Virus record (IMG/VR): IMGVR_UViG_3300030109_000164
Span: 1-54,170 of that record
Length of the DNA: 54,170 bases
Reading direction: 5' to 3' (one strand)
Source: a virus
Numbering within the stretch: position 1 is the first letter of the stretch; the number at the start of each line of letters is the position of its first letter. The position numbers were made by a program, and so were the translations under genes. The notes below the pieces were generated by a model. The model saw only the letters and a list, made by a program, of their open reading frames with translations. It did no database searches and was not told the origin of the DNA. This document shows, one piece after another, positions 1-54,170 of the stretch.

Positions 1-35
1 GTATGTCGCCTGAGTTCTCTGTGTTGTGTGTATCG
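1..35. repeat. Terminal overlap, left copy (matches 54136-54170)
   Basis: Bases 1-35 match 54136-54170 at 33 of 35 positions. The two differences are at bases 2 and 17. The base-17 change (TTC versus TTT) is synonymous. The base-2 change is compatible with CGT versus AGA, both Arg. The same reading frame crosses the join. The simplest reading is a circular or circularly permuted genome assembled from closely related variants. Confidence 0.8.
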
Positions 36-119
36 TATGCTAGTCGTAAGAACCCTGACCTTGCATCACACCAAGCATTCACAGAGTGGGCTGTTAAACA
101 CCAAGATGTTTTATTTTAA
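1..119 (+). CDS. MoxR-type AAA+ ATPase, C-terminal end (continues from right end of contig)
   Basis: This is the tail of the AAA+ gene that starts at 53262. The frame is open from base 1 (after a partial codon at 1-2), includes ATG at 3, and stops at TAA 117-119, just before the Shine-Dalgarno of the next gene. Residues MSPEFSVLCVS here are identical to the last 11 residues readable at the right end. Joining the ends gives a protein of about 330 residues. The ATG at 3 is an internal methionine, not a start. The fragment itself carries no catalytic motif. Confidence 0.85.
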   Translation, partial: MSPEFSVLCVSYASRKNPDLASHQAFTEWAVKHQDVLF

Positions 120-130
120 AGGAGGTAACT

Positions 131-982
131 ATGAAGTTAAGTGACAAAGCATTACTAGTCCAGTTAAATATCTCGCAATGGACAGCGAGGAAGTACGACA
201 AGAGAGCCACCGAACAAGTGGCTCAGCAGAATGGGAGTGCATCTCAAGCAGGTAGATACAACAAGTCGTTGCTACCTATGAATGATGCATTGAATAACAT
301 TCATCAGAAGTCTACCCTGATTCGTAAGAAGTTCTATACGAACACACTACCTTGGGGTATTGAAGGTACGATGATGTTACCATCAGCTAACTACCTGAAC
401 TTTATGACAGAGTTTAGAAATGAGAAAGCTGATTGGCAATCGCTTGTAGATACATTCTACCACGAGTACCCTAGATTGCATGCAGATGCACAGAGGTTTC
501 TTGGTAACTTGTACAATCAAGCTGACTACCCTGAACTACACGATATACAACGCAAGTTCAATATGGATATGGCTGTGTTTCCCGTACCATCGAATGACTT
601 TCGTGTAAGTATCGGTGACGCAGAGTTGGAAAAGATACAGCAAGATGTTGAGGCAAGGGTTGAGAACTCTGCACAACAAGCAATGAAGGAGGCTTGGCAG
701 AGATTGTATGACAGAGTAAAGCATATGGCTGATAAACTTGCTGACCCAAAGGCTGTGTTCAGAGATACTCTGGTAGAGAATACTAAGGAAGTCTGCTCCA
801 TTTTGAGTAGACTTAACTTTGCTGATGACCCTGACTTGGAGACTATGAGACAACAAGTTGAGGGGAGTCTGGCTAACAACCACCCTGAAAGTTTGCGTAA
901 TGACCCTGACCTTAGAAGGCACAAAGCTGAAGAGGCTAGGGCTATTATGGACAAGATGGGTGCATTTATGGGAGGTAACTAA
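131..982 (+). CDS. Conserved unknown protein between the AAA+ and VWA genes (DUF3150-like?)
   Basis: A 283-residue soluble, charged, mostly helical protein without a motif I can name. The start is ATG 131 with a near-ideal Shine-Dalgarno (GGAGG at 121-125). It lies between a MoxR-type AAA+ gene and a metallopeptidase-VWA gene and overlaps the latter by one base (TAATG). In bacteria and N4-like phages a third partner is often found beside MoxR/VWA pairs, and the size and position suggest that role. The comparison with DUF3150 is from memory and is weak. The C-terminus MGGN is encoded by the Shine-Dalgarno of the next gene. Confidence 0.8.
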   Translation: MKLSDKALLVQLNISQWTARKYDKRATEQVAQQNGSASQAGRYNKSLLPMNDALNNIHQKSTLIRKKFYTNTLPWGIEGTMMLPSANYLNFMTEFRNEKADWQSLVDTFYHEYPRLHADAQRFLGNLYNQADYPELHDIQRKFNMDMAVFPVPSNDFRVSIGDAELEKIQQDVEARVENSAQQAMKEAWQRLYDRVKHMADKLADPKAVFRDTLVENTKEVCSILSRLNFADDPDLETMRQQVEGSLANNHPESLRNDPDLRRHKAEEARAIMDKMGAFMGGN

Positions 983-2118
983 TGGATTTAGAAAGAAGAA
1001 TTGCTAAAGCAAAGACGGCACTTATACTTGAGTATCCGTTCTTTGGTAACTTGGCTATGAATATGCCGTTCGAGATTACGAAGGAAGTACCAACGGCGGC
1101 GACCAATGGAGACAGGGTGTTGTTTAACCCTGACTTCTGTGAGCCATTGAGTGATGAGGAACTTTTGTTCCTTGTTGCTCACGAAGTATGTCACCCAATG
1201 TTCGAGCATATCTTTCGTAGAGGTGAGAGAGATAAGTTCAAGTGGAACTATGCAGGTGATGCTGTCATCAATCCAATGCTCGAAGACGAGGGCATTGGTA
1301 AGTTCATCGAGGGTGGTGTTATGGATAGAGACCTACTCAAACGAGGTGGTGGTACAACTGATGGTGTCTACAACTTGTTGCCACCAGAACCCAAAGACAA
1401 GACTGGTGGTGAGGGATTCGGTAATGGAATGAAACCATATGATGACATTGAAGATGCTACTGGTAACTCTTCACCTGCTGAGATTGAGCAGAAGAAAGCA
1501 GAGTGGAAAGTTAAGGTAGCCCAAGCGGCTCAGTCTGCAAAGATGATGGGTAAGCTGTCGGCAGGAGTGGAAAGATTTGTCGGTGATTTACTCAAGCCAA
1601 GAGTCAACTGGAAAGATGTTATGCAGAGGTTTCTTGTCAAGCAACGAACTGACCAACGAACTTGGGCAAGACCAAACAGAAGGTTCTTGTCACAAGGTAT
1701 GTATCTACCAAGTGTATCAGGTGAGGCACTAGGTGAACTATGCTTTGCTATTGATACATCAGGTTCGATTGGACAAAAGGAACTGACACAGTTTGCTAGT
1801 GAGATTGTGAAAGTATATCAAGACCTATCACCTACTAAGATACACATTATATACTTTGATTCTAGTGTGTGTCATTACGATTGTTTTGAAGATGATGAGC
1901 CAGTCATATCTCCACACGGAGGAGGAGGTACTGCATTCAGTCCTATCTTCAAGTATATGCAGGAGAAAGACATTGACCCTGTTGCTTGTGTTGTTCTCAC
2001 AGATTTATGTTGTGATGACTTCGGTGATGAACCTGCGTACCCTGTCTTATGGGTATCTAATATGAAAGGTAAAGCCCCTTGGGGTGAGATTGTTTATATG
2101 GAGGGTGTCAATGGGTAG
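982..2118 (+). CDS. Metallopeptidase-like plus VWA-like domain protein (DUF2201 type)
   Basis: 378 residues. Residues 67-71 are HEVCH, a zincin HExxH motif, in the context LLFLVAHEVCH, followed by a WNYAGDAVINPML segment typical of the DUF2201 N-terminal putative metallopeptidase. The C-terminal half has a VWA-like fold with the metal-binding DTSGS motif at residues 258-262 (LCFAIDTSGSIG). Proteins of this kind normally act with MoxR AAA+ ATPases as chaperone or remodelling pairs, and the AAA+ gene is two genes upstream. The target here is unknown. The start overlaps the previous stop, so translation is probably coupled. Confidence 0.85.
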   Translation: MDLERRIAKAKTALILEYPFFGNLAMNMPFEITKEVPTAATNGDRVLFNPDFCEPLSDEELLFLVAHEVCHPMFEHIFRRGERDKFKWNYAGDAVINPMLEDEGIGKFIEGGVMDRDLLKRGGGTTDGVYNLLPPEPKDKTGGEGFGNGMKPYDDIEDATGNSSPAEIEQKKAEWKVKVAQAAQSAKMMGKLSAGVERFVGDLLKPRVNWKDVMQRFLVKQRTDQRTWARPNRRFLSQGMYLPSVSGEALGELCFAIDTSGSIGQKELTQFASEIVKVYQDLSPTKIHIIYFDSSVCHYDCFEDDEPVISPHGGGGTAFSPIFKYMQEKDIDPVACVVLTDLCCDDFGDEPAYPVLWVSNMKGKAPWGEIVYMEGVNG

Positions 2119-2320
2119 AGTAAAAGGATTGTTGATGACTGCTGAAACTGTTTTATACGAGTGTCTAAACGATAGAGATATGACAAATGAACAAGCGTTA
2201 GCATTCATCAAGAAGGAACTAGGACAAATGGCACACGACCACGCCAAAAAAGTTCTGGAAGATTGGAATAAATTTGATAACCATAACAATGAAAGGAAGG
2301 TAAGCGATGGCGACAGTTAG
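2111..2320 (+). CDS. Small unknown protein
   Basis: A 69-residue charged protein. I chose ATG 2111 because GGAGGG lies just upstream; it overlaps the end of the VWA gene by 8 bases. A later ATG at 2135 is possible. It contains a MTNEQALAFIKKELGQM helix and has no recognisable domain. Its end overlaps the start of the following gene by 14 bases, so it sits inside a compact, probably co-transcribed block. Confidence 0.65.
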   Translation: MGRVKGLLMTAETVLYECLNDRDMTNEQALAFIKKELGQMAHDHAKKVLEDWNKFDNHNNERKVSDGDS

Positions 2321-3008
2321 ATTTAGCTTAGACTTAACAGATAAGATAATAGACAATGCTAGAAATATGTTTACGGAAGACATAACGAAAGCAAGAATGA
2401 ATATACCATTTGCAAAGTGGGGGCAAAAGTTGTATGACAGTTTGTTCTCAGCAGAGGTACAAGCAAAGATGAATGCATTACCTGATGGGTATATGAATAC
2501 CATAACTGAGTTTGAACTCACTGGTTTCAAAAATGCACCAGATGATGTATGGCAATCAGCAAATACTAAGGTAAAGACTTGGACAGAGGTGAACATTGTA
2601 CTTCACTTGACAACTCCATTGAGGTTTCCAGATAAAGATAAGTGGTTCAATGGTAAAGTAGACAGAGGATACTATGTTAGCTATGGTAGTAAAACTCTGG
2701 ACTTTGGAAGAGATGAGTTCAAGTGGTTGCACGAGCCATTCAAGAACTACACGAAGGGTATCTTTGAGGTTCAAAGAAAACAAGATGACTTTGTAGAGGG
2801 TGTTAAACAAATCATTAATACATATACAACACTAGCACCTGCATTGAAGGCTTGGCAACCACTATGGGATTTACTTCCTGATGAAACTAAAGAAAGACAC
2901 AAGAAGATTACTGAAAGACCTAAACTAAAGACAGCAGAAGACATTGGTGTAGACTTGAACAAGATGACTTCAGCTGTTGCATTTAACAAACTAACTAGAA
3001 AGAGGTAA
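2307..3008 (+). CDS. Unknown phage protein, 233 residues
   Basis: A clean reading frame with GGAAGG and a short spacer before ATG 2307. The protein is soluble and rich in Lys, Asp and aromatics, with a beta-rich centre (residues 90-150) flanked by helices. I recognise no catalytic motif. Its place after the MoxR/VWA block and before the polymerase region suggests an early role. It ends with the GAGGTAAC junction that serves as ribosome-binding site for the next gene. Confidence 0.75.
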   Translation: MATVRFSLDLTDKIIDNARNMFTEDITKARMNIPFAKWGQKLYDSLFSAEVQAKMNALPDGYMNTITEFELTGFKNAPDDVWQSANTKVKTWTEVNIVLHLTTPLRFPDKDKWFNGKVDRGYYVSYGSKTLDFGRDEFKWLHEPFKNYTKGIFEVQRKQDDFVEGVKQIINTYTTLAPALKAWQPLWDLLPDETKERHKKITERPKLKTAEDIGVDLNKMTSAVAFNKLTRKR

Positions 3009-3011
3009 CAA

Positions 3012-4124
3012 ATGGCTAGAATAAAAACAAAAGAAGAACTAATAGATTACATAGATAATGAGTATGAGAGTGACAGAAATCTCAAGGCTTGGTGTATGGA
3101 TGATAATATGGGAAGGAGAATGGACAACTACCATATGTTTGCAGAACATTTTAGAAGATGTCGTGATAAAGCTAAAGGTAGAAAAGTATCATCAGCCTTT
3201 AGAATGTTCAGCACAGTAGAACAAGGTGTCAAGTGTTATGATTTGCACATCGATGGGTACGGAAGTAATCCCTTTATGCGTATAACACCTGACAACATAG
3301 TGGAGTTTGTTGCTACACCTGATATAATAGTACAACACGCACAGTCTGTGGTGTCTTCTGTTCATCGTTGGATACCATTTTGTTTTGAACGACACAGAAA
3401 AGGTTTGTATCGTGTATGTAGTTCTCAACATTTTAACAAGGAGTATACTCACACCACTAAAACAAACTTCAAACAGATGAAAGAAGATGTTGAAAGCTAT
3501 GAAGGGGAGATGCCTGAACCTGTTATTGCTAAATTTGAAGGAGAGTGTTGGAGGAATGGGTGGAATACTGCATCTAGGATTATGCGTCAAGCCCCTGCAT
3601 ACTTTCAAGGTATCAAGTTTAACATACTAACTGGTGAATGTTTGAATCGTAGACCTGATGATAAGTTCATTGAGAAACCTAAAGAACGAAAGGAGTGGCG
3701 ACAAGCACTAGCCAAGTTCAAACGAGGTATTAGAGCAAGGGCAAAGATTCGTGCCTTTGACTCATTGATTGAAAAGATGTGGGCAGAGAGACAAAAGGAA
3801 AGTCATTACCATTGGAAACAACCTGATTGGTCAAGTGATTCTTGGATGAGTTTGCTTGAACAATCAATACGAGACAACAAGTTTTCAAAAGAATTGTTGC
3901 TAGGTCTTTGTACTACACCACCAACTGGGTACTACCAACAAGACAAACCCACAAGTAATGATGTATACAAGAGTGCTTGTAAAATATTGAGTGACTGTTC
4001 AACAGAATTGCGTAGACGATTTAATGTTTTTGAGAGTGAAGGACACGATGAAAAACGAGAAGAAAAATATTACGCTTATCACGAATCAAGAAACTTAACA
4101 ATAGAGGAGGCAGGTAAGTTATGA
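3012..4124 (+). CDS. Unknown phage protein, 370 residues
   Basis: A long, clean frame starting at ATG 3012 with AGAGG upstream. The protein is basic and soluble, with several Trp and Cys residues and an Arg/Lys-rich helix near residues 225-260, which would suit nucleic acid binding, but no family is recognised. It overlaps the next gene by four bases (ATGA), implying coupled translation. The upstream spacing of three bases places it in the same transcript as 2307-3008. Confidence 0.75.
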   Translation: MARIKTKEELIDYIDNEYESDRNLKAWCMDDNMGRRMDNYHMFAEHFRRCRDKAKGRKVSSAFRMFSTVEQGVKCYDLHIDGYGSNPFMRITPDNIVEFVATPDIIVQHAQSVVSSVHRWIPFCFERHRKGLYRVCSSQHFNKEYTHTTKTNFKQMKEDVESYEGEMPEPVIAKFEGECWRNGWNTASRIMRQAPAYFQGIKFNILTGECLNRRPDDKFIEKPKERKEWRQALAKFKRGIRARAKIRAFDSLIEKMWAERQKESHYHWKQPDWSSDSWMSLLEQSIRDNKFSKELLLGLCTTPPTGYYQQDKPTSNDVYKSACKILSDCSTELRRRFNVFESEGHDEKREEKYYAYHESRNLTIEEAGKL

Positions 4125-4597
4125 CAGTAATAGCTTGGGATGGAAAGACCCTTGCTACTGACAGAATGGCTAATGATGGTTCTCAGAAATGGGAATCATC
4201 AAAGGCTTGGTATAGCAAGAGGTATAAAGAAGGACAATGTATAATAACTGGTGTAGGTTTGTTATCACATATAATACAGATGAAAGCGTGGTATATACAA
4301 GGAGGTGATGTAGATTCTTTTAGAGACTTACCTTGTAACAGAGTAGCGTATAGTACATCACAACTTATTGTAGTGAGAAGAGAAGGACTGTATGTATTTG
4401 AAGGACACCACCCTGTCTTACGAAAGGAAGACTTTTGTGCTTTCGGAGATGGGAAAGAAATAGCTATAGGTGCATTAGCTATGGGTGCAACAGCTAAACA
4501 AGCTGTGGTTATTTGTAACGATTTCTCTTTACATTGTGGTAAAGGTGTGGAATTATTTACTTTACAAGGAGGTAACGATGCCGAAGAAGAGTGTTAA
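4121..4597 (+). CDS. Proteasome beta / HslV-like Ntn-hydrolase candidate
   Basis: 158 residues. The start MTVIAWDGKTLATDRMA would expose Thr2 as an N-terminal nucleophile after Met removal, with Asp14 and nearby lysines (23, 28, 33) in positions reminiscent of proteasome beta and HslV subunits. A central hydrophobic ITGVGLLSHI strand-helix and the end FGDGKEIAIGALAMGA...KQAVVICNDF resemble the conserved C-terminal half of that fold. This is motif-level recognition only. No ATPase partner such as HslU is present. GGAGGTAAC inside its end serves the next gene, overlapping by 20 bases. Confidence 0.6.
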   Translation: MTVIAWDGKTLATDRMANDGSQKWESSKAWYSKRYKEGQCIITGVGLLSHIIQMKAWYIQGGDVDSFRDLPCNRVAYSTSQLIVVRREGLYVFEGHHPVLRKEDFCAFGDGKEIAIGALAMGATAKQAVVICNDFSLHCGKGVELFTLQGGNDAEEEC

Positions 4598-4913
4598 AAA
4601 TATTGATTATGATAGGAGTGTTATATTAAGTACAGCACAACAACTAGTATCTTCAGATAGAGAGAAAGAACACGGAGATGCTAGGAAAAACTTTGAGATG
4701 GTAGCAGAGTTGTGGAGTGTATACTTGGGGATAGACATTCTACCCCACGAAGTACCTATGATGATGACACTATATAAGATTGCTAGGACTACAGAGAATC
4801 CAACTAATGTTGATAACTATGTAGACATTGCAGGTTATAGTGCATTGGCAGGAGAACAAGTTCCTGAAGTAGATGTTAAAGAACCTAGATTTATTAGGAA
4901 TTTTAGAAGATGA
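4578..4913 (+). CDS. Small phage protein, DUF6378-like
   Basis: 111 residues from ATG 4578, preceded by AAGGAGG. This start is preferred over upstream in-frame codons because of the strong Shine-Dalgarno. The sequence SDREKEHGDARKNFEMVAEL with VPMMMTLYKIARTTENP and DNYVDIAGYSALAGE matches my memory of a common phage family annotated DUF6378, whose biochemical role is not established. It overlaps the polymerase gene by four bases, so the two are probably translationally coupled. Confidence 0.75.
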   Translation: MPKKSVKNIDYDRSVILSTAQQLVSSDREKEHGDARKNFEMVAELWSVYLGIDILPHEVPMMMTLYKIARTTENPTNVDNYVDIAGYSALAGEQVPEVDVKEPRFIRNFRR

Positions 4914-6784
4914 GAGTAATCACAATTGACTTTGAAACATATTATAGTCGTGAGTATTCCTTATCAAAAATGACTACCGAATCCTACATCAGAGACCCTA
5001 GATTTGAGGTCATTGGTGTAGGTATAAAAGTAGATGACAACCCACCTGATTGGTATAGTGGAGATGATGTCGGAAGGTTCTTGAACTCGTTGGACTATTC
5101 TAAAGATGCTATCGTTGCACACAACACTGTGTTTGATGGTGCTATACTATCTTGGGTGTATGGTATCAAGCCTAAGTTTTGGTTTGATACTTTGTCTATG
5201 GCTAGACCATTTCATCATTCAACTGTGGGGGGTTCTCTTAAGGCTCTAGCAAACCATTACAATCTAGGGCAGAAAGGAGATGAAGTTATACAAGCACTTG
5301 GTAAAAATCGTAAAGACTTCTCACCACAAGAACTTGACAGGTATGCTGACTATTGTTTGCAAGATGTAAACTTAACTTACAAACTGTATAAAAAACTAAA
5401 GGTTAGAGTACCAGTATCCGAACTTATAGTTATAGACCAGACCATTCGTATGTATACTGAACCTAGTATTGTATTAGACCGAAAGGTTTTAGAACAACAT
5501 CTTCATAAGGTTAAAGAAGACAAGAAGAAGTTGATTGAATCTCTAGCACTTAAAGGTGTGAGTGAGGAGAGAGTTAAGAAGGCTTTGATGTCTAATCAAA
5601 TCTTTGCAAAGATACTAGAAACTGTTGGAGTTGAAGCACCTATGAAGATTAGTCTACGCACTGGTAAAGAAACATATGCCTTTGCTAAAACAGATAAAGA
5701 GTTTACTGCTTTGTTAGAACACCCTGACTCAAAGGTACAAGCTTTAGTCGCAGCACGACTTGGTACGAAGTCTACCATTGAAGAAACTAGAACAGAGAAT
5801 CTAATTAAAGTTTCAGACAGGGGTAGCTTACCTATATTATTAAACTACTATGGCGCACACACTGGTAGATTTAGTGGAGGTGATAAACTAAACTTACAAA
5901 ACTTACCACGCAACGGAGCAATACGAAAAGCTATAACTGTACCTAAAGGAAAGGTATTGGTTGCTTGTGATTCATCACAGATTGAAGCTCGTATGGTTGC
6001 GTACATCGCAGGACAAGATGATTTGGTACAATCATTTCGTGAAGGCAGAGATGTGTATAGTGAGTTTGCTACTGAAGTGTATGGTAAGCGAGTAACTAAA
6101 GCTGATAAGATAGAGAGATTTGTAGGTAAGACTTGTATACTTGGACTAGGTTATGGTATGGGTCATGTAAAGTTTAAAGCCACCCTTGCTCTTGGACAAG
6201 GAGGTATTGCTGTAGACATAGATGAGAACGAGGCAAGAAGAATTGTAAACTTATATAGACAGAAGAACCACAAGATAGTATCGCTATGGCATAGCTGTGG
6301 ACATGCTCTTACAGGTATGATTGCAGGGTCATCAGGTAATATATGTGAACTGTTACCTTATGATAAAGATGGAATAACTTTACCTAATGGACTAAAGATA
6401 AAGTACCACGCTTTACGCAATACATCTAATGGCTTTGAGTATATAGCTGACGCTAGAACTTTTCGTAAACTTGCACAGAAAAGAATACTAACTGGTGAAC
6501 AACAGAAGATTGATTGGACTAGAATTTATGGTGGTAAAGTTACAGAGAATGTGGTTCAAGCATTAGCTAGGATTGTAGTAGCAGAACAGATGGCATCTAT
6601 TGGACAATCATATCGTGTTGCTTTTCAGGTACATGATGAAGTGATTATCACGACCAGGGAAAATGATTTGATTAACGCACGACAACTTGTTGAGAAACAG
6701 ATGTCAACCGCACCACGCTGGGCAAAGGACTTGCCTGTTGCATGTGAATCAGGTGTGGGTTATAATTATGGAGACGCAAAGTAA
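4910..6784 (+). CDS. polA: Family A DNA polymerase with 3'-5' exonuclease domain
   Basis: 624 residues. Exonuclease motifs: DFET with Asp7 and Glu9, HNTVFD at 71-76, and YCLQD ending at Asp152. Polymerase motif A is ACDSSQIEAR (352-361, Asp354). Motif B runs from Arg403 through Lys407 to Tyr415. Motif C is QVHDE (573-577). There is no 5' nuclease domain. The residue equivalent to E. coli Phe762 is Leu411. I see no DnaJ-like cysteine insertion such as that described for HMO-2011 polymerase. It is the replicative polymerase, followed by nucleases and a helicase, with a primase-helicase further downstream. The ATG overlaps the previous stop. Confidence 0.97.
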   Translation: MRVITIDFETYYSREYSLSKMTTESYIRDPRFEVIGVGIKVDDNPPDWYSGDDVGRFLNSLDYSKDAIVAHNTVFDGAILSWVYGIKPKFWFDTLSMARPFHHSTVGGSLKALANHYNLGQKGDEVIQALGKNRKDFSPQELDRYADYCLQDVNLTYKLYKKLKVRVPVSELIVIDQTIRMYTEPSIVLDRKVLEQHLHKVKEDKKKLIESLALKGVSEERVKKALMSNQIFAKILETVGVEAPMKISLRTGKETYAFAKTDKEFTALLEHPDSKVQALVAARLGTKSTIEETRTENLIKVSDRGSLPILLNYYGAHTGRFSGGDKLNLQNLPRNGAIRKAITVPKGKVLVACDSSQIEARMVAYIAGQDDLVQSFREGRDVYSEFATEVYGKRVTKADKIERFVGKTCILGLGYGMGHVKFKATLALGQGGIAVDIDENEARRIVNLYRQKNHKIVSLWHSCGHALTGMIAGSSGNICELLPYDKDGITLPNGLKIKYHALRNTSNGFEYIADARTFRKLAQKRILTGEQQKIDWTRIYGGKVTENVVQALARIVVAEQMASIGQSYRVAFQVHDEVIITTRENDLINARQLVEKQMSTAPRWAKDLPVACESGVGYNYGDAK

Positions 6785-6792
6785 AGGATATC

Positions 6793-7455
6793 ATGGAAAA
6801 TATAAACTTAACACATTCGTTCTCATCTATTAAGATGTATGAGAATTGTCCTAAAAGATATTACCATCAAAGAATAACTAAAGAAGTACAAGATACTGGT
6901 AGTGATGCCACTATATATGGTGAACGAGTACACGAGGCACTTGAACACAGACTAGATAAAAAGGTAGAACTACCTACTGAATCTGAAACCTATGAACCTT
7001 TATGCAAAAGCATAGAGGGGTTAGGTGGAACTTTACAAGTAGAACAGAAGCTGACGCTAAGTGAAAACCTTACACCAACAACTTGGTGGGAGAAAGACGC
7101 TTGGCTACGCTCCATACTTGATGTCTTAATTGTATTCGAAGATGAGGCTATCGTTATGGATTGGAAGACTGGCAAACGAAGACCTGACTTCTCACAGTTA
7201 GAGATGTTTGCACTACAAGTATTTAGTCACTATCCAAATATTAAAAAAGTCAAGTCAACTTTTGTATGGTTAAAAGATTTATCATTAGACTCACATACAT
7301 ACAATAGATTAGATGCAGATGACATGTGGGTAAAGTTATTATCAAAGACTGAACGCATTAACCAATCATTAACTAACAACAACTGGCCACCTAAACCTAG
7401 CGGATTATGTAGGTTTTGTCCTGCAAAAAACATTTGTGAATTTTCTTTAAATTAA
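6793..7455 (+). CDS. Cas4/RecB-type PD-(D/E)XK nuclease with Fe-S cysteines
   Basis: 220 residues. N-terminal SFSSIKMYENCPKRYY contains Cys19. GERVHEALE contains His47. ILDVLI has Asp110, and MDWKTGK has Asp123 and Lys125, with Gln135 in the following helix. The C-terminus CRFCPAKNIC supplies Cys206, Cys209 and Cys215. This one-plus-three cysteine arrangement is that of Cas4/AddB-type nucleases with a 4Fe-4S cluster. It probably resects or trims DNA ends in replication-recombination. There is no CRISPR array nearby, so the Cas4 likeness should not be read as CRISPR adaptation. The promoter of the next block begins directly after it. Confidence 0.88.
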   Translation: MENINLTHSFSSIKMYENCPKRYYHQRITKEVQDTGSDATIYGERVHEALEHRLDKKVELPTESETYEPLCKSIEGLGGTLQVEQKLTLSENLTPTTWWEKDAWLRSILDVLIVFEDEAIVMDWKTGKRRPDFSQLEMFALQVFSHYPNIKKVKSTFVWLKDLSLDSHTYNRLDADDMWVKLLSKTERINQSLTNNNWPPKPSGLCRFCPAKNICEFSLN

Positions 7456-7458
7456 AAC

Positions 7459-7487
7459 TTGACAAGGATGTAAACAATCATTATATA
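7459..7487 (+). promoter_or_regulatory. Sigma70-type promoter
   Basis: TTGACA at 7459-7464, a 17-base spacer, then TATATA at 7482-7487; a perfect TATAAT also lies at 7486-7491 with 21-base spacing. It sits just after the Cas4-like gene, in one of the few gaps of the + arm. The -35 region plus downstream flank (CTTGACAAGnATGTAAA) is shared with the promoter at 50657, suggesting a phage promoter class read by host RNA polymerase. Confidence 0.65.
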
Positions 7488-7505
7488 TAATAGTATGTAT
7501 ATCGA

Positions 7506-7672
7506 GGAGAGTTGTCATGGGTGAGGGGTGTTTATGAGATGTGATAATCTTATAGGTGAACTTGCATGGCACGTTCCTAGAGTAATAAAAGATAAGCCCT
7601 GTGAGTTATGGCGCAGGTGTCTAGGTGGGAACTATAACTTCCTAAAGATTGGTTCGAATCCTTTACTCTCCA
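7506..7672 (+). ncRNA. tRNA-like structured RNA (unassigned)
   Basis: The 3' part has tRNA geometry: T-loop TTCGAAT within GGTTCGAATCC, five bases, then ACTCTCC and a discriminator A at 7672. ACTCTCC (7665-7671) is perfectly complementary to GGAGAGT at 7506-7512. Upstream of the T-arm is a 5-bp stem (GGGAA/TTCCT) with a 7-base loop CTATAAC. A longer helix CCTAGA/TCTAGG encloses a hairpin CCTGTG/CGCAGG. The span of 167 bases is about twice a tRNA, the T-stem has two mismatches and no normal D-arm is seen. It could be a split, intron-bearing or decayed tRNA, a tmRNA-like molecule, or chance. It overlaps a 52-codon frame. Confidence 0.35.
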
Positions 7673-7692
7673 CGCTTTATACTAGGAGATAA
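7534..7692 (+). CDS. Possible 52-residue protein overlapping the tRNA-like element
   Basis: An open frame from ATG 7534 to TAA 7690-7692, preceded by GAGGGG at a workable distance and ending one base before the next gene's ATG. The product begins MRCDNLIGEL, is basic with three Cys, and matches no family I know. A 6-codon leader (ATG 7517 with GAGGAG upstream) overlaps its start through ATGA. Its second half coincides with the tRNA-like 3' domain, so either the frame or the RNA may be accidental. Confidence 0.4.
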   Translation: MRCDNLIGELAWHVPRVIKDKPCELWRRCLGGNYNFLKIGSNPLLSTLYTRR

Positions 7693-7693
7693 G

Positions 7694-7990
7694 ATGAGTA
7701 CCCCTGAAGGGAAAGTAAAACAGAAGTTAGACAAGGCATTGAAACAACTTGGTGTATGGTTTTACAGTCCACAAGCAGGGCCTTTTGGTAAAGCAGGCAT
7801 ACCTGATAGGGTAGCCATAGTGAGAGGAAGATTTGTAGGTATAGAATGCAAGGCTGATAAAAATAAAAAGCCGACTGCATTACAAACCAAAACAATGAAG
7901 GAGATAGAAATGAATGGTGGCAAATGTTTTTTAGTTTACGACAACCAAACTATACAAGAAGTTGTATTATATATTGAGGGCGAACAATGA
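7694..7990 (+). CDS. VRR-NUC domain nuclease
   Basis: 98 residues from ATG 7694, with AGGAG immediately upstream. An upstream TTG at 7649 is in frame but lies in the structured region and is not preferred. Motifs: GKAGIPDRV with Asp38, FVGIECKA with Glu51 and Lys53, and PTALQ with Gln64, the PD-(D/E)XK core of VRR-NUC proteins, which cleave branched DNA or act as small stand-alone nucleases in phages. It overlaps the helicase gene by four bases, which suggests the two work together in recombination or replication restart. Confidence 0.92.
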   Translation: MSTPEGKVKQKLDKALKQLGVWFYSPQAGPFGKAGIPDRVAIVRGRFVGIECKADKNKKPTALQTKTMKEIEMNGGKCFLVYDNQTIQEVVLYIEGEQ

Positions 7991-9537
7991 TTGTTATTGA
8001 ACAAGCAAAGGCTATTGCTCTCAAAGCAAAGCACCCTAATAAAATATTACAAACAATTCCTACGGCCCGCATGCTGAAGTATGACGGAGTAGAACTTGTT
8101 GTAGCACCCCACAAACTTGACGAAGTTAAAGTATTACGGAACTTAGGTTTCGAAGTACCTTCACCAATCTTACATTACTACGACTGGACAGGTCGTTTCA
8201 CACCATACGAACATCAGAGAATGACTTCAGCTTTCCTTACAATGCATAGAAGAGCATTAGTACTTAACGAGATAGGTACTGGTAAAACACAATCAGCATT
8301 GTGGGCATCAGATTATCTAATGCAGATAGGAAAGGTAAAGAAAGTTCTTATCATATCCCCCCTATCTACACTTGAAAGAGTATGGGGTGATAGTATCTTT
8401 ATGAATTTCCCAAACAGAACATCAGTAACTTTACATGGAACAAGTGCAAGAAGAAAGAAGTTACTTAAAACACAAGCAGACTTTTATATTATTAACCACG
8501 ATGGTTTCAATATTATATCTGATGATGCTGTCAATATGTTTGACCTTATTATTGTAGATGAATCTGCTGTGTTAAGAAACCCATCAACAAATAGATTTAG
8601 AACACTGAGGAAGTTTATGGACAAACATCCTACAAGTCGTTTGTGGTTGATGACTGGAACACCAACTCCTAATGACCCTACTGATGCTTGGGCATTAGCA
8701 AAGCTAGTCGATAGTCCATACTGTACTAAAACATATACTGCTTTTAAAGAGGCTGTGATGATGAAGATAGGACAGTGGAAGTGGATACCCAGACCTGAAT
8801 CAATAGCAACAGTAAAGCACATTCTGTATCCTGCTGTTAGGTATACAAGAGATGAATGCTTTGACCTACCTGATACAGTCTATCAAACAAGAAAGATAGA
8901 CCTCACCCCCGAACAGAAAAAACATTACGCAATAATGCTGAAACATTTTGTTACAGAACTTGAACAAGAAGGAACAATTACTGCTGTCAATGAAGCTGTA
9001 AAACTACAGAAGCTTGTACAGATAAGTTGTGGTGTAGTTTATGGAGATGATGGCAGACACATTCAACTTGATTGTTCACCACGAATTAAAGTTATTAAAG
9101 AGATTATAGAACAAGTTGGTAATAAGGTTATAGTTTTTGTTCCTTTAACTGGAACATTAAATATGTTGGAGAAAGAACTGTCAAAGGATTGGAATGTAGC
9201 AGTTGTTAATGGACAAGTATCTTCTTCAAAACGAAATGTTATATTTCACGATTTTCAAAACGAGAAGAATCCGCATGTATTAGTTGCTCACCCTGCAACT
9301 ATGGCACATGGTCTAACTCTTACCGCCGCATCTACTATTGTGTGGTATGGGCCAGTGACAAGCAACGAGCAATACATTCAAGCGAATGGTCGTATAGAAA
9401 GAATAGGTAAGAAACATGTTTCAAACATCATACACATTGAGTCAACAGACTTGGAGTATAGGATGTATGAAAGACTAAAGAATAAACAAAAACTACAAGG
9501 TCTTTTGTTAGACCTTATACAAAAGGAAACGAGGTAA
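7987..9537 (+). CDS. SNF2-like superfamily 2 DNA helicase/translocase
   Basis: 516 residues. LTPYEHQ-like Q motif (FTPYEHQRM, 71-79), Walker A NEIGTGKT (94-101), motif Ia ISPLSTLERVW, motif II DESA (191-194), motif III LMTGTPTPN (221-229), then a second RecA lobe with HPATMAHGLTLTAAS and ANGRIERIGK near the C-terminus as motifs V and VI. This is the stand-alone phage SNF2/DEAD-type enzyme found beside VRR-NUC. It probably remodels replication forks or displaces proteins. The ATG overlaps the VRR-NUC stop. Confidence 0.93.
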   Translation: MIVIEQAKAIALKAKHPNKILQTIPTARMLKYDGVELVVAPHKLDEVKVLRNLGFEVPSPILHYYDWTGRFTPYEHQRMTSAFLTMHRRALVLNEIGTGKTQSALWASDYLMQIGKVKKVLIISPLSTLERVWGDSIFMNFPNRTSVTLHGTSARRKKLLKTQADFYIINHDGFNIISDDAVNMFDLIIVDESAVLRNPSTNRFRTLRKFMDKHPTSRLWLMTGTPTPNDPTDAWALAKLVDSPYCTKTYTAFKEAVMMKIGQWKWIPRPESIATVKHILYPAVRYTRDECFDLPDTVYQTRKIDLTPEQKKHYAIMLKHFVTELEQEGTITAVNEAVKLQKLVQISCGVVYGDDGRHIQLDCSPRIKVIKEIIEQVGNKVIVFVPLTGTLNMLEKELSKDWNVAVVNGQVSSSKRNVIFHDFQNEKNPHVLVAHPATMAHGLTLTAASTIVWYGPVTSNEQYIQANGRIERIGKKHVSNIIHIESTDLEYRMYERLKNKQKLQGLLLDLIQKETR

Positions 9538-9539
9538 CT

Positions 9540-9947
9540 ATGGAACTAACTACAGATAAAGTTATTGCTACATACATTAAGTTGAGAGGACAGAAAGAAG
9601 TTATAGAATCTGAAGCTAAAGAAAAGGTTGCAGGTATCAAAGCTAATCTTCTTAAACTTGAGGCGTGGCTAAAAGACAAGATGGATGCAGAAGGGGAGAC
9701 TTCTAAAAAGACACCCTTTGGTACAGCCTTCATAACAACTACCGACTTTGCCCAAGTGGGAGATTGGGATGCAGTCTTAAACTTCATAAAGAATAATGAA
9801 GCATGGGATATGCTAGAGAAGAGAGTCAGTAAGACAGCAGTGCGTGGATATATAGACCACAACAAAGCTGTTCCCGATGGTGTCAATTATGGTACACGAA
9901 TAGATGTTAATGTTCGTAAACCAGTTAACAAAACGAGTGACAAATGA
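9540..9947 (+). CDS. Unknown phage protein, possible Gam-like or accessory replication protein
   Basis: 135 residues; start ATG 9540 with GAGGTAAC upstream. An N-terminal coiled-coil-like helical half (residues 5-50, rich in Lys and Glu) is followed by a compact domain containing TPFGTAFITTTDFAQVGDW and RGYIDHNKAVPDGVNY. I recall similar proteins beside single-strand binding proteins in other marine phages, and some resemble host-nuclease inhibitor Gam, but I cannot assign that firmly. It overlaps the next gene by four bases. Confidence 0.75.
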   Translation: MELTTDKVIATYIKLRGQKEVIESEAKEKVAGIKANLLKLEAWLKDKMDAEGETSKKTPFGTAFITTTDFAQVGDWDAVLNFIKNNEAWDMLEKRVSKTAVRGYIDHNKAVPDGVNYGTRIDVNVRKPVNKTSDK

Positions 9948-10630
9948 TTGCACCAAAAATCTCTATTAAAGGTTCACAGTTTCGTGTTGTGAATGGAGAA
10001 GAGGAGACCGTATTAGATAGTAGTATTAATGTGGTTATCGTTGGAGCAAACCCAAAACTTTCTAAGTCTTGGTACGCTGAAGACTGGTCTGAAGATAATC
10101 AATCTTCTACACCTGATTGCTACTCACTAGATGGTATACACCCTAGCAAGAATAGTCATGCTATCCAAAATGATATGTGTGTTTCTTGTCCTCAAAATGC
10201 TTGGGGTTCTAGGACTACACCAACTGGTAATAAAATAAAAGCATGTGTTGACCAAAAAAGATTGGCCGTTGTCTTAACAGAGGGCCCATTTCATCAGGCA
10301 TACTTACTACAAGTTACTCCTGCGTCTTTGAAAAACTTGAATGCTTATCAAAAAGAATTGTCCATGCGAGGTATTGCACCTGAGATAGTAAGGACAAGGG
10401 TAGAGTTTGATACACTATCATCTTTCCCGAAGCTACGATTTAGTTTTCGTGGATTCAATAATGATAAGAATCAAAAACTTATTGATGAACATTTAGGGAC
10501 TAAGAAGACTAGGATTGTCACAGGAGAACTTGCTATTGAAACAGGACAATCCACCCATTCATTTGATGACTTCGGTTTCATCGAAGAGGATGGTTTTATT
10601 AACAACGAACTAGGAGGTTCAAATGAATAA
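9944..10630 (+). CDS. Unknown phage protein with a cysteine cluster, next to SSB
   Basis: 228 residues. The segment CYSLDGIHP...MCVSCPQNAWGS...KACVDQKR has four cysteines in a CxxC-containing arrangement that could bind zinc. The rest is beta-rich with an acidic tail (FDDFGFIEEDGF), as often seen in single-strand DNA-associated proteins. It is translationally coupled to both neighbours (4- and 8-base overlaps). The family is widespread in phages with family A polymerases. Its role in DNA metabolism is inferred from position. Confidence 0.75.
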   Translation: MIAPKISIKGSQFRVVNGEEETVLDSSINVVIVGANPKLSKSWYAEDWSEDNQSSTPDCYSLDGIHPSKNSHAIQNDMCVSCPQNAWGSRTTPTGNKIKACVDQKRLAVVLTEGPFHQAYLLQVTPASLKNLNAYQKELSMRGIAPEIVRTRVEFDTLSSFPKLRFSFRGFNNDKNQKLIDEHLGTKKTRIVTGELAIETGQSTHSFDDFGFIEEDGFINNELGGSNE

Positions 10631-11348
10631 AACTTTTACAACCGCAAAAGGGATTGCGTACTACCCTTACATCAGTGCGCCAGACACTAAGTTTGATGAG
10701 CAAGGACACTATAAAGTTAACCTTTGTTTGTCAGAAGAAGATGCTAAACCAGTTATAGAACTTATAAAACAAAGTGTTGTTGAAGGTATCAAAGCTTTGA
10801 AGAAAGACAAACCTAATGCAGAAATCAAACAAGCACCCTTACCATTTAATAAAGAGGTAGATGATGATGGTAACCCTACAGGTAATGTCATTATTAAATT
10901 CAAATCTAAAGCCGCATATAAACCTGCTGTCTTTGATAGTAAAGGTAACATGATGACCAACTCTAATATATATGGTGGGTCAGAACTTAAGGTTAATGGT
11001 TCGTGTGCTTTTTTTCACACAGCTATGATTGGTGCAGGTGTATCAATCAGACTTAGAGCAGTACAAGTTATTCAATATGTAGAAGGTGCGAATGGTGCTA
11101 CTAAGTTTGGCTTCGAAGAAGTAGAAGGATTCACCATAGAGGAAGATGTTTCTATGAGTGAAGCAACTCCTGCTGCAGCTGCAGAGCCTGCTAAACCAAA
11201 GGTAGTACAAGCTATTAAACCTGCACAACAAGTAAAACCTGCGGCAGTACAGAAACCTGTTGAAGAACCAAAGGCGGCAAAGACTGTTAGTGGTGCTGAT
11301 GACTTGGCCGCAGAGATTGCTCAGTTAGTAGGAGATGTAGATGGCTAA
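10623..11348 (+). CDS. Single-stranded DNA-binding protein, T7 gp2.5-like
   Basis: 241 residues. The N-terminal two-thirds read as an OB-fold of the gp2.5 type (TTAKGIAYYPYISAPDTKFD, GHYKVNLCLSEEDA, NGSCAFFHTAMIGAGVSIRL), followed by a Pro/Ala/Lys-rich linker (about 175-220) and an acidic C-terminus DDLAAEIAQLVGDVDG, the usual hook by which phage SSBs contact polymerase and helicase. ATG 10623 has AGGAGG upstream. Position next to the primase-helicase fits. The assignment rests on fold pattern rather than strong motif identity. Confidence 0.8.
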   Translation: MNKTFTTAKGIAYYPYISAPDTKFDEQGHYKVNLCLSEEDAKPVIELIKQSVVEGIKALKKDKPNAEIKQAPLPFNKEVDDDGNPTGNVIIKFKSKAAYKPAVFDSKGNMMTNSNIYGGSELKVNGSCAFFHTAMIGAGVSIRLRAVQVIQYVEGANGATKFGFEEVEGFTIEEDVSMSEATPAAAAEPAKPKVVQAIKPAQQVKPAAVQKPVEEPKAAKTVSGADDLAAEIAQLVGDVDG

Positions 11349-11625
11349 TATACCACCACTTGATTTTAAAAAAGTGGAAGCCTTACGAAAGCATATGCTT
11401 TTAACTACAAGTAATATGTCAGAACTTCTTGGTGTGTCTCGTATGACTTACTATGGATGGGTTAAAGGAAAACAAATCCGTAAAAATAATGATAAGAAAG
11501 TACGAAGCACACTCAAAGATTTACTTGATATTATGACTGATGGGTGGCCTGCACCTGAAGTCATAGCTATGGAGCAGAGGTATAGATTCGAAAGGCTTCT
11601 TGAAGTTATAAACAAAACAGGGTAA
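11341..11625 (+). CDS. Small HTH DNA-binding protein
   Basis: 94 residues. LTTSNMSELLGVSRMTYYGWVKGKQIR (about 24-50) has the pattern of a helix-turn-helix: a helix with small residues, the turn Gly-Val-Ser, and a recognition helix. It overlaps the SSB gene by 8 bases and is followed by a strong hairpin, so it ends this transcription block or is the block's regulator. No oligomerisation domain is obvious. It could regulate early transcription or help load replication proteins. Confidence 0.8.
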   Translation: MANIPPLDFKKVEALRKHMLLTTSNMSELLGVSRMTYYGWVKGKQIRKNNDKKVRSTLKDLLDIMTDGWPAPEVIAMEQRYRFERLLEVINKTG

Positions 11626-11632
11626 TATAAAT

Positions 11633-11673
11633 TAAGAGGGAGTTCTATCCTTTAGCCGATTGTCTCCCTCTTA
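11633..11673 (+). terminator. Hairpin between the HTH gene and the primase gene
   Basis: TAAGAGGGAG at 11633-11642 is perfectly complementary to CTCCCTCTTA at 11664-11673, with a 21-base loop. No U-run follows, so it is not a classic intrinsic terminator. It may attenuate transcription, be an RNase III site, or protect mRNA ends. It occupies most of the 66-base gap. Confidence 0.5.
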
Positions 11674-11691
11674 CAACATAGGTAGGAGAAT

Positions 11692-14547
11692 ATGGACACG
11701 CTAGAATTTTTGAAGCGAGTCCTACCGATAGAAGGTTTCTATGTAACCACTGTCATTAACAAAGACGGAAGACGACAGGGTTTCTTTGATTCGGTAGAAG
11801 AACTTGCACAAGTATGTGAGAGGTTGGATAGCACAGGTAACAATACTTACTTTGCTATATCTTCTTTCTTACAAAAGGGTAACAGAAAACAAGATAATGT
11901 AAAAGCTACTAAGGTAGTAGCAATAGATGTAGATTGTGGTGAAGGTAAACCATATGCATCTTGGAAAGAAGGACTACAAGAACTAGGTAAATTTGTACAT
12001 ACAATGAGTTTACCTAAACCAATGATTATATATTCAGGTAATGGACTACATGTTTACTGGGTATTAACAGAAGAATTAGAACCACAAGATTGGAAACCGC
12101 TAGCCAATGCTATGAAACAAGCGGCATTAGATAAAGGATTTAAAATAGATGCAGGACTTACAGCTAACAGTGCATTGGTGTTAAGACCAGTTGGTACACA
12201 CAATCCAAAGAATGGTAATGAAGTAAAACTTTTAGTAGATGCAGAGCCAGTAGAAGTTTCTAGTCTAACAAAATCTCTATCATACTTCATTTCTCATACG
12301 GTGGATGATCTAACAAGTCGCACTTCTGACAACACGTTGTTAGAAAACTTAGTATCTAAACAAGAGTTCCCACCTGCTGTTGGTTCTGTTGTAGCTTCTA
12401 AATGTAAACAAATAGAATGGGCAATAGATAATCAAGACAAAGTAGATGAACCATTATGGTATGACCTTATAGGTGTTGCCGCTTTCTGTAATGATGCAGA
12501 GAAGACAGCAGTACAATGGAGTCAACGACACCCCAAGTTTGATTATCATGCTACAGTTAGTAAGTTAAAACACTGGAAAGAATCAGCTAGTGGCCCAACA
12601 ACTTGCGGTAAGTTTGATGTTGATAGGCCGGGCGGGTGTAAAGGATGTATATATAAAGGTAAGATAGGTTCACCTGCTAGGTTAGGTGTTCAATACCAAG
12701 AGGTATCATTATCAGCAGAAGCACCTGATGCTCAAGCTAATCAGATTCCAATACCAAAACCATTTAAAAGAACACAAGATGGTATAAAGATAACCATAGA
12801 TGATACAGATATAGACATTTGTAAGTTCGATATATACCCTGTTAGCTATGGGTTAGATGAATCACTAGGGTATGAAACAGTTAGATACCATTGGAATAGA
12901 CCGCATATGGGGTGGCAAGACCTTATATTAAGACAAGCATATTTAACAGAAGGCAATCGTGAATTTGCTACAGCTATAGCAGACCAAGGGATTGTGTTAT
13001 ATAACAAAAAACAAACGGAGTATTTTCAGCTTATGTTAAGAACTTATATGGATGAGTTAAGACAAATCCGTACCATGACTAACCTCTACTCAACTATGGG
13101 TTGGAAAGAAAAGAACACGGCATTTGTTTTAGGCGATACACTCTTGAAGCGTACAGCAGAAGGGGTAACAGAAGAATCAATTAGTCTTGCATCAGGTATA
13201 CAAAAACAAGGTGCAGACTTATATGGTAAGAAAGGTGATGCAGAACAGTGGGTAAATCTTACATCAGTATTACAGAAAGCTGATTTGAAATCACATATGT
13301 TTGCTTTAGGTGTTGGATTCTCAGCACCACTATATAATTTTACAGGTCTTAAAGGATTGACTGTATCTTTATATGGGCCAACTGGTGGAGGTAAAACACT
13401 AGCACAATACTGGGCGCAGTCTATCTATGGTAATCCTGACAAGCTACACTTTGCGGCTAAGTATACACAGAACAGCTTGTTCTCTAGACTTGGTACATAC
13501 GCTAACCTTCCGTTGACAATAGACGAAGTAACTATGATGAATGATAAAGAGGTAGGTGACTTCTGTTACTGGGTATCACAAGGTAGAGATAAAGCTAGAC
13601 TGAATCGTAATGCTGAAGAAAGAGATGCAAAGACATGGTCAACACCTGTAATGGTATCCACTAATAAATCTTTACAAAGTAAACTGATAGCTTCTGGTCT
13701 GGATACAGATGCACAAATGGCTCGTCTATTAGAACTTACTGTACCATCTGCACCTTTATTTACTAGAGGCTCTGAAGCAGGTCGTAAAATATATGAAGCT
13801 ATACATACTCATTATGGGCATGCAGGTAGACAGTATATTATAAACTTGTTGTCAATGGGTGAAGAAGGTATCCAGTCTGCTATAGCTGAAGCATCAGATA
13901 ACTTTCATAAGAAATATAAATCTAAGTTTAGTGGTGAAGAAAGATACTGGGAACAATCTATTATACTTGCAGACTTAGGTATGAAGCTAGCAGATGAATG
14001 GGGTTTAATTAAATTTGATTATACAAAAGCAACAGAGTGGGTACTAGCACAGATAGGTGCTATCCGTAGAACAGTACAAGAGAATCAAGTTGATTGTTTT
14101 GACCTTGTTGCTGAGTACATGGCTGACTGTGCAGATACTTCTGTAACTGTAATGCACACAGTAGGACAGAAGGCACAGCCTGATTTTGCTAGAATACCAA
14201 GAGGTGATATAAGAATTAGATTAGATGTATTCCGAAAGTCTCCAGCCGAAGTCTTTGATAAAGGTACAATGATGATTGATAGAACTCACTTTCGTAAATG
14301 GTTATCTGTACGAGGGGCCGATTACAAATCATTCAAACAGGAACTTGTTTTAGAGAGTGCGTTAGCTACACCGAGATCAGAGAAAGCGTCATTAGGCAAA
14401 GACACACCAATTAAACTAGCACAAACTTATGTTATAGGTTTTAATTTAACACACCCAAGATTCCAAAGTCTTCTTGAAAACGCAGATGTAGTAGCAGACG
14501 ATATGGCATACGGACAGTTACAGGTAGTGAAAGATAGAGAAGTTTGA
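11692..14547 (+). CDS. Primase-helicase: AEP-like primase plus DUF927-type ATPase
   Basis: 951 residues. The N-terminal part has an archaeo-eukaryotic-primase-like pair: AIDVD (Asp79, Asp81) and SGNGLHVYW (115-123, His120). A cysteine group TTCGKFDVDRPGGCKGC follows near residue 305-321 and may bind zinc. The centre has Walker A GPTGGGKT (562-569) and a Walker B-like LPLTIDEV, as in DUF927 helicases. It is probably the phage's replicative primase-helicase: no DnaB- or T7 gp4-type gene is present. GGAG lies upstream of ATG 11692. Confidence 0.9.
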   Translation: MDTLEFLKRVLPIEGFYVTTVINKDGRRQGFFDSVEELAQVCERLDSTGNNTYFAISSFLQKGNRKQDNVKATKVVAIDVDCGEGKPYASWKEGLQELGKFVHTMSLPKPMIIYSGNGLHVYWVLTEELEPQDWKPLANAMKQAALDKGFKIDAGLTANSALVLRPVGTHNPKNGNEVKLLVDAEPVEVSSLTKSLSYFISHTVDDLTSRTSDNTLLENLVSKQEFPPAVGSVVASKCKQIEWAIDNQDKVDEPLWYDLIGVAAFCNDAEKTAVQWSQRHPKFDYHATVSKLKHWKESASGPTTCGKFDVDRPGGCKGCIYKGKIGSPARLGVQYQEVSLSAEAPDAQANQIPIPKPFKRTQDGIKITIDDTDIDICKFDIYPVSYGLDESLGYETVRYHWNRPHMGWQDLILRQAYLTEGNREFATAIADQGIVLYNKKQTEYFQLMLRTYMDELRQIRTMTNLYSTMGWKEKNTAFVLGDTLLKRTAEGVTEESISLASGIQKQGADLYGKKGDAEQWVNLTSVLQKADLKSHMFALGVGFSAPLYNFTGLKGLTVSLYGPTGGGKTLAQYWAQSIYGNPDKLHFAAKYTQNSLFSRLGTYANLPLTIDEVTMMNDKEVGDFCYWVSQGRDKARLNRNAEERDAKTWSTPVMVSTNKSLQSKLIASGLDTDAQMARLLELTVPSAPLFTRGSEAGRKIYEAIHTHYGHAGRQYIINLLSMGEEGIQSAIAEASDNFHKKYKSKFSGEERYWEQSIILADLGMKLADEWGLIKFDYTKATEWVLAQIGAIRRTVQENQVDCFDLVAEYMADCADTSVTVMHTVGQKAQPDFARIPRGDIRIRLDVFRKSPAEVFDKGTMMIDRTHFRKWLSVRGADYKSFKQELVLESALATPRSEKASLGKDTPIKLAQTYVIGFNLTHPRFQSLLENADVVADDMAYGQLQVVKDREV

Positions 14548-14650
14548 TAAGATAAAAATTAAAGGAGGTAGGTATTTATATCTCAGGTTAGATACTGCTA
14601 GATATATATTTAGAACACCTCAAGAAATAAAACATATTAATAAAAAACTA

Positions 14651-14803
14651 ATGAGCGGTGATAGAGTTATGTCTAAAAGAAAAGCTTATTTAAAACGACA
14701 ACAGGAAATTCATGACTCTTTCATTAAAAAAAGAAACGCTAGGAAGCCCGTACAGAAGCGTAAGCGTAAGTCTAGGAAGGATACTAACCCCTTAATTTAT
14801 TAA
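14651..14803 (+). CDS. Small highly basic protein, start uncertain
   Basis: From ATG 14651 this gives 50 residues; an in-frame ATG at 14669 would give 44. The C-terminus is very rich in Lys/Arg (KKRNARKPVQKRKRKSRKD), suggesting nucleic acid or virion association. The same frame is open back to 14531 and reads like protein (KGGRYLYLRLDTARYIFR), and AAAGGAGG lies at 14561-14568, but no ATG, GTG or TTG follows it in frame. The true start may be non-canonical or mutated. It ends 8 bases before the stop of the convergent giant gene. Confidence 0.55.
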   Translation: MSGDRVMSKRKAYLKRQQEIHDSFIKKRNARKPVQKRKRKSRKDTNPLIY

Positions 14804-14811
14804 TAAACTCA

Positions 14812-17800
14812 CTAGTCTAGTTCAATACCCCATATCTCTGCCATCTCATCAATAGCATCACGGGATTGTTTTGGTGCAGTTTTTCTAAACCTTGCTGTTG
14901 CAATTCGTCTTGCGGCTTTATAAGATTTGTTTGCAGATTGTGTGAAGTTTCTAAAATAAAACTCTGAGTCTCTACCTACATTTTTATTATACTCATCTAC
15001 AAACTTTAGTACCCTACGCATCTCACCTCTATTATTTTCTAGTTTAGCTTTTACATAAGCCTGAATGTAATGTGCTTTCATAGATTTTACATACGCTTGA
15101 TTCTGTCTGCTAGCTCTTATAATGTCGTTTTGTATTGATACAGAGTATGGATAAAAACCTAACATTCTCCAGAACACTGTCCACCCACCAACTTCTTTTG
15201 TTAATACTGTGCCGTCTGCTTTAGTTATTCTTCCATCTTCCATATACTGAAGGCTATCGAATATTCCTCGTACAGCAGCTGATGGTGAGTCTCTTAGTAT
15301 AGTTCTAAATTCTGTTGTGTCATCTTTAAGTCCTATAGTCTCAGCTCCATAACGAGCAAGTTGCGTTCCTGTAGCAAACAGTCCTGCCATTCCTGAATAC
15401 ACTGGCCCTAAGAAATTTTTTGCTTCTTGCCAGTATTCACCTGAATTATTCTTAGCTTGAAATATACCAGTCATTGGAATTAAATCACCAAAGCCTAGTC
15501 TTGTAGAAAATGTAGCTCCAAGTGTAGGGTCAAGTCCTCCTCTTAAAACAAATGGTGACGCACCAGGAATGAAAGCATCAATAAGTTTAGCTGCTTCCTG
15601 CTCAACAGTTCCCATTTTAATACCAAACTTCTGTGCTAGTGTTTCAATTAAATCAGATAGGTCGTCAGCAAATGGTAGTCCTGATAAACCTGCAAGGAGA
15701 AACAGTGTAGTTAGCATATAAATTCTACCGCTCTTTGGTAAACCTTTCATTAACTCGACAGTAATAATAGGAAATTGTTTATACATAAAAATATATTGTG
15801 CTAAGTTTCCTCTAGCCATTTCAGGTCTGTTATACATAGCATATTCACCCTGTGATGTGTTTACTGCTTTTGTTGCAAATGTTATTGCGTTTTGTTGTAC
15901 AACCACCTGTTCATCTTTCAGAAGTTTATCGTACGCTTTACCTTCAAAATTAGTAGCTAATATTCTTTCTCGTTCTAATCTGTATGCCGCAAGAAATGTA
16001 GCTCGTCTGTTAAGCTGTTCCGTGTAAGAGAACATATACATCCATCCTTTAATAGCACCATTAAAATTATTACTAGCTCTACCACCTCTTGATGTTCCGA
16101 CTAATGCATTAAACTGTGCAGCTTGTAACACACCTGCACCTGTGGCTTCTAATAGAGCTTCAGCTTCATCTTGCTCAAACCTGGATTGTGCTAGTTCATC
16201 TTGGTTATTAGCTAGTTCATATACAGTATCATAGTTAGATAAACTTCCTCCTTTTACATCATATGTAGCTCGTGCTATTGCTGCAGCAGCAGTGGCTAAA
16301 CCAAATCCTCCGCCATATCCTCTTTCTTTATTATAAGTGCCTAGGTATGGGATTGCATGTGATGGTAAAGATATTAAGTTGATTCCAGCAGTAGCGATTG
16401 AACCACCAAGCTGTAACAACACAGCAGTTAATTTTAGTCTTGAACCTATTTCACCAGACAATGCATCTTCTGTTGAGTCTACAATACTGGCAGAGTCAGA
16501 ATAAAATTGAAGTAGTTTATTAGCTTCTTCTCTATATCTTTCACCTCTACCTTGATTGCGTATATAATCTTTGTTAGTTAAAGTTTCACCTCTTTCTGCT
16601 TTTGCTAAACCTTCCCTAGTCTTTGCTTCGTTAAAACCAGGCTGTCCTATATCAGCGGAATGACTATAAGAATATGCATATTGTTCATACTCTTTTATAG
16701 CAGCTTCTTTTTGTTCTTGAGTACCTTCTCTTGTAGCTTTTTCAAGTTGTTCTAGTCTATCAGGGTTACCTCTAAAAAAACCATCGTTATCTATTATATC
16801 ATTAAGCTGCCAAGTAAAGGTAACTTTTCCTGCAATATGCCCCATAGTTTCTAGATGTTCTGCAACACTTCGTACAACATCCTGATCCCACCCTGGGTTA
16901 CCTGTTTTTTCTAAACTGCTTCTAGCTCTGTCACTAACACCTGATAACGCAGTAATAACTCTAGCTCTTTCATCTATGCTAAGTCCAATATCTAACTTAC
17001 TAACAATAGACATAAACTCTGTAAGATTTAATGTGTTGGCAAGAGGTTGTGACTGTCTAGCTTCTGCTACCTCTGGTCTAATAAACACTGTAACATCTAA
17101 TCCATCTACGTCTTTCATATTATATCTACTTTCTTTACCCTCATCATCTCTTACAAATTTTTGATTTAATTCTGTTTGTATATCTACTGCGTCTTGCTTT
17201 GCTTCAGTTTGAAAATATGGTAATGCTCCAGCAAAGTTTGCTTGTAACTTAACAGCTTTATTAGTTTTTACATTATATGCCTGCATACGAACTTGGTATT
17301 TACCTCGTCTAGTAAATGGAACATAACCTGTCATCATAGTTCGTTTAGCTTGAAACTCTGCATTTACAATCTGTTGGTCATGTGCAAATAAGTTTAAGAT
17401 AGTATCAGTTACTTCAAAAGCTTCATTCTTTTTATATTTTATATTAGCTAAATTTGGTAAAGAATTAATAATGTCAGCAAGTTCAGGTCTTTGAAATTCT
17501 TTAGTTTCTTTAAACGATGGATTACCATTTTCATCTATGCTTCTACCTGCCCAATCGTCTAATTTTTCAGGTTTCCACAATGCTCTGTTTATTTCTTTTA
17601 TAAATCTTTGAGCTTCTTTTATTTGTGCTTTATTAGGAGTTCCGTCAGCGTTAGGTTTTTTTCTCATTATGTTAGTGTACTCTTCAATAATCCTGTTAAA
17701 AATTTGTACATCTTCACTTGTAGGAAGTCCGTTCTGTCCTGATATAGTTTGAATTTTTTGCATAGCTCCGGTTTTTTGTCCTACGGCAGCAAGTAAATTT

Positions 17801-20800
17801 GCTTCAAGCACATCAATTGCAGCTTGGTTTACAGCATTTCTATTTTCTTCATATATTCTATAAGCATTATTAAATTCTTCTTCAGTTATAGCTACACCTT
17901 TTTCATCTACTCTAAATGATTTTGTTAAAGGTTCAGACCCATCGGCTAGTTGATAAGGAACACCTTCTTTAAATTGTTCTTTAGTAAGTTTACCTATCTT
18001 TTCTAATCTGGCACGATCTTTTTTATTCATTACTGGTGCATCACCTGTTTTATCTAACAAGTCTTCTGCTTGTATACTAGCTGGGGTTTCTGACCTAGCT
18101 TTAAACGCAGCACCAAAAGCAAGCATCTCACCTCCTATTTGCAGTTCTCTTGCTGATGGCCCTTTACCAAATCCAAACCAATGTGGAGTATGAGTATATG
18201 CTGTCATTCTTTCGTACTCAGACATTACTCTTCTAGTTTTACCAGCTGACTTCTGAAATATATTAAATATTTTTTGTAGTCCTTCGCTTCTTTGAGATTT
18301 GTTATTTAAAGTTTGTACGGTTTCAGCAACTCTTCCAAGATAATTGCTAGCACTTTCGCCTTTACCTTTAGGAACTTTCTTTAAAAATTCTTGGAACTTA
18401 TCAAAGCTACCAAATGCTCCTGCTTTTTTATTGAGGGCATAAGTATTTGCCCAGTTAGTAGCGTGTGTAGCTGATGTATTTTCCATAGAAAACCTGCCAT
18501 GCTCAGCTTCTGATTCTAATCTTTTTATATTTTCTGCTATTTGTTTTACACCAACAACACCTTGACCACCTGTCATTAAGTTCCTACGAGACTGTCTTAG
18601 GAAGTACCGCGTAATATCTGCATCACCTATGTTTATTAAATCACCCATACCTATTGTATCTAGTACAGCCTGAACTAAATTTTTAATACGATAAATTAAA
18701 CGACTATCAAATGATGCAGCTTTATCAGCAAGAACTTCTTCTACAGCTTCCATCATATCTATACCTGGGCGTGAAGTCATCATCTTGTCAACTTCATTTT
18801 TTACAAACCCGTCTGTTCTGTATATTTCACGGAAGATAGCATCCATTCTACTACGAGGCATAAAAGCACGAAAACCAAAATGCCCTAATGCCTCGTGAGC
18901 AACAACCAATCTTGCTTGTTCTTTTGACTTTATATAATCACTAAAAATTATAATTTGGTCACCAATAGAATACCCAGCTGCTTCTACTGTATCAAAATCT
19001 TTAAGTGGTCTACCAGCTGCTGCGCGTCTGTAAAGCTCTGGATTACTTTCAGCTAACTCTTGTACATTAGCGACTACAGTAACAGTTGGTTTTACTTTTA
19101 ATTTACTAAGAACTTTTTTAATAATAAGTTCTATATCACCTTTAGCAATAGGTTTTACAGGTTTACCATCTGCTCTACGAAATCTTCCTGAGTCATCAGT
19201 CTTTTGGTCAGCAGCATTTACTTGGTCATTAAGAGATTCTGTTGTGTTTGTTGTTGCTTCTTCGTTTCCTCTTCTAAGTCTGTCTCTACCTGTTGCTTCT
19301 CTTGCTGTTGGTTCAGCAGATGAATCAGGTATAAGTCTGCCATCAAACGTTTGTTTAATTTTTAATCTGCCTCCAGTAGTAAAATAATCTTTTAACTTAT
19401 GACCATTAGCCATAGTATAATTTTTTTCTTTAGCCATTAGTTTGGCATACTTCGTTTCCATTTCATTTGTAGCAGGATCAGCTTTACCCGGAAGGTCGCT
19501 CTTTATTGGAAAATTATTATATGCTGTATACGCACCGTTTTTAATAGAAACTTTTTCAAGATGAGAATTAATAAGCGCAGCTAACCCTTCAGCTTGGTCT
19601 TGTCGAAATTGTTTTCCTCTATCTGCTTGTCTTTCTCTACCAGACGCACCAAGTGCTAAATCATATAATCTTCTGAATTCATCTAGAGGTATACTTTCAC
19701 CAAGTAATTGTTTTTTACGCATTATATCTTGTAATCTTTCTGCAGTTTCCTCACCAAAAACTGTACCTTGTTCTTGTTCTTCTGTTGTTATGTTTGATGT
19801 AAGAACTTCTATTTGACTATCAGTCCACCATTTTGGCATGTTTGCAAGCGGAGCTTTAATTGAACTAAGAACATTTCTTTTTAAAGCATACTTTAACCAA
19901 TCTTTTTCTTTACCTTCTGTATTAGTTCCTTCTTGAACTTTAGCTGCACTATTGTTTATCGTTTTAATAAAAGCTGCGTCTAATACTTTTTGTTCTCTAG
20001 AAGTAAAGTTAGTAAAGTTAAGATAATTAATAGCTTGTGCTCTTAATGTATCTTCTGGTATGTTTTCAGCAAAAAATGCAAACTCCATTAGAATTTCACC
20101 AAGCATATAAGCAGCTCCAACATCTTTTTCAAATGCTCCCGGAGTTATACTTATAATATTAAAATCTGCAATAACAGAATTAAGTTCTTCTTGTTGAGTA
20201 AATCCTTGCAAAGAACTTAAACCAGCAGTACCACTGCCAAATTCTGTTTGTTCTTCTTTTTTAACTTCTGGTTTAGGTGGAATTCGTTCTAATACAAATT
20301 TAGCTTCTGCAGCTGTTAGTGCAGCTAAATCTCCGTTGACTGTATCTTCGGCAACTAAATTATTCCAAAGTGTTTTAAAGTTTGGTGGTAATCTGTCATA
20401 GCCTAAAGCACCACCTACAGTTAATGCATTCCACATTTCAATAGGTGTTCTATCTTTAACAGGTACAAAGATATTACTTATGCGAGCTTCTGATTCCTGA
20501 GCTTGTTTACGAATCCTGTCTTGCCTATCTTCCCTAGCTGCTCTTTTTTCTTCTGCGCTAGCAAACGCGATCGAGCGATTTGTCGCTTTTCTGATTTGCT
20601 CCTTAAGCCTATTCTCTTGGGCAGTTGTGAGTTGCTGGGCGTCTCCTCTTCGAATTGCTTGGCCAGCTCCGGTTTGTTCTTGTACAGCCACTTCTTCTGG
20701 GCTTCCGATTTGAATGGCATCTTGACTCCTTTCTATTTCTTCTGGTGTTGTTGGTGGTCTTACTTGTGTTCTTACTGTTGGTTCACTAGTTACTTGTTCC

Positions 20801-23364
20801 ATTTCTGCTATAAGATTATTTTGTTCTGTTAAATTGTTGTTATCTAAAGCATTTTGAAAATCAATAATGTAATCGTTTATTGTATTTTGAGGAACATTCT
20901 GTTGTTGCATTTTTGCTAAAAGCGGTGCAATAGCAATAGCTTTATTAGGAACAGGAATAGGAATTCTTTCTTGTCCTGCATCTTCTAACTGAGTTTGTGT
21001 AGGTTCTGTAGGCTCTGGTGTAACCACAGGTGCTGCTGCAGCTGGGCCTCTTTGTAATCTTCTCATTCCTGGTATCGTTAACTGTCTAGGTTGTCTAGCA
21101 GGTCTTTCTGGTATTGGAATTTGTGCTTGTCTAAGTTTAAATAGTCTTTGTTGTTCAGGAGTTAATTCGCTTTCAGCAATTAAACCTTCTAGTGCTTGGT
21201 TTACTCTTGTTTGATTTTCAAGTTCAACTTGCTGTTCATAATCTCTATATTGAATGTCAGCTATTTCTTCTTCTTGTCTAGCTTGCTCTAATCTTTGTTG
21301 TTCCATCTGTTGGATTTGTTGCTGTTGTGCTTGTTGTTGAGCTTCATTAAACTCTCTTTGTCTTTGTGCTAGCTCAGCTTCTTGTTGGTTAATCTGTCGT
21401 AGTTGTTGAATTTGATTTTGCTGTTGTTGAATTGTATTACTAGCTAGTAAAAGTTGTTGTCCTGCAGGTGTCTGTTGTATTTCCTGTGCACTCTGAGCAG
21501 GTGTATCAAATGGAATTGTTTGCTGTTCTAATGGAAGTGTTTGCTGTCCTGCTCTTTCTAACTCAGCTTGTGTAGGCTCTGGTGTAACTACAGGTGCTGG
21601 TTGCTGTGGTATTTCTGATAATTGATTTAAGTCACGAGCAGTAACTGGTTGTTGAGGTGGAAGTATAACTCCTTGTTGTCCTTCAGTTTGAGCTGGTAGC
21701 ACAGGTTGATTAGCCTGAACTACTGTATCTAATAACTCTCCTTGACGAGTCTGTTCACCTGCTACAAAGTTAGGAGGCCCAGATACTTGAGAGATAGGAG
21801 GAACAGCAGGAGGAATAACTGGAGTACCACCTGGTGGTAATTGATCTGGTGAAGGAGGAGGCTCAGGGCCTAAGACATCACCTTCGATACCAGGACTTGG
21901 TAATAATTTTTGGTCAGCTTTCGGTTCAGTTTTATTTAATATATCAGTAGCTTCGCCTCGTTTAAGAAGATTAGCACCACCACCTAGTGGGCCACCAATA
22001 GCAAAACCTGCTGCAAAAGCATTGATTAATCGTTTACCTACTTCAGCATCACCTAGTTGTCCTGTACCTGCAAGAAGAATACCTTCCTGTCCAACTTCAG
22101 TAAGACCTTCAAGTGTACCACCAACTGCTAAACCTTTACCTGCTCTTACAACTCTATTACCTTTTGTAAGAAGGTCAGGGCCAACACCAAAGATACGACC
22201 CGCTAGAAAAAATTCTGGAAGAGTTTCAAGTGCTGCGTATGGTATAGCACCAAAAGCTGCTGTAGCTCTATTACCTTCACCTGTATCTCGCACTTCACCA
22301 TAGATGTCACCTATACCCATAAGATAACTACCAGCTGTAGAAGTTATAGCAGCACCTCCTGCCATAGCTTGACGTCTACCTTGCTTAAGTGCTCCTCTAG
22401 CACCACCTAGTAATTCATCAGCTTCAAGTTTACGAAGCTGACTAGCAGTAGCTAATGACCCAGGTTTAGGTCTAAGAGCAGCTGCACCATACAGACCTGC
22501 ACCTTCACGAAGTAATTTTCTTTCACCTTTTGTAAGTTTTTGTCCGTTACTATATTTTGTGGCAGCTTTTAATAATTCTTTTTTTACTTTACCTCTACCA
22601 AATGTAGTAAGTACAGCACCACCTACAGCAGTAAAAGGGTTAGCACCACCACCTGCAACTGCACCTGCTCCAGCACCAGCAAGAGCTACCAGTATTGATT
22701 CTATTAAGTTTGGCCCTTGTTGTGCTAAGTTAGCAACAAACCAATCTATTGCACCATGTCCACCTTCGTTTTCAAAATAATCAATGCTAGTAAATTCTCT
22801 TTGAAATGGTTGGTTATAATATAATTCCTGTGCCGCACTGTCTACCCAGCCCTGTCCTAGTTCTTCTGCACCAAGAAACTGTGCAGCTCTACCAGCAAGT
22901 AACTTTAAATTACTACCACCTATCTCAAAATTTCTTGCCATAAGAGTACCCTTACCAGGGTCTTCTATATTTCTCATATAGTTTTTATAAGAATCAGGAG
23001 ATACGCTTTGCCAGTCTGGAGCATCAGGTACAGTAGTAGCTCTAGGCTTATCTAAGAATCCTTTACCTTCTGCATCTAACGCTGACTGTGAATCATCAGC
23101 ATCATACAGTGCACCATTAACAAACATTTTATTTTGAGAAGGACTAAACAATACAAGAGGCCCTGTCTTAGGAGGTTCGTTAGTAGATAACAAAGCAGAT
23201 TCTAGTGATTTAGCTTCTTGTTGTAGTTGTATATAGGGGTCAGCAGCATTTGCTCCAAGTTGTGATTTACCACCGATTGGATCAAAAGGATTACCTGTTC
23301 CAGGAGCACTGGTAGCATCGTAAAAGTTACTTGAAAAAGGTTGTAATCCTGCTTTCTTTACCAT
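14812..23364 (-). CDS. Giant polyvalent internal/ejection protein with zincin motif
   Basis: 2850 residues, last gene of the structural arm. N-terminus: a hydrophobic Gly/Ala-rich region around residues 210-470, then Pro/Gln-rich linkers and a Gln-rich coiled coil (about 640-720). The centre has VVAHEALGHFGF with HExxH at 1490-1494, a zincin metallopeptidase signature. The C-terminus near 2520-2580 (IFMYKQFPIITVELMKGLPK, then a hydrophobic stretch) resembles the LPD38-type domain at the end of phage polyvalent proteins. It is presumably packaged in the capsid and ejected into the host with DNA. I looked for virion RNA polymerase motifs of the N4 type and saw none. A second gene is overprinted at residues about 882-962. 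Confidence 0.88.
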   Translation of the reverse strand: MVKKAGLQPFSSNFYDATSAPGTGNPFDPIGGKSQLGANAADPYIQLQQEAKSLESALLSTNEPPKTGPLVLFSPSQNKMFVNGALYDADDSQSALDAEGKGFLDKPRATTVPDAPDWQSVSPDSYKNYMRNIEDPGKGTLMARNFEIGGSNLKLLAGRAAQFLGAEELGQGWVDSAAQELYYNQPFQREFTSIDYFENEGGHGAIDWFVANLAQQGPNLIESILVALAGAGAGAVAGGGANPFTAVGGAVLTTFGRGKVKKELLKAATKYSNGQKLTKGERKLLREGAGLYGAAALRPKPGSLATASQLRKLEADELLGGARGALKQGRRQAMAGGAAITSTAGSYLMGIGDIYGEVRDTGEGNRATAAFGAIPYAALETLPEFFLAGRIFGVGPDLLTKGNRVVRAGKGLAVGGTLEGLTEVGQEGILLAGTGQLGDAEVGKRLINAFAAGFAIGGPLGGGANLLKRGEATDILNKTEPKADQKLLPSPGIEGDVLGPEPPPSPDQLPPGGTPVIPPAVPPISQVSGPPNFVAGEQTRQGELLDTVVQANQPVLPAQTEGQQGVILPPQQPVTARDLNQLSEIPQQPAPVVTPEPTQAELERAGQQTLPLEQQTIPFDTPAQSAQEIQQTPAGQQLLLASNTIQQQQNQIQQLRQINQQEAELAQRQREFNEAQQQAQQQQIQQMEQQRLEQARQEEEIADIQYRDYEQQVELENQTRVNQALEGLIAESELTPEQQRLFKLRQAQIPIPERPARQPRQLTIPGMRRLQRGPAAAAPVVTPEPTEPTQTQLEDAGQERIPIPVPNKAIAIAPLLAKMQQQNVPQNTINDYIIDFQNALDNNNLTEQNNLIAEMEQVTSEPTVRTQVRPPTTPEEIERSQDAIQIGSPEEVAVQEQTGAGQAIRRGDAQQLTTAQENRLKEQIRKATNRSIAFASAEEKRAAREDRQDRIRKQAQESEARISNIFVPVKDRTPIEMWNALTVGGALGYDRLPPNFKTLWNNLVAEDTVNGDLAALTAAEAKFVLERIPPKPEVKKEEQTEFGSGTAGLSSLQGFTQQEELNSVIADFNIISITPGAFEKDVGAAYMLGEILMEFAFFAENIPEDTLRAQAINYLNFTNFTSREQKVLDAAFIKTINNSAAKVQEGTNTEGKEKDWLKYALKRNVLSSIKAPLANMPKWWTDSQIEVLTSNITTEEQEQGTVFGEETAERLQDIMRKKQLLGESIPLDEFRRLYDLALGASGRERQADRGKQFRQDQAEGLAALINSHLEKVSIKNGAYTAYNNFPIKSDLPGKADPATNEMETKYAKLMAKEKNYTMANGHKLKDYFTTGGRLKIKQTFDGRLIPDSSAEPTAREATGRDRLRRGNEEATTNTTESLNDQVNAADQKTDDSGRFRRADGKPVKPIAKGDIELIIKKVLSKLKVKPTVTVVANVQELAESNPELYRRAAAGRPLKDFDTVEAAGYSIGDQIIIFSDYIKSKEQARLVVAHEALGHFGFRAFMPRSRMDAIFREIYRTDGFVKNEVDKMMTSRPGIDMMEAVEEVLADKAASFDSRLIYRIKNLVQAVLDTIGMGDLINIGDADITRYFLRQSRRNLMTGGQGVVGVKQIAENIKRLESEAEHGRFSMENTSATHATNWANTYALNKKAGAFGSFDKFQEFLKKVPKGKGESASNYLGRVAETVQTLNNKSQRSEGLQKIFNIFQKSAGKTRRVMSEYERMTAYTHTPHWFGFGKGPSARELQIGGEMLAFGAAFKARSETPASIQAEDLLDKTGDAPVMNKKDRARLEKIGKLTKEQFKEGVPYQLADGSEPLTKSFRVDEKGVAITEEEFNNAYRIYEENRNAVNQAAIDVLEANLLAAVGQKTGAMQKIQTISGQNGLPTSEDVQIFNRIIEEYTNIMRKKPNADGTPNKAQIKEAQRFIKEINRALWKPEKLDDWAGRSIDENGNPSFKETKEFQRPELADIINSLPNLANIKYKKNEAFEVTDTILNLFAHDQQIVNAEFQAKRTMMTGYVPFTRRGKYQVRMQAYNVKTNKAVKLQANFAGALPYFQTEAKQDAVDIQTELNQKFVRDDEGKESRYNMKDVDGLDVTVFIRPEVAEARQSQPLANTLNLTEFMSIVSKLDIGLSIDERARVITALSGVSDRARSSLEKTGNPGWDQDVVRSVAEHLETMGHIAGKVTFTWQLNDIIDNDGFFRGNPDRLEQLEKATREGTQEQKEAAIKEYEQYAYSYSHSADIGQPGFNEAKTREGLAKAERGETLTNKDYIRNQGRGERYREEANKLLQFYSDSASIVDSTEDALSGEIGSRLKLTAVLLQLGGSIATAGINLISLPSHAIPYLGTYNKERGYGGGFGLATAAAAIARATYDVKGGSLSNYDTVYELANNQDELAQSRFEQDEAEALLEATGAGVLQAAQFNALVGTSRGGRASNNFNGAIKGWMYMFSYTEQLNRRATFLAAYRLERERILATNFEGKAYDKLLKDEQVVVQQNAITFATKAVNTSQGEYAMYNRPEMARGNLAQYIFMYKQFPIITVELMKGLPKSGRIYMLTTLFLLAGLSGLPFADDLSDLIETLAQKFGIKMGTVEQEAAKLIDAFIPGASPFVLRGGLDPTLGATFSTRLGFGDLIPMTGIFQAKNNSGEYWQEAKNFLGPVYSGMAGLFATGTQLARYGAETIGLKDDTTEFRTILRDSPSAAVRGIFDSLQYMEDGRITKADGTVLTKEVGGWTVFWRMLGFYPYSVSIQNDIIRASRQNQAYVKSMKAHYIQAYVKAKLENNRGEMRRVLKFVDEYNKNVGRDSEFYFRNFTQSANKSYKAARRIATARFRKTAPKQSRDAIDEMAEIWGIELD
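20478..20720 (-). CDS. Overprinted small basic protein inside the giant ejection gene
   Basis: 80 residues on the same strand as the giant gene but in another frame. AAGGAG (complement of 20726-20731) lies five bases before ATG 20720, an ideal Shine-Dalgarno. The product starts MPFKSEAQKKWLYKNKPELA followed by KQFEEETP, the pattern (KSxAQxxWxxxxxPELAxxxxxETP) of a small protein family I know from many phages as separate genes. The host frame here encodes low-complexity linker. By count, two 60-base rows of this stretch (20521-20580 and 20641-20700) are 48% and 52% G+C against 22% in the row at 20821-20880. Function unknown; probably nucleic acid- or virion-associated from its basic C-terminus. 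Confidence 0.8.
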   Translation of the reverse strand: MPFKSEAQKKWLYKNKPELAKQFEEETPSNSQLPKRIGLRSKSEKRQIARSRLLAQKKKEQLGKIGKTGFVNKLRNQKLA

Positions 23365-23369
23365 ATTTT

Positions 23370-25724
23370 TTACCTTTGATATGGGTTATTATTTGTATTA
23401 CCTAAATTAACAGGTCGTTGTACCTGAACTTCTCCTAGTATTTCTTTTGTACTTCCATCAGGTTGCGGTTGTTCTATATAGTCTATCATAAAAAATTGAT
23501 TTCCTCTTTGTACATAAGGTATTCCATCTACCTTATCCAATTTTACTGTGTTATCAAATTCAAATTTCTTTTTTAGATTTTCATAGTAAGCATTTATTCC
23601 TGCTAGATAAGCAGCGCCTCTGTCTTTTGAAGCTTGTAATTGCATTGCAAGTTGATTCTCAAATGATTTTAAGTTCATATTAGCTGCTAGCGTAGCTTGT
23701 GATGCTCTATATCCTTGGTCAAATGCTAGTCGTAGAGTATCGCTAAGTTGATTATAGTCCATAGTTTTATATGGTTTACCTCCAATAGTAACATCATACT
23801 TATTATCAGAGCGTGTATCAATACGAATATCTAAACCAGAAAACTCTGACCAGACCATAGCAGCTCTGTCTACACTACCTTTCTGTAGGTCAGATAGTGC
23901 CTGCATACCCTGTAGATACATAATTTTAACTTCAGCTTTCTTAGCTTCTAATGCACCTGCATCACGCATTGTCCTAGCTTTTGCCATAAGCTCTGTAGAT
24001 TGATTCATTAAATTAGTATATGAGGTTTCATCTGCACGACTTACTTGTGCTAGTCTTCTAAAATAATCTGCACGCTGTGTTAAAGTTTGTACGTTTCTAT
24101 TAGTATTATTAATTACCACTTCTCTTTCTTCAAGAAAATTTCTTAAATCAAAACCAACCCTACTAGGATCATCTATATAAAAAGCAGGCTTTTCTACTTT
24201 TGTATCTGTTGTAGTAACTTTTTCTTCTGGTGGTTCTTCACCAGTATCAACACCACCTGTTTGGTCTATAACTTGTAGAGAACTTAAGTTTTGATTAGCT
24301 GTAACATTGTTTGCAGTGTTTGTTGCCTGTGCAGTATTATTATTTAAACCAACATTTGTTGTGGTTTGGTTGTTCTGATTAACAGCTGCACTTGTTGTGG
24401 TTTGATTGACTTGATTAGGAGCTACTGGAGTTTGATTAAGTTTACCAGCTATATGGTTGTAAAGACTTACATATGCTTGATTGTAATCACTGTTAGAAAT
24501 GTTTCCGTCATCTATAGGTAGTGGGCCTTTGTTATCTCTTACTTTATTTGCGTTACCTTGATAGCCTGCACCCCATAAATTTTTAGGTAGACCTATAGCT
24601 TTATTATAAATAAGCTGAGCAAGACCAGCTACAAGTTCTCCTTGACTGCCTGCAGGATTAGCCCTAGGGCCTGCTCTTTTCATTTTGGCAATCATACCAA
24701 GAACTTTATCTACCATAGCAGGATTGTTAGGATAGATAGCTTCTACCTGAGCTCTATTCGCTGGGTCAGCAAACCATTTCTGTAGATTGTTAAACTGAGC
24801 ATTGGTAACTTGCATACTACCAAAAGCACCACGACCACTACCTTTGTTTACACGCCCAAAGTCAGACTCGATACCAAAGATAGCTAATGCTGCAACTGGG
24901 TCTATACCCATTTCATTTGCTAGTTCTACAAGTTTTTTAGAATTATTAGTATTAAGAATATCATTAGTATCTATAGAAGTTATACGACCATCTATAAGTT
25001 TTTTAGTTCTCTTAGAAGTTTCAGTTATTACTTCTTGTGTGGCTTGAGGTTTTCTATCGGCTTTATATCTTTCCATAAAACTAAATGGATCATTTTTTAC
25101 ATCTTCTAAATACTTTGGGTTTTGGTATATGAAATTTTTAAACTCATCACTGTTGTAAAAAATATGAGCTTCTCCTTGCTGTTGAGTAACACTTTGAGTT
25201 CCTTGCCCACCTTTACGCTTAATACCATACTGCTTCATAATAGCATTAGTATCATTATCAATAGTTTTTCTTCTTTTTATTTCAGTTGCACGCTCAGAAG
25301 TAGTTTTTTGTCTACCTCTACTATTTCTTTGTGTTGGTAAATCAATTTTATCTGGGTCAACAGTTGGAAATGTTACATCAGGTGTAAGAACTGTAACATT
25401 AGGAGTTGGTTGTAAAGTACCATCATCAGGAAGTAAATCACCAAATCCTATTCTACTAGATACGCTTTCGTCTTTTTCTTCAGATTTATCAGGTTCAATA
25501 GGTATATACTTACCACCAAAATTATCAAGTTTTAAACCTGCAGAACCTTGGTCTAAAGCAGTTACTTCAGGTAACTTAGGTTCCCCGCCAGTTAAGTCTT
25601 GAAATTTAAGTCTATTAAGTCTAGCTTGTTCTTGACGTTGTCTTGCTTGCAACTCCAATTCATCTCGTGCACCTTGTCTAAACGCAGTAGGGTTTAAGTT
25701 ACCAGCTATATTTCTTAATACCAT
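23370..25724 (-). CDS. Ejection protein with lytic transglycosylase domain
   Basis: 784 residues. The domain at about 265-440 begins VELANEMGIDPVAALAIFGIESDFGR, with Glu286 as the predicted catalytic acid, followed by GRGAFGSMQV, the usual SLT/lysozyme-like arrangement. It is the counterpart of T7 gp16-type or P22-type virion muralytic proteins that open the peptidoglycan during DNA entry. The rest is low-complexity Asn/Gln/Thr linkers and a helical C-terminus. It lies between the two other internal proteins, in one transcript with spacings of five bases or fewer. Confidence 0.9.
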   Translation of the reverse strand: MVLRNIAGNLNPTAFRQGARDELELQARQRQEQARLNRLKFQDLTGGEPKLPEVTALDQGSAGLKLDNFGGKYIPIEPDKSEEKDESVSSRIGFGDLLPDDGTLQPTPNVTVLTPDVTFPTVDPDKIDLPTQRNSRGRQKTTSERATEIKRRKTIDNDTNAIMKQYGIKRKGGQGTQSVTQQQGEAHIFYNSDEFKNFIYQNPKYLEDVKNDPFSFMERYKADRKPQATQEVITETSKRTKKLIDGRITSIDTNDILNTNNSKKLVELANEMGIDPVAALAIFGIESDFGRVNKGSGRGAFGSMQVTNAQFNNLQKWFADPANRAQVEAIYPNNPAMVDKVLGMIAKMKRAGPRANPAGSQGELVAGLAQLIYNKAIGLPKNLWGAGYQGNANKVRDNKGPLPIDDGNISNSDYNQAYVSLYNHIAGKLNQTPVAPNQVNQTTTSAAVNQNNQTTTNVGLNNNTAQATNTANNVTANQNLSSLQVIDQTGGVDTGEEPPEEKVTTTDTKVEKPAFYIDDPSRVGFDLRNFLEEREVVINNTNRNVQTLTQRADYFRRLAQVSRADETSYTNLMNQSTELMAKARTMRDAGALEAKKAEVKIMYLQGMQALSDLQKGSVDRAAMVWSEFSGLDIRIDTRSDNKYDVTIGGKPYKTMDYNQLSDTLRLAFDQGYRASQATLAANMNLKSFENQLAMQLQASKDRGAAYLAGINAYYENLKKKFEFDNTVKLDKVDGIPYVQRGNQFFMIDYIEQPQPDGSTKEILGEVQVQRPVNLGNTNNNPYQR

Positions 25725-25725
25725 A

Positions 25726-27036
25726 CTAAGCTCCTAAAGTAAGTGGTAAACTGTTTCTGTCATCTTTATCAGGATTTATTACACCAAGTTGATTATTAAA
25801 TTCTGCAGCTGATTGTTCAATATCTTCATCTTCTTTATTAGTATTACCAGAACTAGTATTGAGACCACCAAAGAAATTCATAATTCTATCTTTCTGTGCA
25901 GTAGCAGCATTTGAATCTCTTGCACCTTTTGCACTTGCTAACTCTAACAATCCTCCTGCTCGCGTAACACCGCCTGTATTTCCAGTTGGAATAAGATTAG
26001 TAGCTGCAGTTAAAGCTGTATTTTGTAGTCCTACACCCTGTCCAAAACCTTGGTCATACGCAGTTTGTACATTTAAACCACTTTGTAGTGCTGCTCGTCT
26101 ACGTTCACCTTGAGATAAACCTCCGCTACTTAATGCTGATGTACGCTCAAAGTTTCTTAGTTTTTGACCTTGTGAAATAGCTGCTCTATTAGCTGCTTGT
26201 AAACCAAAGTAATTTGGATCATAATACCCAGCTTGAACCATATGTGCTTTAGCCGCATCCATCTTAGCATTAAACGCTGCTTCATCTTTTTGTCTAAGAG
26301 CTTCTAGTTCTGCTTTGTATTCTGCTATAGCTGCTGCTTCCTCAGCATTATCAGGTGTAGGAACTAGAGCTTCAGCAGCTGCAGCTCCACCAACTTGTAA
26401 TACAGTATTAGCTAGTGCATCAGGGCTAGTAATTTTACTTACAACTTTTTGTCCGACATCAGATAAACCTGCTTTCATAGATTGAAAAAAACTTGGCTGA
26501 GCAGTAGTATTTGAAAGTGAGGTATTAACAGCATTAGTAGCAGTTAAACCACCAGTATTAGATGCCAGCATAAAATTAGGATCGCCTCCTCCAAATGTAT
26601 TAGCACCACCATATGTATTAGCATTAGCATTTAGTATATTTGGATCAGAAGTAATATTTGGCGGAGCTGCTTGACCAAAGTTTGCTCTTGCTCCGTATCC
26701 GCCAATACCTCCTGCTATAGCTCCACCAATAGCACCAGCTCTTACACTGCCGCCTGTAACTTTAGCTGTAATAGCACCAAGCCCAGCACCAACAATAGCT
26801 GAACTAATAACAGCTCCAGCTGTAGTAGCCATAGCTCCAGATATTGCAGCACCTAAAACACCTGATGCTGCAATAGAACTTGCAATCGCAGGTGCCGCAA
26901 TAGGGATAGCCACCATAGCTGCAACGGCAAGAACTTTTTTAGTTCCACCCCCATGATGTGTCATAGGAACTGGGGTGATAATAGTTTCGCTAGTAGGTCC
27001 CACCGAAACTACTAAAGGGTTTATGATAGTTTGCAT
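25726..27036 (-). CDS. Internal virion protein, Gly/Ala-rich (T7 gp14-like role)
   Basis: 436 residues. Residues about 32-115 are a long Ala/Gly/Ile/Val-rich hydrophobic stretch of membrane-inserting character (VLAVAAMVAIPIAAPAIA and repeats), followed by a helical region rich in Ala, Glu and Lys (about 225-330). Small hydrophobic-plus-helical proteins of this type, next to a transglycosylase and a giant protein, form the ejected trans-envelope channel in podoviruses. The assignment rests on order and composition, not on sequence identity. Confidence 0.75.
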   Translation of the reverse strand: MQTIINPLVVSVGPTSETIITPVPMTHHGGGTKKVLAVAAMVAIPIAAPAIASSIAASGVLGAAISGAMATTAGAVISSAIVGAGLGAITAKVTGGSVRAGAIGGAIAGGIGGYGARANFGQAAPPNITSDPNILNANANTYGGANTFGGGDPNFMLASNTGGLTATNAVNTSLSNTTAQPSFFQSMKAGLSDVGQKVVSKITSPDALANTVLQVGGAAAAEALVPTPDNAEEAAAIAEYKAELEALRQKDEAAFNAKMDAAKAHMVQAGYYDPNYFGLQAANRAAISQGQKLRNFERTSALSSGGLSQGERRRAALQSGLNVQTAYDQGFGQGVGLQNTALTAATNLIPTGNTGGVTRAGGLLELASAKGARDSNAATAQKDRIMNFFGGLNTSSGNTNKEDEDIEQSAAEFNNQLGVINPDKDDRNSLPLTLGA

Positions 27037-27513
27037 TTAGACCTCCTTTGTTAAATCCTGTCTTAGTAGTGAATACTTTCGTTCAAAGCCCTGTGCTTGT
27101 AGTATTTTTTCCATAGCTGGGGCAACTAAACATTCTATTTGAGAAACTCCGCAAATCTGTGCCCAACCACAAACTTGTTTCCAAAACTTTTTCATATTAT
27201 GTCGTAAATTTTTTCCACCTAAAGCTAATACATTCATAGCTGTAAATCGTGGATAATAAACTAATTCTAAAGCTATAGCTAGTTGTATGTCAGGAACTTC
27301 ATCATCATCATTTTTAGCAACAATAATAAAAAGCTGACCTTTTAATCCTCGCTCATATATATCTTCTACAGTCATTTCACCATGCATAGCTTTATCAATA
27401 CATTCCTGAAACAACGGAATACATCCACCCCAGTATCTATCAAGTAATTCTTTTGTAGATAACAACTGAGCATTGTATTGTTTATGTTCTTGTTGTACCA
27501 CTTGTAATGTCAT
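27037..27513 (-). CDS. GNAT-like virion assembly protein (T7 gp13-like)
   Basis: 158 residues. The pattern resembles a degenerate GNAT fold: a helical N-terminus, strands GQLFIIVAKNDD and IQLAIALELVYYP, and a conserved ...GGKNLRHNMKKFWKQVCGWAQICGVSQIECLVAPAMEKILQAQGF helix-strand-helix end. T7 gp13 and many podoviruses have such a protein just before the internal core genes, where it is needed for virion assembly. No canonical acetyl-CoA loop is evident, so enzyme activity is doubtful. It overlaps the preceding gene by four bases. Confidence 0.75.
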   Translation of the reverse strand: MTLQVVQQEHKQYNAQLLSTKELLDRYWGGCIPLFQECIDKAMHGEMTVEDIYERGLKGQLFIIVAKNDDDEVPDIQLAIALELVYYPRFTAMNVLALGGKNLRHNMKKFWKQVCGWAQICGVSQIECLVAPAMEKILQAQGFERKYSLLRQDLTKEV

Positions 27514-28358
27514 GTTGCTTTTGTGTCCTTACCAATCATTTTATCAAAAAACTCTGTGCCTTTACGGGCTACAACATTTTTAGGTATAACATATTCACCG
27601 CCTTCAACTTCAAAATCAACCTGGTCACTACCTTGTACTCTTCCACGGACACCTCCTTGAGCATGAGATTGGCCAACTACCAATCCACCGACTGCCATTT
27701 GAGCTGGTGGTTGAGCTGGTGTTTGTGGCATAGGAGCCATAGGAGCGTCTGCGCCTTCAATCTGTACATCAGCTTCCATAGCTTTTGCCGCCATAATAAT
27801 AGCAGTAATTAATCCTTCATCATATTGTTCTGGAATTTCTTCAGCTGGAAGTATTCCTCTTTGAATAGCCATTTGTCTAATCTGAGGATACATAGCTGGA
27901 TTTTGCTGTACTGTTTTAGCAAGCTGTATAATCATGTTAAGTTCGTTAGCATCAAGTTCACCTGATTGAATACCTGCTTCAATAGCTGCTCGTATTCTAG
28001 CAACAGCTTCTGGATTAGCTGATAGTGTCTGATTAATTTGACCCTCCATCATAGATGAATCCATAGGCCCTTGTGACATTTGAGCAGGAGGAACCATGCC
28101 TCCTTCTTGCATCATCATAGTTGGGTTTTGTCCAGGTTGCCCCATAGGTTGATTTCTAAAATCCATAGCTGCAGCATTAGGATTACCACCTTGTGTTGTA
28201 CCTGTAGGTATTTCACCCAATGCTCCTTGTGTAACAGGAGTTGTAGGCATTGTTATTAATGTTTCAATTGATGCTGGTAAATCCAATGACACAGATGTGG
28301 GTACAGCTGCTGGAACACCTTCTTCCATTGCCATAGGATTAGTTGGTTTCATTACCAT
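27510..28358 (-). CDS. Conserved virion-associated protein with PxxM-rich linkers
   Basis: 282 residues. N-terminal half is low-complexity, rich in Met, Pro, Gln and Gly. A helical segment (about 108-170) follows, and the C-terminus has GGLVVGQSHAQGG...VDFEVEGGEYVIPKNVVARKGTEFFDKM, a block I recognise from marine podovirus structural proteins. It sits between the nozzle gene block and the gp13-like gene. Probably a structural or assembly factor; the exact position in the particle is unknown. Confidence 0.75.
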   Translation of the reverse strand: MVMKPTNPMAMEEGVPAAVPTSVSLDLPASIETLITMPTTPVTQGALGEIPTGTTQGGNPNAAAMDFRNQPMGQPGQNPTMMMQEGGMVPPAQMSQGPMDSSMMEGQINQTLSANPEAVARIRAAIEAGIQSGELDANELNMIIQLAKTVQQNPAMYPQIRQMAIQRGILPAEEIPEQYDEGLITAIIMAAKAMEADVQIEGADAPMAPMPQTPAQPPAQMAVGGLVVGQSHAQGGVRGRVQGSDQVDFEVEGGEYVIPKNVVARKGTEFFDKMIGKDTKAT

Positions 28359-28359
28359 A

Positions 28360-28719
28360 TTATAGCCCTTTCATTTGTTGAATTAGTAAATTAAGTGCAG
28401 CTCTTGTCTCAGCTACATCGGTAGCTAAAGTCTGCACATCAAGTACAAGTTTTTGAAAATCATCTAAAGATGCAACATTTTGACCGCTTATAGCAAAACC
28501 TGTACCTTTTGCAGTTACCTGTACTAATTTTTGTGCACCTAATGGATTTGTTGTAATTTGACCCTGTGTAATAGCTTTACTTGCAGTATCAATTTCACCA
28601 CGTAGTCCAGTTAGTAATTCTACATTTTCTTTAACTGTAGCTATAAGTATAGTTTGGTAGTCTGTAAACCCTCCTTGTGGTACTGCTGGTACAGTTGTAA
28701 ATCTATTGTTAACGCTCAT
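28360..28719 (-). CDS. Small structural-region protein
   Basis: 119 residues, largely helical after residue 20, ending in a heptad-like segment (FQKLVLDVQTLATDVAETRAALNLLIQQ) that could form a coiled coil. It overlaps the upstream nozzle gene by four bases and is one base from the next gene, so it is translated with virion proteins. No family recognised; an assembly or connector role is inference. Confidence 0.65.
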   Translation of the reverse strand: MSVNNRFTTVPAVPQGGFTDYQTILIATVKENVELLTGLRGEIDTASKAITQGQITTNPLGAQKLVQVTAKGTGFAISGQNVASLDDFQKLVLDVQTLATDVAETRAALNLLIQQMKGL

Positions 28720-31118
28720 GCTGTCCTCAATCCATATGGAGTTTCACCTATATGTATTGCTCGTATTCTTGCCGAACCCGAAACTCCTATTTCAAATGTA
28801 TCACTTCTATATCCGCTTGGCAATCTAAATACATCGCTAGAACTTACTGTCCCTTGAAATATTAACTGTTTATCAACAAACAATTTAAAAGTAACTGGTA
28901 ATACTCCTGAAATTTCTAATTGAAACTGCGTTTGTGCATCTGCATTTATTGCATATGAATTTAATGTACCTGAATTTTCTACTCTACTTCCAGAATCTGT
29001 ATAGTCAGTTGGCCCGTTAACTGTACCAAGTTGTTGGCTTTTAGTCCATATTACAGCATTACTAGTAGGTACACTATTATTGTAAGCTATAATATTTTCT
29101 GTTTCTGTAGCTGATGTATCAAAATCTGCAATGACTCTAGCAGCTCCAAGATTCATAAAATCTTTGGTAATAATAGCTTTTGACTTCCATTCTAATGGAG
29201 AAAGAATTTGGTCTTTATTATCCCATTCATATAAATTACCTAAGTTATCTCCTATATAATACATTACACCAGTTTGATAATCAGTACATGCTGCAGTAAA
29301 AGTATAGTTTATACTTACAAGAAGTCCTCCTACAGTATCATCTCTTTCAAATATAAGCGAAGAAGCTGAATGAGAACCAAAGTATTTACCATTGTAGTAA
29401 TGTCCAATAAGAGTAGCAGGGTCAAGAGCTGCATTCCAAGTATCCCAATCGTGCACTAACTTAGTTACGATGTCTGTACCTTGTGAAGGAGCATGACTAG
29501 CAAGCCCTCCGTGAGTAGCCCATAAAACAGCATACCCCATATTAACTACAGATTTTTTAGAAAGACATGGATATAAACTATCAACACGAGCAGACGACAT
29601 AGTAGCAGGGTCATTACCTGATACCTGATATGGATATTCTTTTGTAAGCACTAATATAAATCCTTGTATAGGTTCTATTGCTACAATGTCTGAATCAAAA
29701 GTCATTCTAAATCGTTCAGGCCATGCATGTGGTTTATCAGGAAATGAAAAACATAATTGATTATCAAAAAATCCAACAAGTATATTATTGTGAGCTGCAC
29801 GAATACCTTTCATACCTGTAGGTGGAGGATCGTTATCTTCAGAATCTAATAATCTAGATAGACCTGACACTAAATAATTATCTGTAAAGTTAAAACTACT
29901 ATCACCCCAATATATTGCTGTTTGACTTAATGACTCAGCTACATCGTGAAACACAGTACCGTTAGTATCAGCAGTTTCAGAAATAGCATTACCACTATCG
30001 CTAAATGTAAACGAATACTTATCAACAATAGAAGCTACAGTAAATGTACCATTCATACTGCCACTATCTGTAGTCATACCAGATAATTTAAATCTATCAT
30101 CTACAATAAAATTATGAGGGTGTGCTAAAGTTAAAGTAACTACACTACCAACTCGTTTTACTTTAGTAGTAGTTGTTGGAAACCATAATGTTCTTAATAA
30201 AAAATACTCTGTAGCTGCTGCAGAAACAACAGTTCTATATAACCTTACACCTCGTACAAAGTTTAAAGTTGGTGAACTAGGTTTTTGTTGTGGTATATTA
30301 CTAACTGTTACAGTTTGTCCTTCTTTAATATACACTTCAGCAGATGGTAAAGATGGTATAGACTCTTCATCCCAAGGTGTAATCCATGTATAGACATATG
30401 TTCTAATCTGTGTGTTACCTGCCATATCAGCACGACCAGTAGTATTTGCTGTTTTTGCAACTTGGTCTCCAGGACTAAAGTATGAAAAGTCAGTAGTGTT
30501 AAGAACAGTAATTTCTACATTAGTAGCATTAAAAGCTTTAGCTTCATCAGATGTACCAAAATCTCTAACAGTAACAATATTACCTGAGCGTAAGTTATGA
30601 GTTGTTCCTCCATAAAATGTTGCAGTATTACCACTATCTCTTTCATAGTGTGTAGCACTTACAACAGAAAATGATACTGCTGCAGTATTTAAAGTAGTTG
30701 TAGGTAAAGGTAATCCAAGGTCATAATATCCGTTTGTTACTGGGTATGGAGCACTTCCATTAGTAGCTAAATCATAGTTAGATACTTTGGGTGTGCCATC
30801 ACCTGTATAATAAAATCTTTGCTCAGTATCTTCTGTTGATGTAGTAGTTGTCCAAGGAGAAGAAGCAGTAGCAATATCTACATCATTGAGATAAGTAAGA
30901 AATACATTAGCATTATTAGTAGGATTAGTAAGTTTATATAATGTTTGAATTGTACCTGTCCTTCCAATGTTTTCAACTAGCTTTGGAGTTCTATAAGGTA
31001 TAAGGTCACCAGAATACAACTTAACATTATAAGCTGTTTGAGCTGCTCCATCAGGTAATAACTCATCAGATATTTTTGGAGCTTCACCTAAAAACTTTTG
31101 TAGTTTTACTGAACCCAT
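28716..31118 (-). CDS. Large tail nozzle / stabilisation-type protein
   Basis: 800 residues, beta-rich throughout. The N-terminus MGSVKLQKFLGEAPKISDEL, then LPDGAAQTAYNVKLYSGDL, is a block conserved in marine podovirus proteins of this size, analogous to T7 gp12 (tail tubular protein B) or P22 gp10. Repeated beta segments (YVYTWITPWDEESIPSLPS, GVRLYRTVV) resemble a beta-propeller or jelly-roll nozzle. It forms, with the smaller adaptors at 40594-41900, the short tail. It starts in the stop codon of the endolysin gene. Confidence 0.78.
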   Translation of the reverse strand: MGSVKLQKFLGEAPKISDELLPDGAAQTAYNVKLYSGDLIPYRTPKLVENIGRTGTIQTLYKLTNPTNNANVFLTYLNDVDIATASSPWTTTTSTEDTEQRFYYTGDGTPKVSNYDLATNGSAPYPVTNGYYDLGLPLPTTTLNTAAVSFSVVSATHYERDSGNTATFYGGTTHNLRSGNIVTVRDFGTSDEAKAFNATNVEITVLNTTDFSYFSPGDQVAKTANTTGRADMAGNTQIRTYVYTWITPWDEESIPSLPSAEVYIKEGQTVTVSNIPQQKPSSPTLNFVRGVRLYRTVVSAAATEYFLLRTLWFPTTTTKVKRVGSVVTLTLAHPHNFIVDDRFKLSGMTTDSGSMNGTFTVASIVDKYSFTFSDSGNAISETADTNGTVFHDVAESLSQTAIYWGDSSFNFTDNYLVSGLSRLLDSEDNDPPPTGMKGIRAAHNNILVGFFDNQLCFSFPDKPHAWPERFRMTFDSDIVAIEPIQGFILVLTKEYPYQVSGNDPATMSSARVDSLYPCLSKKSVVNMGYAVLWATHGGLASHAPSQGTDIVTKLVHDWDTWNAALDPATLIGHYYNGKYFGSHSASSLIFERDDTVGGLLVSINYTFTAACTDYQTGVMYYIGDNLGNLYEWDNKDQILSPLEWKSKAIITKDFMNLGAARVIADFDTSATETENIIAYNNSVPTSNAVIWTKSQQLGTVNGPTDYTDSGSRVENSGTLNSYAINADAQTQFQLEISGVLPVTFKLFVDKQLIFQGTVSSSDVFRLPSGYRSDTFEIGVSGSARIRAIHIGETPYGLRTA

Positions 31119-31633
31119 TAATCATCTACCATTTCTAAAGCAACTTCTGTTACATCATTATTTCTATTAGTCCAACCATTTCCAAATGTATCAAAAGTAT
31201 CTAGACTTTTATAAAAATCTTGTCTTACTTTTTTAAATTTTTCTACCATATATCTTTTGTTTTGTCCTTCTAGTAACGCCATTGTTTTAGGACCAATCAC
31301 ACCATCAGGTTCTGCTCCACAACATTTTTGTAAACCTTTAGAACTTCTGCTTACTCCACTATTTACTGCCCAATCAAAAACTATATAATCTAAACCAGAA
31401 GGTAAAAAATCACAGTTAGCTTTTATCCAATAGTTTTCTAAATATATTGGAGCAACATCTTCTGGTGTAAGCTTTTTCATATCTTCTTTAGTAACTTCAT
31501 AACCTAACCAATCCTCATAGACTTTTTTAGTAACTCCAAGATTAGTTATACCTCCAGGATCACTAGGGTGATTTACATATCCTCCTTCATGTTTTAATAA
31601 AAGTTCTAATGCTTTATCAAAATTTTCTCTCAT
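31118..31633 (-). CDS. Endolysin, glycoside hydrolase family 108-like
   Basis: 171 residues. N-terminal ALELLLKHEGGYVNHPSDPG contains the EGGYV motif with Glu16 as predicted catalytic acid, followed by GGITNLGVT. The C-terminal half (FDWAVNSGVSRSSKGLQKCCG, DGVIGPKTMALLE) is the peptidoglycan-binding-like domain usual for this family. No signal peptide, so export depends on the holin encoded directly upstream, with which it overlaps by four bases. Cleaves cell-wall glycan at lysis. Confidence 0.93.
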   Translation of the reverse strand: MRENFDKALELLLKHEGGYVNHPSDPGGITNLGVTKKVYEDWLGYEVTKEDMKKLTPEDVAPIYLENYWIKANCDFLPSGLDYIVFDWAVNSGVSRSSKGLQKCCGAEPDGVIGPKTMALLEGQNKRYMVEKFKKVRQDFYKSLDTFDTFGNGWTNRNNDVTEVALEMVDD

Positions 31634-32010
31634 TTTTTACTATCCGTTTTTTTATACTTATCAAAACTTCTCAATCCTGAAATTCCTAGCATACCGAATA
31701 AAAGCGGCATCATGACCGTCATGTCAGCTTGTGGGATTACTACTCCAAATCCTGCCATAATCGGTGAGACCATATAGTTAATAGCAAGAGATAGCCCGCA
31801 AATCCAGCCAATGAGGGGCCTCCACGATGATTGAAACCAGTTGCCTTTAGCTTCTGCTTTATTTACTTCTATTTGTTGAAGAGCAAGTTGCTGGGCATGT
31901 TTCTCTGCCATAGTAGCTATGTCATGGCTCAGCTTCTGTTGTAAGTCTTTGTCTTTAACAAACTTTCCAATCAACTTAGTTGCTGGTCCTATTAAACTTA
32001 GTAATGCCAT
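31630..32010 (-). CDS. Holin, 3TM GTA-holin-like
   Basis: 126 residues. A charged helical N-terminus (1-55) is followed by hydrophobic segments at about 60-80 (WRPLIGWICGLSLAINYMV), 82-92 and 98-112 (MMPLLFGMLGISGL), and a Lys-rich tail. This layout matches the 3TM holins of gene transfer agents and marine phages. It is directly upstream of the endolysin and makes the membrane holes that release it. Confidence 0.88.
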   Translation of the reverse strand: MALLSLIGPATKLIGKFVKDKDLQQKLSHDIATMAEKHAQQLALQQIEVNKAEAKGNWFQSSWRPLIGWICGLSLAINYMVSPIMAGFGVVIPQADMTVMMPLLFGMLGISGLRSFDKYKKTDSKK

Positions 32011-32201
32011 ATGTCTATCCTTATATCTTCTGACTTAATCAGAATAGGTTTACAAAAACTTTTTACATTTTTAACTGTATTATACTGCACTTGATATGCA
32101 GCGCTTTCACAATCAGTTTTTTTCATAAATAAAGTAGGGCTGAATCTATCTTGTACAGGTTCATTGTTTAATAAAATAATTAACATATATACTTTTATCA
32201 T
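31998..32201 (-). CDS. Small exported or membrane-anchored protein of the lysis group
   Basis: 67 residues. MIKVYMLIILLNNEP is a short hydrophobic N-terminus that may act as a signal or anchor; two cysteines (DCESAAYQVQ and SFCKP) could form a disulfide in the periplasm. It overlaps both neighbours by a few bases between the EF-hand membrane protein and the holin. A spanin-like function is possible by position but no lipobox or typical spanin coiled coil is visible. Confidence 0.65.
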   Translation of the reverse strand: MIKVYMLIILLNNEPVQDRFSPTLFMKKTDCESAAYQVQYNTVKNVKSFCKPILIKSEDIRIDIWHY

Positions 32202-32503
32202 TTTTTTCTGTTGTTCATAATAGCTGCACTTCCCATATATGCTCCGACTATACCTGCACCACTAATATACATAAGATTACTAATGTCAGCTAGTGCATTA
32301 ACTCTTTCAATATCTACTATAAACATAGATATTGTAAATACACCCATACCAACAAGTGAAGCTGTAGCCATTCTACGTTGTGCTCTTTGTTTTCTTAAAT
32401 CATGTTGTAGTTCAGCTGCTTGCATTTCTTCATCACTTACAACACCATCTTTATTTATATCTAGTTCATTATACATTGATTTTTTCTGTAGTTTTTTTTG
32501 CAT
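32198..32503 (-). CDS. EF-hand membrane protein
   Basis: 101 residues. Residues 15-26, DINKDGVVSDEE, are a complete EF-hand loop: ligands Asp15, Asn17, Asp19, Ser23 and Glu26, with Gly20 at the bend. A basic stretch (LRKQRAQRR) follows, then two transmembrane segments (ASLVGMGVFTISMFIV and MYISGAGIVGAYMGSAAIM). It sits in the lysis group two genes from the holin. A calcium-sensing or pore-related role is inference. Confidence 0.75.
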   Translation of the reverse strand: MQKKLQKKSMYNELDINKDGVVSDEEMQAAELQHDLRKQRAQRRMATASLVGMGVFTISMFIVDIERVNALADISNLMYISGAGIVGAYMGSAAIMNNRKK

Positions 32504-32964
32504 TAAGCTAAACTCATTAAATAATTAATATAATAATACCCAGCAAATCCTACAACTATTGCTAAACAGATACAAATAGTTATTTGTTGTTGTAATTTTT
32601 TTCTTTTTATTTCTTCTTCAACTGCATCCATTTGCATTTTTCTTTGTCTAGCTATTTCTGCTTGAAGTCTTTCCCATTGTCCTGCAGTACCATATAACAT
32701 AAACAATTCTCTTAATTCTTTTCTAGCTTGAGCAACTTCTTCTTTTTTAAAAAATTCGTCTATTGCGTTTGCTTCTACTCCGCCAAACTTAGAAAAAAAA
32801 GAATTTTTTTTTGCTTTTGCACCTGCTTGTAATTGAGCTTCTGCTTTTGCATATTTAGATATAGGACCACTTAATGACGCTATATCTTTGCCACTTTTTA
32901 TAGCAGATGATATTGCTCCACTAGCGGCAGATATTGCTGCAAATGCTGATAATGGGTCAATCAT
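32503..32964 (-). CDS. Helical protein with C-terminal membrane anchor
   Basis: 153 residues. Residues 1-20 are Ala/Ser-rich, the middle is a long charged helix (about 30-125; EEVAQARKELRELFMLYG, ERLQAEIARQRKMQ) and the end is one transmembrane segment (ITICICLAIVVGFAGYYYI). Such anchored coiled coils occur in phage lysis regions and among minor virion proteins. No family recognised. It overlaps the EF-hand gene by one base. Confidence 0.65.
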   Translation of the reverse strand: MIDPLSAFAAISAASGAISSAIKSGKDIASLSGPISKYAKAEAQLQAGAKAKKNSFFSKFGGVEANAIDEFFKKEEVAQARKELRELFMLYGTAGQWERLQAEIARQRKMQMDAVEEEIKRKKLQQQITICICLAIVVGFAGYYYINYLMSLA

Positions 32965-32968
32965 TTAC

Positions 32969-33172
32969 TTATCCTGTTTTATTTTTCTTTGATTTAACAA
33001 TCTCAGCTTGTAAATTCTTTGGTAATGTCTGTTGCGCTGCAGTAAGTTTTGGTACTGTCCCACCATCTTTATACATAACTACATTTTTCTTTTTCTTTAT
33101 TTCACCACCATAGCCATACATCTGTGTACCCATCTTCATTTTCTTTTTGTCTTTCATTTTATAACCCGGCAT
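32969..33172 (-). CDS. Small Lys/Gly-rich phage protein
   Basis: 67 residues starting MPGYKMKDKKKMKMG, with a YGGEIKKKK...VMYKDGGTVPKLTAAQQTLPKNLQ pattern that I recognise from many marine phage genomes as a small conserved unknown. The GG turns and Lys content suggest binding to a larger structure. AGGAG lies upstream of the ATG. Its role is unknown. Confidence 0.7.
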   Translation of the reverse strand: MPGYKMKDKKKMKMGTQMYGYGGEIKKKKNVVMYKDGGTVPKLTAAQQTLPKNLQAEIVKSKKNKTG

Positions 33173-33183
33173 GTAATTCTCCT

Positions 33184-33366
33184 TTAGTTTAATAAGGTTA
33201 ATATTATTGATACTAATCCTGCAATAACAGCTGCAGCTGAACCAATCATAATTCGTTCAAGTCTAGAAATCCGAGATAAAATCATTTTATAACGTTCTGC
33301 ACATATTGCTTCGTGTTGTAAAAGTTCATTATTTATCTCAGCTGTAGTCATACGTTTTCTACTCAT
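33184..33366 (-). CDS. Small protein with coiled coil and C-terminal transmembrane segment
   Basis: 60 residues from ATG 33366; an in-frame GTG at 33372 would add two residues. Helix TAEINNELLQHEAICAERYK with heptad spacing, then RLERIMIGSAAAVIAGLVSIILTLL as a single membrane segment. The layout resembles XhlA/haemolysin-type lysis accessory proteins. The start overlaps the end of the preceding gene (ATGAGTAG). Confidence 0.65.
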   Translation of the reverse strand: MSRKRMTTAEINNELLQHEAICAERYKMILSRISRLERIMIGSAAAVIAGLVSIILTLLN

Positions 33367-33526
33367 CTTCACCTTTCACCGCAGTTGTTTGGTTTACGAC
33401 TGCCTGCGGTTTTTCATAAAGAGGTGGCTCATCAACAACCACTCCTTCGCTTACAAATTCATCACCTCGTAAAAATCTACCATCAGGCATCATAACAAGA
33501 GGTGTTCTTTTTATTTCTTTCTGCAT
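33359..33526 (-). CDS. Small unknown protein, 55 residues
   Basis: ATG 33526 with AGGAGT upstream, stop TAG at 33361-33359. The product begins MQKEIKRTPLVMMPDGRFLR and is acidic toward the end. MMPDGRF...GDEFV looks like a short beta-hairpin. It fills the gap between a fibre gene and the small membrane protein and overlaps the latter by 8 bases. No family recognised. Confidence 0.6.
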   Translation of the reverse strand: MQKEIKRTPLVMMPDGRFLRGDEFVSEGVVVDEPPLYEKPQAVVNQTTAVKGEDE

Positions 33527-33535
33527 AATTACTCC

Positions 33536-34144
33536 TTATGAAACTGTTGCACCACTGTTTGCAACTACAACCCATCCAATTGTATTAGCATATAATAACA
33601 TTACAGTGTCGTTAACATCAGCAAACGCAACCGTTGTACCATTTGCAAAAGTTGCTGGTGTTAATGTTGCAGTCCCACCACCATCTACTACCATTGAAAT
33701 AATTTTAATTTGACCAGCTGTTCCATTTGCAAGTGATATTGCAATAGCAGAACCACCAGTAGTAACTTCAGTTACAAGATGTGTTAGACTAATTGCACCA
33801 GCGCTACTAACTGCATTTACTTCACCTATGATACCTACTCCATTTGTTATTGATTCAAACAAAGCAGCAACAGGTCTAAGCTCAAACCTATCACCAATAG
33901 AAAAAGACCTAGCTGTAGTATTATCGTGTGCTCGTACTACTGTCATAGAATCACTAGAACGAGCTGTAACTTTTACAATTTCAAGATTATTTGATGTATC
34001 AATAAGAGTAGCAAAAAAGAAATCAGTACCTGTAATAGAAGGAAATTTAGCCCCTTGTCCAGAGTCAAGAGCAATAGTAGTAACGGAACTATTAATACTA
34101 GCTGAAAGAGTTCCAAATGCGTTATTAGTTACTTTAGCTACCAT
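33536..34144 (-). CDS. Fibre-adaptor protein, paralogue of 37445-38113
   Basis: 202 residues. Residues 1-100 align closely with the protein at 37445-38113 (shared FFFATLIDxSNNLEIVKVTARSxD block). This N-terminal module is common at the base of marine phage fibres. The C-terminal 100 residues (a Gly/Thr/Ala-rich beta domain) do not match the paralogue. AGGAG lies upstream of the ATG. Probably a tail-fibre connector or distal piece. Confidence 0.75.
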   Translation of the reverse strand: MVAKVTNNAFGTLSASINSSVTTIALDSGQGAKFPSITGTDFFFATLIDTSNNLEIVKVTARSSDSMTVVRAHDNTTARSFSIGDRFELRPVAALFESITNGVGIIGEVNAVSSAGAISLTHLVTEVTTGGSAIAISLANGTAGQIKIISMVVDGGGTATLTPATFANGTTVAFADVNDTVMLLYANTIGWVVVANSGATVS

Positions 34145-34158
34145 ACTATACTCCTTTT

Positions 34159-34785
34159 TTATCGTATATACGTTTTAACATTTGTATCATCTGTCCACCT
34201 ATTAACTCTTGCTACTGTTTTCATAGTGCCATCTGAATTTAACTCATTAGTATGCAATGCTTTAAAAGCATCCATATCACTAGCATTAGTAATTGCTGTT
34301 TCTATATCACCACAATCTTTTCTTATTGCAGTAACATAAGTTTTTACTGCATCAGGTATGGCTTTGCTACTGTCATATATACTTCGTTCTACTAGCCAGC
34401 TAAATCTAGCTATGTAATTGTTGGCTCTTGTCTTTGCTGTTTCTAATGCATAAGTTTTTAAACCTTTTGTTACTAACTGTTCACCTTCAAACATAATAGC
34501 TTTTCCATCACTGTCTACCTCTTTTACATCATCAAGTTTTTTATCTACTTTAGTATAACTTGTAGTCACTTTATCTGTATCAAATTTGTAAATTGGTTGA
34601 GAAGTTATTTCGTATTTATCATCTCCTGTTACTCCAGGTATTACTTCATATATTCCAATTTTGTTTAATTCAGACCAAGACCAAGATGTAAATATAGTTC
34701 TTGGGTGTCGAACATTATTTATAGTAATTGAAGTTGGATATTTTATTATTTGTGTTACCTTTTTATCTTCTACTATTGCATACAT
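34159..34785 (-). CDS. Tail fibre assembly / DUF4376-like protein
   Basis: 208 residues. The N-terminal part (MYAIVEDKKVTQIIKYPTS...FTSWSWSELNKIGIYEV) and the helical C-terminus (ALETAKTRANNYIARFSWLVERS, AIRKDCGDIETAI) are arranged as in phage proteins annotated DUF4376 or fibre-assembly factors that sit beside adhesin genes. Likely a chaperone or cap for the adjacent SPRY adhesin. Moderate certainty. Confidence 0.7.
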   Translation of the reverse strand: MYAIVEDKKVTQIIKYPTSITINNVRHPRTIFTSWSWSELNKIGIYEVIPGVTGDDKYEITSQPIYKFDTDKVTTSYTKVDKKLDDVKEVDSDGKAIMFEGEQLVTKGLKTYALETAKTRANNYIARFSWLVERSIYDSSKAIPDAVKTYVTAIRKDCGDIETAITNASDMDAFKALHTNELNSDGTMKTVARVNRWTDDTNVKTYIR

Positions 34786-34800
34786 TGTTTATCTCCTTAT

Positions 34801-36582
34801 TTAAAATGCGTTACCTGTCTTCAATGGATTATCTCCAAATGCTATATAAGTATAATCATTACCATCACCATTACACCCAGCATTAGTTCCTACTACTTGA
34901 AAACCATTACTATAATACTTTACTCCATCATGGCTGTCTGCACCAGTTTGTTCACCTGCATCTGAATTCCAATAAATCTCTCTGTAAGTAGCATCATTAA
35001 AAGGTCTTGAAGTAGAGTTAGACTGTAACCAAGAACCGTTACCATCAGTTCGTTTCAGCATGACGCATTTGGGTCTGAAGTTGGTAACAATCATTGGACC
35101 TTTTGCCGCACCTGTACCCATGTAATATCCGAACTGACTGTATCCAGGTATTGATGTCCACGCATACAAAAGATAGTTAGTACTAGCTCCACCATTTGTA
35201 TTACCAGAAGTACCTAAAGTAATTAATGTAGAAGATGGATGAGTGTCATTCCATATAGGAGCATAATCACCAAAACCTCCATTACTACTCATATGTATAT
35301 AACCATCTGCTCCTGAACCTCCACCTTGGTCAGCCCTTTTTGTGTAAGTTACATCAGCAGTAGTAGAATTTCTTGGTTCGCATATCATCCATTCAGGAGC
35401 CTTACCTAAACCATGTCCTATAGTTGCACCATTACTTCCGTTTCCTGTATAGGTTATAATCGAAAAACCAGCAGAAACATTGGTTTGTCTGGTACAAGTA
35501 ATACTTCCTGAACTATCCGATACTGTTGTACCTCCATTACACTTCCATCCAAAAGCAGAATATGTAGCACTACTATTATTAACATTAGCTGTATAAGAAC
35601 CTGAAGCACCTACACTAAATCCATCACTATCAAATGAGGTAACATCTGTACTTGTAACCTCTGCATTATCAACAGCTAAAAACATAACTTTGTTTGCACC
35701 TCTTGATGAATCTATTTTTACACCATTAGATGCACTATCTCTTCTTTTTATAAATAATAAATCAGGTTGAAAGCCCATGCCTGATATGCTTTGCGTACCT
35801 CCATTACCAGTGTAGTTTACAACATTATGCTGTGCCGCTGTAGCACCATCATCTCCTGAAGGGTCTACACCAGCTTCAGTAACAAGGTTCCCGGAGCATA
35901 GGGCAAGAAAATTAGTGGGAGGTTGATATTGAAATTCACCGAATCCAGCAGAGTCGCTGTGGCTTGTAGCGGTTTTCTGCCCATTAAAAGTACTGTCCTG
36001 ACCCCAGTTCTGCTCAAAGTTTTCACTATTACTATCATTATAACTACAAGTAATTGGTACCCACCTTCTATAACTATCAGCTAATTGACCACCAGAATAA
36101 CTAGGATTTGTTCCAGCTGAAGGATTACCACTATTATCCCATGTATTATTTTTTCCAAACCATAATTTATTATTATCAAAGTCTACTGCTATTTGCCATA
36201 CATCACCAGCTGCTCCTATACCAAAAGTCATATTAGTTTCTGTACCAGCATTATATCTACTAGCATATGAACCACTATTAGAATAAGCTGTGTAAGCTGG
36301 ACCTTTAGCACTTGTTCCTTGTGGATAATCAAGCATCTGTTTATCTGCATACAAGCCAGGTTCCATATCATAAATACCTATAGGAAAACCATTACCAGAT
36401 AAATTTTCTTTTTGATATGCTTCCCAATACCATTTACCTGATGATGGTATCATCATTGTACCTATAGGCGATCTCCATGCACCATTAGTATGCGTATACA
36501 AAGTATTACCAGCACTAAAAGTACCATTGCTATCATTCATAGCATTAGGATTTAAAGTACAAAAATTTGAATTAGCACCCAT
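34801..36582 (-). CDS. Tail adhesin with SPRY-like and DUF7483-like domains
   Basis: 593 residues. Domain 1 (about 15-220) is SPRY-like: SGKWYWEAY, then FGIGAAGDVWQIAVDFDNNKLWFGKN, typical of marine phage tails. Domain 2 (about 250-590) has GMGFQPDLLFIKRR...FGWKCNGG and IGHGLGKAPEWMICEPRN, a repeated beta domain resembling DUF7483. It probably recognises the host surface. The start NFCTLNP follows the upstream protein's end DSPTN; in related phages I recall these as one continuous chain. Confidence 0.8.
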   Translation of the reverse strand: MGANSNFCTLNPNAMNDSNGTFSAGNTLYTHTNGAWRSPIGTMMIPSSGKWYWEAYQKENLSGNGFPIGIYDMEPGLYADKQMLDYPQGTSAKGPAYTAYSNSGSYASRYNAGTETNMTFGIGAAGDVWQIAVDFDNNKLWFGKNNTWDNSGNPSAGTNPSYSGGQLADSYRRWVPITCSYNDSNSENFEQNWGQDSTFNGQKTATSHSDSAGFGEFQYQPPTNFLALCSGNLVTEAGVDPSGDDGATAAQHNVVNYTGNGGTQSISGMGFQPDLLFIKRRDSASNGVKIDSSRGANKVMFLAVDNAEVTSTDVTSFDSDGFSVGASGSYTANVNNSSATYSAFGWKCNGGTTVSDSSGSITCTRQTNVSAGFSIITYTGNGSNGATIGHGLGKAPEWMICEPRNSTTADVTYTKRADQGGGSGADGYIHMSSNGGFGDYAPIWNDTHPSSTLITLGTSGNTNGGASTNYLLYAWTSIPGYSQFGYYMGTGAAKGPMIVTNFRPKCVMLKRTDGNGSWLQSNSTSRPFNDATYREIYWNSDAGEQTGADSHDGVKYYSNGFQVVGTNAGCNGDGNDYTYIAFGDNPLKTGNAF

Positions 36583-36583
36583 A

Positions 36584-37435
36584 TTAATCTCCTACCTGAT
36601 TTGTTGGTGAGTCTACGACTTGATGGTCTGCAGGCATGTTATTTGCTGTAAAATTATTACCATTACCACTAGAATCCGTACCTAGTGAACTAGCATTTGA
36701 GAATGCAAGTCTGTACCCATTATTTCCAAAACTTCCAGTATACTCTTTTGGAACCCACACACCGTTTTTTAACTCACCTACATCTGTATAAGAACCTCCA
36801 CCATCAACTACTATAACTTCTGCTATAAGACCATCATAATAAGAACCACTATTAGAAGGACTTCTACCAAAATTAATAGTTGCTCCATCTCTTGTAGGTC
36901 CAAAATCTAAACCTGAAGTTATACTTGTAGTTCCATTCTGTCGCCAAAAATCTGTTTCACCAGTACCTGTTCCACTACCTGAAGTAAATGGTGGATATAT
37001 CGATCCATTTATATAAAATTTAAATCTATCACCAGCAGTAGAATCATCAGAGTTAAATTCTATTATAAAATTTGTCCAAGAACTAGTATCACCAAATCTA
37101 GATTTTGTAGTATGTGAAGCACCTGCTCCATTAGTTGTTATTGTTACTGCATCACTAAATCCTGCAGGATTACCTGTATTATATTCAATTCTTAAAGTAG
37201 TAGAACCATTATCTCCTACTATACATTCATTTGTAGTAGAACCAACATTACCACCTCTTTTAAACCAAAATGATAAAAGACCTACATCTTCATTAGTAGC
37301 TGTTCCACTATTAGTACGAGATAAATAACTACTACTCGCATCATCAAACCTTGCACTAAAAGGAATTTGGTGTGAGTAAAAAGCACCACTACCTGCCGGG
37401 GGGGATTGCCATAATTCATTATTATATAGTGCCAT
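36584..37435 (-). CDS. LamG/concanavalin-like tail adhesin
   Basis: 283 residues. SFWFKRGG, NFIIEFNSDD, FKFYINGS and YDGLIAEVIVVDGG are the strands of a LamG/concanavalin A-like jelly roll, here as a phage host-binding domain. It ends VVDSPTNQVGD, at the linker which normally continues into NFxTLNP and SPRY. The stop, a new GGAG Shine-Dalgarno and ATG of the next gene lie within 15 bases, so the two chains probably act together. Confidence 0.78.
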   Translation of the reverse strand: MALYNNELWQSPPAGSGAFYSHQIPFSARFDDASSSYLSRTNSGTATNEDVGLLSFWFKRGGNVGSTTNECIVGDNGSTTLRIEYNTGNPAGFSDAVTITTNGAGASHTTKSRFGDTSSWTNFIIEFNSDDSTAGDRFKFYINGSIYPPFTSGSGTGTGETDFWRQNGTTSITSGLDFGPTRDGATINFGRSPSNSGSYYDGLIAEVIVVDGGGSYTDVGELKNGVWVPKEYTGSFGNNGYRLAFSNASSLGTDSSGNGNNFTANNMPADHQVVDSPTNQVGD

Positions 37436-37444
37436 ACTTTTACC

Positions 37445-38113
37445 CTATGCAAACGCTAACTGCGGTGCTCCTAATTGAATTGACCCGGAGGCCTTAACAA
37501 AATATGGTATAACATCGACTGCATTAGCAGCTGTTGATATAGTTAAACCAGCAGCAGCAGCTGTTTCATAATCTGTTCCTAAACTTAATGTACGACTTCC
37601 AGTACCATCTTGAATTAATATAATAACTCCAGATTGACCTGCTACCTCTGTTGAAGGATTAGCTAGTGTTACGTTGCCTGTTGCAGTTACTATAAAATTT
37701 TGATATGTAAAATCTAAAGTTGTAGAACCAGTAATATTTCCTGTAAATGTTCTACCTTGTTGAGCTGCAACCCAAGTATTTGCTACATTTTTAAATGCTA
37801 TATCAGAAGGTGTAATTAACTCACCAAGTCCTGCTGCTGTTATACGAAGTTCAATTCTATCTCCAGATGAAAACGATGCAGCTGATGTACTTTCCTGTGC
37901 TCTAGTAACTGTAAGAACATCTGTACTTCTTGCAGTTACTTTTACAATTTCAAGATTATTAGAAGAGTCAATTAGAGTTGCGAAAAAAAATTCAGCACCC
38001 GCTAGAGATGGAAAACGGGCTCCGTGACCACTTGCAACAGTAATACTTGTAGCACTAGTATTTATACCAGAAGCTAAAGTAGAGTGGGCATTGTTTGCAA
38101 ATTTTATACTCAT
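37445..38113 (-). CDS. Fibre-adaptor protein, paralogue of 33536-34144
   Basis: 222 residues. Residues 1-100 share the FFFATLIDSSNNLEIVKVTARSTD block with the protein at 33536-34144; the C-terminal half differs (LIQDGTGSRTLSLG, a short beta-roll seen in phage fibre shafts). It precedes the LamG adhesin. It probably joins the adhesin to the tail, as inferred from order. Confidence 0.75.
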   Translation of the reverse strand: MSIKFANNAHSTLASGINTSATSITVASGHGARFPSLAGAEFFFATLIDSSNNLEIVKVTARSTDVLTVTRAQESTSAASFSSGDRIELRITAAGLGELITPSDIAFKNVANTWVAAQQGRTFTGNITGSTTLDFTYQNFIVTATGNVTLANPSTEVAGQSGVIILIQDGTGSRTLSLGTDYETAAAAGLTISTAANAVDVIPYFVKASGSIQLGAPQLAFA

Positions 38114-38123
38114 ATTTAACTCC

Positions 38124-38564
38124 TTAGTTTACCGTTACTGTCCAAGTTATACCTAATGTATCTGCAGATGCTTTATTGATAACCGAAAAAACTGTCCTAC
38201 ACAATAGTGTACCACTTGAACTTGCGTTTAATATACCAGCTTCTGTAAGTGCCCCTGTTCCTGTACCAGCAGGAAATGTTGCAACATAAGCTACATTGTT
38301 TGTAGAAACAGTAGTAGAAGTAAGTGCTACTCTACCTGTTTCAGTACCTAAAGCTGTGTTTCCTGCAGCTGCTGCTGTACTACCAGTTCCTACCGCCATA
38401 TGACTCATAGCTGTTGCAGATGCATCTTTCATCCTTGACGCTATGTAATTTTTACCTGTTGTAACAACAAGGTTAGGTATAATTATCTCGTGTTTTACAT
38501 TTCCGTCAGGTTTTGTAAGAGTAAGTTTTAACTCACCCGTAACCTTAATAGAATCATTTATCAT
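38124..38564 (-). CDS. Tail fibre/baseplate-type small structural protein
   Basis: 146 residues. Beta-rich, with VTGELKLTLTKPDGNVKHE, then NLVVTTGKNYIASRM and MAVGTGSTAAAAGNTALGTE, a pattern common to many phage tail proteins located beside fibre genes. GGAG upstream of ATG. Its place in the fibre set suggests a short spike or hub subunit; exact role unknown. Confidence 0.75.
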   Translation of the reverse strand: MINDSIKVTGELKLTLTKPDGNVKHEIIIPNLVVTTGKNYIASRMKDASATAMSHMAVGTGSTAAAAGNTALGTETGRVALTSTTVSTNNVAYVATFPAGTGTGALTEAGILNASSSGTLLCRTVFSVINKASADTLGITWTVTVN

Positions 38565-38582
38565 TTATCCATCTCCTTTATT

Positions 38583-39908
38583 TTAATGTGATCCTGCTCC
38601 CATTGGTGTTTCATTAAAGAAATGCCCGTTCACCGCATGAGAACCTGTTGTTGGTGAATCACTAGTATCAGTATATATAAAATTAACTAATAGTCCAGCA
38701 TTTGTTAATTCACCGTAAGTTATTGTATCAGAGTTTACAATAGGTTGTCCAATATATCCATCACCACCTATTAAACCTGTAAGCTCTTGAACACCATCGC
38801 TATCAAAAGTATCATCTAATATTACTGTGCTATTTAATAAACTATCATCGTTTGAAATCTGTCCAGAAAAATCTAAAACTCTAAGTCTAAATGAATCTTG
38901 ATTAAATACTCTATTATAGTGTCGCACTGTATCTGAAGCACCACCTAAAAACTTTTCGTTAACTGCACTAAAACCCTCATTAATTAAAAATGATAAATCT
39001 GCTACTTTAGATACTTCGTTACTATTTCCTATATGAAACCCTCTAACTTTACCTGTTTCTGCCCCATCAAATACAGAAACTCTATTAAACAATCTTTCTG
39101 TAGACCCTAATGTTAATGTTGTAGCTATACTTTCTACAGCACTAACAGTATCTGTAGGGTTTAATCCTATAGTAAATGGCCCAAACGAATCAGCCATAGT
39201 AAGACTATCTGAAGGAATTTTATTTGGTTGTAATACTGGAGAATCAGAAACAGTTACAGAATCAGTTTTACCTGCTGGTGTTACAGTCATTGCAGGTGTA
39301 TCACTTGCAGCCACAGAACTAGTTTTGTTATTACCTGTGTTTGCTTCGTTAATAAGGTCTGTAACACTAACACTATCTGTTGGGTTTAGCCCTATACTAA
39401 ATGGCCCAAATGAATCAGCCATAGTAATACTATTTGAAAAACCTTTATTTGGTACTATTAATTGAGAATCAGAAGTAGTTACAGAATCAGTTTTACCTGC
39501 TGGTGTTACAGTCATTGCAGGTGCATCAGAAACATTAATAGGGTCAGGATCAACATCAGAATCAGATAAATCAAAATCTATACTAGAATTTACAATTTTA
39601 TTTGGTGTATCTGTTATATTAACTGAATCAGTTTTAACAAGGTCAACAGCCATAACAGGTGAATCAGAAACAGTTATTGAATCACCAGGTACTTTAGTTA
39701 TTTCTAAAACAAAACTAGAATCAGTCATAGATACTGATTCACTTGCTAATGAACTTGTAGGTACAATTTCAGTTGTAAAACTAATACTTATAGCAGGAGC
39801 TGCAGCATATTTTAAATTAGTAAATGTATTAGAAGCCGATATATTGTTTGCTACAGTAGTAAGAGATAATAAAGTTACTGCAGCATATGTAAATTTTATA
39901 TTAGCCAT
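38583..39908 (-). CDS. Repeat-containing tail/adhesin protein
   Basis: 441 residues. Residues about 60-280 consist of repeated Ser/Asp/Thr-rich strands (TDSVTVSDSP, AMTVTPAGKTDSV, SITMADSFGPF), including two long units offset by 75 residues that are also near-identical in DNA. The C-terminal 160 residues lack repeats and have VRHYNRVFNQDSFRLRVLDFSG. Such repeats form extended beta structures that hold adhesins away from the particle. Starts at the stop of the cupredoxin-like gene (overlap one base). Confidence 0.75.
   Translation of the reverse strand: MANIKFTYAAVTLLSLTTVANNISASNTFTNLKYAAAPAISISFTTEIVPTSSLASESVSMTDSSFVLEITKVPGDSITVSDSPVMAVDLVKTDSVNITDTPNKIVNSSIDFDLSDSDVDPDPINVSDAPAMTVTPAGKTDSVTTSDSQLIVPNKGFSNSITMADSFGPFSIGLNPTDSVSVTDLINEANTGNNKTSSVAASDTPAMTVTPAGKTDSVTVSDSPVLQPNKIPSDSLTMADSFGPFTIGLNPTDTVSAVESIATTLTLGSTERLFNRVSVFDGAETGKVRGFHIGNSNEVSKVADLSFLINEGFSAVNEKFLGGASDTVRHYNRVFNQDSFRLRVLDFSGQISNDDSLLNSTVILDDTFDSDGVQELTGLIGGDGYIGQPIVNSDTITYGELTNAGLLVNFIYTDTSDSPTTGSHAVNGHFFNETPMGAGSH
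39253..39298. repeat. 46-bp direct repeat, copy 1 (copy 2 at 39478-39523)
   Basis: Starting GTTACAGAATCAG and ending CATTGCAGGTG, these 46 bases recur exactly at 39478-39523, 225 bases (75 codons) away. They encode the PAGKTDSVT-type units of the repeat protein. Exact DNA identity implies recent duplication or gene conversion. Confidence 0.8.
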
Positions 39909-40585
39909 TAGCTTATTACATTCCCCATACCATTACCATGAGCAGTACAATAATACTGAGTAGGTAAAGTTCCAGTTGCAGGTACAACTATTGTTACTTT
40001 AGCTCCAGCTTGTCCTGCAGTTCCAGTTACTGTAACACCAGTTGTATATTGACTACCTGATGAATCTTTAAAATGCAATGGGTGACCGGAATTAGTTCCG
40101 TCACTTTGATCAAATATGTAGGTATTACCTCTAACAAAATTTAATACTGGATTACTAGAACCATTTAAATAAAATACATTACCTGTTCCACCACCATATA
40201 AATTACCACTAGCAACTGTTACAGTGTAAGTAGTAGTGCTAGGAGTAGTATCAGAAAAATTTTCTCTAACTCTAAATCTTAATACATCATATACTGTTTG
40301 TAACTGTCCATTAAAATCTACAACAATTTCTCCTTCGTATTCACCAGGGTCTACATTAAGTACATTACCAGAAAAATTAAATTGAACTTTACCATCTGTA
40401 CCATCAGTTAAATTAGTACATGTTATAGTGTTTAAAGTAGAAGTTCCTCCTACTGCTTTAAATTTTACTTTTACTGTTGTTGTGCCAGCAGATACATTTA
40501 AAACTGTATTAGCAACATCATCTGTAAGTGTAACAATAATATTTGGAAGTTCGTCTCCTTTTACTAATCTAATAATATCAGCCAT
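39908..40585 (-). CDS. Virion protein with cupredoxin-like copper-site motif
   Basis: 225 residues. N-terminal half (1-110) is a beta domain with DLPNIIVTLTDD-like strands (GDELPNIIVTL). C-terminal half (119-225): NFVRGNTYIFDQSD, SGHPLHF (His168, His171) and YYCTAHGNGM with Cys213, His216 and Met220. His...Cys-x2-His-x3-Met is close to the type 1 copper site of plastocyanin and amicyanin. Similar domains occur in marine phage tail proteins, but copper binding has not been shown to my knowledge. It lies between head-tail adaptors and fibres. Confidence 0.72.
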   Translation of the reverse strand: MADIIRLVKGDELPNIIVTLTDDVANTVLNVSAGTTTVKVKFKAVGGTSTLNTITCTNLTDGTDGKVQFNFSGNVLNVDPGEYEGEIVVDFNGQLQTVYDVLRFRVRENFSDTTPSTTTYTVTVASGNLYGGGTGNVFYLNGSSNPVLNFVRGNTYIFDQSDGTNSGHPLHFKDSSGSQYTTGVTVTGTAGQAGAKVTIVVPATGTLPTQYYCTAHGNGMGNVIS

Positions 40586-40593
40586 AAATCACC

Positions 40594-41256
40594 TCACGCA
40601 AATTTCTGTGCTTGTACCCTCATAGACGCTTTTGCTGCACCTAAGTTTGTTCTGGCTCTACGCTCAGATAACTTAAATGCAAACTGTTTAGCGTGGTATG
40701 AAGCTAGTTCTCTATCACTCCATGTTCTATCAGGCAACACTAAAAGATGTTGTAACGCTCCATGCATTATAACATTTTCTAATTCATCTAAAAACTTTTT
40801 ATCCATCTTTGTTGCTGTTCGTAATGGTTTTAAACACACAATCATTCTTATATCATATGTTTTACTATCATCTGGAATAGGAGCAACAGAAAAATTATCA
40901 GGGTCTAACTGTGTTATATATCTTGGCTCAGCTCTTTCATTAGCATCTTGATTAGGCCATTTTGGATATATATCATATAGTTGTTCTATAGTAAGTGGTT
41001 TTAATGAATTACCATTTACTGTAGCAGTTAGAAACGCATGTACCTCGGAATCATCTGGTGCTTCATATGCATAGTCATGTGCACCGGGAACTAACCTTAT
41101 TCTAGGTTGTTCATAACGCCAAGCTAAAGTACGTTCACATGCCTCTATAGCAGCATCACGAACGTACTGCTCTATAACAGGAGTAGGACATCCGGGCACA
41201 CTAGGAGAAAGCCTATTAACAATATCGAGAAAAGTTCTGGTTGTATATGTGGGCAT
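40594..41256 (-). CDS. Tail tube / head-tail connector protein
   Basis: 220 residues. PTPVIEQYVRDAAIEACERTLAWRYEQP and the strands RLVPGAHDYAYEAP, IRMIVCLKPLRTATKMD resemble the T7 gp11-like gatekeeper group in marine phages: helical bundle plus beta-sheets. It overlaps the adaptor gene upstream by one base. Together with it and the 800-residue nozzle protein it would form the short tail. Confidence 0.72.
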   Translation of the reverse strand: MPTYTTRTFLDIVNRLSPSVPGCPTPVIEQYVRDAAIEACERTLAWRYEQPRIRLVPGAHDYAYEAPDDSEVHAFLTATVNGNSLKPLTIEQLYDIYPKWPNQDANERAEPRYITQLDPDNFSVAPIPDDSKTYDIRMIVCLKPLRTATKMDKKFLDELENVIMHGALQHLLVLPDRTWSDRELASYHAKQFAFKLSERRARTNLGAAKASMRVQAQKFA

Positions 41257-41900
41257 TACGCAACATCCTCCTCATCTAATCCGCCTCGTTCTGTATCAGT
41301 AATAGCTCTGCTTTGTGCAGCTACCCCTAGAGCTTGGGTAAACGAAGTTTGGAATAATTGTGCTCTATTAGAATTAACATGTTCGTTATCTACTGACTCT
41401 GCTATAAATATAGTTGCATCTATAACAACAGGAAAATAACCATCAGGTAGTAAAGCTACAGTTGCATCTCCAGCATAAACAGGAGGAGTTTGTGCATACT
41501 CACCTATTAATGTTTGGTTAGCAGGAGCTTTTGGATATATAAAAAATTTGTTTGCATTTCTAACATGACGCATAAAATTAATAGCAGGACCTGCTGCAGT
41601 ATTCATCCAGGTTGGTAATGATTGGTCTAGTATTTCTCTGTTAGTTTCAATAACACCATCTCCGTTTTTTACAGAATAAATTTCTAACAAACGAATTGAA
41701 TCAGCAGGCATTGACTGCACTACAGCATTTTCTGTAGTAGGTATATCTGCAATAATTGCAAACAAATCAGGTCGCAAAACAGCAATGCGTTTTAACGCTT
41801 GATTTGCAAAACCTAACATTACACTATCACTATATCTTTGTGGTGATACAGTATCTTGTAATATTCGTCTTGCTTCTGTTATTACATCATTTAATATCAT
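41256..41900 (-). CDS. Head-tail adaptor protein (DUF6682-like)
   Basis: 214 residues. VITEARRILQDT...RYSDSVMLGFANQALKRIAVLRPDL is the N-terminal helical signature of phage adaptor proteins that sit under the portal. Downstream strands (EIYSVKNGDGV, FFIYPKAPANQTLIGEYAQTPP) complete the pattern. The family number is from memory. Overlaps the AT-hook gene by 14 bases. Confidence 0.8.
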   Translation of the reverse strand: MILNDVITEARRILQDTVSPQRYSDSVMLGFANQALKRIAVLRPDLFAIIADIPTTENAVVQSMPADSIRLLEIYSVKNGDGVIETNREILDQSLPTWMNTAAGPAINFMRHVRNANKFFIYPKAPANQTLIGEYAQTPPVYAGDATVALLPDGYFPVVIDATIFIAESVDNEHVNSNRAQLFQTSFTQALGVAAQSRAITDTERGGLDEEDVA

Positions 41901-42144
41901 TTTCCAAACCTTTGCTAGCTTCTTCAGCTAATTCTGGTGGAGTTTCACCTTTTGGATTAGGTATATTTTCTGTTTCCAAATTTACTTTAGGTGGTCTACC
42001 ACGTTGTTTTTTTGGCATAAACTTTTCAGGAAATGCTTCTTCTTCAGTAACTTCTTCAGTTATTGGATTCTCAGCTAGAATTTCATTCCATCCGTAAATC
42101 TCACCATCTTTAATATTTCTTAACCATCTTTTTTTCTCTACCAT
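41887..42144 (-). CDS. Small acidic protein with AT-hook-like motif
   Basis: 85 residues: N-terminal RWLRNIKDGEIYGWNEIL, an acidic centre (TEEVTEEEAFPEKF), and KKQRGRPPK, which fits the RGRP core of an AT-hook. AGGAG is upstream. Phage relatives often occur between coat and adaptor genes. DNA contact in an AT-rich genome would make sense but is inference. Confidence 0.7.
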   Translation of the reverse strand: MVEKKRWLRNIKDGEIYGWNEILAENPITEEVTEEEAFPEKFMPKKQRGRPPKVNLETENIPNPKGETPPELAEEASKGLENDIK

Positions 42145-42155
42145 CTTTTTCTCCT

Positions 42156-42395
42156 TTATGATTTCCAGTTTACACGACTGGATGAATTTTTCTTTCTCAT
42201 TGCTGTTCTTGCTGCTGCGGTTTTACACTGCGCCATAGTAGGGCGGCAAGCAGGATATCCTCTTTTACTATCTTTTTTTGCTCCGCTTCGCCCACAAGGT
42301 TTACCTGTTTTACAGTCTACCCATCCTTTACCTTTATTCTGGGAAAACCATTTGCGAAGTGATGCACCTTTTTTAGTTTTTCTTACTGCTCCCAT
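42156..42395 (-). CDS. Small Lys/Cys-rich phage protein (WVDCKTGKPCGR type)
   Basis: 79 residues from ATG 42395; longer upstream starts would run into the preceding gene. The core GKGWVDCKTGKPCGRSGAKK and GYPACRPTMAQCK is strongly conserved in marine phages and some algal viruses, with four cysteines suited to zinc binding. One base separates it from the previous stop. Function unknown. Confidence 0.8.
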   Translation of the reverse strand: MGAVRKTKKGASLRKWFSQNKGKGWVDCKTGKPCGRSGAKKDSKRGYPACRPTMAQCKTAAARTAMRKKNSSSRVNWKS

Positions 42396-42396
42396 A

Positions 42397-42561
42397 CTAC
42401 GCTTTCTTTTTCTTTTTGCTCTTATTACCCCAGTTAGCTGCACCAACTTTTCTACATTTAGCTAAAGCGCCTGATGCATATGCACTAGGCCAAACTGAAT
42501 AACGAGCTTTTACTTTATGGTAACAAGCATCTTTTTTAGATTTTACTTTTGGTGCTCCCAT
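42397..42561 (-). CDS. Small Lys/Cys-rich phage protein (DACYHKVK type)
   Basis: 54 residues. KKDACYHKVKARYSVWPSAY followed by ASGALAKCRKVGAANWG is a block I recognise from cyanophages, other marine phages and large algal viruses, where its function is unknown. The start ATG 42561 lies just after the previous gene's stop, and the stop TAG is one base before the next ATG. Confidence 0.8.
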   Translation of the reverse strand: MGAPKVKSKKDACYHKVKARYSVWPSAYASGALAKCRKVGAANWGNKSKKKKKA

Positions 42562-42565
42562 AATA

Positions 42566-42814
42566 CTACCATTTTTTGCACGACCAATATCGTGCTGTTA
42601 ATTTACTTGGAGGAGACGTATCACATTTATGTCTCGCTCTAAAACTTTTACGTCTGCCTGGTTGGTCTTTTTTAATTTTCATATTAGCATCTCCAAATCT
42701 AATAATTTTTTCTTTGCCATTTGCGCATGCTTTTACAACAAATTTTTTACCGCCAGAAATCTGACGTCTTGGTTTGTTACATGCCATTTTAGCTTTGTTA
42801 ATTTTTGGTGCCAT
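42566..42814 (-). CDS. Small basic phage protein (KPRRQISGGKK type)
   Basis: 82 residues, very basic. MACNKPRRQISGGKKFVVKA, then IRFGDANMKIKKDQPGRRKS and FRARHKCD...RYWSCKKW form a pattern found in several marine phage groups. Cysteines near the start and end could bind metal. The start overlaps the previous stop by one base (TAATG). Position near the coat gene suggests a virion or assembly role. Confidence 0.8.
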   Translation of the reverse strand: MAPKINKAKMACNKPRRQISGGKKFVVKACANGKEKIIRFGDANMKIKKDQPGRRKSFRARHKCDTSPPSKLTARYWSCKKW

Positions 42815-42984
42815 TATCCTCTAGCCTTTTTTTGAGCTGTAGCACTCAACTCTTTAAAATGAAATAAACGCTTACTAGTTTTAGTATGTGTTTTTCCAGA
42901 ATGTAACTGACCATTTGGCATTTTATGTGTTCCGCCTTTGTGTTCAGTTCCATCACGGAAATAATGTTTCATACCTTTACCCAT
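42814..42984 (-). CDS. Small basic phage protein (MGKGMKHYF type)
   Basis: 56 residues: MGKGMKHYFRDGTEHKGGTH, then KMPNGQLHSGKTHTKTSKR and a helix LFHFKELSATAQKK. Highly conserved small protein of marine phages by recall. GGAG lies upstream of ATG 42984. It is the first gene after the coat-decoration hairpin and overlaps the next gene by one base. Confidence 0.8.
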   Translation of the reverse strand: MGKGMKHYFRDGTEHKGGTHKMPNGQLHSGKTHTKTSKRLFHFKELSATAQKKARG

Positions 42985-43002
42985 ACTTACTCCTTTGTAA
43001 GC

Positions 43003-43020
43003 GGGGGGCCGAAGCCCCCC
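43003..43020 (-). terminator. GC-only hairpin after the decoration gene
   Basis: Read on the - strand: GGGGGGC, loop TTCG, GCCCCCC, a perfect seven-pair stem with the extra-stable UUCG loop. No U-run follows, so full termination is unlikely. It probably protects the 3' end of coat/decoration mRNA or lowers downstream expression. Confidence 0.6.
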
Positions 43021-43029
43021 TAGTTAGTT

Positions 43030-43488
43030 TTACTCTGAACAATCAACCATTACGGCAGTTAAAGTCATAACTGCTGCATCAGCTGCGTTGTTTATTTTAA
43101 CATCAATAGTATCTGCTGCTGTGTAAAACTTACCGGCTTCAAAAGCATCCGTTCCGGCAACAGTAAGGTAAGCTGCTGTAGCATTACCATTTACTCCGTC
43201 AATATAGCCGTCTGGATTATCACCGTCACCAACGTCAATTGTTAATGTACCACCCTCAGCGGTTGTTACATTTAAAGCAACATTAGTAACTAAAGTATTA
43301 GCGGGAACTCTTATTACTTCAAGAATATCAGAACTTGTAAGTGCAGTCAGACTAGCTGCTGCTCTCTCAGTAGTAATAGTCGCGAAGTTTAAATCCACGC
43401 TTATGGTTGAAACTTTGTTTATGCCTTTAGCAACATGTGCCCCAGCAGTACCAAGTTTATAACCTTTTCCATCATTGTATGTAGCCAT
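43030..43488 (-). CDS. Probable capsid decoration protein
   Basis: 152 residues, beta-rich (ILEVIRVPANTLVTNVALNV, GTLTIDVGDGDNPDGYID, TIDVKINNAADAAVMTL). Such proteins directly after the coat gene are usually head decoration or stabilising proteins. It begins ten bases after the coat stop. A strong GC hairpin follows its stop. The function is assigned from position and fold type. Confidence 0.7.
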   Translation of the reverse strand: MATYNDGKGYKLGTAGAHVAKGINKVSTISVDLNFATITTERAAASLTALTSSDILEVIRVPANTLVTNVALNVTTAEGGTLTIDVGDGDNPDGYIDGVNGNATAAYLTVAGTDAFEAGKFYTAADTIDVKINNAADAAVMTLTAVMVDCSE

Positions 43489-43498
43489 TTCGCCCTCC

Positions 43499-44404
43499 TT
43501 ATACTGTTACAATCATTGTGGCAAGAGCTTCAGGTTTAACGACTTTATAACCGTAAACTTGAAGACCACGAATGATGTTACCAAAAGTTGTTTCAGAACG
43601 AATAGTTTCCATATTTGTCATCTGTGATGCAAATGTGAATCCCATTGTATGTCCACCAATAACACTGAACTCAGTACCACTTTTTACAAGGTTGTGAGAA
43701 ACAAAAACAGTGAAACGGTCAATCATACCAAGTCTACCATTTCTCAATGGTGTACTTCCGTCACCAGTGATAGATGCATCTTTAAGGTCTGATTGTTTGA
43801 TTAGACCAGCCATCTTAGCAGGAATCACAAGAAAACGATTCTGCTCAGGACAGTTAGCTTCGTCAAGGACTGTACCCATATCTATAATTTTACCAATGAC
43901 ATTAGTTGCGTCAAGAGCTTCAGGAGTACCTGCTACACCAAGGTCAATGTTACCAGAGATTGCTCCAGCTGTTTGACCTTTGTTGTTTGCGGATACACCA
44001 GGTAAAATATCAGCCAAAACTCTTTGGTCAATTTTAATCTTCATACGCTCGGAAGCGTCTTTAGACCACATGTCCATTAAGTTCATGTCTGTTTGTACTT
44101 GGTCAACGTCATCTTCAACGCAAGCAAAATATTCACCTTTATCAATTATGAGTTGTAGTTTAGCTTTGTCAGGGTTCTCTACTGATAGAGTTTGTCCCTT
44201 AACATAGGTTTGAATGGTAATCTCAGGAGTGGTTCGGATATTAACCGTATCACCCATGTTTCTAATTTCACCTTCATAGTCAGTGTTTGAGATTGCTGCG
44301 AGCACTGTGGCATCGTAGAAATTCTCGATGAGTTTCCCCGACCATATTTCAGGAATAAAATTTCCTGTATACTGGGGATTCCCTGATGATGTTGCATAAG
44401 CCAT
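43499..44404 (-). CDS. Major capsid protein
   Basis: 301 residues. N-terminal FIPEIWSGKLIENFYDATVL and EIRNMGDTVNIRTTPEITIQ, plus WSKDASERMKIKIDQRVLADI, match coat proteins of marine podoviruses (HK97 fold, P22-coat-like class). The C-terminus (VSHNLVKSG, GGHTMGFTFASQ, RGLQVYGYKVVKPEAL) is typical of this fold. It follows the scaffold gene. AGGAGG upstream of ATG fits high expression. I place it near HMO-2011-type coat proteins from memory. Confidence 0.9.
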   Translation of the reverse strand: MAYATSSGNPQYTGNFIPEIWSGKLIENFYDATVLAAISNTDYEGEIRNMGDTVNIRTTPEITIQTYVKGQTLSVENPDKAKLQLIIDKGEYFACVEDDVDQVQTDMNLMDMWSKDASERMKIKIDQRVLADILPGVSANNKGQTAGAISGNIDLGVAGTPEALDATNVIGKIIDMGTVLDEANCPEQNRFLVIPAKMAGLIKQSDLKDASITGDGSTPLRNGRLGMIDRFTVFVSHNLVKSGTEFSVIGGHTMGFTFASQMTNMETIRSETTFGNIIRGLQVYGYKVVKPEALATMIVTV

Positions 44405-44427
44405 ATATGACCTCCTTTATTTGTTAA

Positions 44428-45435
44428 TTAAGCAACGATAATGCGACCTTCTTGCTGTGCGGCAAAAATGTCACGTTCAATACGACCTCGCTCTTCATCT
44501 CTCCCTTTATATTTACCTTTCCTGACATTAGCAAAAAATTCTTTAATATCATTCTGGGTATATGTTTTGGTTTGTCCAGAAGCTTTTACTCCATTGTTTC
44601 TACTTTTACCTGGAGAAACTTGTTTCTGTAACTGAGATTGTTGAGCACTACGGTCAACCTGAGCAGTATTTGTCTTACCAGTTGCCCCTTCCCAAGTTCT
44701 AAAGAACTGAATAACCCTATTTGCATCTAGCTGCTTTTGTGCATCTTCTAAATACGTTTGTCGGCTAATACCAGTTAAAGGATCAATTTCTAATAACCAA
44801 GACTTAAATGCTTCGTCATTATTAATTTCATTCCAATTTGGTACTTCATTAGAAATAGTAGTCCAAAATGTTTGCTCACCGGATTTCTTCTGTTGTGCTT
44901 GTACCTGTTGTACTTGAGGTAAAACACCTTGAAGCTGTCCTAGTTGTTGTTTCAACTGTGCAATCTCTTGAGAAACTTCCTCACGAGCTGCTTTCTTCAT
45001 AACAGTAATTGAATCGCCGTACTCTTTAACATCGTCATCTGTAATTAATTTAGCAGTTTGAACTGGTGTTTGTTGAGCAGGTTCATTCTTTACTGTACTT
45101 AGCAGTTGTTCTAGTTGAGACACACGGGAAGTAAGGTCTCTGTTCTGCGAGTTTAAACGCGGAACATCAGAATTGTACATCCCTTGCAAAGACTTATATT
45201 TCTGTTGCCAGTTATCTTTCGGTTCTTGGTCGCCTGACTCCGTTTGCTCTTGCGGTTCAGACTGAGGTGCTTGTTCTTCCACACTGTCGGAAGGTATAGG
45301 TTCTTCTACATTATTAACAACAGGCTCAGTAGTAGCCTCGGCTTTTGCCTGTGCTTCTTCTGGTTCTGGGTTAATTTGTTTATACAACTCTTGTACTTCC
45401 TCTGATTGTTTTTGAACTTGCTTTGGTATTGACAT
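44428..45435 (-). CDS. Scaffolding protein
   Basis: 335 residues, highly acidic and Gln-rich N-terminus (about 10-75), a long coiled-coil region (TSRVSQLEQLLSTVKNE, AQLKQQLGQLQGVLPQVQQV), and a Lys/Arg-rich C-terminus. Its placement between portal and coat and the composition are those of phage scaffolds. It would be removed after procapsid assembly; no protease gene is apparent. Confidence 0.85.
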   Translation of the reverse strand: MSIPKQVQKQSEEVQELYKQINPEPEEAQAKAEATTEPVVNNVEEPIPSDSVEEQAPQSEPQEQTESGDQEPKDNWQQKYKSLQGMYNSDVPRLNSQNRDLTSRVSQLEQLLSTVKNEPAQQTPVQTAKLITDDDVKEYGDSITVMKKAAREEVSQEIAQLKQQLGQLQGVLPQVQQVQAQQKKSGEQTFWTTISNEVPNWNEINNDEAFKSWLLEIDPLTGISRQTYLEDAQKQLDANRVIQFFRTWEGATGKTNTAQVDRSAQQSQLQKQVSPGKSRNNGVKASGQTKTYTQNDIKEFFANVRKGKYKGRDEERGRIERDIFAAQQEGRIIVA

Positions 45436-45469
45436 AATCGCTCCTATCGGTATGCGTAATTAACAGCTG

Positions 45470-45691
45470 TCATTTTGACTTTGCTGAAAACGTTTCAGGG
45501 GACTGTTCTATTAATCTAGTAATTTCTGACAAAACTTGGCACCGCCCCTGTGCAAGTGCTGTGTTTTGCAAGACACTTGGTAGCGTCTGTAGCTCGTGAT
45601 CACGCCATTCCTTTAGCCATTCTAAGACTTCAGGATATTGACGACACACTACTGCTATAGATTGAACAACCTCTGGTTTTGGATTAATCAT
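45470..45691 (-). CDS. Small unknown protein between portal and scaffold
   Basis: 73 residues; helical: VVQSIAVVCRQYPEVLEWLK, ELQTLPSVLQNTALAQGRCQ. Overlaps the portal end by four bases, so translation is coupled. Comparable small helical proteins are found between portal and scaffold in marine podoviruses. Function not known. Confidence 0.7.
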   Translation of the reverse strand: MINPKPEVVQSIAVVCRQYPEVLEWLKEWRDHELQTLPSVLQNTALAQGRCQVLSEITRLIEQSPETFSAKSK

Positions 45692-47730
45692 CCAGCACCT
45701 CCAGTGTCGCGGTTGCTCACTGTATTACCATCCATTCCTCCTTTAGGAGAACCATCAGGTTGAGTAGGTGTAGGCTGTGCTTGCTGTGTTTTTTCTTGCA
45801 TAGCTTGCATTTGTGCTTTCACTTTGTCCTCAAACTTTTCTTTCTCTCTAGATGGAATAATGTCATCTACAGGCATTTGCAAACTCTTAGCCACTTCACG
45901 AAGAATCGCTGCACGGCCATCCTTACCAACGATTGCCATATCGGTTTCGTTGGCGGTTGCATTAAGAAATTCTAAACGGCGAACATTTACAGTTTCTTTA
46001 ACTGCAAGGTTAACTGCACCTTTTGGTACAATGTTAACATCGCCTTTAATTGATTCATCTTCATCATAACGCATATTATACACAAACTGTCTGTGTACTA
46101 TTGGTTTAATAATCTCGTTATCTATGTGCATAACTACTTGTCGTATACCTTTACCAGCTGCACCCATTAACATAGATAATCCAGAAGATGTTCTGCCAGC
46201 GCCTTTGACATCCAGGTCACCATACACATATGCTGGTATACCTGAATGGTCATCGGCTAGCTTGGAGAATTTATCATAAACACCTAACAATGTATTTGCA
46301 TTGTCATCTGGTTGTGTAAATCTAACAGCAGGTGAACTAGAACCCAATGGGTCATTTGTTACTTGCCAGATTTTCCACGGGTGGAGTTGCGTGATGTCTT
46401 CGTTCGGCGGGATTCTTTCGAGGTTGACTTCGACTTGGGGGCCTGACGAAATGCCCATATTGTTGACCAAAGCTCTCGCAGCCGCGTTACACACATTTTG
46501 TAAATCTTCAATAATTTCTGGTATACCTTTACCCCAAAACGCACCGGGGCATTTAATAAACGAACTTTTCGCATAAGGTTTTTCTCCTAAAGGGTCATAG
46601 TTTAAAACTGCTTTAATGATATAATTACCTACAGCCCAAACATTAGCATCATATTCTTTTGATTCATCGGGTACTTCTTCTTCAGTAAGTCCCCACTCTT
46701 TTAACATCTTACCACTTACTTTACCCCAGAACTCTAAAGCATCATAAGTTGTAGTAGGTTTGTTATGTGTATGAAACTTTCTTTCTTCATTTTCTTTAGT
46801 AAGTTCTACGTCTTCACTAAACCAAGATGTACCATTACCAATGTCAAGCACTTCTTTAATAGCATCATCATCGTAACCTGGAACACCAACTAAGTCTGAT
46901 AATTCCGAACGGCTCAAAGGATGATGTTGAAATAAATAACCTTCATTAAGATTAGTTATACCCGGTTCAGGATATATTCTAAATGGATCGACCCTTTCAA
47001 ACTCTGGAGCAATAACTTCAGCTGCTTCTACAGTAGTTCTACCATTTTCATATTTCCAACCAAGTTTTCTTTGTCTACGAACCACAGGACCTTTGACAAA
47101 ACCACAGGGGTAAGTAACCAAATCTGTTATAAAATCATTAAAGGATTCGCCCCAGCCACCTTGTGTAAACTGATCTCGAATCTTAATATCCATTTTTTGT
47201 GCACGATTATCTGCAGCTTGCAATAATTTAAAACGATAATTTTGTGTTACCATTTCTTTTAACTCAATCATTTCTTCTTGGGTTGGTGCTTGTCCGTTCA
47301 TCTCAACAACTTTTACAACTTGTTCAGCAAACGAATTTTCTATCTCTGCAGTTTGTTGTGGTGATAAATCTGGAATAGGTGTAGGTTCTAAACCCCACGG
47401 AGGTGAACCTTGGTCAAGTAAAATATCTCGTAGCCAACTTTCAGCCGCACGACATTTTACTTCTGTAATCATCATATAAACATCAGACCCACCTTGTTGA
47501 TTAATCTGTGCTAATTTATCTGCTTCATATTCTCCGTTTCTTTGGCGAAGTCCTTTTAACATAATGTTTTCAATAGGTTTCTTTGCCATTCTTGCAGCAT
47601 CCCAACATGTTCGTAAGTGAGAAGCTAAGCCAATGATAAGAGGATCATTTTGTCTTTCAGCAATATCTTTTTTTATAGCAGCTTCTTCTTGCTTTACTAA
47701 ATCTTCATTGCCTATGACTTTTAATACCAT
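45688..47730 (-). CDS. Portal protein, P22/HMO-2011-like
   Basis: 680 residues. Sequence ESWLRDILLDQGSPPWGLEP, followed by long helical regions and PFRIYPEPGITNLNEGYL, SFIKCPGAFWGKGIPEII and a C-terminal helical tail rich in Gln (QAMQEKTQQAQPTP) is as in podovirus portals of the P22-like group. It is at the vertex through which DNA enters and leaves, next to terminase and scaffold. Size is normal for the family. Confidence 0.9.
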   Translation of the reverse strand: MVLKVIGNEDLVKQEEAAIKKDIAERQNDPLIIGLASHLRTCWDAARMAKKPIENIMLKGLRQRNGEYEADKLAQINQQGGSDVYMMITEVKCRAAESWLRDILLDQGSPPWGLEPTPIPDLSPQQTAEIENSFAEQVVKVVEMNGQAPTQEEMIELKEMVTQNYRFKLLQAADNRAQKMDIKIRDQFTQGGWGESFNDFITDLVTYPCGFVKGPVVRRQRKLGWKYENGRTTVEAAEVIAPEFERVDPFRIYPEPGITNLNEGYLFQHHPLSRSELSDLVGVPGYDDDAIKEVLDIGNGTSWFSEDVELTKENEERKFHTHNKPTTTYDALEFWGKVSGKMLKEWGLTEEEVPDESKEYDANVWAVGNYIIKAVLNYDPLGEKPYAKSSFIKCPGAFWGKGIPEIIEDLQNVCNAAARALVNNMGISSGPQVEVNLERIPPNEDITQLHPWKIWQVTNDPLGSSSPAVRFTQPDDNANTLLGVYDKFSKLADDHSGIPAYVYGDLDVKGAGRTSSGLSMLMGAAGKGIRQVVMHIDNEIIKPIVHRQFVYNMRYDEDESIKGDVNIVPKGAVNLAVKETVNVRRLEFLNATANETDMAIVGKDGRAAILREVAKSLQMPVDDIIPSREKEKFEDKVKAQMQAMQEKTQQAQPTPTQPDGSPKGGMDGNTVSNRDTGGAG

Positions 47731-47731
47731 A

Positions 47732-47956
47732 TTAAGTGTCCAAATCCTTCATACTCATTTCTGTATCTTTGTCATTTTTATCTGTATAAACCTTACCACC
47801 TTTACCATACTTAACAACTGCACCCATATCTTTTACTTCAATTTCTCCACCTTCTTCCATCATTTGTATAGTCATTTCATTAGACATTCCGCTTGTATCC
47901 ATCTTTGGATTATCTGAATATATAATAGATTTTTTGTGTCCACACTTACCTTTCAT
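47732..47956 (-). CDS. Small Met/Lys/Asp-rich protein before the portal gene
   Basis: 74 residues from ATG 47956, five bases after GGAGGG; an in-frame GTG at 47962 overlaps the Shine-Dalgarno and is less likely. Sequence KGKCGHKKSIIYSD...EEGGEIEVKDMGAVVKYGKGGKVY has the EEGGE/KYGKGGKV turns seen in other small proteins of this phage. It opens the portal block behind its own promoter and ends one base before the portal ATG. Function unknown. Confidence 0.65.
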   Translation of the reverse strand: MKGKCGHKKSIIYSDNPKMDTSGMSNEMTIQMMEEGGEIEVKDMGAVVKYGKGGKVYTDKNDKDTEMSMKDLDT

Positions 47957-47999
47957 TAGCACCCTCCTAAAAGTTTACAATTAAATATACATACAAACA

Positions 48000-48027
48000 A
48001 GTATATGTGCAAGTTTTTAAATTGCAA
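48000..48027 (-). promoter_or_regulatory. Candidate promoter for the portal-to-fibre block
   Basis: On the - strand TTGCAA (48027-48022), a 16-base spacer and TATACT (48005-48000). It lies between the hairpin after the terminase gene and the first gene of the portal block. Matches are 4/6 and 5/6 to sigma70, so it is moderate. Confidence 0.4.
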
Positions 48028-48030
48028 GGA

Positions 48031-48067
48031 AAACCCACCTGCCGAATGGAGAAGAGCAGATGGGTTT
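48031..48067 (-). terminator. Hairpin after the large terminase gene
   Basis: AAACCCATCTGC pairs with GCAGGTGGGTTT on the - strand (11 of 12 pairs, one mismatch), a 13-base loop, then TTTTCC. This fits a weak intrinsic terminator or attenuator dividing the terminase transcript from the portal block. The whole 145-base gap 47963-48107 holds this hairpin and the promoter. Confidence 0.55.
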
Positions 48068-48107
48068 AGAGGTAACATAGTTAGTAGGTAACTATAAAAC
48101 AATTGTA

Positions 48108-49487
48108 TCAAGTCCAGCCTCCTGCTGCAACCTTTTTTATTTCACGCCTTTGTATAACAAATCCCCCTTCACCTGCAATACCAACGTGTAACATAAAATA
48201 CTGTAATGCTTCTGCTACATGAGAGTGTTTGTTTTTATCAACATTACCATTCTTATAATGAAATCTATATCCTCCCATCATTGCTGCTTTAAGCTGTGTA
48301 CATCTAGGGTCAACTAAAAAAGCTGAATCACCGTCAACTTGTCTCATAAGAAAGTCATCTACAGCAGACAGTCTTGCAGATACATTGTTAGTTTTAGCAG
48401 GAAGCACTTTAAAACCTTCTGCTTTAATTATATCTACTGCAGACCTTTCATCAGTCTGTGCTCTTTGCACTCCTGCTGGATCAGTAACAATTAAAACTGG
48501 TGCGCCCGCGAACCTTTCGGTCAGCAACGGGCGCAGAATGGTGCGGATAAATCTTTGTATTCCCATATCAAAGCTAACAGCTTCGTCAAGAATTAAGACT
48601 CGCCCGCGAGGGTCTTGTTGTCCTATAACAGCAGCTGGTGTTAAACCTAAGTCTATCCCAACTACAACTGGTCGTACTCCATTTATAATAGGTTTTAATT
48701 TTTCATTAGCCATATGATAGTCTGGTCTAAAGTATTTATATACAGGCTGACCTGCAGAACTCATTCCATATTCGCCATCTATATATACACGAATATATTC
48801 GTCTGACCTACCTTGCGTATCATAATAACCTTCGGGTAAGTTATCTACATTTTCTGCCAAGGAGCTTCTACCCGAAGGTTGTTTGAATACATCCCATCCA
48901 TTATCATTAAGACTTACACCATCTGAAATGTCTAAACCTTCCATTTGGTAGTACCACCATGTATCCATTGTAGGAGGGTTAGTGTCCCCCCACATTCCAA
49001 ACCATGAAGGGCCACCATCTTTAGATGATGGAAATCGCCCTATACGTTTTGACATAGCGTCAACAATATCAGGATTAATATCCCTACACTCGTTGAACCA
49101 TGCAAACGTTAATTCTAATGAGTTCAAGTTTGCTACATCGTCAGAGTCATCAAGAGCACGAAACATAATCTCACACTCTACATCTCCGACTTTAAAAAAA
49201 TAAGTTTTAGTAGTACGCATATAGTCTCCACATATTCCAGGTGGAAACCAATCGTGAAAAGTTTTAATTGTTGTATCCTGTAACTGTCTAGCAGTTTCAC
49301 GAACAATAGCTACTCGTGATTTGCGGATACCTTGTTTATTTGGTTTCTGAGTTGATGCTCGTCTAATAACTTCGAAACAACTAGCTACTGATTTACCAGA
49401 GCCAACTGGCCCCATAAGCACACGCATCTTTGCATTTGACATCATAAAGTTCTTACAAGTTTGAGATGGTGTGTAATCTATATCCAT
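48108..49487 (-). CDS. terL: Terminase large subunit
   Basis: 459 residues. Walker A GPVGSGKS at 26-33; ATPase segment SLELTFAWFNECRDI with the FNE acid motif; nuclease core VVVGIDLGLTPAAVIGQQDP and VLIVTDPAG, with DDFLMR near the end. It cuts and pumps DNA into the procapsid through the portal encoded just downstream. The ATG immediately follows the stop of a 22-codon frame. Confidence 0.95.
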   Translation of the reverse strand: MDIDYTPSQTCKNFMMSNAKMRVLMGPVGSGKSVASCFEVIRRASTQKPNKQGIRKSRVAIVRETARQLQDTTIKTFHDWFPPGICGDYMRTTKTYFFKVGDVECEIMFRALDDSDDVANLNSLELTFAWFNECRDINPDIVDAMSKRIGRFPSSKDGGPSWFGMWGDTNPPTMDTWWYYQMEGLDISDGVSLNDNGWDVFKQPSGRSSLAENVDNLPEGYYDTQGRSDEYIRVYIDGEYGMSSAGQPVYKYFRPDYHMANEKLKPIINGVRPVVVGIDLGLTPAAVIGQQDPRGRVLILDEAVSFDMGIQRFIRTILRPLLTERFAGAPVLIVTDPAGVQRAQTDERSAVDIIKAEGFKVLPAKTNNVSARLSAVDDFLMRQVDGDSAFLVDPRCTQLKAAMMGGYRFHYKNGNVDKNKHSHVAEALQYFMLHVGIAGEGGFVIQRREIKKVAAGGWT

Positions 49488-49556
49488 TTATATAATACCT
49501 GCATTATGCAAACCTATAATAGTCTGTATAATTGTATATGCTATAATAAGTTCCAT
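49488..49556 (-). CDS. 22-residue hydrophobic micro-ORF between packaging genes
   Basis: ATG 49556 overlaps the previous stop (TAATG), and TAA directly abuts the terminase ATG. The product MELIIAYTIIQTIIGLHNAG plus II is hydrophobic, like a single membrane helix. No Shine-Dalgarno is evident, so it would depend on coupled translation; it might only serve to carry ribosomes to the terminase gene. Confidence 0.4.
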   Translation of the reverse strand: MELIIAYTIIQTIIGLHNAGII

Positions 49557-49696
49557 TATGTTTCTTTCTTCTTCTTTTTCTTTATTGAGTATTTTAAATC
49601 TTTATCTCGTATTCTGCAAAAGAAAAAATCATGTAGCTCATCTAAACTAGGTTTACGATTAGCTTCTAATTTTATTGTTATTTCATATATTTTCAT
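49556..49696 (-). CDS. Small basic protein, 46 residues
   Basis: ATG 49696 is preceded by GGGGG and by the stop of the zinc-ribbon gene; upstream in-frame codons lie inside that gene. Sequence MKIYEITIKLEANRKPSLDE then LHDFFFCRIRDKDLKYSIKK and a Lys-rich end. Acts as part of the packaging transcript; function unknown. Confidence 0.6.
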   Translation of the reverse strand: MKIYEITIKLEANRKPSLDELHDFFFCRIRDKDLKYSIKKKKKKET

Positions 49697-49697
49697 C

Positions 49698-50081
49698 TTA
49701 CCCCCAAAATCCTTGATAGCTTGATTCATCAACCCAACCCATATCTCCACAATGTTTACACCAAGAAATATCCACAAGCTTAGCACCGCATCTGTCGCAG
49801 TTTCCGTAATCTGTCCTCAAGTTATCCACAAGTAGTATGTAGTACATTGTGAATGGTTTTCTTAAAATTTTTGTTTTGTATGGTATTTCTAATCTGGCAA
49901 GTTCTGTTGTTATTATATCATGCTCTGCTATATCAGTTAGCTTACATGCTTTTGTACCTTCGTAAAACGTATTGAACTTATTAAGAATTACTAATGGCGG
50001 TTTTTTCGTTGTCGGGTTCTGCGTCAATGATAGTTGCTCGGTGTTCTTGGTCTCCGAGGTTAATTGTAATTTTAACTCCAC
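49698..50081 (-). CDS. Zinc-ribbon protein overlapping the small terminase gene
   Basis: 127 residues from GTG 50081, with AAGGAGG five bases upstream, so the 101-base overlap with the small terminase gene appears real. The C-terminal part has CDRCGAKLVDISWCKHCG, two CxxC pairs forming a zinc ribbon. The N-terminal 45 residues lie in the overlap and are low-complexity. Probably binds nucleic acid or protein in packaging; inference. Confidence 0.7.
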   Translation of the reverse strand: MELKLQLTSETKNTEQLSLTQNPTTKKPPLVILNKFNTFYEGTKACKLTDIAEHDIITTELARLEIPYKTKILRKPFTMYYILLVDNLRTDYGNCDRCGAKLVDISWCKHCGDMGWVDESSYQGFWG

Positions 50082-50457
50082 CTGATCCTCCTTCCGTTAA
50101 GACATCATTCTTTGGTTCAAGTCCACCCCACTTAACTGTTGATTTAATAAGGTCTGCCTTTACTGCAGCTGATACATCAGGACTGTGTATTAAAGTCCAA
50201 GAAGTTGTCAGGAGTTCTTCTGCTTGTGCCCGGGCCTTAACTTTGAATGTCATTCCCTTATCACGGATTTCATTCCTGTAAGACTCAACCTTCTTTAAAA
50301 AAACCTGATCCTTATTATAAGTGATTATATCTTCCGCTTTGATTTTGTGTCTTTCAATAACTTCATCTAAAGATTCACCGCTGCCCTCTAACATAAGAGC
50401 AACATCAAAAGCTAAACGGTCAGACCACTTAGTATGTTTCAATGGTAACGTGTCCAT
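49981..50457 (-). CDS. terS: Terminase small subunit
   Basis: 158 residues. An N-terminal HTH-like region (LAFDVALMLEGSGESLDEVIERHKIKAEDI), a central helical oligomerisation part (VKARAQAEELLTTSWTLIHS, AAVKADLIKSTVKWGG), and a short beta end (VKITINLGD). Size and position two genes upstream of the large subunit fit the DNA-recognition subunit. ATG 50457 has no Shine-Dalgarno and coincides with the predicted transcription start, suggesting leaderless translation. Confidence 0.8.
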   Translation of the reverse strand: MDTLPLKHTKWSDRLAFDVALMLEGSGESLDEVIERHKIKAEDIITYNKDQVFLKKVESYRNEIRDKGMTFKVKARAQAEELLTTSWTLIHSPDVSAAVKADLIKSTVKWGGLEPKNDVLTEGGSGGVKITINLGDQEHRATIIDAEPDNEKTAISNS

Positions 50458-50463
50458 AAAGTC

Positions 50464-50491
50464 ATCATACGCAAAACTAAAGCTATGTCAA
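50464..50491 (-). promoter_or_regulatory. Strong sigma70-type promoter for the structural arm
   Basis: Read on the - strand: TTGACA (50491-50486), 16 bases, TATGAT (50469-50464). The expected +1, seven bases after the -10 box, falls at 50457, the A of the terS ATG. Confidence 0.7.
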
Positions 50492-50656
50492 GCAGTAAAC
50501 TTTACACCTCTGTTTTTTGGGTCTTGTTATATGAGGTTTACTTATATGGGGGGGTGGCTCGCGTACGCAGTCCAAGTGCCCCCCCTTTTGCCCTATTTAT
50601 TGTCTTGTTTGGTGCTTTGGTTATCGTACTCCAGAAAGCCTAGTTTTCAGCTTAAC

Positions 50657-50685
50657 TTGACAAGTATGTAAAGTTTTGATAGTGT
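50657..50685 (+). promoter_or_regulatory. Sigma70-type promoter for the early + arm
   Basis: TTGACA at 50657-50662, 17-base spacer, TAGTGT at 50680-50685 (weak -10). The block CTTGACAAGTATGTAAA matches that at 7458 with one change, so both are likely the same promoter class. It is upstream of the first + gene. Confidence 0.55.
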
Positions 50686-50760
50686 TTAATCATCAGCGAA
50701 ATTGTTGATTGGCTTAACGAAGTAACTAGCCACTACTTCACATTTGAAAGGAATGACTTT

Positions 50761-51117
50761 ATGTCAAAACTTTTTAAAGGAAATGTATCTATCGTTGACG
50801 GTAAACGCAAAGATGGTACTCTGGACATCCGCCTTGAAGGTGATGCCAATGGAGCTTTCAACTCAGAAAATGCTTCTGATTTGTTAGTTAAAGCAATCGA
50901 ATTAAGCAAAGCTGAAAAGCTACCGCTTAATACTTGGCACTTTTATGTACCGCCAGAAAAGCGTGTCATAAAAGCTTCTGACTTGAAGCTAGTTGCTGAC
51001 GGCAAATACAATGCCGTACTGCAGGCTGACTTCTATGGTAAGCCAAAGATTAATCTTTTACCACCACAAGCTGGTAAAACTTCTTCTAACGGCTGGAAGA
51101 AACGCAAACTTGCGTAA
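50761..51117 (+). CDS. Small unknown protein A, paralogue of 51988-52296
   Basis: 118 residues; AAAGGA upstream of ATG. The pattern MSKLFKGNV...GAFNSENASDL...GKPKINLL aligns with the 102-residue protein at 51988 (MGKLYEGNV...GAFNKENVSEL...GKPYLAML). The rest is alpha/beta with no catalytic motif and a basic end (NGWKKRKLA). First gene of the + arm, so expressed early; function unknown. A strong hairpin follows. Confidence 0.75.
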   Translation: MSKLFKGNVSIVDGKRKDGTLDIRLEGDANGAFNSENASDLLVKAIELSKAEKLPLNTWHFYVPPEKRVIKASDLKLVADGKYNAVLQADFYGKPKINLLPPQAGKTSSNGWKKRKLA

Positions 51118-51126
51118 CCATCAATC

Positions 51127-51148
51127 GAGTGGAGCTTCGGCTCCACTC
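51127..51148 (+). terminator. Perfect UUCG hairpin after small protein A
   Basis: GAGTGGAGC, TTCG, GCTCCACTC: nine perfect pairs with a UUCG loop. No U-run follows, so it probably blocks 3' exonucleases or attenuates transcription between 51117 and 51170. Confidence 0.6.
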
Positions 51149-51169
51149 ATAACTAAAAAGGATTTAACT

Positions 51170-51367
51170 ATGATGAAAACAATTGGAACAATACTTATTC
51201 TCTTAGGCTTGATTGGTGCAAGCGGATCAGCTGGAGACTGTGACGGACATTGTATGGAGTATGCTAATGACTTAAATACATTCGTATTCTTATTAAGTAT
51301 ATCATTATTAGCTATGGCACTTGGTGCATACATGATATATCTAGACCATAAGTATAACAGCAGATAA
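51170..51367 (+). CDS. Small two-helix membrane protein
   Basis: 65 residues from ATG 51170 (an ATG at 51173 is directly adjacent); AAGGA upstream. Two hydrophobic segments, MKTIGTILILLGLIGASGSA and FVFLLSISLLAMALGAYMIYL, separated by a loop with two cysteines (GDCDGHCMEY). The first segment could be a cleavable signal. Membrane function unknown; it is far from the lysis genes. Confidence 0.7.
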   Translation: MMKTIGTILILLGLIGASGSAGDCDGHCMEYANDLNTFVFLLSISLLAMALGAYMIYLDHKYNSR

Positions 51368-51372
51368 AGATT

Positions 51373-51398
51373 AGGGCTTCGGCCCTTTTCTTTTTTTA
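51373..51398 (+). terminator. Intrinsic terminator
   Basis: AGGGC, TTCG, GCCCT stem-loop followed by TTTCTTTTTTTA, with extra A/T pairs possible below the stem. This is a classic rho-independent terminator closing the first short + transcript (50761-51367). Confidence 0.8.
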
Positions 51399-51987
51399 TT
51401 TTTTAAATTTTATATATATCCCATAGCTCGGGGGGTTATCGTACTGCGTTACAAAGCGAGATAATGTCAGCGTTACTATGTAAAGTTACAACTATCTAAC
51501 TATCTAAACGTAACTATACACAAGTTGTAGTGTTTTAGATACCTAAAGTTTACATTGTTTGTACCATACAGCGTTGATTTCTCTGGGTTATAGTAATATG
51601 GTAAGCGAAATACTATCTAAACTATCTAAATTATCTACTAAATTAACATATACCCTTTGTCTGCAAGATAATACTAGCGATATATCAATAGCGAGAGTAA
51701 CATAACATTACTTAAAACCACCTAGATAGTTTAGATAGTAAGTTGTAACCTGTTGTTTTAACAGAAGTTATAACTAGTTAGGTAAATTATCTAACACCTA
51801 ACATTACACATATAACTTGTTACAACTTAGATAAATTACTAACGTGTCTTCTAGTATTAATAACTTGCCCAAACTTTACAGCACAAAATTTTTGTGATAA
51901 CTTTACAAAATCGGCAGGAAATTTTTTGAGTTTCTTGATGTCGGTTTTATTAACAACCTATGAATTAACATAACAAGGAGGTTTATT
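51399..51987. other. AT-rich noncoding region, origin candidate
   Basis: About 590 bases without a convincing gene. At 51485-51833 there are eight exact copies of TATCTAA (51493, 51501, 51614, 51623, 51788) or its complement TTAGATA (51535, 51731, 51827), plus near copies at 51632 and 51722. AAGTTGTAAC (51740-51749) and GTTACAACTT (51819-51828) form an inverted pair. Some units are joined as GTTACAACTATCTAA. Such clustered short repeats are seen at phage replication origins and multi-site operators. TTTTTTGAG-type A/T runs lie toward 51930. Confidence 0.6.
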
Positions 51988-52296
51988 ATGGGTAAATTAT
52001 ATGAAGGTAATGTAGAAGTATATTGCAACCACGAAACTAAGAAGGTTAATCTAAGAGCCAATCCAAAGGGAGCATTCAACAAGGAGAATGTATCTGAGTT
52101 GTATAAGACAATGAAGAAACACGCTGATAAGCTAGGGTATACTATGGTTATGTATATACCAGATGCTAGTAAAGCTGAAGTACCATTGCTACTAGCAAGT
52201 TACAGATTTGGTGGTAAACCTTACTTAGCGATGTTGGATAAGAAAGATGGTAACTCTACTGTTGCTAAGAAGTCTAACATTGAAGTGTTGGCTTAA
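51988..52296 (+). CDS. Small unknown protein B, paralogue of 50761-51117
   Basis: 102 residues; AAGGAGG upstream. MGKLYEGNVEVY, GAFNKENVSELYKTMKK and YRFGGKPYLAMLDKKDG align with protein A. It lies immediately after the repeat region, so the two paralogues flank the candidate origin. A hairpin follows the stop, as after protein A. Function unknown; a replication or early regulator role is possible. Confidence 0.75.
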   Translation: MGKLYEGNVEVYCNHETKKVNLRANPKGAFNKENVSELYKTMKKHADKLGYTMVMYIPDASKAEVPLLLASYRFGGKPYLAMLDKKDGNSTVAKKSNIEVLA

Positions 52297-52312
52297 CACT
52301 TTGTTCAATCAT

Positions 52313-52348
52313 ACCCAGAGTAGTAGCATAGCCTACGCTACTCTGGGT
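52313..52348 (+). terminator. Hairpin after small protein B
   Basis: ACCCAGAGTAG (52313-52323) pairs perfectly with CTACTCTGGGT (52338-52348), 14-base loop, no U-run. Either mRNA end protection or attenuation ahead of the next genes. Confidence 0.55.
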
Positions 52349-52367
52349 TCTAACTATGGAGATTATT

Positions 52368-52562
52368 ATGCAAGAAGTTTATTTAGGTACTACCCAGAGT
52401 GGGAAGTGTGGTTACTTTACTGACGGATTCCTAGCCTTGAGTATTCCAGACAGAGCATTCAAGACTTGGTCTACTGAGGAGCATAGAGAGTATTGTAAGA
52501 GGTTCAATTTCAAGTATGTTACTAGGGATTATACTAGTTGGATACAATCTTATGACTGCTAA
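52368..52562 (+). CDS. Small unknown protein, 64 residues
   Basis: ATG 52368 follows GGAG at good spacing; an ATG at 52356 is in frame but overlaps this signal. Sequence QEVYLGTTQSGKCGYFTDGF, then a W/Y/F-rich helical part (WSTEEHREYCKRFNFKY). No family recognised. Overlaps the zinc-ribbon gene by 11 bases. Confidence 0.6.
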   Translation: MQEVYLGTTQSGKCGYFTDGFLALSIPDRAFKTWSTEEHREYCKRFNFKYVTRDYTSWIQSYDC

Positions 52563-52764
52563 GTATCTATGTACAGTCTGTTGTAATGAGTGGGTTAATC
52601 CTGCTCGTTACAATCTTGGTTACAATACTTGTTTGAAATGTGGGGAGGTCTCGGCAGGTAAGCGTAAGTTTACAGTAGTACCTATGCACAAGTCGAACTA
52701 TGTTGTAGTATCTAACAAGGAAGAACTCAAAGGAATCAATAACAAGGGAGGTAAGTATGGATAA
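52552..52764 (+). CDS. Small zinc-ribbon protein
   Basis: 70 residues. CTVCCNEW...TCLKCGEVS gives two CxxC pairs for zinc. The end (KGINNKGGKYG) is imposed partly by the Shine-Dalgarno of the next gene. Small early proteins of this type often bind host RNA polymerase or nucleic acid; that is inference only. Confidence 0.65.
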   Translation: MTAKYLCTVCCNEWVNPARYNLGYNTCLKCGEVSAGKRKFTVVPMHKSNYVVVSNKEELKGINNKGGKYG

Positions 52765-52858
52765 GAGTTTGTTCTGGTGGGTAGTTTATGGTGGTATAGT
52801 TAGTGCTATTGTATCGCTACTAGATATGTACTTTGAATGGGGTATATTCCCAATGTAA
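52757..52858 (+). CDS. 33-residue single-span membrane peptide
   Basis: ATG 52757 with GGGAGGTAAG upstream, stop TAA 52856-52858. MDKSLFWWVVYGGIVSAIVS followed by LLDMYFEWGIFPM is one membrane helix. Strong ribosome-binding site supports translation despite size. Function unknown. Confidence 0.6.
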   Translation: MDKSLFWWVVYGGIVSAIVSLLDMYFEWGIFPM

Positions 52859-52883
52859 TTAACATAACACGAAAGGTTATCGA

Positions 52884-53081
52884 ATGATAGAAAACTTATA
52901 CGAAGTAAGCAGAGTATTATCCAAGCTAGATAGAGCATATAATATGGCAGAGGATAAGAGGTTTAAGAAACTATGGCTAGGTAAGTGGAATGAATATGCA
53001 AAGAAGAATGCAAGTAAACATTTCAAGCCTAGAGATTTTGAATACGAATACTTTTTAGAGAGAGGAGGTAACGATGACTAA
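52884..53081 (+). CDS. Small unknown helical protein, 65 residues
   Basis: ATG 52884 with GAAAGG upstream. Two charged helices (NLYEVSRVLSKLDRAYNMAE and FKKLWLGKWNEYAKKNASKH). The end RGGNDD is shaped by the GGAGGTAAC signal of the next gene, with which it overlaps by 8 bases. Function unknown. Confidence 0.6.
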   Translation: MIENLYEVSRVLSKLDRAYNMAEDKRFKKLWLGKWNEYAKKNASKHFKPRDFEYEYFLERGGNDD

Positions 53082-53262
53082 GAATACTTTGAAACTATTT
53101 ATGCTACGACAGCATCAAGGTGGAGTACCAGTAAGAGATGAGAAGGGCGACATCATCTATTACTCAGACAAGAAGGTTGCTAAGAAGGATAGGGTAGGCA
53201 ATCAAGTCGTATCCTATGGTATAGACCATCGCAAATATACAAACAGAAAGGAAGGTGCGTAA
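53074..53262 (+). CDS. Small unknown basic protein, 62 residues
   Basis: ATG 53074 after GGAGGTAAC. Sequence LKLFMLRQHQGGVPVRDEKG, DIIYYSDKKVAKKDRVGNQV and a basic end. Its stop overlaps the AAA+ ATG by one base, so it is coupled to it. No family recognised. Confidence 0.6.
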   Translation: MTKNTLKLFMLRQHQGGVPVRDEKGDIIYYSDKKVAKKDRVGNQVVSYGIDHRKYTNRKEGA

Positions 53263-54170
53263 TGCGAGCCACATTATTGAAAGAGACTATTAAGAAACTA
53301 TTCCCTACCAAGAGGACAATATCTATCGAGGGTAGTCCAGGGGGTGGTAAGACTACCATTGTACAACAAGTTGCTAAAGAACTTGGGATTGGGTACATCG
53401 AAAAACATATGCCGACTATGTTGGTAGAAGACTTCGGTATTCTCTATCCGAATGGTGACGAGATGTTACACTACAAACTACCTGATTGGTTTCCATCGGA
53501 GGATAGAACAGACATAGCTGATGAAGGTATACTGTGCTTTGATGACAGAAACCAAGCCAACGCAGACTTGCAGAAGGTACTAGCAAACATCTGTCAAGCT
53601 AGGAATCTACACGGCAAGACTCTGAAGAAAGGTTGGATGGTAGTATCCACTGGTAACAGACAGTCGGACAGAGCAGGTGCTAACAGAGTGCTATCTCATC
53701 TGCGTAATCGTGAGACTGTGTATGAACTTGAGACACACCTAGATGATTGGACTAGTTGGGCAATCGACAATGGAGTGAAACCTGTTGTCATATCATTCAT
53801 TAGGTTTCGTTCTGGATTGTTACACGACTTCGACCCACAGAGAGATGTGAACCCATCTCCTCGTAGTTGGGTAGAGGGTGTGTCTGATACCATTGGTGTT
53901 GTACCATCGGAGGCAGAGTACGAAACATTCAAGGGTGCTGTTGGTGAAGGGTGTGCCGCTGAGTTTACAGGCTTTCTAAAGATTGAGAGGAAGTTGCCTA
54001 ACCCTGACACAATCATTCAACGACCAATGGATGTAGCTGTACCTGATGACCCTGCCACTTGCTATGCACTTACTGGTGCATTGGGTGATAGGGCAACCAC
54101 TGAAAACTTTGGGAATATCGTGAAGTTTGCAGAGAGAATGTCGCCTGAGTTTTCTGTGTTGTGTGTATCG
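53262..54170 (+). CDS. MoxR-type AAA+ ATPase, N-terminal and central part
   Basis: 303 residues readable here; 27 more plus a stop lie at 36-119 of the left end. Walker A SPGGGKTT in TISIEGSPGGGKTTIVQQVA; Walker B ILCFDDRN; sensor 1 VVSTGNR; arginine finger candidate in NRVLSHLRNRE. It is of the MoxR/N4 gp25 type that partners with VWA proteins. Following it around the circle are an unknown protein and the metallopeptidase-VWA protein, so the three form one operon. Start overlaps the previous stop (TAATG). Confidence 0.88.
   Translation, partial: MRATLLKETIKKLFPTKRTISIEGSPGGGKTTIVQQVAKELGIGYIEKHMPTMLVEDFGILYPNGDEMLHYKLPDWFPSEDRTDIADEGILCFDDRNQANADLQKVLANICQARNLHGKTLKKGWMVVSTGNRQSDRAGANRVLSHLRNRETVYELETHLDDWTSWAIDNGVKPVVISFIRFRSGLLHDFDPQRDVNPSPRSWVEGVSDTIGVVPSEAEYETFKGAVGEGCAAEFTGFLKIERKLPNPDTIIQRPMDVAVPDDPATCYALTGALGDRATTENFGNIVKFAERMSPEFSVLCVS
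54136..54170. repeat. Terminal overlap, right copy (matches 1-35)
   Basis: Same 35-base block as at the left end with two differences; see 1-35. It lies inside the AAA+ gene in the same frame, which shows the contig closes on itself. Confidence 0.8.

Follow-up and report, generated by a model that had tools for sequence, protein, structure and literature searches.

The linker of a giant structural gene of this virus contains a second, smaller gene on the same strand and in another frame. Positions 20478-20720 are a protein-coding gene that is under selection at the protein level, and in close relatives of the giant this linker is a gene slot, which holds either the same small gene (the MPFKS gene, named after the beginning of its product), or an unrelated gene that shares its frame and its Shine–Dalgarno (SD) motif, or no nested gene at all. 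Both points are shown by the comparisons described below, while the translation of the small gene is inferred. Our whole reading, that of a real nested gene which occupies a modular slot, is initiated internally, was acquired by capture and codes for a small basic late protein, is very likely to be correct (probability of about 0.87), the parts about expression and function being inferences.

The window, by which we mean the whole stretch of DNA that was analysed, is a virus record of 54,170 bases that carries a podovirus-like structural operon on its minus strand (Table 1). The match of the giant to NF032893 scores 165.8 bits, above the curated cut-off of 100, so that the giant qualifies as a PLxRFG-type protein. 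Its position downstream of a phrog_511 gene and the presence of the PLxRFG domain suggest that it is probably an internal virion or ejection protein; its location in the virion and its part in delivery are inferred, and the description of the giant as an ejection gene in the initial annotation therefore remains an inference. Its conserved N-terminal module, used as a query, led to 80 giant loci.

Table 1. Positions of the features discussed in the text (window coordinates unless another record is named).
Feature	Position	Strand	Remarks
Portal/head-tail adaptor	45688-47730	minus	Operon member, followed by further structural proteins
Upstream internal virion protein gene	28716..31118	minus	phrog_511, E=8e-107
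Giant gene, 2850 aa	14812..23364	minus	Last in the structural operon
Conserved N-terminal module of the giant, aa 41-560	21685..23244	minus	From alignment; the linker with the nested gene lies downstream of it
PLxRFG (tail-700) domain of the giant, aa 2305-2812, C-terminal	14929..16452	minus	NF032893, E=1.5e-48
Nested gene, 80 aa (MPFKSEAQKKW...NKLRNQKLA)	20478..20720	minus	+1 relative to the giant; MPFKS family (phrog_1375 type)
SD of the nested gene, AAGGAG	20726..20731	minus	Five-base spacer (TCAAG) to the ATG
Nested MPFKS gene of Elemovirus	L187 7207-7335 = MT497017.1 54224-54352		Unannotated

The initial annotation, made from the sequence alone, had claimed that an 80-residue same-strand, out-of-frame ORF lies here behind AAGGAG and a five-base spacer, that its product begins with MPFKSEAQKKW and resembles stand-alone small phage proteins, and that rows of about 50% G+C occur inside it against 22% in a row nearby. 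All these claims held. The ORF begins at giant codon 881.33, that is, in the +1 frame relative to the giant; being complete, with 80 codons, and lying within a larger ORF on the same strand in another frame, it is nested in the strict sense. Its G+C content is 0.481, against 0.371 for the remainder of the giant, and 64% at its third codon positions, against 17% at those of the giant; rows inside it reach 0.50-0.52 and the lowest row nearby 0.217, and only 8 of 2770 windows of equal length along the giant are as rich. When both alternative frames of the giant are scanned, it is the sole long ORF that is preceded by a strong SD, the other SD-preceded start opening just 22 codons. This other start, at giant codon 1747.33 (minus strand), is a TTG behind a strong SD, and its 22-codon ORF is also in the +1 frame.

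One may object that the ORF is a product of chance, the codon bias of the linker leaving the +1 frame open and the SD being accidental. As a matter of fact, when the giant is shuffled synonymously, an equally long +1 run appears in some part of the gene in 135 cases out of 1000 (13.5%), although the exact position of the nested ORF stays open in only 3 of 1000. We have therefore rejected the length of the ORF, which is not significant across the whole giant, as evidence for a gene. Since length is insufficient as proof, we draw significance from homology and conservation.

Regarding homology, an HMM built from 26 stand-alone phage genes, and from no nested one, finds the nested ORF with E=3.5e-19, and this is the only significant match among the 741 ORFs of the window. 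The HMM and the alignment define an N-terminal core, MP[FIY]xSxxQxxWxxxNxP, that is common to the nested protein and to the stand-alone genes, the latter being present in phages of Streptomyces, Synechococcus and Prochlorococcus. When compared directly to the PHROG profile phrog_1375, the window protein gives only a weak match (E=0.086); its relatives match with E values down to 4.8e-8, and so do, in all, 23 of the 32 members of the alignment. The proteins of phrog_1375 are stand-alone small phage proteins to which no function is assigned; they have the same N-terminal motif (the stand-alone core being MPFKSxAQRKWMYANKP), but the window protein differs from them by a longer C-terminal helix (residues 44-75) and by its position inside another gene. 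In the AlphaFold2 model of the nested product (mean pLDDT 85.9), two helices are short and a third, at the C-terminus, is long. Searches of Pfam, NCBIfam and PDB sequences with the small protein returned nothing useful, and its fold has no match in the PDB; in a viral library, all credible fold matches are small phage proteins without a named function. Three of the stand-alone members have no gene of their own annotated: they are found in Synechococcus phage S-CBS2 (L096 6001-6108), phage C75C1 (L097 4001-4102) and Prochlorococcus phage P-RSP2 (L098 4001-4120).

The overlap also bears the mark of selection. Over six pairs of related giants, 11 synonymous changes are observed in the giant frame along the overlap, against 88.9 expected (observed/expected ratio 0.12, Mantel-Haenszel p=2e-23), and among 156 windows along the giant, the ratio is the lowest on the overlap (0.12, the median being 1.01). 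Taken alone, the closest pair (WIN-L016) does not show significant synonymous suppression (5/58 vs 274/2029, p=0.33). The small frame is conserved at least as well as the giant frame across the overlap, and in distant pairs it is the better conserved of the two (WIN-L030: 0.52 in the small frame and 0.25 in the giant frame). The codon of Phe3 is TTC in 40/40 nested copies, because TTT would put a TAA in the giant frame, but in only 8/30 stand-alone genes. Among the outcomes that the initial annotation took to be refuting were a lack of homologues outside this locus and a lack of suppressed synonymous variation in related genomes; neither occurred: there are homologues, nested as well as stand-alone, and synonymous changes are strongly depleted.

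Scans of viral contigs, with the small family and with the N-terminal module of the giant, together with two phage records, gave 54 distinct nested copies. The giants are widely divergent, and all the copies (54/54) are in one relative frame; an SD-like motif (4-mer) precedes 46/54 of them. Some nested starts have no clear SD (L063, L065, L070, L073, L187 and L188), and initiation there is unexplained. In five cases (L037, L063, L065, L070 and L073), the host giant has no similarity to that of the window that BLAST can detect. The stand-alone homology, the suppression of synonymous changes and the conservation of these 54 copies all but exclude the possibility of a chance ORF.

The two phage records deserve a comment. 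In the cultured Flavobacterium Elemovirus group, a nested copy of 42 aa lies at giant codon 1220.33, again in the +1 frame, the giant being a structural protein of 3,694 aa; 68 deposited records match, and in those inspected the matching region is annotated only as the giant structural protein. In the genome of Manatee Spring podovirus, the nested copy lies at giant codon 865.33. A short form of the giant, of 927 codons (L133), also carries the nested gene. The small gene is not always inside: L033, L040, L054, L064 and L071 have it as a separate gene immediately after (0-85 nt) a gene of 1,690-1,990 codons, and two of these giants (L033 and L071) have homologues, in L065 and L063, within which the small gene is nested. 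In other phages, a member of either small family adjoins the portal gene or follows it a few genes later. Neither small gene was found in the parts examined of giants that share only the C-terminal domain (those of Pseudomonas phages LKA5 and 8P and of Shewanella, Pseudoalteromonas and Microcystis phages). One candidate nested case, L069, was rejected, its long ORF beginning downstream of the start of the small gene. A giant may also be split, as in L164 (2683-11847) and L165 (8770-17934), into an N-terminal gene of 689 codons, a gene of 251 codons and one of 2210 codons, and a divergent nested ORF is seen near the beginning of the last of these.

The linker does not always house the MPFKS gene. 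In many giants that lack it, a second family of small basic proteins (MPLKKGSSNKVVSANV..., similar to phrog_2423, E=6e-9) is found in the same slot and in the same frame. This nested gene is present at 11 giant loci (L134, L138, L140, L143, L144, L147, L150, L162, L163, L175 and L177), at about giant codon 780-860; in L147 it starts with GTG after AAGGAG. Profile comparison detects no homology of this family to the MPFKS family (hhalign probability 0.2%). The proteins similar to phrog_2423 and to Pfam DUF6496 share the size class and the charge of the MPFKS family, the DUF6496 match of the second family (15.4 bits) being below the curated cut-off of 24. The nested products have 42-90 residues, and all the proteins that we checked, in both families, are strongly basic (pI 10-12); neither family has been given a function, and no PDB relative is detected by sequence for either.

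The exchange is best seen in a set of closely related giants, of which L135 has the MPFKS gene, L140, L143 and L177 have the phrog_2423-like gene, and L139 has neither. Their flanks are 83-97% identical, and the slot is only 29-56% identical between different alleles. The SD region is common to both nested families and is degenerate in L139, which has neither a nested start nor a good SD. Over the 64 giant loci that cover the slot (related contigs included), 45 have the MPFKS gene, 10 the second family and 9 neither. We do not claim that the constant frame proves a single origin, because the use of that frame by the second family as well weakens this argument.

A different explanation is that the conserved feature is a cis-acting element, the SD and the nested start pausing ribosomes in the linker and thereby letting each half of the giant fold on its own, whatever the peptide. 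The slot does lie between the N-terminal module and a long C-terminal part in many giants, and the SD region is kept when the nested family changes. On the contrary, what is conserved is the protein sequence, and other phages encode it in a gene of its own; the slot is used by two unrelated proteins whose charge profile is the same, and L139 does without any nested gene. We consider this explanation very unlikely.

It could also be that the nested gene is a selfish cassette, a mobile element of the kind described for ShiLan, where an out-of-frame homing endonuclease gene is hidden in a phage methylase as an in-frame insertion (PMC11855218). That precedent, and the presence, absence and replacement of the nested gene in nearly identical giants, are in favor of this idea. 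ShiLan is similar to our case in that a phage gene contains a complete gene in another frame and that the distribution of this inner gene is patchy. However, its 195-aa endonuclease has a GTG start, for which leaderless initiation is proposed (PMC11855218), whereas the nested gene of the window has an SD, codes for a small basic protein and can be exchanged for an unrelated gene. The products of 42-90 residues match no nuclease family (none was found for the nested product in Pfam, PHROGs or NCBIfam, and no fold match in the PDB); the fixed frame and the similar position across very divergent giants are unlike a homing element, and ordinary recombination explains the swaps. A selfish cassette is thus very improbable.

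As to the origin of a nested gene held in an exchangeable slot, the initial annotation had left the choice between an independent gene captured inside the giant and a linker that grew around it. This is now refined: the data fit modular capture and replacement in a tolerant linker, because the same region of close giants holds the MPFKS gene, a different gene or none. The competing scenario is de novo overprinting, in which the small families were born inside giants and later escaped as stand-alone genes. In support of it, the frame of the nested genes is the one that is more commonly open in giants, and stand-alone genes are open in the nested-type frame in only 2/31 cases, against 22/31 for the other frame. 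Against it, phages of Streptomyces, Synechococcus and Prochlorococcus have stand-alone relatives, and the presence of two unrelated families in the slot would require two births with similar products. Overprinting is unlikely but not excluded. We argue that capture into the linker is the likely route, in the absence of a tree test of the direction of origin, since there are stand-alone relatives in cyanobacterial and Streptomyces phages, giants without a nested gene, and swaps of unrelated genes. The slot would have been filled by pre-existing small genes, the giant frame then having to read through them; as stand-alone genes are rarely open in the nested-type frame, the captured copies must have been tuned.

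Regarding expression, we propose that the late mRNA of the giant is most likely translated from two starts, that of the giant and the internal one led by the SD, so that internal initiation would yield the small protein together with the giant. The product would be a small, strongly basic, helical late protein working with the structural or ejection machinery. Its charge, its position in the late operon and its pairing with giants or with the portal suggest that it may bind nucleic acid or the giant itself during virion assembly or DNA delivery, an inference made without expression data and one that we are slightly more inclined to doubt than to accept. A bolder proposal, towards which we lean by a small margin, is that giant structural genes have a slot dedicated to expression, whose frame is fixed and whose SD stays in place, and in which different phages put small basic proteins that are read out of frame, can replace one another and act together with the giant protein. 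If that is true, we are dealing with a modular system of genes within a gene and not with a single case of overprinting.

Same-strand nested genes are well known in phages, the classical example being Rz1 inside Rz of lambda (see also PMC5295617), among other out-of-frame cases. Like the small gene described here, Rz1 is on the same strand as its host gene and has its own translation start; unlike it, Rz1 forms with Rz a fixed pair of functional partners, whereas the host in the window codes for a giant structural protein and can take in different guests. An interchangeable slot for nested genes in giant structural genes is not reported in the literature that we searched, which did not cover most subscription journals.

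Nested genes are usually viewed as fixed accidents of overprinting. Here, the nested gene keeps one frame over very divergent phages; nevertheless, an unrelated gene can take its place, or it can disappear, with the host frame remaining open, so that the gain, exchange and loss of overlapping genes can be observed in natural variants; the giant gene seems to offer other genes a place to dock. Gene finders tend to reject out-of-frame nested ORFs, and our observations point to an overlooked class of late phage proteins. Their repeated association with giant structural genes gives a way to study how the giant proteins, which are poorly understood, work. Laboratory tests are feasible, since cultured Elemovirus phages carry a nested copy.

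Last, we note two observations about modules. When L136/L139 are compared with L135 and L144, a linker block (KLVERIKKGAFGGPTG.LGERLKQ) is seen to occupy the slot of L139 and, in L135, to come after the nested gene; it is possible that the linker itself is assembled from exchangeable blocks. The MPFKS motif also forms the N-terminus of larger proteins (120-510 residues) in L038, L062, L076, L077, L078, L088 and L013; these fusions give no functional clue beyond DUF5661, the sole domain above cut-off (in one protein), and the motif may serve as a portable N-terminal module.
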